Positions 1 to 64,000 of a stretch of 64,000 nt of DNA are shown here, piece after piece. Every line of letters begins with the position of its first letter. Within the stretch, counting starts at the first letter, position 1. The stretch is taken from contig OY540820.1 of NCBI GenBank assembly GCA_961205875.1, positions 10,292,001-10,356,000 on the forward strand, given 5' to 3'. A program made the position numbers and the translations under genes. The notes under the pieces are model-generated. The model had not been told where the DNA came from, searched no databases, and worked only from the letters and a program-made list of their open reading frames with translations. Source of the stretch: Sialis fuliginosa. Its lineage: Eukaryota; Arthropoda; Insecta; Megaloptera; Sialidae.

Positions 1-201
1 TGGAATTACTTTTTATTCATCTATGTTTAACCATTCTCTATAGTGCCCGTTGTATGAAAAAATCCAATTAAAAAACTTTATTGTAAAACGGATATGTCGT
101 GCCCTTTGTCTGGCATATTTGATTATTATCATCTATGTATTAGTAATAATAACTAATAGTTAGTATAAAGTATAACTATACCTATATCTCATAAATATAA
201 T

Positions 202-557
202 AAGGTAGAGGCACCAGTTATGGCCGCTATAAGAGCAAGTTTTCGGGTTTTTTTGGATTAATGGGCTTCTTTTTTGTAATTCTCATGAACTCGTGTTATT
301 AATAAAATAAGAAACTCTTTATTTAATCAATTTAATTACGAAAGTCTGCAAATATAGTTTGTTTTTTAAATTATACCCTTTTATTTTGTTTATGTTTTTT
401 CTCCAGTAATGACAAAGGTAAAACCAGTAAAGAGCACGCAGTAATGGACACTTGCTAATGATTACAAAATGATAAATACTACGACACAAAAGATATAAAA
501 GAAAGAATCGTCAAATTTGAAATAAAAATGTAAATCAGTTGATATGATAATATAATA
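202..557 (+). mobile_element. MITE family A, copy 1 (3'-truncated)
   Basis: This is the left end of the most abundant repeat in the window. It begins with a degraded form of the family terminus (AAGGTACTGGCACCAGT) followed by TATGGCCGCTATAAGAGCAAG. The interior matches the other copies (ATTAATGGGCTT, TAATCAATTTAATTAC, GAGCACGCAGTAATGGACAC). It stops before the family's right terminus, where an unrelated repeat begins. Confidence 0.8.
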
Positions 558-735
558 ATCTATATTATAAAAATGAATGTTCGTTTGTGTGTAACTTATA
601 GACTCCGAAATTACTGAACCGATTTCAATGCGGTTTTCACCAATAGTTAGATAATTGGCTAATAATATTTTATGAAAATCTAAAATTTAACATCAAAAGA
701 TGAAAAAGAATCTTTTGCACAGCGTCTTTTGTTTC
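558..735. repeat. Dispersed-repeat-like segment with ACTCCGAAATTACTGAACCG
   Basis: The segment carries the phrase ACTCCGAAATTACTGAACCG followed by ATTTCAATG. Phrases like this are common in multicopy elements of many insect genomes. No second copy was recognised in this window, so the call rests on remembered resemblance only. Confidence 0.3.
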
Positions 736-1767
736 TATACGATGTCAGAGCATAGAACTGTCATTTATAGAAAAACACAGTAGCTATGGAATATAAGACG
801 CTGAAAACAATTACTATATGTCAATGTCAGTTAGAATCATGATACCTACAAATAATTATCTTTCCACCATGAGTTTGAATGAAAAAATATGCATTTTACA
901 ATATAAATAAACGTGTATTTTGTATCATATAATCTTCTTAAAGTACCTAACTCAGGAAAAAATTCAAGAAAAAAAAAATACTTGATAAAAATCGGCGGGC
1001 CCACTGGCCCCATAAACCCCTGGTCTAAATTATTATTATTTGATACTAGAAATCGATAACACTTATTAATACTAATCCCTGTATCAAATTTCATAACTGT
1101 AGCACAATGGGTTCTCTAGATATTAAATAAACATTAGTTTTGGGTAAAAGTCTGTAGCTCCCCGAGGAAAAATTTCCGGACATAGGTTCACATACGGTTT
1201 TTTCCTTAAAATTGCATCCTCGATCTACTGTAAATTTTTTTTAACACTAGTTGTAAATCACCCTGTATATCATTTAAATGTGGCAATTTCATTAAAATCA
1301 AAACGAATCACTAAACTAGAACTAATAAGCTAATGCGATATGAAATAATTAAATTAAATAAACAAAAACAATCAAAGCTACTTGTAACATATAACAATAT
1401 TGTTTGTACTCTGGCACACGTGTATAGTAAGTTAAATTTGCCGGTTGACGGAGTTAACGCACGATTTGTGGAAATGGGGTGGGGGGAGGGGGAGTAAACA
1501 CAGACATCCCGGTGTATTGTGATGTAGCAAACAAGACGGCTTTTGTGTTGTAGTCAAGTTACGCAACGCGCGAGTTACACGTGTATTTGTGCCGGGGAAT
1601 ATTTAGTTACAAGACGTCAAAATGCCGCAATCTTAATCAATCATAATAAATTCATCATTTGTAAATATAAATTAATACTTCGCTTTGCGTTTCGGAAAAT
1701 ATGTACATTGATCAGTATTATCTTGGGTCTTCTTTATTTCATTTATTTATTTAATAAAAACATAAAT
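736..1767. other. Gene-free stretch with a G-rich unique segment
   Basis: No coding signal was found. Positions 1195-1272 match, in inverted orientation, the sequence at about 5547-5620 (ends TACAGG(G/A)TGATTTACAAATAG, then GTAGATCGAGGATG), so this is one end of a small repeat. Positions 1436-1640 are more GC-balanced and non-repetitive, with a G-rich run at about 1474-1494. Nothing else was recognised. Confidence 0.4.
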
Positions 1768-1810
1768 AAGGTACTGGCACCAGTTATGGCCGCTATAAGA
1801 GCAAGGTTTA
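1768..1810 (+). mobile_element. MITE family A, copy 2 (left end, interrupted)
   Basis: It begins with an intact terminus AAGGTACTGGCACCAGT and runs through GGCCGCTATAAGAGCAAGGTTTA, where a family C element is inserted. The sequence after that insertion resumes with TTACTG, as in the uninterrupted copy at 53974, but then diverges. Confidence 0.8.
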
Positions 1811-2125
1811 TGTACGGTATTATAAAGGAGCTTGCAAGTACTCTCAAATGGGGTATTAATTCTGTACTAGTATCTATAGTTTAGCTATGGAATTTAGAGC
1901 AGTGACACTTTAACTAATTGTAACACAGTTGGCATCTTTCACCGTACAAAATAATTTTCATAATATCACCACTGTTTTAATACCGTTGGTGTTTATCTAC
2001 AAGGCGTGTGCGAAACTTGTCAAAGTCTTCAACAAACTCCAAAAGAACTGTCATATAAGTTTGATATCTCATTTGAGAGTGCTTGCAAGCTAGCAAATTT
2101 GCGAGCTCATTTATAATACCGGACA
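1811..2125 (+). mobile_element. PIF/Harbinger-like MITE family C, copy 1
   Basis: A ~315-bp element with inverted ends TGTNCGGTATTATAAAGGAG and the complementary ATTTATAATACCGGACA. It is flanked by TTA on both sides (1808-1810, 2126-2128). Three-base TWA target duplications are a hallmark of PIF/Harbinger elements. It sits inside a family A element whose empty site (GGTTTACTG) is preserved at about 53,999-54,020, so C inserted after A. Confidence 0.75.
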
Positions 2126-2689
2126 TTACTGTCTATACGGACTATAAACCCCAAAAAAACTCAGTGGGCTGGACTTCTTGAAAAAAACTAGTTTTTACCA
2201 ACCCTGATATAAACAAATTGGAGCAGTGGAGCAATTATCCGCACTCCCTATCAAACCCTCTTCCAGTTCAATAGCAAAATAGTGATAAGAATTAAATAAA
2301 AAAATTTAATTGCCATTTAAAAATAACACTTTTTTCCTCAAAATCATATCACTCCATTTCAAGCAACCCAATTTTCAGGAACCATATCGCATATATACAA
2401 GACATTATCAATAAACGGCATCTCCCTCGTTCAAAATGTCAAACACATTTGCAAGCAATATTGTAACTTATAAGTTAGACTAGAATTCGCCCGGTGGTCG
2501 TTAAAGTCTCGAGTAGTTTCTGATAAGGAGACCTTCACCACAAGCAGGACGACTCTTTGTGAAGTTGATTTGCCTCCTTTGAAAACATTATAGCTACTGA
2601 AAATTGAATTTTCATTCAGTTGGTTCGTTGCTTTCTGCATAGCGATTGAAATAATATCACTTAGAATGATTTTTAAATGTATTTTATCA
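2126..2689. other. Gene-free stretch, nothing recognised
   Basis: AT-rich sequence with no supported coding region. A minus-strand open frame at 2431-2640 has no recognisable motif and no supporting splice or start context. Confidence 0.4.
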
Positions 2690-3441
2690 GTGGCGTACTA
2701 ATGGAGGGTATTTTTCAACCCTCTCTCCCCCTAAAAAAATGTTCATAAATCACCAAAAAGGTCAATTAAAATTGATAAATTAACAAATAAGTTGAACAAT
2801 TAATATCTCAGCTTGGCGCAATCCTACAGACTTAACTTTTTTTTTAAATATAGCTTTCACCATTATCTTTAATGTCCGGTATTATAAAGGAGCTAGCAAA
2901 TTTGTTAGCTAGCAAGCACTTTGAACTGAGATATCAAACTTATATGACAGTTCTTTTGGAGTTTGTTGATGATTTTGACAAGTTTCGCGCACGCATTGTA
3001 GGTAAATACCAGCGGTATTAAAACAGTGGTGATGTTATGAAAATTATTTTGTACGGTCAACGATGCCAACTGTATTACAATTAGTTGAAGTGTCACTGCT
3101 CTAAATTTCATAGTTAATCCATAGATACTAGTACAGAATTAATACCCCATTTGAAAGTAATTGCTAGCTAGCAAACTTTGCTAGCTCCTTTATATTACCG
3201 GACATAAGACTATCAAATACCCTAAGACCGTCGAGACCCCCCTTCCCCAATTATTAACAAATTCAAAATGATAAATTAACAAATAAGTTGAATAGTTACT
3301 ATCTCAGTTTGGCGCGATCCTAAAAACTATAAAAAAGTTTACTCAAAAATTATAGCCTGTATACTGATTTGAACCAAAAAAGTCACTTATGTCCCATTGT
3401 GCATAGCCCCACCTGGCCTGGCGCCCCTAAAGCCGGCGCTG
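2690..3441. mobile_element. Repeat family G, copy 1 (hAT-like ends, internal tandem units)
   Basis: It shares long stretches with 44,357-44,970: CCCTCTCTCCCCCTAA, AATATCTCAGCTTGGCGC, GCCCTAAGACCGTCGAGACC and GATTTGAACCAAAAAAGT. It ends in CTAAAGCCGGCGCTG, which is nearly complementary to the start of the second copy (CAGTGCCGGTCTTAGC), so termini of hAT type are likely. It contains about two ~165-bp internal units where copy 2 has three. A family C element is inserted at 2873. Confidence 0.6.
2873..3204 (-). mobile_element. PIF/Harbinger-like MITE family C, copy 2
   Basis: A 332-bp element ending TGTCCGGTATTATAAAGGAG and TTTATATTACCGGACA. It is flanked by TAA at 2870-2872 and 3205-3207. The paralogous repeat at 44,357-44,970 keeps the uninterrupted site (CTTTAAGATTATC), which directly confirms the insertion and its 3-bp target duplication. 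Confidence 0.85.
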
Positions 3442-3724
3442 GTTACAACTACTTGAATATTGCACACTTTCATAGAAAAAAATATTATTTTTTTAGTTGT
3501 ATTTTTTAATTACATATTTCAAAACTGATATTTTCACAAACAGAATTTTAAATGGTTTTAATTTAAAACTATCACAACATTGCACTACCTATTTCAAAAT
3601 AATTTAGGTATAAAAAAAATAAACTCTATTCCAGTGCAGTAAACACAACACAAATGAATAAGTTTCTAATTGAACAAACTGTGTTCATGGAATACTTTTA
3701 CATACGTTTATACGAGTGTATCCA

Positions 3725-4145
3725 ATTTACATTTTCGATTTAGTGAAATATTGTTACGGATTCATAAAATTACAAACGTGAAAACTTTGAGCATAAAAAA
3801 CACAGTGGCGTCTTAAACTAAGAACAGATAAATGTCTTAACTTTATTAAAAAAAACATCTGCCAAGGAAATGTACAACACTTCCTCTTGCTAAATTCACC
3901 AATTGAACAATTTAAATAAAAACCGATAGTGTTCAACCATCCAATCAAGTTTCATTAATATCGGTTTAGTAGTTCATGAGTTATACATGTGACAAGGATT
4001 CAGGGGACATACACACAGACAGACAGACACGGACCGAAAAGTGTTTAAAATTTTTAAATCGGAGAACAATTTTTTTGTCTCAATCTAAAACGATCACAAA
4101 GCTTCTCGTATTTCGATATTGCGAGGAAGCAAAATTATTTAATAA
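3725..4145. repeat. Dispersed repeat family R, copy 1
   Basis: It matches parts of 18,700-19,440 and 28,050-28,670. Shared phrases are CTTCCTC(T/G)TGCTAAATTCACC, AGTTCATGAGTTA, GACAGACACGGA and AAAACGATCACAAAGCTTC, ending near GCGAGGAAGCAA. The common 3' end and variable 5' extent suggest a retroposon, but no encoded enzyme was seen. Confidence 0.6.
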
Positions 4146-5546
4146 CTTCAACGAAAACTACGATTTATCGACTATACAATTCAAGTTGGTTATAAAAAAA
4201 CCCATAAAATGACATAAAAAATGAATAATACGTCATCACTTTTAACTTACATAAACAAAACATGAACAATTTCTTTTTCATGTTCCACCACTGCCAGTAC
4301 TGCCACACATAAATATATGTATATAGACATCACCATATGCATTTCAAATGGTACTATTCTCGATATATATCAAATGGAAACAAACCTAGATGAATAAAAA
4401 AATAATTCCCATACTGCATTCATGAAACCATCCTATTTGAATTTTATGTTTTATTACCTGTGTTATAAGTATGAAGTAAGGTGGTAAATTTATATGAACG
4501 CGAAACTTTTATACCGCATCGCACTTTGGGGATCAAGAAAGCCATGGATGTGTACGTGCCGTTGTGTTTTGGATTCAAATCGTCACCGTAGACCAGTGCT
4601 TCCCAAACTGTTTAGCTATTTAAGCACTTAAACACCAATATAGTTTATATTGTAAAATGATGTCAAGATAATATTGAAAACTTACTAGAAACAGTATGGA
4701 TAGTAAATATTTAAATTTAACAATTGATTTTTTAAATATGTAAATACGTACAGGAAAATACATTTAAAAAAATATTGACCGTTTAGATTTTATAACAACA
4801 TTACGTAATCATTGTATCATTTACAGCACCTACACCATTTAATACACACTGAATTTAATGTTATAACATTAATATATAGACTTATAAGTCTATATATTTA
4901 GTTCTATATCTATTATCTAGTATTATTTTATTTATATAAAATATTAAAATATATAAATTAAAGTACATACTAACCTATTAGAAGTAGAACAAATATTAAG
5001 ATGTATCAATTACCTGAAAAAGAAAAAAATGCATTAATAAAGTTAGTTATCATTTATAATTCACCTAAATGTTTAGTATAAATAAATAAATAAATCAATT
5101 ATCTATTGCTGATACTTAAAAATACTTATCATATATGTTTTTCAGGTTTCGTACATATTTATTAGATACAATCTCGTAAAATACATTTCTGCTATAAAAA
5201 TTACAAGATTATCTTCATCCAGCATCAGAATTTACACGATAAGGGATTTTAAATAAGTCACGTACGCATATAATCAAAATTCACTTATTTAACAAAAAAA
5301 AGTCTGATATTTTTCACATTTTGATAAAAATTTTCCATAGTATTAAAATTATTTTAAATATTGTTGTTTATTTGAATCTGCGGCTTAATCTACAAAATAC
5401 TTAAAGCCACATTTGAATAAAATTGAAATTTCTATAGAGAAAAAGTAAATACATACATATATGTATAACTTTATTATGCGCAAAAGTGTTTAAACTTCAT
5501 AAATTTAAGATAAAGTTTGATACGATATGAAACTAGTTTTAAATAT
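4146..5546. other. Gene-free stretch with a hAT-type terminus
   Basis: CAGTGCTTCCCAAACTG at 4594-4610 resembles the terminus of hAT transposons. No partner end was found, so the element's extent is unknown. The segment 4500-4593 is more GC-balanced than its surroundings. The rest, 4620-5546, is very AT-rich with no recognisable feature. Confidence 0.35.
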
Positions 5547-5620
5547 ACAGGATGATTTACAAATAGTATTAAAAAAATGTACAGTAGATCGAGGATGTAA
5601 TTATAAGCAAGAAACTGATT
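5547..5620. repeat. Small repeat family M, end fragment
   Basis: TACAGGATGATTTACAAATAG followed by GTACAGTAGATCGAGGATG matches the inverse complement of 1195-1272 (CACCCTGTATATC end). The CAGGGTG-like terminus next to TA suggests a mariner-type MITE fragment. Confidence 0.45.
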
Positions 5621-5700
5621 TATTTTTATATTGTTATAAATAAACAAAAAACATCAAAACAAATTCCAAAACAACTAAGAAAGTCACAATTATACCAAAC

Positions 5701-6222
5701 TTAATGCACCAGTTATGGCCGCTATAAGAGCAAGTTTTCTTTTTTTATTAATGGGCTTGTTTTTCGTAATTCTCATGAACTCATGTTACTAATAAAACAA
5801 GTAACTATTTATTTAATCAATTTAATTACCAAAGTCACCAAATATAGTTTGTTTTTAAATTAGTTATAACCTTTTATTTTGTTCATGTTTTTTCTCCAGT
5901 AATGGCAAAGATAAAACCAGTAATGAGCACGCAGTAATGGATACTTGCTAATGATTACAAAATGATAAGTACTACAACACAAAAGATATAAAATTGCAAT
6001 GATAATATAATAATTAATAAATAAATTATAATAATAATTAGTTTAAATGTCCACCATTTTGACACCTATTGGCCGATTGTCATCAAATAACGCTGTAAGA
6101 CAGTTAAATGTTTATATATTAATATTCAGAAATGGTAGTAATCAAATATTAACACATATTTATAATTCAGTACCTACATTTAATCAAAAATTTGCCATTA
6201 CTGGGGTCCTTAACTAGACCTT
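5701..6222 (+). mobile_element. MITE family A, copy 3 (near full length)
   Basis: The family interior is colinear from GCACCAGTTATGGCCGC to ATTACTGGGGTCCTTAACTAGACC. The outermost terminal bases (GGTACTG and CAGTACC) are lost at both ends. It includes the internal ATGTCCACCATTTTGACACC block that marks the right half of the family. Confidence 0.85.
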
Positions 6223-7479
6223 ATTTTAATGTAACATCCAACTTTCTCCCTCTGCAAATTAAGTTAGCAAAAGCACAGGAGAATATGTTACCGTCGCAGC
6301 AATAAATCAAATTAAAAACTTTTGACAATCTCTGGCCGCCGTCACGTGTGTAGGCAATGCAAGGCAACCCCTGATCGCGTACACATTTGCAATGACGTAT
6401 GGTCGATTCGTGGCTCGCAAGAACATTGTCACACATACATACACATAGATACATTTATACTACAACTACAACACATATGTATACACACAGCACCGGTAAA
6501 TGGTAAAAAACAAACAATGTTTTGTTTGTATGTCGAAATATTTTTTTCATGATCATTTGTCATAATTATTTTTATACCAATTTTTTTCTTTTATTAAAAT
6601 TTTTATGTATATCTTGTATAAAGTGCAGTGAAAAAATAGATTGTCTTCATTAAAATGTAGACATATGTATCTCCTGACATTTTTTGGAAAACAAAACAAT
6701 AATACTGCGCACATATTGCGATTAGCAGGTAACCACAAAAAAATAATTTGATTATATTATTTCACCTTAAATCATCACCTTAAATATGCACACTATACTA
6801 ATAGATTCAGTATTTTTACTCTCCTATATAAAAGCAAATATGCAGTTAGTAGGTATTGTCAGATATGCTATTGTTTCTTACAAAATTTCACAACTGAAAC
6901 TAATATGAATCATTATTATTGTTTTAATTCAAATTGTATTTTTTAACGAATAATGTTTTTGATTAAATATTCTAAAATGCTAAAATGTAATTATGTGTAT
7001 ATGAATGTATATTGAACATGAAAAAATATATCCTCATATTGATTATTGGCACTGCATTTATTACTTATTAAATTACACAAATATACATTTACATAGAGGT
7101 GAATAATAAGTAAGGAATATACAATAGATTCCTCAATTCAGCTTAAAATATTAACTCTAAAAAATAAAATACATAAAAAAAATTTATCAGTTATAATTAT
7201 ATTATAATATTTATGTTTTATATGATGACATCATTTATAACATTAACGTTTTATAACACCCTATATTTTATATTATACCAACACTGCATTATTTTGGCAA
7301 AATAGCAACAAAACTTTTTTAAATACAAATTGTTTTTAAACATTTATTTTTGGTGTAAAATCACCATTAGTTAATATTTTTAAATTATTTTACTATAAAA
7401 TTTACTGTCATGTAGTTAAAGAGTAAAGTTTTAAAGTGAAATGATGTTGACAATTTTTTTTTATATCCCATTTGCCCTC
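6223..7479. other. Gene-free stretch, one GC-balanced patch
   Basis: Positions 6310-6430 are non-repetitive and unusually GC-balanced for the window, with overlapping open frames on both strands (6221-6454 minus, 6322-6552 plus). Neither shows a recognised domain, so coding status is not supported. The remainder is AT-rich and featureless. Confidence 0.35.
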
Positions 7480-7580
7480 TAATGCCGTGTTTAGACCAAA
7501 AAGACAAAACACCATATAAGCTTTATATTTATAGTGTTTGTTGCAATTTTGTCAAAAACTTTGGCTTAAACGCGGTATTA
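7480..7580. mobile_element. ~100-bp MITE-like inverted repeat
   Basis: It begins TAATGCCGTGTTTAGACCAAA and ends TTTGGCTTAAACGCGGTATTA, imperfect inverse complements bounded by TA. The size and structure fit a very short Tc1/mariner-type MITE. No other copy was seen. Confidence 0.5.
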
Positions 7581-8203
7581 TGATACCTATAAAGCATCAA
7601 AAACTTCTTTTATAACTCATCTATTATTGGTCCAGCACCAACTATAATTATACCAGGTTTAGAAGGCTGTAACAGACAGACAAACAAATTTTTCGGAAAA
7701 ATAAAAAAATGTATTTATTTATTCATAAATACAATATTTTAGGCAACGTAATCTATGTTCCTCACTTTATAATTCATCCTGTATATAACACACACATACA
7801 CATACACATATACAAGAAAGTGCCATGGGGGTAGGGCACACGTGGAATGGGATTTAAGGGGTGTAAAACGCCAGTTCAGAAGCTACTCTAAGATCTTCTT
7901 ATTCCTCCACTTCTAATATGATATGCACATACGGTTCACTGCTGCTCGTTTCAACGTGTTTGACGTCTGTATTATGAAAATTTTTGACATAAAGCTTGCG
8001 CATGTGTGTTTTATGTATATAATTGTATCATGTATGAAATGTAACAACGAGATGAAAATTGGAGTTATCTATATAGAATGGAACGAATATAAAATAATCC
8101 GATTGATTCTTGTATACTAAGTTAATACGTATTAATTTAATTTTCTATTGGTTTTAATGTTACAAAACCAAAACAGATATGGGTTACTCATTCTTAAAAA
8201 TAT
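7581..8203. other. Gene-free stretch, nothing recognised
   Basis: AT-rich sequence with a short imperfect ACACATACAC-type simple repeat near 7790-7812. The open frame at 7923-8120 (65 residues) has no recognisable motif. Confidence 0.35.
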
Positions 8204-8254
8204 AAGGTACTGGCACCAGTCTTGGCAAAGACCCCAGTAATTTAAATGTACTGA
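8204..8254 (-). mobile_element. MITE family A, copy 4 (terminal fragment)
   Basis: AAGGTACTGGCACCAGTCTT followed by GGCAAAGACCCCAGTAAT is the family's right end in reverse orientation. The copy ends after about 50 bp. Confidence 0.75.
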
Positions 8255-8387
8255 AAAATGTGGCTCTCTGGCAAAAGATTTAACTCTAATGAAGAGGTCG
8301 AGTTGGAAACAAACGCCTATTTTGAGGGACTTGACTATAAATTTCACTCGCATTTTCGGCTATAAAAAAAAAATAATCGTCCAAAAA

Positions 8388-8672
8388 AAAACCTGAGGAC
8401 AATTATGTATAGAATAAGTGAGAAAAATTTCAAACCAATCGGTAAAGCCGTTCTCAACCGACTTCGAAAACATGGTTTCGAGAAAAACGCGTTTAAAGTT
8501 TTGAGTACGAATTGAATGCAGATAAAAAAATTTTTTTGAAACTTACACTGAATCGTCTATGGACAGGACATTTGTCTGAAATTTTCAGAGAATACTTTTG
8601 AAATATTCTACTTTGAGAAAATACAAAAAAAAAATTATTTTTTCAAAATTCTAACTGGGTCTGCCCCCTTAA
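8388..8672 (+). repeat. Dispersed repeat family J, copy 1
   Basis: It matches 41,906-42,190 in inverse orientation over about 285 bp: ACAATTATGTATAGAATAAG, GAAAATTTCAGAGAATACTT and CTAACTGGGTCTGCCCCCTT. It is a two-copy unit in this window and cannot be classified. Confidence 0.65.
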
Positions 8673-9666
8673 GCAGCGCACGCGAAGTTATACCTCTCCG
8701 ACGATTGTTTTTTTCCGACTTGAAATTTATACAAAATATTCACATATTATAAACCGAAACCTTCCTCGCGAAACACTCTATCCATTAATGAAAACCGAAA
8801 TAAAACTCGTTCAGTAGTTACTGAGAAAATCATACACAGACAGACGTGGCGAAGGACTTTGTTTTACCTATTATTCTATGTATAAATAATAGCCATACTT
8901 GAATACTACATACCCTCTACAAGAAACTCTGAAGGTATACATATAAACATAAATGTTATACATCACATTTAATATATATATACATATATATGAGTATACA
9001 AAGGCCGTTATGAGAGAAGCAATAAAGGTAATTTCTCCCCATTCCACTTACAAATTTCTGATAAAGTTATTAATACACTCAAACTAGAATATCTAAACAA
9101 ACATAATTTACTGCTCCGTACAATAAGTGCACATCTAAAGATACAACATCGTTATAATAAAATAAAACTTTTAATACATTATTAAAAACGGTATGAACGA
9201 AATATATACAAAGTGCTGTTAACAAAACCAATATTCTTGTTATCACTCAATGCAGTCTTTTTGAAATTAAATTTTCAAGATGTAAACTTCGCCAGTATTG
9301 AATATGATATTCAAATCGAGTTTTCACAACAAAGGAAAAGAAAATAAGATCGGACGTATTGAAAAGCGTGTCAGGGTGGTTGCATTCGTTATATTAGAAA
9401 GGACATCAGTTGTTATCAATGTTATACGATGTGATAAGACGTTATAAATGTCTATTTGATTTAAATGGCATCCATTGTTGTGATATTTTATTCAACGATG
9501 ATTGTATGGAGGTCAAAATAAATTAAATCTTGGGTCTGAAAATTTGTTATTTTTGAAAAAGTATAAGTACAGTCGAGTCTCGTTTATTCGAAGCCTTCTG
9601 AATCGTTTTGAATCGAGGAAGTCGTGTTTATTCGAAGTCGAGAGGGGCTCCCACCAAGTTATGTAT
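8673..9666. other. Gene-free stretch, nothing recognised
   Basis: A short (ATATAT)-rich tract lies at about 8966-8990 and a CAGACAGAC motif near 8838. No supported gene. The open frame at 9502-9702 runs into the next MITE and is not credible. Confidence 0.35.
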
Positions 9667-10136
9667 AGATCCTTGACCAATCAGCGTTGGCGCGGGAATT
9701 GACGTCACCACGAAGACGTATTCAAATGTTGTAAATGTATAATAGAATATCAATTACAAAAAATCCTTTATTTATTCTTGTCTTAGTATTTTTTGATATT
9801 TTAACAACATATACAATCAAAGAAGTACAAATTCGACATTGCAAAATCATGAAAAAGCTATTACAGACAATTTTGTCTATTCGAGAAGTGTCTTTTTTAC
9901 TATTACTATTCTTAAGTTGGCAATACGTTCTGTGATTTTGACAGCTTTCTATGATTTTGCAATGTCGAATTTGTACTTCTTTGATTGCATGTGTTGTTAA
10001 AATATCAAAAAAATACGAACACAAGAATAAATGAAGGAATTTTTTGTAATTGATATTCTATTATACATGTATAACATTTGAATACGTTTTCGTGGTGACT
10101 TCAATTCCCGCACCAATGCTGATTGGTCAAGGAGCT
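9667..10136. mobile_element. Foldback MITE family D, copy 1
   Basis: It has long inverted arms. The left arm reads CCTTGACCAATCAGCGTTGG then GGGAATTGACGTCACCACGA. The right arm reads inversely, ending CCCGCACCAATGCTGATTGGTCAAGG. Arms of over 180 bp flank a short centre. Other copies lie at 35,693-35,926 (right half) and 50,545-50,966. Open frames of 66-100 codons inside it are by-products of the arms. Confidence 0.75.
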
Positions 10137-10295
10137 ATTGAGACTATGTATATTGTATGTAAATGTCTTTATATACCTTGGTATTTAATATGAGATTAAA
10201 AAAAAAAATTGTCGAATATTAAAAAAATTTAAATTTAATAGTGGTAATAACGGCATACATACAGATTAAGAATCTTTTTTAATTTTTTATTTCAG

Positions 10296-10356
10296 ACCAC
10301 CGAGAAAAAAGAAATCACCTGCGCCAGCGAGAAAAGCTTTTTTTACAACATACTGA
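10296..10356 (+). CDS. Possible terminal exon of a gene starting upstream of the window
   Basis: A pyrimidine-rich tract ends in TTATTTCAG at 10287-10295. It is followed by an unusually GC-balanced stretch that in one phase reads as a basic tail (PPRKKKSPAPARKAF then FTTY) to a TGA at 10354-10356. An AATAAA lies at 10367-10372. Acceptor, short basic coding tail, stop and nearby poly(A) signal together resemble a last exon. The other two phases are also open for a while, and no upstream exon was found in 10.3 kb, so this is a weak call. Confidence 0.22.
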
Positions 10357-10372
10357 CATATTGTTAAATAAA

Positions 10373-11313
10373 CAAGTATATAAAAATAATAATGCTATTA
10401 TTTCTACTCTCTAAATGTACCCGAAGAAGTAGAATAGCCCCTTAAACTAATTTTATAGATGTCTCAATTAACTAGAATAAATATGAAATATTTCTTCTGA
10501 AACTAAAGAATAATGTTAAAACATTTTTTTAATTTTCCAAAAGCTATAAACCGTAAAATGACATAATGGCTGTGAACGTGTTAAAATATCTGGTACATAA
10601 ACAAAACCAGGCGGATTCAATTTTTCTTGTAACGCACAGTCACATATTTTTTTTAAAAAGCTTAATCGTGTTTCGTCCACAGCAAACTCCATGTTCCAAC
10701 AGGCACACATATATCCATATGACATGTATTATAAAGTATGGACATTAATAAGAAAAAGCACTGTAATACGCGTATGTATTATTTGAAGTATCCGAACGCC
10801 AAAGTTGAATGAATCGTTGTTTTTAAAAACAGGGGAGACTGAATCTGAATATTTTTATGATTCGGGTTCAAAGGACCCCACAATTAGGTTTCACTCAAAT
10901 ATGATGAATATTATCGGAAATAATACTTTGCATTATGCTGATCAAAATTTGTCATTCCATAACTTCTAGACTACAAGCACAAAATAACTGAAGATTTTTG
11001 CATTTTTAACTTTCGAAATTCAACCCCTATGGGGGTAAAAAGGGGTGTAAAAGTTTTTTTCGTTGGATTTACTTGAAACTTACAATTAGCATAAATATTC
11101 TACAATACATATAATTCAGTATTTTTTTTGTTATACGTGCCTAAACAGCCATTGAAGGGGTGAAAACCACCCTCAAAATTTGAATTTTAAATTAAAAATC
11201 AAACTTAAACTGTCAGATTAGTTATTCTAAAAATGTGTATTATAATACTGACATTAGGATATTAGAAAACTAATATACATAACAAACAACAGACAAAAAC
11301 TATGGTTATGACT
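10373..11313. other. Gene-free stretch, nothing firmly recognised
   Basis: The segment 11,020-11,190 carries CAACCCCTATGGGGGTAAAA and AAGGGGTGAAAACCACCCTC, phrases that look like a worn dispersed repeat. No second copy is in the window. No coding signal was seen. Confidence 0.3.
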
Positions 11314-11445
11314 TATCAAATACAAATCCCCTAACCATAACCATAAAGAGTGTCTTTAAGACTCTGATGATGATAGCATTGCTATTGAAACACGTGTAAG
11401 TCTAAACTCTTACAATTTTTATGGTTAGGGGATTTGTATTTGATA
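11314..11445 (+). ncRNA. Hammerhead-like self-cleaving ribozyme (type I) with extended stem I
   Basis: The core reads CTGATGA (11364-11370), then stem II ATAGC/GCTAT (11373-11377 with 11381-11385, loop ATT), then GAAA (11387-11390). A minimal palindromic stem III follows (ACAC/GTGT, 11390-11397), with predicted cleavage after A11398. Stem I is AGACT (11359-11363) paired with AGTCT (11399-11403). It is extended by AAGAGT/ACTCTT and by a 26-bp outer helix (11314-11339 with 11420-11445). Open-ended stem I and a loopless stem III match the hammerheads known from Penelope-like elements and retrozymes, which act as dimers. Oddities are an extra U (11371) at the base of stem II, where a G-C pair is normal, and A rather than C at the cleavage site. 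No reverse transcriptase is nearby, so this may be a solitary remnant. The fold is seen in the sequence; activity is inference. Confidence 0.55.
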
Positions 11446-11979
11446 ATATACATAATACAAAGGCGAGTTTTATTTCTGACAAATTCCATTAACATTTTTT
11501 ATATACATATTAAAAAAATTATTCAGATAAATTATATGGAAACAATAAATAATCAGTATTTAATAGTCATACCATGTTGGGAAGTTGGTTGCAAGGACCT
11601 CAAGGGTCGAACCCACGGCTTGTTTATTTAGAAACTATCAATTTGAGACAAAAAGTACATTAAAATGTTTTTTGGTCTAATATAACTTGGATTATTATAT
11701 TTTAGATTTTTTTACTTATTGTTAGACAAATTGAATTTTAAAAAAACGTAGAGAGCAGATAAATGTGCCTAATAGTTCCGCCACTGTTCCGAATATATTA
11801 AATAAAATTAATATTCATATATGTATATTACATATAAACGAACAAAATAGATAAGATTGTAGTTGAAATACTATATTAACTATAGATAATTTGTCTTATC
11901 ATTATTAATAACTAGAATAGTAAACTTAACAACATCAAAAAATTATACATTTAGTTTCATTGAGTAAAACAAAATTAAA
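11446..11979. other. 5' flank of the first esterase gene
   Basis: AT-rich, with no repeat recognised. It should hold the promoter of CXE-A, but no convincing TATA/initiator pair could be picked from the many AT-rich hexamers. Confidence 0.3.
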
Positions 11980-22872
<10,893 letters not shown>

Positions 22873-23497
22873 ATTTATATTTCATTCTCGTAACTATATT
22901 GAAGCGATTATTATATGTTCCAGCAACATTGTTATTTTTTTCAAACAGTATCTTGTATAAATTTTAATTGATGACAAATTATAAATATTTGTTGTGACTA
23001 GGGTGACCAGGTCTTCGGTTTTGACCCGAAGTCGCAGGGTTTGCACACTGAATCTCCGGGCTCCGGGTTTGGATGCAATTTCTTCGGGTTTTGCAAAAAA
23101 AAAGGTCGTCAAAAATAGAGCAGGGGACATAACAGTGCAGATTATGGTAACAAATTTTATGAAAATAAAAATAAAATAGATAAGATAAAATAAAAAAGGG
23201 GTCTTCATTTACATCTCAGAGTTAACCAAAACAAAAATCTGGTCACCCTAGTTGTGACAGCAACTTTATTATTTGTTTTTAACAGTATCTATCTAATGTA
23301 AATTTTAATAAAAAAACAATATTATCTGACTTAATAATTATAATAACAGCAGAGATAGTGATAACAGAAAAATGATGAGCTTTATTGGCAGCTTATCTAA
23401 GAACTGTGTAATAATATTGTAGCACAAACAAAATAATATTCATTTTACTGTATATCAATTCAATGTAGTATAGATATTCAATAAAATTATTAATACA
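22873..23497. other. Intergenic region between CXE-A and CXE-B (625 bp)
   Basis: It holds one complete hAT-type MITE (22,999-23,250). The remaining ~250 bp before the CXE-B ATG must carry that gene's promoter. No distinct core promoter element could be chosen with confidence. Confidence 0.5.
22999..23250. mobile_element. hAT-type MITE family O
   Basis: The ends TAGGGTGACCAG and CTGGTCACCCTA are inverse complements. They are flanked by a perfect 8-bp duplication GTTGTGAC (22991-22998, 23251-23258), as expected for hAT transposition. The interior is unusually GC-balanced (TTCGGTTTTGACCCGAAG). Confidence 0.9.
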
Positions 23498-27687
<4,190 letters not shown>

Positions 27688-28987
27688 ATTTTTATTTTTA
27701 TTACATGTATTTTTACTTTTTTATTATTATTGTGAAAATGTACTGTTAAACGTACGTTTTTCGACGAAACATAAAATGTATGCGGCGGTGTAGTGGACTA
27801 ATTGTGTTATGGTTCGTTATCACCAAAAATATAAAACAGCAACACGATATTTTTTTGTCAAAATGACAAAAAAAGCTATAATTTTTTAAACATGGTTTTA
27901 TAAGTGACAAGTGTAAATATTCGCTCGAGAAGGACTTTTCGAGAAGTAGGTTTACAGTATGGAAAGTAGCGTGTCCAAATTAGTTTACAGTATGTTATAG
28001 AAATTGACTGTTTGTTATAAAATATAAATACTTGTATTTAAAATATTATATTACGTATTTAAATACTTTTTTACAATTTAAATAAAAAGCAATAAATTAG
28101 TTAAACATTTAATTTTTATACAATTTTACACCTGATTATTTTTTCATACACCTTTTTTTAATTTTAATTTATACAAACGTCAAAATGACATTTAATTTAA
28201 AAAAACATATGATGATTTTTCAAAAGAAATTCAGATAAATCTTTGTAAGGGAATATTTTACAACAAACGTTGTAGACTTAAATTATAGGAAATTGAATGC
28301 TCTACAAAAAATATTCTGTAAAAATTTCACGTAACATGTATCATTCTTGAGATATCTTGAAAAAAAATATTTTGGGATGTCACCCTTCCCTTATACATAC
28401 GATTTTGATGATTTTAAAATGGAACCGTCCTCAAACCAGACCCAACCATCCAACCAAGTTTCTTTAATATCAGTTTAGTGGTTCATGAGTTAAGTGTGTG
28501 ACAAGGATTCAGAGAACAGACAGACATAGATCGTAAAGTATTTGACTTGATCTGAAACGGAAAGATCTATTTAATATTTTGAAATCGGAGAACAATTGTT
28601 TTTGTCTCATTTTAAAACGATCACAAAGCTTCGCGTATCTTTGATATTGCAAGGAAGTAATAATTCAATTAAAGTGTTCTATTTCTTAATCCAAACCCCA
28701 CTCAACAGCTGATTCAAGGTGTCCACACAACCTTGGAATACTTCAATTGATAGCAATGACTTAAACTCTTCTGTATTCAGTCTGGTTATAAAGTTCAATA
28801 AGATAGATTAGAAAAGTCAGCATAATACGTTAATAAAACCGTTATCAACATTAACAACTATACAAAGCAATAATATTTATTATTGTACTACAAAATGTTT
28901 ATATTTTAGAATTATCACATTTTTAAAACCGTCACAAAGTATAAGGTTCATATCGAACATAGTTTTTAAAATTTACAAAATAATAAA
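27688..28987. other. Intergenic region between CXE-B and CXE-C (1.3 kb)
   Basis: The first ~360 bp (27,688-28,050) has no recognised feature. 28,050-28,670 is a family R repeat. The last ~320 bp before the CXE-C ATG is unique and should contain its promoter. Confidence 0.45.
28050..28670. repeat. Dispersed repeat family R, copy 3
   Basis: Colinear with 18,835-19,440 (AACGTCAAAATGACATTTAA, TTTTACAACAAACGTTGTAG, TTCATGAGTTAAGTGTGTGA). It ends GCAAGGAAGTAATAA. Confidence 0.7.
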
Positions 28988-35147
<6,160 letters not shown>

Positions 35148-36500
35148 TAGAAACATTTTTTATACGTACTATAAACATTACAATTAGACTTTTAGTTGTA
35201 AATTATTAAATATAATGTATTTATTATTATTTTATACAATAAAAACCTATTATGATTTATTTTAATAAAATAAAAAAATTTAATTCCTTTTAGCAGTGTG
35301 GTAAAAAAATAAAATATTATTATTGTAATTATTATTACTATTAAATATATAGTCAACAATAGTATCATATAACTAATTATAATTATTATTATATTTAATT
35401 AAATATATATTACTTTATTGAGAAGCCTTCAAATTTAAATCAAGTCCCATAATATCTTTAACTAATAGCAATTGCTTTTGACATCAATAAAAGTAATTGG
35501 TAGATGAAAATTGAAAATTAACATCACTCAACGAATCAGATAGATTTTTTTCTGTGATTGTATACTATTTATGATAAGAAATTCTACTATAAAAACATTT
35601 GATCAAAGTTAAATAGAGTGTAAAAAGCAAAAACATTTAACAAAGCGTAATTACATACATACATAAAAGTACTACAAAAATACACCATGTAAAAAAGCTG
35701 TCACAGACAATTTGGTCTATTCGGGAAGCGTAATTTTTACTATTCTTAAGTTGACAATACGTTATGTGATTCTGACAGCTTTTTAGGATTTTGCATTGTC
35801 AAATTTGTACTTATACGAAAACAAGAATAAATACAGTCTTTTTGTAATTGATATTCTATTATACATTTATAGCATTTGAATACAAGTGACGTCAATTCCC
35901 GCACGGCCACTGATTGGTCAAGGAGCTGATGAGACTACCTTGTCTTTATATACCTTGACTCAGAACCTACTTTGATCGATTCGTTATATAAAAAACTTTA
36001 TTACACGTTGCTATCAGCGACAAACAAATCGTATACCCATTTTACCATCAACTCCCTAACTATTAGTTTTCGAGATATTTGCTTGTCTCAATTTAAATAG
36101 ACGACAATAAATTAGTCAACAATACTAATAGCATATAAAACTTTAAAATTATTGTAACCATTTTGCATGACAAATTTATTACATCGAATTAGTCACATAA
36201 TATCTTTTACTAATAGCAATTGCTTATGTAATTAATAAAAGTAATTGGTAGATGAAAATTCACATTACTTAAGTAAAATTATATCTGTATTCAGCATAAC
36301 ATACAAAGAAAAATAATAAAATCCGATAAGTCAGTAAAAATAGTTATCTGCATGTGTAATTATAATAATTTTATTATCAGTACTAATTTTTCTATAATAA
36401 TTTTATATAAAAATAACGCGATAACATTCCTAAAAAATCAAAATATACATTTCGCTTCCAGATAGTATTTAGTTGACATTTCATCAGAAAGTAAAATAAC
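35148..36500. other. Intergenic region between CXE-C and CXE-D (1.35 kb)
   Basis: It contains the CXE-C poly(A) signal (35,238), half of a family D MITE (35,693-35,926) and an imperfect direct repeat. ACTAATAGCAATTGCTT and AAAGTAATTGGTAGATGAAA occur near 35,460-35,512 and again near 36,210-36,260, both upstream of CXE-D. The last copy lies about 240 bp before the CXE-D start, in the likely promoter zone. Confidence 0.55.
35693..35926 (+). mobile_element. MITE family D, copy 2 (right half)
   Basis: It matches the centre and right arm of the 9,667 element (CTGTCACAGACAATTTGGTC, CAATTCCCGCACGGCCACTG, ATTGGTCAAGGAGCT). The left arm is missing. Confidence 0.7.
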
Positions 36501-40014
<3,514 letters not shown>

Positions 40015-41058
40015 TATAATAATTTTCAAATTATTAACACTGTATCTACATTTAATTTAATAAAATATATAATATTATTTATGATTGTATTGTTTTTATA
40101 TTTACCTTTCGCAAGTATGATAAAAAAGTTGTTGATTATTTTATTGGAAAAAATATATATATGAGCATTTCCTGTAGGTACGTATGTTACCAATTTCGAA
40201 ACCGATTTTGTTTGAAATAACAATATTCTCAAAATTTCGGCCCCCACAATCGAATTACGATTTTTTAAAGTTTTGAAATCGACCGAAATTAAAACTTTTT
40301 CGAGTAACTTATTTTTTTAATGTCCCTTATTATGCTTGTTATAGGGTTCATTCTCTTCGTTTTCTATTGAACTTGGCCGAATGCGACACCAAAATATTAA
40401 ATCTGTTTTTTGCAAAAACAGTCGATTTTGAAACTGCTGCCAAATATTTTGGTTTCAACCAAAATACTTCCGGTATAGGTCATTTAATTTTATTTTTTAT
40501 GTAGTCCAAATATCTAAACATTTTTTAATTTGGTCAAAAAATTTTAATGTTACACTTAGCTCTTTATTTTCTGTAAATCAAATATTGAAAAAAGACAATG
40601 TGAAATTTCCGACTAGACATAATGAATTCCATGTTAACGTGCGATCAAAGTAAGCTTTGTAATTCAAAAATTAAATATACATTTACCATAGAAAACAAAA
40701 TGTTCCACAAAATTCCAGTACACAAATATTTAACTTCAGTTTAACAATGCTTAAATAACAATAACAGTACGCATCAACATCAAAGTGTAAGTAAAATTTA
40801 TTTTTGAAGTAAAATTCACTTAAAACAATAATAAAAATAACGGTTAGAAATTTTTAAAACACAATAAACGTCAAACGAAAATTTAAATGTCACTTTCGAA
40901 ACTGTCAAAATTAATTTTTGTATAAAATATGAATTTATATGTTCTAATTAGTAAAAAAAAACACACTGGGGTTCTTAATACATTTCTTTTTCTGTCCAAA
41001 TTATCTACTAAAATACAATTTTAAATATCAATACGGAAGCATGATTTTTTTTTTTTAG
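40015..41058. other. Intergenic region and probable 5' untranslated intron of the next gene
   Basis: It contains the CXE-D poly(A) signal and no recognised repeat. GTGTAAGT at 40785-40792 is a strong splice donor. Together with the T-rich tract and AG at 41057-41058 it would define a 272-bp intron (40787-41058) ending three bases before the ATG of the 256-residue gene. This is an inference. Confidence 0.45.
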
Positions 41059-41061
41059 AAA

Positions 41062-41832
41062 ATGTTTCAATCAAGCAGCACAATTTACGACAACGTGTTA
41101 TCAAATCTAATAACATTTTCAAGTTACGTGGACAAAATCAAGTGTACTCTAGAAACCGAGTACAAGAATCAACCATTAACAAACGCTAATGTCTTAAAAT
41201 TCAATGCAAAAGTAAACATGTTCCTAGCCAACGTGAAAGACGGAGTCACTCACATTGAGGTAAACAAAGAGAGATTGTTCCACGACTGGTGTCGTGAAAA
41301 TAACCTCACACTATCTGAACCGAAACAATCAAAAGGTTTCTTCAAAGCGTTAAAATCGACATTCAAAGCAGCAACAACCAAAAGAACGCCGAACCAAGTG
41401 ATTGAGCTGCATCCAAAAATGTTTACCCAAAAACCGAATAGAAATTACGACCAGGAACAAAAGACTTTAGGTGCGAATGGAGCAGGAAAAGAAAATGATT
41501 ATGATGTCCAGAGTTATTCTTCGAGTGAAGCTTTTACAAATGATGAAGATTTGGAAGAATATGATCCTGGGTTCAATAGTGGTAGTGAAGAAGCTAAAGA
41601 TAACGTAAAATCGTATCGATCGAAAAATATGAGTAATGATAGTTTAAATGAATTTGATAGAGTTAAATGTACGAAACAACAACAGGTGGAAGATGTCAGT
41701 TGTAAGCAAGGTTCAGATAGTCAAAAGAAAAACACGTCTCCAAATAATGAAGAGTATAGTGCTGTTAAAGAAATTAACCAAAATAATTCAAGTGATTTAT
41801 TTATAAGTAGGATGATTAAAAAAAGAAACTGA
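41062..41832 (+). CDS. Unrecognised 256-residue protein, single coding exon
   Basis: I do not recognise this protein. No signal peptide or membrane segment is visible. Residues 1-85 look helical (VLSNLITFSSYVDKIKCTLE, then NKERLFHDWCRENNL). Residues 90-125 are basic (KGFFKALKSTFKAATTKR). From about 130 the chain is Ser/Asn/Glu/Lys-rich and probably disordered, with acidic patches (EDLEEYDPG). It ends IKKRN. A T-rich tract plus AG lies immediately upstream of the ATG, suggesting an intron in the 5' untranslated region. AATAAA at 41869-41874 is 37 bp past the stop. Length, codon use and flanking signals favour a real cellular gene. A domesticated transposon protein cannot be excluded. Nothing links it to the esterases except proximity. 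Confidence 0.75.
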   Translation: MFQSSSTIYDNVLSNLITFSSYVDKIKCTLETEYKNQPLTNANVLKFNAKVNMFLANVKDGVTHIEVNKERLFHDWCRENNLTLSEPKQSKGFFKALKSTFKAATTKRTPNQVIELHPKMFTQKPNRNYDQEQKTLGANGAGKENDYDVQSYSSSEAFTNDEDLEEYDPGFNSGSEEAKDNVKSYRSKNMSNDSLNEFDRVKCTKQQQVEDVSCKQGSDSQKKNTSPNNEEYSAVKEINQNNSSDLFISRMIKKRN

Positions 41833-41905
41833 TTTGTTATTTAAACATGCAATTGTATTAAAATATAAAATAAAAAACTGTAAATATTAGTTGTCTTTAA
41901 ATTAA

Positions 41906-42190
41906 GGGGGCAGACCCAGTTAGAATTTTGAAAAAATACTTTTTTTTTTCATTTTCTCAAAGTAGAATATTTCAAAAGTATTCTCTGAAAATTTCAGACA
42001 AATGTCCTGTTCATAGACGATTCCAAAATAAATTTTTTATCTGCATGCAAATCGTACTCCAAACTTTAAACACGTTTTCCTCGAAACCATGTTTTCGAAG
42101 TCGGTGATCACTGTTACTTGAGAACGGCTTTGCAGATCGGTATGAAATTTTTCTCACTTATTCTATACATAATTGTCCTCCAGATGAACG
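41906..42190 (-). repeat. Dispersed repeat family J, copy 2
   Basis: Inverse of 8,388-8,672: AAGGGGGCAGACCCAGTTAG, AAGTATTCTCTGAAAATTTC, CTTATTCTATACATAATTGT. It begins about 30 bp after the poly(A) signal of the 256-residue gene. Confidence 0.7.
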
Positions 42191-43185
42191 AAGGATTTTT
42201 TTTTGGCGATTATTATTGTTTTTTTTTATAGCCGAAAATACGAGTGAAATTTTAGTTGAATAAAGAACTTATTCCATTTGTGAAAATTCAAAATTTTTCA
42301 AATCCCTTCGTTCATCAAACTACCCTCCAAGGAGGAGTTTTAGGGAGTTGAAAATATTTTCCTGAAATTCTTTAGGGTCGATATATATAGTAATTTTTTT
42401 ATCATAAAACTACCTTCAATAGTTTAGGCGTAAAACATAGTGGACGGGTAGTCTGGAACACCCGGTATATATTAATACTCCTGCTTAAAATAATACAGTT
42501 ACCGTTTCATAAACCTACATATATTAACGTTAAAAGATAACATTTCAATCGACACACGTGTGAATAACACAAACAATAAATTACACGTAAATATGTTAAC
42601 TATAAACAAATTCCTGGTTGACACAAATGTAAAATAAAGCTAAATAGAATTAAATAATACAATTGTGTATATGAATAAATAATATATACTTAAATATAAT
42701 AATGTTTACTTTCATCACATCATATAATACTACCAAGCCTAATAGATAATTATATAAACATAACAAATAAACTTTCAAAATAGGTATAATATACTCCTTG
42801 AATAATATTTGAGTAAAGTCAGTAACATTATTTATTAAAGAACAAACTTATGAATTTGAAACGTGATATAGCAACTGTTCTGTAGGGGTGGTGGGGGAGG
42901 GGGGGTTAACGGATATAGCTCGAGGGGTGAGAAACGCGGCATCGTTTATGACGTGCCATACTGCCCTCCCTCCTCTCATTTCGAACCCGCTACCCCAACC
43001 AGACACCGTTTTCAATTTGCTATCCAAACTCTGCAATATGGATGTATGCATTGGTGGATCACGATATCAACGACAGGGTTGAAAATGAGGACAATACTTT
43101 GTAAATGGTTCAAAATGGGATTGTGCGAAAAATATTGTTGAGGTTAAGATAACATAACATAGAAGTGGAATTGGAAGAGCATGTA
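42191..43185. other. Gene-free stretch with a GC-rich island
   Basis: 42,191-42,860 is AT-rich with nothing recognised. 42,884-43,095 is one of the most GC-rich non-repeat segments of the window, starting with a G-rich run (42,888-42,907). Open frames exist on both strands (42,848-43,051 minus, 42,888-43,082 plus) but show no family motif. It could be a promoter/CpG-type island or a decayed exon. Confidence 0.35.
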
Positions 43186-43571
43186 CAGTCGCCTGCAGAA
43201 CTCGTCTGGCACCCTAAAGGCTAAAATCGCTTACAACAGATTCCAAATTTAAAGACAAACATCATCGGTTATCTTTTTCTATCAAGGTTAATATATTTAA
43301 ATACTAAAATTCGGAATATCAAATATTTATTGCCACAAAATTTACGTATACAATTTTCAATAGGTTGCATAATAATTTAATTGCACAAATATAAATGAGT
43401 ACTATAAACGAAGAGTAGTTCTTTATCTAGCAAATGAATTTCAAAGTATCAAAATATATGTTTGATACATGGAGAAATGATTTAAATATTATAATAATCA
43501 AATGGGAGGAGCCTACGTTTGTGATAAACGAAAATGAATACAAATTGCAAGACCATTAATGCAGGCGACTG
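43186..43571. mobile_element. Tc1/mariner-type MITE family S
   Basis: The ends CAGTCGCCTGCA and TGCAGGCGACTG are perfect inverse complements bounded by TA (43184-43185, 43572-43573). The 386-bp interior has no coding capacity. Confidence 0.85.
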
Positions 43572-43625
43572 TACATATTTTGTAGCGTAGACGAGAAAGA
43601 TACACAATACATTAGATATATGTAT

Positions 43626-43663
43626 AAGGTAAGGGCACCAGTTATGGCCGCTATAAGAACAAG
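43626..43663 (+). mobile_element. MITE family A, copy 9 (left end fragment)
   Basis: AAGGTAAGGGCACCAGTTAT followed by GGCCGCTATAAGAACAAG; it stops after 38 bp. Confidence 0.75.
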
Positions 43664-44356
43664 TTTATATCATTGAAAAGGTACTGTGCCGTAGATGTGC
43701 ACACATAAAATCATATGTGTATGTTGCCGTTATCGTTCAGCAGCATAGCAATACTCCTAGCGCCACTAAGCGGCAAAAATAAATAGTTTTGGGTTTCTGT
43801 CAAACGTAGAGAATGTCTTGAAAAACGAATAATTTGTTTTTATTAGAAATTTCAACTACCCATTATTATTTGTCGAAAAGATATTTTAAAATAACATTCA
43901 GTCATAATCACCCATTTATGTCTGCAATGTACGCCATTGTTTATGGACACCGAATGTCTGCATGCATAGTAAAGACTATGTACATATACAGCGTATGTAT
44001 GTATGTTCACATAGAACAAGTTCACTAATGAAGCTTGTTTACCGACAATGGGTACTTTGGAAGTTAAATGTAGTTTTTAAAATGACAAATGACTAACAAT
44101 GATACCGTTCACTTTTACCGCCATTATTCAAGTTAATTAATATCAATGCACCCAATAAAACAAATAGAGAACGATTTATGAAGTATTCATTTATGAACAG
44201 GGAATAATTTTGACATTCCGTACATTTGCAGAAATCGGTTTTTGGGGATTTTAATTAGTGTCCTAAAAGATTTAGATATTTAAAACTTGAAACTTTTGTT
44301 ATTTCAAATATACACCCTCAAAATATACTTATTTTTCAATACAAAATCACATTAGG
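43664..44356. other. Gene-free stretch, nothing firmly recognised
   Basis: 43,680-44,060 is moderately GC-balanced and non-repetitive. The open frame at 43,834-44,028 has no motif. No other feature. Confidence 0.3.
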
Positions 44357-44970
44357 TCAGTGCCGGTCTTAGCAAGTCTGGCGCCCTGAGCGAGATTTAT
44401 TTTTCCGCCCTCTCTCCCCCTAAGAAAATGTTAAAAAATCACCGAAAATGACAATTAAAATTGATGAATTAAGAAATAAGTTGAATAATTCATATCTCAG
44501 CTTGGCGCGATCTTACAGACTCAAACTTTTTTTTTAATATACCTTACATCATTAACTTTAAGATTATCAAATGCCCTAAGACCGTCGAGACCTCCTTCCC
44601 CTATTATGAACAAATTAAAATTGATAAATTAACAAATAAGTTGAATAATTCATATCTCAGCTTGGGGCGATCCTACAGACTCCAACATTTTTTTCAAATG
44701 TAGCTCACATCATTAACTTTGAGACTATCAGATGCCCTAAGACCGTCGAGACCCCCTTCCCCTATTATTAACAAATTAAAATTGATAAATTAACAAAAGA
44801 GTTGAATAGTCATATTCTCAGCTTGGGTTTAACTGATCGACAAAAAATTTAAAGATAAAAAAAAAGTTTACTCAAACATTACAGCCTGTACACTGATTTG
44901 AACCAAAAAAGTGACTTATGCTCCATTGTGCGCCGCCCCAGCTGGCCTGACGCCCCGGACGGTCACCCTG
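44357..44970. mobile_element. Repeat family G, copy 2 with three internal units
   Basis: It begins CAGTGCCGGTCTTAGC and ends near GGCCTGACGCCCCGGAC. It contains three imperfect tandem units of about 165-170 bp marked by AAATTGATAAATTAAC, ATATCTCAGCTTGG and CCTAAGACCGTCGAGACC (near 44,575, 44,738 and a partial third). It carries the empty site for MITE C copy 2. Confidence 0.65.
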
Positions 44971-45448
44971 ATCCCCCCCCCCCTTCAAATCCCGTACTGC
45001 ATTAGATACTACGTAAAAAAATGTTTTTTAATATCTTTATAAGTTCCATAACAAAAAAAATATAGATGTACATCAAAAAGTGTAAAATTAAGAAAGGATA
45101 TGCAATCATTCAAGAAGATGTAACCGCTTAGAGTTTTAATCAAGAAACTTGCGTAACACGTTCAAGTCTTGCAGCACCCCCGTGGAGGGGATCTGCATTT
45201 GCTAATCAAGCGTTTAAACTTCCAAAGCCGTTATTTTTTACGACACTCCAGAAAATGAACCAATTTACAAAAGACATGTTTAATTCCAGGCTAGCAAAGA
45301 CAATTAGAAAATTGTTGTTAATTACAAGAGCCGTTTGTGAAGGAATGAAATATAATTGGTTATAAATAACCGTTCATCTGGTTAATGTTGAAGTTGAAAA
45401 TGTATATAATTAGAGTTATTTTAAAGGGAAAATAAAAATTCATATACC
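44971..45448. other. Non-repetitive segment with homeodomain-type motifs
   Basis: A C-run (44,973-44,985) starts the segment. 45,240-45,420 is not seen elsewhere and is dense in TAATT/AATTA cores (GACAATTAGAAAATTG, GTTAATTACAAG, ATAATTGGTTATAAATAAC). This is compatible with a regulatory element, but such cores are frequent by chance in AT-rich DNA. Confidence 0.25.
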
Positions 45449-45955
45449 ATATGTCTAACTTTTATATTTAAGCCGCAATGACTGCTTTTATGTTACAAAG
45501 AAAATTTAAAATATTTGGGTTCTGTTTACGTGGATTTATGACCTGCAAAACATTAATCCTTATCGAAATAAATGATTTCATCGTCATACGTACTTAATGT
45601 AGATATAATTTGCTCTTTACAGAATCCAATTTGGTCTTTTGGTTTAGGAAATAACGTGAAATATAAATACAATAACATATTATTCGTGGCAATTCGCGCG
45701 AACTATGATGAAGTATCGCGGGGAGAGAGAAGATTCTTCGCTCGGCCGGCAGTTGTTTATTTTGTTTTTAATATTATTAATTTACAAATAATTTTTGTTC
45801 TGATTTGTTTTTTTTTAGGTACATTAGGTTTTGATTAGTTATTATTACGATAATAATTAATCGTGTTTATACTTGATTCAACTATATTTTTCAAAAATCC
45901 TAAATAATAATTCCGTAGTCCAAGCGGGCGAAGCCGCGCGGGCCCAGCTAGTTAT
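45449..45955 (-). mobile_element. Dispersed element family B, copy 3
   Basis: Inverse of the intronic copies, ending in GAAGCCGCGCGGGCCCAGCTAG. Shares TAACTTTTATATTTAAGCCG and GGGTTCTGTTTACGTGGATT. An 88-residue open frame at 45,572-45,838 is a by-product. Confidence 0.8.
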
Positions 45956-46404
45956 ATATACAGATGTATATATACATATTACATATGTATATTAAAAATA
46001 TATCATTGCATGGAATGGTGTAACATTAGATGGAATCCATCACCCTTCATGAAAAGGCAATGAACGCAGAATATTCATCCGATCCGTACGACATAATTAG
46101 CACCTTTGACAATGTCAACTCGCTCATTTAACCCTTATTAGCGAACGGGCATAAATCCGGCGGTGAATAAACGTCGGGCATGGGTTGCTATAAATTCTCT
46201 ATGGAACAGAAAGTGCAGATGCACAACGGTTTTGGAAATATTGATTATGTTGAAGTTCTACTGGAATATTTTAATATTTATTATATTGTAAATTAACTAC
46301 GAAAAACACTAAAAAATATCATAGAATTTTTTTAATTATCCACTTTAATGTGTGATGAAATTTTGAATGAATTCTATTTTCATAGTATTCGATAAAACAT
46401 TTTA
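45956..46404. other. Non-repetitive GC-balanced segment, possible regulatory DNA
   Basis: 46,020-46,235 is not repeated in the window and has near-even base composition (CGACATAATTAGCACCTTTG, CTCGCTCATTTAACCCTTAT). A TATAAAT lies at about 46,188. No coding frame is supported. It resembles conserved non-coding DNA or an isolated promoter. Confidence 0.28.
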
Positions 46405-46803
46405 AGGCCTCTATACACCATCCTATCTGCAGGGCCGATTTGTCGGGAGGTAGAGTGTGAGTACTGCAGATTGGGTGATGTATAGCAGGGGTTATTTTAA
46501 GAAAATTTTACAACTGCACATTTTCCTTTTTTTACTTGTAATGTTTCAACTAGATGTACCTTTCTTTGAAGTATATTTATGTGTTTCAATTGTAATGACC
46601 TTTATTGCTTTTATTAAACTGTATTTATCTATCTTTTTTGTTGTATAAATATGTATTCCAATTGCAATGGCCATTTTTTGCTCTACATTTATAATTTTCA
46701 ACTACACAAATTGACTTTTACAACTGCAGTTTTCATTTTTAGAACTGCAGAAACAAGCTACAATTACATATTTATAAAATAACCCGTAATGTATAGAGGC
46801 CTT
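46405..46803. mobile_element. MITE family P, copy 2, with a nested element
   Basis: The outer ends AAGGCCTCTATACACCATCC and ATGTATAGAGGCCTTT match the 22,226 copy. Inside, GGGTTATTTTA (from 46,483) and TAAAATAACCC (to about 46,785) are inverse complements that delimit a ~300-bp second insertion. The 63-codon frame at 46,457-46,648 lies inside it and is not credible. Confidence 0.6.
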
Positions 46804-47548
46804 TATATTTAAACTCACATGCCCTATTGTATAAAAATGTTTATGAAAATAAATAAATAAATTTTAACATCAAGCTAATATAATAATAATAGTAGTATAA
46901 AAAATAATTAAATCGATATTTTGTTCATTTCTCCCGCTTCGTTTGATACCGGCTATATTTTCAAAAACTCGCAATCAAATCTAATTGTATTAAAATTCTT
47001 ATAAAAGAAACGTAGGAATATAGATCAATAACAATTTGATATAATTATATATGTTTTGTGATATTCTTTATTGGAATTCAGAAAACAAAACTCAATTTGG
47101 ATTTTTTTTTACTAACAAATAAGTATATAACCTTTATTTAACTGAATTAAATAATAATATTTCAAAAAAATATTTTATAACAAATAAATATAGAAAATGA
47201 TTAAATGTATTTCATTTATATTTTAAAAGTTGGTTGAATCCAGCATATACAGCAAATGCACGATGGTCTAATTAAAGGGATGACGGCAAGTTAATTATCA
47301 AGTCTACGTTTAGGGAACCTCATCACGTAGACTACGGAGAAACAAAAGAAAAACGCGCGTCAGATAAATGTAAAAATCATCGTCGTCAAATGTTCTATCC
47401 TGTAACGAAACGAATTGTATTGCAGAATTTACTTTAGCTAAAATAACGAAGGAGAAAAGTTTAGGTTTTGGAATTTGCAGCAGTTTTTAGATTTAAAGTC
47501 ATTTGAGGGGTTCGATGCTAAAACAATTTAATATTTTATTATGAACTA
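46804..47548. other. Gene-free stretch, nothing firmly recognised
   Basis: 46,804-47,230 is very AT-rich. 47,240-47,420 is non-repetitive and GC-balanced (GTAGACTACGGAGAAACAAA, CGCGCGTCAGATAAATG). No gene or repeat was identified. Confidence 0.3.
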
Positions 47549-48320
47549 GCTACGGAATTATCGTTTAGGATTTTTGAAAAATATAGTTGAATTAGGTACA
47601 ACCACGATTAATTATTATCGTAATAATAACTAATCAAAATCAAAATTACCTAAAAAAACGAATCAGAACAAAAAATTAAAATAATTTTTGTTCTGTTTAA
47701 AAAAAGTTAATAATTGAAAACAAAATAAACAACTGCAGGCCGAGTGCAGAATCTTCCCTCTGCCCCCGCGACACATCATCATAGTTCGCGCGAATTGCCA
47801 CGAATAATATGTTACTCTATGTATATTTCAAGTTATTTCATAAACCAAAAGACCAAATTGGATGCTGTAAAGGACAAATTATATCTACATTAAGTACTTA
47901 TGACGATGAAATCATTTATTTTGATAAGGATTAATGTTTTGCAGGTCATAAATCCACGTAAACAGAACCCAAATATTTTAAATTTTCTTTGTAACATAAA
48001 AGCAGTCATTGCGGCTTAAATATAAAAGTTAGACATATGGTATAGCGGACTTTATTTTAGATCTTTTGATTCTACACAATTCTTTAATACATTATTGTGT
48101 TCAATATTGAACGGTTTAGGCAGCATATTGCAAAAAGCACGCCGGCGGCAAACTTTTTTCCGACTTGATTTACTATTATCGTCACTGCTGACCAGTGAAC
48201 GTACCTATGAATTAAAAAAAAACAGGTAAATTGGATAAGTGGTTCTCTAGTGATAAGCGCACTAACGGACAGACTGACAGAGACACGTTGAGCTTTTATA
48301 TATATATATATATATAGATG
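47549..48320 (+). mobile_element. Dispersed element family B, copy 4, ending in a (TA)n tract
   Basis: 5'-shortened copy starting at GAACTAGCTACGGAATTATC. It shares AATGTTTTGCAGGTCATAAA and TTCCGACTTGATTTACTATT with the intronic copies. It ends GAGCTTTTATATATATATAT (TA tract about 48,297-48,316). Confidence 0.8.
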
Positions 48321-48937
48321 TACATATAATACGTGGATATATAAATATCATATTGTTAAATTTTACATCAAAATTCAAAATGTTTTTTAGTTTTCAAACC
48401 ACACAACATTACATTTTAATATAAATTCACGCATCGGTAAAATTAATAATTTTTTTTAAATCGATATTTGTCAATTTCAATATTCCCCATGTGCGATCAT
48501 TATCCTCAAAGGCCTATTCCGCTTTACCCGATCCGTAATTTGTTTTATATTTATTCAGCACGGACGTGAGCGTGAAATTGCAGTAATCACTTTAATTGGA
48601 GTGTCGTAATTGTCCGATCAATATGTTTCCAAGTAAGTGCGCGTTACCGACTGTCCACAATGGGGGCGAAGCACCCTCTAGAGGGGCTGTTCGCAGAATG
48701 ACCACACACACATAGTACATTCCCTCTATCTCTCTTCTCTTCCCACAAATACCAACTCTTCACAACCAGTGGCAGTTTAATCATAATTTTGAAAGTTAAA
48801 ACTGATGTTCAGTATTATAAAAAAAAAGTACTTTTATCTGCAGTTTTAATTGCCATATTTTTCTTAATTTATTATGATTTGTATGCATTGGCGTTGAATT
48901 TGAATTTTTCGGGTCACGATCGTGATCCGACGTGAAC
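48321..48937. other. Non-repetitive segment, possible regulatory DNA
   Basis: 48,490-48,720 is unique and GC-balanced with homeodomain-type cores (AGTAATCACTTTAATTGGAG, GTCGTAATTGTCCGATCAAT). No open frame is supported. The function is inference only. Confidence 0.28.
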
Positions 48938-49625
48938 GTAAGATAATATTTATAAAGTAAGTTATGATGTTCCTTCTAATTTTATTATCTTAAAATTAAT
49001 TTTTCTATGGAAAGTTGAAATTTGAAGCATGAAATATGACTAAAAAATTTTGAATTTTAGATTTCATTTAAAGTACGTTTTTTGTATAGAAAATGAGGTG
49101 AAAAGTTGAAATTTTTAAACCGCAGGATTGTATCTCAAACCGTTTTCAAAATTTTGTGGAAAAATAGCCGTAACTTTTGAACGCGTGGATGGAATTGATT
49201 TTAGTTAACGAATTTGAAATCAGAATGTCAAAATCTATATAATGATATGTATTATACCTATAACACTTCAAAAAAATTTTGTCGAGTTTTGAAGTATTTT
49301 ACATGTTATATAGATTTTTGCACTCTGATTTCAAGTTCGTCAAATAAAATCAATTTCAACCACGCGTTCAAAAGTTACAGCTATTTTTCTCCAAAATTTT
49401 GATAAAACTGAAACTTTCAGAGGCCATATCTCGACAAAGGTTTGAGATACAAACCTGCGGTTTGAAAATTTCAACTTTTCACGTTATTTTCCATATAAAA
49501 AACACACTTTTAACGAAATCTAAAACTCAAAGTTTTTTAGCCAACTTTCATGGTTTTAATTTCATTTTTCATAGAAGTTTCATAGAAAAATTTCAACTTT
49601 TCATAGAAATATCAACTCGAATACA
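48938..49625. repeat. Foldback repeat family E, copy 2
   Basis: Inverted arms share ATAGAAAATGAGGTGAAAAG, AACCGCAGGATTGTATCTC and GAACGCGTGGATGGAATTG with copy 1 (17,105). Arms are more diverged than in copy 1. Confidence 0.7.
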
Positions 49626-50215
49626 CACAAAAGTTAATTAATAACATGATATATTAAATTTTGTCGTGAGAAAAAAATACAATTCGCGAGCAAAAATTAC
49701 TCACACGCCCAACTTAATCCAAAATGAAATTATTTGTTATGTTATTATTAAACAATTTGGATTGGCCAGGCCTGTTTTAACTAGTTATTTGTAACCCAAT
49801 TTATATCAAATTTCAAACACGCGTAATAGAAAAGAAATCAATAAATGTCTTTGTCATCGAACATTTAAAATGTAGGTAACCCGAACTCCGGATGCCTCAC
49901 CTGTGCACCGCCACTGACGGACAGATATACAGACAGACAAGTCACGCGTGCCAAACAAAACATGTAGAACGGGAGTAGTAGACAATTGTGTGGTCTTTAT
50001 TTGCTCTAGAAACAATTCATATAGAGATAATTAAATTGTTGCGCGCATTCGTGAAATTTCCATTTTAATTTTTTTTCATGGGGTAGTAAATGTTTTTTTA
50101 ATTTTTAGTCGTTTCGGGATATTTTTCTTTGTTAATAAAATGTTTTAGTTGATTAAAAATACTTACTAGGATAATAATTGTTTTAATATACATAGATATT
50201 GTTTAAGGTTATGAC
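49626..50215. other. Gene-free stretch, nothing recognised
   Basis: GACGGACAGATATACAGACAGAC near 49,917-49,940 resembles the CAGA-rich ends of dispersed retroposons. No gene seen. Confidence 0.3.
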
Positions 50216-50505
50216 TAGAGATTGGAAAAATAGTTTTTCAACTATTGCGTAAAAATACATTTATTGTAATTTTTATTACATAACTCCACCGTTTTCAGAA
50301 AACTGGTTTGATTGAACACGATTCGAAATCAACTATTTGCAACTACCTTTCCAAATATTTTAAAACTATTTGTGACACTTTTTACTGCTTCGTTTGCACT
50401 AATTATTATCAAATCGCAAAAAAAACTATTTACCAACTATTTTCCGGAAAAAAATTCAACTAGTAACTATTTCATTGAAAATAACAACTATATTTCCAAT
50501 CTCTA
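50216..50505 (-). mobile_element. hAT-type MITE family H, intact copy
   Basis: TAGAGATTGGAAAAATAGTT to TATTTCCAATCTCTA, 290 bp. It is flanked by a perfect 8-bp duplication GTTATGAC (50208-50215 and 50506-50513). This is the best-preserved copy and defines the family as hAT. Confidence 0.95.
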
Positions 50506-50544
50506 GTTATGACATATTATTAAAGATACGAATGACAAGGTAGT

Positions 50545-50966
50545 ATCAGCTCCGTTGGCGCGGGAATTGACGTCACCACAAAGACATATTCAAATGTTAT
50601 AAATGTATAAAAGAATATCAATTACAAAACAATCCTTTATTTTTATTTTTTTTCGTATTTTTGATATTTTAACAACATAAGAAGTACAAATTCGATATTA
50701 TAAAATCATAAAAAAGCTATCATATACAATTTGGTCTATTCGGGAAATGTTATTTTTACTATTTTTAAGTTGGCAATACGTTCTGTGATTCTGACAGCGT
50801 TTTATGATTTTGCAATGTACATTTTGCACTTGTGTTTTTAAAATATCAAAAATACGAAAAGAAGAATAAATAAAAAAAATTGTGTAATTGATATTCTATT
50901 ATACATTTATAACATTTGAATATGTCTTCGTGGTGACGTAAATTCCCGCACCAACGCTGATTGGAC
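50545..50966. mobile_element. MITE family D, copy 3 (both arms)
   Basis: The left arm GTTGGCGCGGGAATTGACGT and right arm ACGTAAATTCCCGCACCAAC are inverse complements, with the same interior as the 9,667 copy. Confidence 0.8.
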
Positions 50967-51046
50967 GTCCGCTACAAGCTCTGATTATTATCATTATTTT
51001 CTGTAAGTTATATATAACTTTCAAAATATACGTACAATATACATTA

Positions 51047-51402
51047 GGGTGGGCCAATTTTCCAACCAACCTCGGCTACCCCCCTACGTGAAAATACTCT
51101 TAATTCTAAGAAAAAACGCCCATGGAACTATACCTCTATATTCAACTTTAGTTCGGTGCATTTTTGATTGAAAATTTTAAGTTTGTTTCCAAAACTGGCG
51201 CAAGGTGGCGCTTAAGAAAAAAATGGATGTCAAATTCGGAATCCTCGTACCCAAGAATTGTAAATTTTCATGTATATTAACATAGATAGACTTAAAATTT
51301 TCAATATAGTTCCATGGACGTTTTTTCTTACAATTGAGAATACTTTCACGTAGGGGGGTAGCTGAGGTCGGTAAAATTCCTTCCATGCAATTTGGCCCAC
51401 CC
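51047..51402. mobile_element. Mariner-type foldback MITE family N
   Basis: The ends GGGTGGGCCAA and TTTGGCCCACCC are inverse complements bounded by TA (51045-51046, 51403-51404). The arms extend inward (CTACCCCCCTACGTGAAA against TTTCACGTAGGGGGGTAG) for about 150 bp each. 356 bp, no coding capacity. Confidence 0.88.
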
Positions 51403-51605
51403 TACTACACATAGATTTCCTTATAATGCTTAGAAACTCTACACATATTTTTTTAGCACTTTCATCCATTAAATACATAAATAAAATATAATGCAAATGT
51501 ACAAGGTAGGGGTTAAATTGTACGTAACTTATGCTGCTAACGTTTATACCGTACCAAAGTCGGCAATTTTCATTTTAAATATACTGTTCATCTGCGTAAT
51601 TTCGC

Positions 51606-51631
51606 ACACGCACACACACACACACACACGA
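51606..51631 (+). repeat. (CA)n microsatellite
   Basis: About 12 CA units with one G interruption. Confidence 0.9.
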
Positions 51632-52046
51632 ACCGCCAAATACCACAAACCGTTGAACAAGTTCATTAAGAGCCTACTGTTGCTGCATTGCGTATACAGT
51701 CTAACGCAATGAGCAGCCATCTATACAAAGGATAGTATGTAATGATGTCGGTTCTACAACGACGGTCTACGAATAGCTCTGCAACAGATAAATAACGGGC
51801 GAATCCAGAAATACTATTATTTTCACGATATATTTTTTTTTTTTGTGAAAAAATTATTAAAATATAAAACGTAAAAAAATTATAATAATATTCTTAAATA
51901 ACAGCAAGCCACATTTATTCAATAAGTGCCTTTCCAATAGATTCGCTTCGTTCCCAACTATGTATATCACTACAGCTCTGATCAACTCATGTTGTAACTA
52001 CAGACCAAAAACTTTTTTTTTACTGCAGATTAATACAAATATAAAT
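51632..52046. other. Gene-free stretch, nothing recognised
   Basis: 51,640-51,800 is GC-balanced and unique. The rest is AT-rich. No gene or repeat seen. Confidence 0.3.
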
Positions 52047-52539
52047 AAGGTACTGTATCTTGGATATGACCCCAGAATGGTTATTTTTTAATTAAATCTA
52101 CTGAATTAGAAATATTTGTTGATATTTGATTACTACCATACCAGCGAGATTTGATGACAATCGACCCATAGGTGTCAAAATGGGGGACATTAAAACTAAT
52201 TATTAGTATAATTTTTTTATTAATTATTTTATTATCATAGCAACTGCTTTACATTGTTTCAAGTTGATGATTTTTTCTTTTATATCTTTTGTGTCGTAGT
52301 ACGTAATCATTAGCAAGTGTCCATCACTGCGTACTCATTACTGGTTTTTCTTTATCCATTACTGGAGAAAAAACAAACTATAATTTAAAAAACAAACTAT
52401 ATTTGCGGACTTTGGTAATTACATTGATTAAATAAAGAGTTACTTGTTTTATTAGTAATATGAGTCCATGAGAATTACAAAAAACAAGCCCATCAATCAC
52501 AAAAACAATAAACCTTGCTCTTATAGCGGCCAGTACCTT
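52047..52539 (-). mobile_element. MITE family A, copy 10
   Basis: Reverse-orientation copy from AAGGTACTGTATCTTGGATA to TATAGCGGCCAGTACCTT. Both terminal arms have lost GGCACCAGT-type bases. Confidence 0.85.
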
Positions 52540-52980
52540 ATATTGATATTTGATATATTTTTCCATCCTAACTATTTCACGTCTAGAAAATTACAGTGAT
52601 TACGGAAGGTAACAGCAAAATTAGACATTATTAACCCTAATAAAAGAAATTACCATCTGCGAAACATAATCTTTGTCTCATTTATTAAATTGATTAAATA
52701 AAGAGTTACTTGTTTTATTACTAATATGAGTTCATGAGAATTACAAAAAAGAAGCCCATCAATCACAAAAACAGTAAACCTTGCTCTTATAGCGGCCATA
52801 ACTGGTGCCAGTACCTTATATTGATATTTGATATATTTTTCCATACTAATTATTTCACGTCTAGAAAATTACAGTGATTACGGAAGGTAACACCGAAAGT
52901 CGATTATCCAGCGAAATTATACATTATTAAACCTAATAAAAGAAATAACCATCTGCGAAACATAATCTTCGTCTCATTTT
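52419..52980 (+). repeat. ~266-bp tandem duplication including the end of MITE A
   Basis: The segment from TTGATTAAATAAAGAGTTAC (52,424) through the MITE terminus and 140 bp of flank (CACGTCTAGAAAATTACAGT, ATCTGCGAAACATAATCTT) is repeated from 52,690. It is a post-insertion segmental duplication, so MITE A copy 11 did not transpose here independently. The second unit kept ACTGGTGCCAGT where the first lost it. Confidence 0.88.
52684..52817 (-). mobile_element. MITE family A, copy 11 (terminal 134 bp, in tandem duplication)
   Basis: It ends CATAACTGGTGCCAGTACCTT. It is the second unit of the tandem duplication described at 52,419-52,980. Confidence 0.85.
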
Positions 52981-53105
52981 TCTCAAAATTATGTATATCG
53001 ATAATAATCACCCCTTAACAAAAATTATTTAAGAACTCAATCTGTATTTTTGTTAAAAATCTACATACTTATTATCGAAGTACTTATCCCTATTAGTATT
53101 ATAAA

Positions 53106-53156
53106 CCAGCTGTGCCCGCGGCTTCACTCGTGTGGACTACGGAATTATTGTTTTTA
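53106..53156 (+). mobile_element. Dispersed element family B, copy 5 (5' fragment)
   Basis: CCAGCTGTGCCCGCGGCTTC followed by TGTGGACTACGGAATTATTG matches the start of copy 1; nothing further follows. Confidence 0.65.
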
Positions 53157-53455
53157 GGTTTTTTTTACTCAAAAATGGCGACTGCAGGGGGCTCACAGGA
53201 GTAATTTATTTTGTCCACCTCCCCTCTAACTCGGTAACTACTGGCTCAAAAATCTGAAGTGAGACTACCAACGACAAATACTAAAGTCAACAATATCATT
53301 TAAAATTTTGGAAAAATAGTTAGGGGCATCATAGAATTTTTTATTTTTATTTTCATATCTAGGCATGTGGGGTGTCAAAATGTAGATCTCAATTAGTAGA
53401 ATATTACCCTCAAAAATACACCTGTGGCTCCTTACTTCGGAACCCTTAACACCCA
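53157..53455 (+). repeat. Dispersed repeat family Y, copy 1
   Basis: Shares GGGGTGTCAAAATGTAGATC, TCAATTAGTAGAATATTACC and GGCTCCTTACTTCGGAACCC with 55,145-55,340 (inverse). AAAAATGGCG(A/C)CTG(C/T)AGGGGGC also occurs at 61,285. Unclassified. Confidence 0.6.
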
Positions 53456-53973
53456 TGTATATCTTGACCGATTTTGTTTTTTATTTATCATTATTGTATA
53501 GTACAAAAATTTCACAAGTGTTCCTCACTTGACTGTCTGAAATATGATTTTAATTAACTTTCTAGTTCAATTAAAGTTCTTCTTTTAGTTCAAAATTGCA
53601 CATATTTGTAGGTAGGTTAAATCAACACCAAATAAATAAACGCAAGAACAAAAACAGAAATTTAACGGAGAAGTGGGGGAGAGGGTCACAAGATATTCCG
53701 GAACGAGAAACATTTCAATTAAAAACAAATCAACAGGGCGTGCCACGCTTGACCAAGTTCAAAGCTCTGCATAGAAATGTCAGGTCCTGGTCTCTGATTA
53801 CATCGGTAAACTACGTTAACGATGGAAAAAGAGAACACAATTCATCGTACGTCGTCTTTCTCTCTCATTTGTATTAATTGATCATTAAAATCGCTGTTAG
53901 ATTTATGTGGGGTATGTATTTAAAGCTACTGAAGAAAAACAGAGAGTAAAAGTGTAAAAATGTATAAACAAAT
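53456..53973. other. Gene-free stretch, one unsupported open frame
   Basis: A 93-codon frame at 53,596-53,877 is GC-balanced in part but has no recognisable motif, no clear splice context and a low-complexity basic start. Not annotated as a gene. Confidence 0.3.
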
Positions 53974-54171
53974 AAGGTACTAGCACCAGTTATGGCCTTT
54001 ATAAGAGCAAGGTTTACTGTTTTTGGATTAATGGACTTGTTTTTTGTAATTTTCATGAACTCATGTTACTAATAAAACAAGTAACTCTATATTTAATCAA
54101 TTTAATTATTATCAAAGTCGGCAAATATATTTTGTTTTTTAAATTATAGTCTTTTATTTTGTTTATATTTA
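53974..54171 (+). mobile_element. MITE family A, copy 12 (left ~200 bp)
   Basis: AAGGTACTAGCACCAGTTAT to TTTATTTTGTTTATATTT. It preserves the uninterrupted GCAAGGTTTACTG site that carries a family C insertion in copy 2. Confidence 0.85.
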
Positions 54172-56640
54172 TAAGGCCATAAAAGGTCTTGACGTCTTAA
54201 CCGAACTATTTTTTTTCTTACGTATTTTGAGTGCTGAAAACAAATTTGACAAAAAATTTCTTGCCATCGTCAAAATTTGCAAAAAAATATTTGTATGAAT
54301 TTTTAAAGCCTCCATGTAATTTTTTTGACCAAATCTAATAAATAACTTTAGTAAAACAGACTTTTCTCTTCAATTTTATTTCTTTGGTATCCCCTTACGA
54401 CCATTCATTACATAGTAAATTTGCGATCAAAGCAAAAACCACAATTCTTTTAACGCTTACAACTAGGAAACAAAAGATCGTAAATAAATTCCAACAAATA
54501 CGGATTCGGAAAAGTGAAAATCTTTAAAAGAAAATATAAAAATGATTAATTAAATTTGGTAAAATAAAAAAATAATCCTGGCTAACCCTTGCTCCATACT
54601 CCACCCTTTGAAAACAAAGTACATATCTTGTAAAAATTAATCAAAAACAATATTATTTTAACGTATATGATGGTTACAGTATAACGGGTTTTTTTGTCAT
54701 TGAAGAGACTATCAAAGCACAGAAGACTTCAAAGAAACTTTTTAAACTGCCTTTAATCGAGTTACTTATGCTTCAGTGAATGTCAATCTTCCATGGAAAG
54801 AATGAAGTTCACATAGACCCCTTTATCCAATTAAAATATTGTATCATGTATATGTGTATGAACATAATTTACCTATTGATATAAAATATTTTTATTTTTA
54901 AACAAAAAGCTGAACGTATTATTATTATTTTATATAACAAATCACAAAAATAAAAGGGGGGACAAAATTACTTAGTATATAATTTGATAAATATACGTCT
55001 AGAATCGAATTCCGGGTTGTCTCTCATTACTTAAAAGAAATAACTAAATTACAGACCGCCAAAGAAGCTTTGAATATCAACTTTCATTACAAAACTAGAA
55101 TTTCTCCGCATATATTACAAAAAATTCGGCCAAGACATACATAGGTGTATGTCATAAGGGTTCCGAAGTACGTACTACGTTACTATTTGGAGCCACAGGT
55201 GCATTTTATAAAAATAGGGTCATATTCTACTAATTGAGATCTACATTTTGACACCCCACTTGCCTAGATATGAAAATAAAATATTCTATGACGCCCCTTC
55301 CTATTTCTCCAAAATTTGAAATTATATTGTTAACTTTAGTATGTCGTAAAGAATTTAATGTGACTAATTAAATTATTGGAATAACTACTAATTTAGTTTT
55401 GCATACATCAATATCACAACTGCACTCCTTTAATGCCAGTAGTTAGGGACATTTTATTAGAACTAATGCGGTGGCCTTCACCCCCCTACCAATTTTAATA
55501 TTATATTTAATATACACTTATCCAAAAAATTAAAGGGACAACCAATTAAAAATTAAAGAGCTGTATCTCTGTGGAAAATGGTCGTATCGAGATGAAAAAA
55601 AAAGCATTTTAAAGCTTTAAATTTGTAGTTTTGAGATTTTTTAACTTAAATAATTTTTTTGAGTTATGTAATTTTAAGATTAGATCTAATAAACAACCAC
55701 CGCGATAACTTGATCTGGCGAAGCTTTTTAACAGTTAAAATTCCATTAAAATCGGTTCGGTACTTTGTGTTAAGTTGAAACAAAGAAAAACAAATAATTA
55801 AAATCTATCAAAAATAATTACAATTTTTTATATTTCATAAAATATCAAAAATGTATTAATTGTACAGACAGAACTTCAAATTTATAAACTAGAGTATTGA
55901 TTTACTGTAAGTTGCAAATATTATACATTAATCAAAAGTCAGAATATATTCTGTATGTACATACGTATGGTTGTGAACTATTTACTAGTTTAATATAATA
56001 ATTTCATAGTTAACAGAATGAATTCTGACACAAATGTGCAAGTTACATCTCTCTGTAATTCCCGTAACTGACATTGTATACTTGCAAACAAGCTTTGAAG
56101 ATAAGGTTTCAGTTTGATGTAGTCAACATTCATATTGTTGTGAACAAAGTATAAACAAACCCATATTTATCATATTATTATATGTATAATAATAATAAAA
56201 CTGGTATCTAATACATAACACTACATCCAAGGCCCTAATTACCACCGGAGTAGCTGGGGCGGTAAGGTTTTATTATTTATTATTTTGATTCAACACGGAG
56301 AAAATTTTTCAAAAACAAAAACCGAAAAAAATATATTTTTAAAACATTTATAGAATTATTTTTAGCGCCATTGCATAGTACATAAAAATTCTACAAAAAA
56401 ACAAAATAATGCCCCTCTACCATTTGTTGCCCACAAGATATCAATGAGTCAATTTTTATTTTTAAATGTGTTTTTTAGCCGTTTGGATTTGGAACTTGTC
56501 ACACTTACATATTTATAATCATAAGGAATATATTTTCCCAAAATTTTATTAAAATCGATTTACTATTGGTCGTTGTTAAAAAAAGTACTAATGTTTTTTT
56601 TAGGTTATGTAATAAAATTATAAGATTTTTAAATATTTGA
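54172..56640. other. Gene-free stretch containing repeat Y copy 2
   Basis: Mostly AT-rich with no supported gene. 55,145-55,340 is family Y in inverse orientation (AAGGGTTCCGAAGTACG, GAGCCACAGGTGCATTTTAT, TTGAGATCTACATTTTGACA). No other repeat was identified. Confidence 0.4.
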
Positions 56641-56712
56641 TACGTAATTCAGTACATTTAATTAAAAAATAGTCATTACTGGGGTCATATCCAAGACTGG
56701 TGCCAGTACCTT
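56641..56712 (+). mobile_element. MITE family A, copy 13 (right end fragment)
   Basis: AATTCAGTACATTTAATTAA to AGACTGGTGCCAGTACCTT, the last ~70 bp of the family with an intact terminus. Confidence 0.85.
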
Positions 56713-57442
56713 AACTATGTATTGTTTGTTTTAAATGTGTGTTCGAGAAAAAGTTCTGAATTGGCCGGCGTGAAAGATGGGAAATTATTTTAAATAAATA
56801 CAAAAACTCAGTTTCCGCCGCAAGGATCGGATTTTATTTAAAATAAATATACAAAAAGCCCAACCATAGAACTATAAAAATGCATATAAGAATCTCGTAA
56901 ACTGACCTCCACAAAACTCACCAAAAGTTAGAGAACTTTAGTTATAACAAAAAAAAAACTATAAAAAGGTTAAAGCTCAAACGTTACGGTCCTGTCAAGC
57001 TGCTGCGCACTTATACAAACCATCAAGAATGGTCGATACAGCTCGATACAAGCTTCATCTGCGTTCTACCCTTATAGCATATCGCCGCGTCTCTCTCGCA
57101 CATGCACCGTATCACAGACGGCTAGACAAGAACGGAGCATCTATAATGTTTTTAAATTGCCTTTCATCTCACTCGAATAAAAATAATATCATATCGGTAA
57201 AAAAGACAATCGAATATATTTATCATGTGTTACATAAACATTTCTCTAGATTTGGCCAGAATGGTGAATGCGTTATTCGCAACTTATAAAAATGTAAATT
57301 AGGTTATTTTAAGTTGTATTGTTTGGTATTAGGTATGTCATGTTGTATGGTAGTGAATACATTAGAATAACAGAATGGAAATTTGTTATTTATCTACTAT
57401 GAAATAGCTTTTCGTTAGATATAGTGTTAGTAGTTACTATAC
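56713..57442. other. Gene-free stretch with a GC-balanced patch
   Basis: 56,985-57,150 is GC-balanced and non-repetitive, with ACTATAAAAAGG (56,958-56,969) upstream and an 86-codon frame (57,029-57,289). The predicted protein has no recognisable feature and its second half is AT-rich, so a gene is not supported. A small unrecognised gene is possible. Confidence 0.3.
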
Positions 57443-58313
57443 AGTGGCGAGGCGTGATATTTTTAATAAGGGAAGCATATTTTGTAAAATAAGTCAAAAT
57501 GTTTCTTAAAAATAAATAAGTAAATAAGTAGGCATTAACCGTTTTAACGATTTGGTTTTTGGATAATGTTTGATTTGCGTATTAAGATGAATATTCTAAT
57601 AATATTTTTAAATTATTTATTAATTGAAATAACAGTTTTGTATTAATTTTCCCATAACGTTATAACAATATTATCTAACTAGAAATTCCGCATACAATAA
57701 ATACGCACGTAACCCCGTAGAGGGGGGAATTGAACATTTTTTTGAAAACGTAAGCAACAGACGACAGTACAATTTTGGCTTCCGAAGCAAGATATAGTTT
57801 ACGAAGTTCTTGAAATCAAGTCAATAATAACTGCACGGGAGTTCCTTTTAACCTATCCTTCCAGTGATTGAGTTTTAAATTATCGTAATTCCTAAGTGTT
57901 ATATTGTAAATTTTTGATTGTGTGTTCTCTCGCTATATTTATAAACATTTATACATTCATATAATTATTTCGGTGTACTTCAATATTAAAATCATCAGTG
58001 ATACGCTATAAATCGTCTTATTAGTTTTTAAAATAGTGTTTTTGATATTACATTATTTATTTCACTTTTTTTATTTTCTGTTTACATTTGTTACGATTGT
58101 GCACGGTTCGTTTTTTGTTGTTGTTTTTGGATTACGTTAAGATCAACTATGATTGTATAATACTTCTATGTAATTAAGGTAATTTTGTAATTAAATAAGC
58201 CTACTTATTATAAATTAATTATTGTTAATTTTTACACTGGGTTTTATTCTAATTCATTACGTTATAACGTAAGGAAAGCACTGCTTCCTCTGCTTCCATG
58301 GACGCTTCGCCAC
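57443..58313. mobile_element. hAT-like element family F, copy 2
   Basis: It begins CAGTGGCGAGGCGT and ends ACGCTTCGCCACTG, near-perfect inverse complements of hAT type. It shares AAGATGAATATTCTAATAAT and CTGCTTCCATGGACGCTTCG with 17,880-18,053. An 8-bp target duplication was not clear. No transposase frame. Confidence 0.65.
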
Positions 58314-59519
58314 TGCAACTATGTCAAGCTGAGTTTCAATTGTTTAAGTTATTTAATGTCAATTTTCCGCCTTTCCTTAGCAACATGTGGCATAAAAAGA
58401 GTTGCCAACTGACTTTTTATAAAGGATAGTCTTTTTGGGAGGATCCTTTGTCCTTGTCTATTTACAAACTGGAAAAAGGAGACATTTTGTCGTTTTTAGT
58501 GTTCTGTGAAAAATTATGAAATCACTTCGGTGGCTATCCGTCCGTCTGTCACAAGCGATTTTTTCTAGAGCCGGTTGTTAAATGTTTGCCAGCACACCTC
58601 TGGATATATCCCAAACTCTCTCACTGTTTTGGAGAAATGTTACATCATTATGTTAATACAGAATACGCGATCCATGTTCTATATCTATGATGACAACTAA
58701 TATTGTACTTGATAAAATGACTTTACTGAAAAAAAAGTCCTTTTTAAGACCCAGGCCATTTATTCGAATGTATCATTCACTCCTAAACTAACATAATATA
58801 ATTAGGTTAATTCAAACAAACTTTTCTAAACTTGATAAAATAAACAATGTAGGTGACCTTTCTTTATTTTCGATGTCGCCTGAGGATGAACAATCCATTA
58901 AAAATTTACAATACAAAACTAATCAATAAATTTATCATGTTAACTTCCCATAGATAACAATTAGTTTTAAACGCATTGAATAAAAACGAACAAAAACGTA
59001 TACTAATAGCAATTAGCTAATTGAAAGTTAAGAATAAGGTGACAGGTCATCGACGTCAAAAAGCAATTAAATCTTCAAAGTGCTAAATTTAATAAAAAGA
59101 ATAATTACATGGTTTAATTTATCTCTTGCTCGTTGATCATAGACTAAAGAAAGGGTTGAAACGAAAACACAGACAGAAAAAAACACACACCTTTTTATTC
59201 CTTGAGGAAAAATAGAGTCCCTTTGCGAACAAGACGGTTTTACACAAGTAAAATACTATCGTCTTTTGTTTTGTCTCGTACAGGGTTTTATTTGCTCTTA
59301 AAAAACTTATCTTCGTATCTCTACTGTGTATCATTTGTTGAACTTCAGTTTTCGCGTCCTTTTGTTACACACATTTTCAATTAATTTTATTAAAGCGAAC
59401 TGTATTGTTTTTGAATTCATGTTTTTTGGCTTTGCTTTAAAACCTCCATTTTTGATTTAGTAAAAAATAAGAAAGAGTCAAATTCCACTGGTTTTGCTTG
59501 GTATAAAAACAAAATATTG
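58314..59519. other. Gene-free stretch, nothing firmly recognised
   Basis: CCGTCCGTCTGTCAC at about 58,539 is a retroposon-type motif. The open frames at 59,137-59,384 overlap on opposite strands and show no motif. Confidence 0.3.
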
Positions 59520-59702
59520 TTTTGCCTAGTTTTAGCTTCTTAGTGCCCAACAAATTTGTCTTTTACTAGAGGGCATCATTTTAAATATTCAGTAAAAATT
59601 TCAAGTTTGAAGCTTATATAGTTTACGAGATATTTAGCTTTCAGTGAAAAGGACGGACGGACGACAAAGTAAAATTAATAGGGTTTCTTCAGAACCCTAA
59701 AA
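59520..59702 (+). repeat. Dispersed repeat family Q, copy 1
   Basis: TTTTACTAGAGGGCATCATT to GGTTTCTTCAGAACCCTAA, with GGACGGACGGACGAC. The inverse lies at 60,895-61,050. The shared 3' end is retroposon-like. Confidence 0.6.
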
Positions 59703-60894
59703 AATTATTATTATTATTATTAACATTAGAAATTACAATAATTTTGACTTTAAATAAATAATTATCGGCTTTTTTCAGAGAAAATTTATATGCAACCTCC
59801 TCGTAGTGCATATCTGGTAGTATTAAAAACTTCTCATTTTTTATGTAGTACAAGAATCTGCATTAAAAATATGGAGTTCCCATTTAAGAAAATGACCTTG
59901 AAACCGCCATTTATTAAAAATTAACCGAAGTACATCGATGTTCCCCCTCCCCCCTTCCAAACCGTGCAACTTTCATTTGAAATGTTTTCGATAGAACCTC
60001 GCCATAATTTAAAAGGGATGGGTCACGAATGTATATTAAAAATCACAAAAATAATAAATATTTTCTAAAATTTTATTTGTTTTGGGATTTTTTAATTTAG
60101 AAAAAAATTATTGTCATTATCGAGATATTTCGTAATACTTTTTTATCCCCAATCTTGTTTTCGATTGGAGCTTTAAGAAAGTTGATATACAGTTGGTCCA
60201 AAACAACTACAAATAAAATATGTAAGCCGAAAATAATCTAACAATAACATTAATTATTTTCATGTACAAAAGGCAAGAATTGATCACCGAGACTTGCAGC
60301 CCCTAAGGTTTGCTTCCAGTCATGTTAAAATATAATTAATGTTCCTTTTATTAAGGAAAATGGAAGCCAAATCAAATAACTTGCCTGCAAACTGATTAAT
60401 AATTTTAGTAGAAAATCGCTTGCACAAAAGGCTGTCAGATCTGTTTTCAAGTTTACATTAAAGACTCTGATTGTTTGGCTTTTTAATCAAATCATCTTTG
60501 TGAACGAAATTAATCGTTCTTTCATGTCATTTATTTCGATTTTGTAAATATTTTCATTCATAATTTTCATTACGTGGAAGAAAATAACTTGCTTGTTTTC
60601 TTAACAAAGATTTTCTTAAATGTATTTATTACAACGGTTAATATAGTACTTACTAAATATCTTAATTTAAAAAGAAAATATGTATACGTAGATTAGGTGC
60701 TGATCGAAATCCCGAAACCCAAAATATCGACAAATCAAAATCTCTTACTTTAAAGGATCGAAACCACACATTTCCATCTTTTTCAATTTTAAGGTATGTT
60801 AGTTTCACAGATTTTTAGGATTTATATTTATCATCCCTTGCAGTAAATATGCTAGCCGTGACGATGGGCCCAAGTTTATTCCAATATTGGGTTA
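59703..60894. other. Gene-free stretch; 60,230-60,620 possible regulatory DNA
   Basis: 60,230-60,620 is unique and carries many homeodomain-type cores (ACTGATTAATAATTTTAG, GAACGAAATTAATCGTTC). No coding frame is supported. The rest is AT-rich with an (ATT)n tract near 59,706-59,722. Confidence 0.28.
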
Positions 60895-61050
60895 CCAATG
60901 TTGCTTTTTAGGTTCACTTTGTCGTCCGTCCGTCCTTTTCACTCAAAGCTAAATAGCTCGTAAACTATGTAAGCTAGAAACCTGAAATTTTTACTGAACA
61001 TGTAAAATGATGCCCTCTAGTAAAAGATGTACAGATATATTGAAAAAATA
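60895..61050 (-). repeat. Dispersed repeat family Q, copy 2
   Basis: CTTTGTCGTCCGTCCGTCC to GATGCCCTCTAGTAAAAG, the inverse of 59,570-59,670. It is followed by a G9 run (61,062-61,070). Confidence 0.6.
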
Positions 61051-62542
61051 TTTTTTTTAAGGGGGGGGGCACTAGTTTAAAAAATATGGCACGTTAAAAT
61101 GTATAACCAAACAAGCGGAATTTGACCCTTATTCTATTATTTTTTTAATCAAAAATGGTGTCTGCGAGGGGCTTTAAAGCGAATCCAAAAAAAAACAAAA
61201 AAATTGTACACTTACCAAGACGTGTGGGATGTCAAAATGTACATCTCAATTAGTAGAATATGACCATATTTTTTTTTCTAACTCAAAAATGGCGCCTGTA
61301 GGGGGCTAAAAACAGTATTTTATTTTACCCTTTATAATTTTCTATAGGGGATTAAATTTCATTAATCGGCTTTTGAGAGTAAGTCGTCGTTTTGATTGCC
61401 ATCTTATTATTATCTAATTCAGTTAAAAATTACCGCAGAAGCCTACTAACGAATAGATAAAAGTTAACGTATTAGTAAAGCTTCAAAACCGTTTGGAATG
61501 TTAAAGAATATAACTCGTTGAATAGAACGAAAACAATAAATGGCGCGTTTTCAATACCAATGTCAAACTATTCTACTGACTGCAAATGTGAAACGTGAAA
61601 ACAGTCTCGCATTGACACTTTTTTCATTATCTAAATTTCAATGTCAATGTTTTTATTTGCAAAAAAGTTTCATTGCCAATACAACAAAACTATTTACCGA
61701 AATTGAAAAATCATTTTTTTTATTAATGATACGTCTAAAAAAGTCTCGCCCATGGCGAAAGACGAACAAGAACCGGCCCTGTTCCATTTGATTAAGAAGA
61801 CTGACAGATAACTTCTATACTATCGTAAAACCGCCCCCAATCTGTTGCTCGTAAGATAAATAAAATATTATTACAAAATGTCTCAAACTAAGTTAAACAA
61901 AAACTCGTAAATGAAAGGGTTAAAACTTCAGAATCAATTCTAATTATACTTTAAAAACACATCGAGGCAAACCCACTTTACAACTCATTGGGGAAACATT
62001 ACGAATCAATTTATTGCAATAGGGGAGGCGACATTATTAGCTAAAGAAAGAAAACAATAGCAAAAATTGGCGCTTGTTTCACAAGAAAAGAAACATCTCC
62101 ATTTCAATTTTCAAACATTTCTTAAATTTCTCACTTTTTACGATAATGTATGCCATTTATTAGAAATACGACGTTACAGAAACAATATAAAATATGTCAT
62201 ACGTGTTGAAGCTTATGTAACATATGACGTATATATACATACGTACATACACACAATTTATATTGAATACTTGTTTGACAGGCCGTGTAAATATTTTATA
62301 TCGATTTCTATCTTTATTACCAACTGTTCACATATTTAAGTTACTAGAAGAGCAATATGTATTTATATGATTATAAAAAAATCAAAGAATTAATTGCATT
62401 ACCTAGCACTTTCCTACATATCTGCATTTATCTTTATATTATTTTTTTGCTTTATTATTTATAATAATCATAATCAAAAAATTCTGTCAAAAGGGTCATA
62501 AGGGTTCCGAAGTACGCACTACTTTAACTTTAAAAACTTTAA
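61051..62542. other. Gene-free stretch with repeat Y copy 3
   Basis: 61,130-61,310 shares AAAAATGG(T/C)G and GATGTCAAAATGTACATCTC with family Y. 61,330-62,500 has no recognised repeat or gene. Frames at 61,540-61,791 and 62,067-62,339 lack motifs. Confidence 0.35.
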
Positions 62543-62874
62543 TGTCTGGTATTATAAAGGAACTAACAAATTTGCTAGCTAGCAAGCACTTTCAAATGAG
62601 ATATCAAACTTATATGACAGTTCTTTTGGAGTTTGTTGATGACTTTGGCAAGTTTCGCGCACGCGTTGTAGGTAAATACCAACGGTATTAAAACAGTGGT
62701 GATATTGTGAAAATTATTTTGTACGGTGAAAGATGCCACCTGTGTAACAATTAGTTGAAGTGTCACTGCTCTAAATTCCAAAGCTAATCCATAGATACTA
62801 GTACAGAATTAATACCCCATTTGAAAGTAATTGCTAGCTAGCAAATTTTGCTAGCTCCTTTATAATACCGGACA
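62543..62874 (-). mobile_element. PIF/Harbinger-like MITE family C, copy 3
   Basis: 332 bp, TGTCTGGTATTATAAAGGA to TTTATAATACCGGACA. TAA duplications at 62540-62542 and 62875-62877. About 90% identical by eye to copy 2. Confidence 0.85.
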
Positions 62875-62877
62875 TAA

Positions 62878-63390
62878 AACAAAGAAAAGAAAATTGTTAT
62901 CGGATGACTAGGAGCTGAGCTACAACCAATTTAAGAACAGCGGAGGGGGGGAGACATCTTTAATAGCCGCTATAATGATGTTCTACACGGATTTTAAAGT
63001 GACTCCCTATCTGAAAAACTTTCTTTTGACCTTATACATATACCTATGATCACAGAAAGAGGCATACCCCAATCAAAAAGTGCAACGTTTTTTTATGTAC
63101 CAGACGTACTATACTATACTATACAGCGATTAAGTTTTAACACCATGTAACTCAAAATTGACTATTTTACAGGGGCAATAAAAAAAAGCAATATAAATTC
63201 AATGAGATTACAACCATTCTCTTTCAGATATTTTTGCCTTTAATTAAAATTTTTACCATTGACTTTAGTAAAAGTTTCTGATAAATCAAACCATGCGTCT
63301 AATAATTATACCCAATGATGTCAATATCTCAATAAGCCATGTTAAAACTTGAGCGATGATATATCAGATAAAACCAAAAACTCGTAGATA
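62878..63390. other. Gene-free stretch, nothing recognised
   Basis: AT-rich sequence without a supported gene or repeat. Confidence 0.35.
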
Positions 63391-63900
63391 CACTACTCTG
63401 TAAAAGTTTAAGACCACCTGAATTTTTTTCCTTTTATTGAACTTTTGCGAATATTTCTCGGTCTCTGACCGCTATATTCAACGTGTTTGTATTTACCGGT
63501 AATAAAATATAACTAGACGTTCGGTTAGGTACATGTATTTCAAAGTGCCAATTCAAATTGTCTCAGCTTTACCATAGTGACAATTTCTTTTTCCCTAAAA
63601 TTAGTGAGTATATTCTATATTTACAATACCTATTGTCATGTTATTACCTTGTGTTTCGATTTTCTGCACCGACAATTGCAGTGTTATCACATTTCAAATA
63701 ACCTAACCTCAATATTGTGTAATCCCCAAAAATATATTTTTTTACAGAAAACACGAAAATGGGGAAAGCACAGCAAATTACGAGAGAAAAACGAACTCAA
63801 ATAGTCATTTTGAATAAATTGGCCCATTCACAGCGAAAAATTACTGAAACGAATTGAATAAACCGGTCAAAAATATTAGCAAATAGTGTACAATATGCAC
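63391..63900 (+). mobile_element. Tc1-derived element K, copy 2 (right end lost)
   Basis: It starts TA then CACTACTCTGTAAAAGTTTA and is colinear with 30,720-31,200. The right terminus is not recognisable. Confidence 0.8.
63759..63857 (+). pseudogene. Tc1 transposase N-terminal remnant
   Basis: Reads MGKAQQITREKRTQIVIL then NKLAHSQRKI before a TGA. This is the helix-turn-helix start of Tc1-family transposases. It is closer to the family consensus (MGKAQQITREKR) than the 31,100 copy. No catalytic domain. Confidence 0.75.
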
Positions 63901-64000
63901 ATTATTAAACATATTCTATATTTATAGAACAGTGACGTCCACCTAACAGTCAAATACCGAAAAAATATGTCTGGAGAGATGGCTTTATTTTCTTCTTTAG

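Follow-up and report, generated by a model that had tools for sequence, protein, structure and literature searches.

A hammerhead-like motif in a probable leader-only insertion of a Penelope-like element in Sialis fuliginosa

In a 64,000-nt stretch of Sialis fuliginosa DNA (hereafter, the window), we found that a motif resembling a type I hammerhead ribozyme is carried by an insertion of a Penelope-like element (PLE), ~161 bp in length and enclosed by a 12-bp target-site duplication. The original prediction, made from the letters of the window, had described the motif as having no element around it, a statement that the insertion overturns. We consider it quite probable that the site is a leader-only (pLTR-only) insertion of an endonuclease-bearing PLE, with the hammerhead-like motif at the 5′ end of the element RNA and with two sites at which reverse transcription starts.

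The motif occupies positions 11355-11406 of the forward strand and has the layout of a type I hammerhead whose stem III is palindromic and without a loop (ACACGTGT), and in this respect the original prediction holds, with all core parts in place. Stem I is formed by TTT(A)AGACT and AGTCTAAA, and the pairing predicted at its base, AGACT/AGTCT, was confirmed at 11359-11363 and 11399-11403. The conserved CTGATGA (11364-11370) is followed by an extra T at 11371, between A9 and stem II, and then by stem II itself (GATAGC/GCTATT, 11372-11377 and 11381-11386), which is capped by the loop ATT. Further downstream are GAAA (11387-11390), stem III (11390-11397) and A17 (11398), with the predicted cut between 11398 and 11399 (U50|51, counting from the first base of the leader). 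The NUH triplet, CUGANGA, GAAA and stem II of a type I hammerhead are all present, plus the one extra base at stem II.

A descriptor scan of the window returned this motif as its single match. We defined the as-found form by a stem II of at least 6 bp, a stem I of at least 5 bp and a stem III of at least 3 bp, with one extra base allowed. In 3732 dinucleotide shuffles of the window a loose form occurred 12 times and the as-found form 0 times, and in 3,243,613 simulated CTGATGA contexts the as-found form arose 91 times. For the eight CTGATGA of the window, the chance expectation of the as-found form is ~2e-4 per window and ~1.4 per genome of 392 Mb (20 contigs). Taken alone, the motif is rare for one window and within chance genome-wide; it amounts to more than chance because of its element context and its counterparts beside other PLEs. 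The covariance check suggested with the original prediction came out negative, with no Rfam hammerhead match at the gathering score across the whole window and none up to E=10 within 11250-11500.

Reading from the left, the insertion consists of a tail of ~34 nt, an inverted arm and the leader in sense orientation. The left target-site duplication, TAATATACATAA, lies at 11271-11282, its last bases overlapping the end of the tail by at most 4 nt, and the same 12 bp recur on the right at 11444-11455. The tail is antisense (minus strand, 11279-11312, U132 to U99) and occurs at the left end only. It is followed by the inverted, likewise antisense, leader arm (minus strand, 11313-11340, U98 to U71), by a junction between the arms that varies from copy to copy (11341-11348) and by the sense leader (plus strand, 11349-11446, U1-U98), which has no tail at its right end and whose first base, U1, is the putative RNA start. 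The inverted arm and the 3′ part of the leader (plus strand, 11419-11446) are the two strands of a long helix of 28 bp with 100% complementarity. This part of the leader contains an ATG at 11421-11423, which may be the start of the PLE ORF, judging by its likeness to the ATGGT of other PLE families. The window copy is probably a recent leader insertion, and probably inert, since the promoter is absent and the inverted arm favours another fold.

The window is rich in inverted repeats, with 39 pairs of at least 20 nt. The repeat at 12600-13578 has two perfect 414-bp arms with 151 nt between them, and copies of CTGATGAGTCATAAG lie mirror-wise outside it, at 12533 and 13618. Short inverted repeats at 1810-2126, 2872-3205 and 62538-62879 share a common arm type, ATGTCCGGTATTATAAAGGAGCTAGCAAATTT, and form a family recurrent in the window. 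Carboxylesterase-like exons, recognised by eye, stand in a row at 13902-40014, with a 68-bp tandem duplication (39578-39722) across the start of one of them.

Two samples of genomic copies were assembled. A search of the genome with 11300-11460 gave 1156 candidates, of which the best 40 were scored and proved 87-100% identical to the query; set A consists of 39 fetched copies and the window copy, and, being ranked by likeness to the latter, is biased to its type. A query with the tail gave 1115 candidates, of which 40 were scored, all identical over 75 nt, and supplied the 39 new copies of set B, from which L082 was omitted as occupying the same place as L018. By its construction, set B can exclude copies with two tails but not copies with none. 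Candidates of the first look that were left unfetched are not confirmed copies.

Set A shows a common plan: the antisense arm meets the sense leader head to head, one of the two ends bears a tail of ~34 nt, and a target-site duplication encloses the whole. The duplication measures 11-14 bp in 29 of the 39 parsed copies and 4-8 bp, a length near chance, in the remaining 10 (L012, whose right arm was not found in this comparison, was unparsed). Over both sets, 61 of 79 copies are flanked by repeats of 9 bp or more, versus 48 of 2000 mismatched flank pairs. A short duplication of variable length is typical of endonuclease-bearing PLEs, in which an inverted pLTR and a tail of 30-40 bp on one end are optional features. 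The tail follows a rule, with exactly one tail in 67 of the 68 two-armed copies, zero in one and two in none. Set A accounts for 39 one-tailed copies out of 40, L031 being counted among them, with L044 lacking a tail and no copy having two; set B comprises 28 two-armed copies, each one-tailed, 10 sense-only copies and L083, whose odd arm was counted as neither two-armed nor sense-only. The presence of one tailed and one untailed end fits one start per internal site.

The inverted arm, in turn, differs from insertion to insertion. Twelve of the 40 set A copies are identical across 85 nt of the sense leader, yet they show 12 different junctions (L036 and L040 were unparsed in this comparison). 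The 28-bp helix is therefore a product of insertion, its inverted arm remade each time, and the earlier description of a 26-bp helix that extends stem I has to be abandoned. Copies L067, L069 and L081 are near-complete palindromes joined at U1/U2, and 81 of 148 arm ends lie at U1-U4. As genomic evidence of cleavage, we sought an accumulation of arm ends around the predicted cut and found none, with 7 of 148 at U49-U53; a smaller pile, of 13, at U57-U58 is read as junction microhomology. L066 has a TATATAAATAG box whose first base lies 34 nt upstream of U1. We infer that U1 is the RNA (transcription) start and that the insertion templates were uncut at the hammerhead.

Outside this genome, a search of viral contigs with two patterns revealed no relatives. 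Bacterial or archaeal MAG contigs yielded two 19-mer matches that, as judged by eye, had nothing further in common, phage records gave short partial matches only, none covering 80%, and a protein search with an ORF of the window gave no match.

The owner of the leader was sought with the sequence upstream of U1, and eight promoter-bearing longer copies were fetched from the 40 scored among 164 candidates. Seven of the eight carry coding sequence for the C-terminal part of a PLE endonuclease immediately upstream of the leader, in the same orientation; the eighth, L118, gave no endonuclease match. Copy L114 has the order inverted leader, endonuclease fragment, leader and tail, as is also described for Penelope of Adineta vaga (PMC3846280), and its fragment scored 22.5 bits against GIY-YIG, for a cut-off of 22.6. 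The endonuclease fragment of L066 runs antisense to its leader. The frame of L117 ends in SSGSVVSKVYK and a stop, and the upstream TATA box overlaps the final codons and the stop codon of the PLE frame in L117 (1018-1051), as it does in L114 (VYK-stop = GTATATAAATAG). The leader probably belongs to an endonuclease-coding element.

To the tail, inverted pLTR arm, target-site duplication and upstream endonuclease, all of which bear out the hint at PLEs given in the original prediction, can be added the presence of the hammerhead core beside other PLEs of the genome. Starting from a PLE RT that was found next to a GIY-YIG match, we obtained 126 scored RT matches from 487 candidates, and ten PLE 3′ regions, related to one another, were picked from these 126. 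A core of CTGANGA, one extra base, a stem II no shorter than 3 bp and GAAA occurs on the sense strand of all ten, compared with 1 of 10 on the antisense strand and 12 of 3000 shuffles. The extra U noted in the prediction is thus real, but it is no peculiarity of the window copy, one extra base being present in all ten regions. We counted, by eye, four distinct stem II sequences in these regions and a fifth in the leader; since there are only four, the ten regions do not represent ten independent cases. In total, the core was found in 14 of 18 PLE regions scanned, those beyond the ten being L085, L096, L098 and L102. It was absent from L099, L100, L101 and L103; three of these (L099, L101 and L103) were scanned with a stricter form only, and in L100 the ORF start is present and the core still absent.

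Palindromic centres of stem III, seen by eye in several PLE families, read AGCGCT, TAGCTA and ACGT. In a constrained-fold test with 100 flank shuffles per sequence, 10-61 of the shuffles closed stems I and III as well as the real sequence did in nine relatives, compared with 28 for the leader and 3 for L085. Stems I and III are therefore unsupported in the relatives, as shuffled flanks mostly close just as well. As regards the compensatory changes named with the original prediction, relatives with different but paired stem II sequences exist, whereas the closure of stem I lends no such support. Stem II does not line up in alignments of the family cores, and Rfam reported no hammerhead up to E=5 in L096 and L098-L103, nor at the gathering score in L104-L113.

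PLE frames of ~896 aa also occur in tandem arrays with a period of ~3.56 kb (C10:984968-1019582, C7:62181-89787 and others; L096, L097). These arrays are often paired head to head, and the arms at the L097 junction measure 1278 nt and are 99% complementary.

We propose the following course for a leader-only insertion. The PLE RNA would start at U1, with the hammerhead-like motif at its very 5′ end and the ORF start after it. Reverse transcription would begin internally, at either of two fixed positions (~U98 or ~U133), and use of the site pair nearest the RNA 5′ end would yield a cDNA of merely ~98-133 nt and hence a leader-only copy. Two such cDNAs, one per target strand, would then be joined head to head at or before the RNA start; alternatively, a single cDNA may snap back, stopping ~35 nt short. 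The outcome would be a foldback copy with one end tailed, the other untailed and ~11-14 bp of the target duplicated. This order of priming events is one that we infer.

Self-cleavage of the PLE RNA is predicted from the motif, as is any role for it. The most likely role would be the cutting of tandem or read-through PLE transcripts, with cleavage perhaps occurring as a dimer or with protein help. The predicted folds point elsewhere, with a best fold of -56.0 for the window copy, compared with -50.1 when stems I-III are forced and -52.6 when stems I and II are, and in the sense leader alone the hammerhead fold is likewise not the best. Such folds are what would be expected if the window held a PLE leader copy with a dead hammerhead, that is, an inherited core kept through its overlap with start-site and ORF-start sequence, an explanation to which we give a little less than an even chance. 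It would also account for insertion templates that reach U1 uncut, with ends that do not lie at the cut, and for the silence of Rfam. The core sequences bear on it in both directions. Among the 75 readable copies (4 of the 79, without a readable core, were left out), 11 have a C at U4 of the core, as a dead hammerhead might; CTGATGA is nonetheless found in 61, CCGATGA in 10 and others in 4, and the same count of 61 of 75 retains CTGATGA and GAAA together. That other PLEs are accompanied by the core with a stem II that differs in sequence yet still pairs likewise counts against a dead motif. The hammerhead of an Anolis PLE is a precedent for both sides, since, in the portion of that study available to us, it cut only when protein was added, and its mutants inserted as usual (PMC11167929).

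A second explanation is a metazoan retrozyme, a non-autonomous element spread via small circular RNAs that arise from hammerhead cleavage. In its small size, its low GC, its type I hammerhead and its duplications of more than 4 bp, the insertion fits the description of animal retrozymes in the sections at hand (PMC7229834), but the copies end at U1 and at U98/U133 instead of at the cut, where there is no excess among 148 arms, and the leader is probably part of an endonuclease-coding element. The sole tandem among the copies seen, L012, is a local duplication holding a leader copy plus its flank, and hammerhead-bounded dimers are absent from the 79 copies. With no hammerhead-bounded unit repeats among these copies and an endonuclease-linked leader, this reading was rejected as very unlikely. 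A MITE-like DNA transposon with terminal inverted repeats and a hammerhead core by chance, suggested by the perfect 28-bp arms, the many inverted-repeat pairs of the window and the ~1.4 as-found motifs expected per genome, was rejected as scarcely credible, because the duplication is not of fixed length (mostly 11-14 bp) and the arms, which differ between copies with identical leaders, are not inherited, and because 10 of the 39 copies in set B are sense-only, the tail is restricted to one end and the leader is linked to an endonuclease.

Within the preferred reading, that of a leader-only PLE insertion with two reverse transcription starts, two features stand out. One is the additional base that follows A9, the other the one-tail rule. 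We suggest tentatively, as something possible rather than probable, that the hammerheads of PLEs in this genome form a variant of their own, marked by a palindromic stem III and by a base that is regularly added after A9, and that their leader-only copies are 'strong-stop' insertions governed by the one-tail rule. On this view each insertion would preserve a record of PLE integration down to the single base, with two cDNAs, started one at each of the two internal sites of the RNA, that meet at or before its capped start. In those portions of the literature that were searched, which did not extend to Cervera and de la Pena 2014 and Lunse et al. 2017, neither feature was met. Many tiny insertions with readable duplications show, to the base, where the two cDNAs and the RNA start, and models of PLE integration can therefore be tested on genome sequence. 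Should the added base prove general, it may help to explain why covariance searches overlook hammerheads of PLEs.

An extra base between A9 and helix II also occurs in the hammerhead of chrysanthemum chlorotic mottle viroid. This plus-strand hammerhead is a natural one with an extra core base, as far as the available text describes it (PMC3705267); the viroid is an unrelated replicon and a single case, whereas several PLE families have the extra base here. Like the minimal hammerheads reported from the pLTRs of PLEs, the Sialis motif is of type I with little or no stem III, a form that may act as a dimer according to the accessible parts of these reports (PMC6155905, PMC7761336), one of which calls the role of hammerheads in PLEs a mystery (PMC7761336).

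The architecture of the copies resembles that of Penelope elements of Adineta vaga, for which the sections available describe an inverted pLTR, a 31-bp tail on one inverted pLTR and a target-site duplication (PMC3846280). In Pen2a_Av, as in Sialis, the inverted pLTR stands head to head with the direct pLTR, the tail occurs at one end, the duplication is short, a palindrome marks the head junction and the ORF starts within the pLTR, as it would in Sialis if the ATG of the leader is read correctly. The Adineta vaga elements have their ORF between pLTRs and are present in few copies, whereas most of the sampled Sialis copies are leader-only and ~160 bp long, and hammerheads are not mentioned in those sections (PMC3846280). 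The enzyme of the Anolis PLE PAc provides the closer parallel in mechanism. In the text available, it starts reverse transcription at two internal sites, one on either side of the tail, and it both cleaves and extends the two target strands, and the PAc ORF starts at stem II of the hammerhead, an arrangement that we liken to that of the leader described here (PMC11167929). The same text makes no mention of a one-start-per-end pattern of genomic copies. PAc shares two internal starts, both-strand extension and a hammerhead with the course proposed for the Sialis elements, but it is a vertebrate element studied in vitro, whereas the Sialis pattern is read from genomic copies (PMC11167929).
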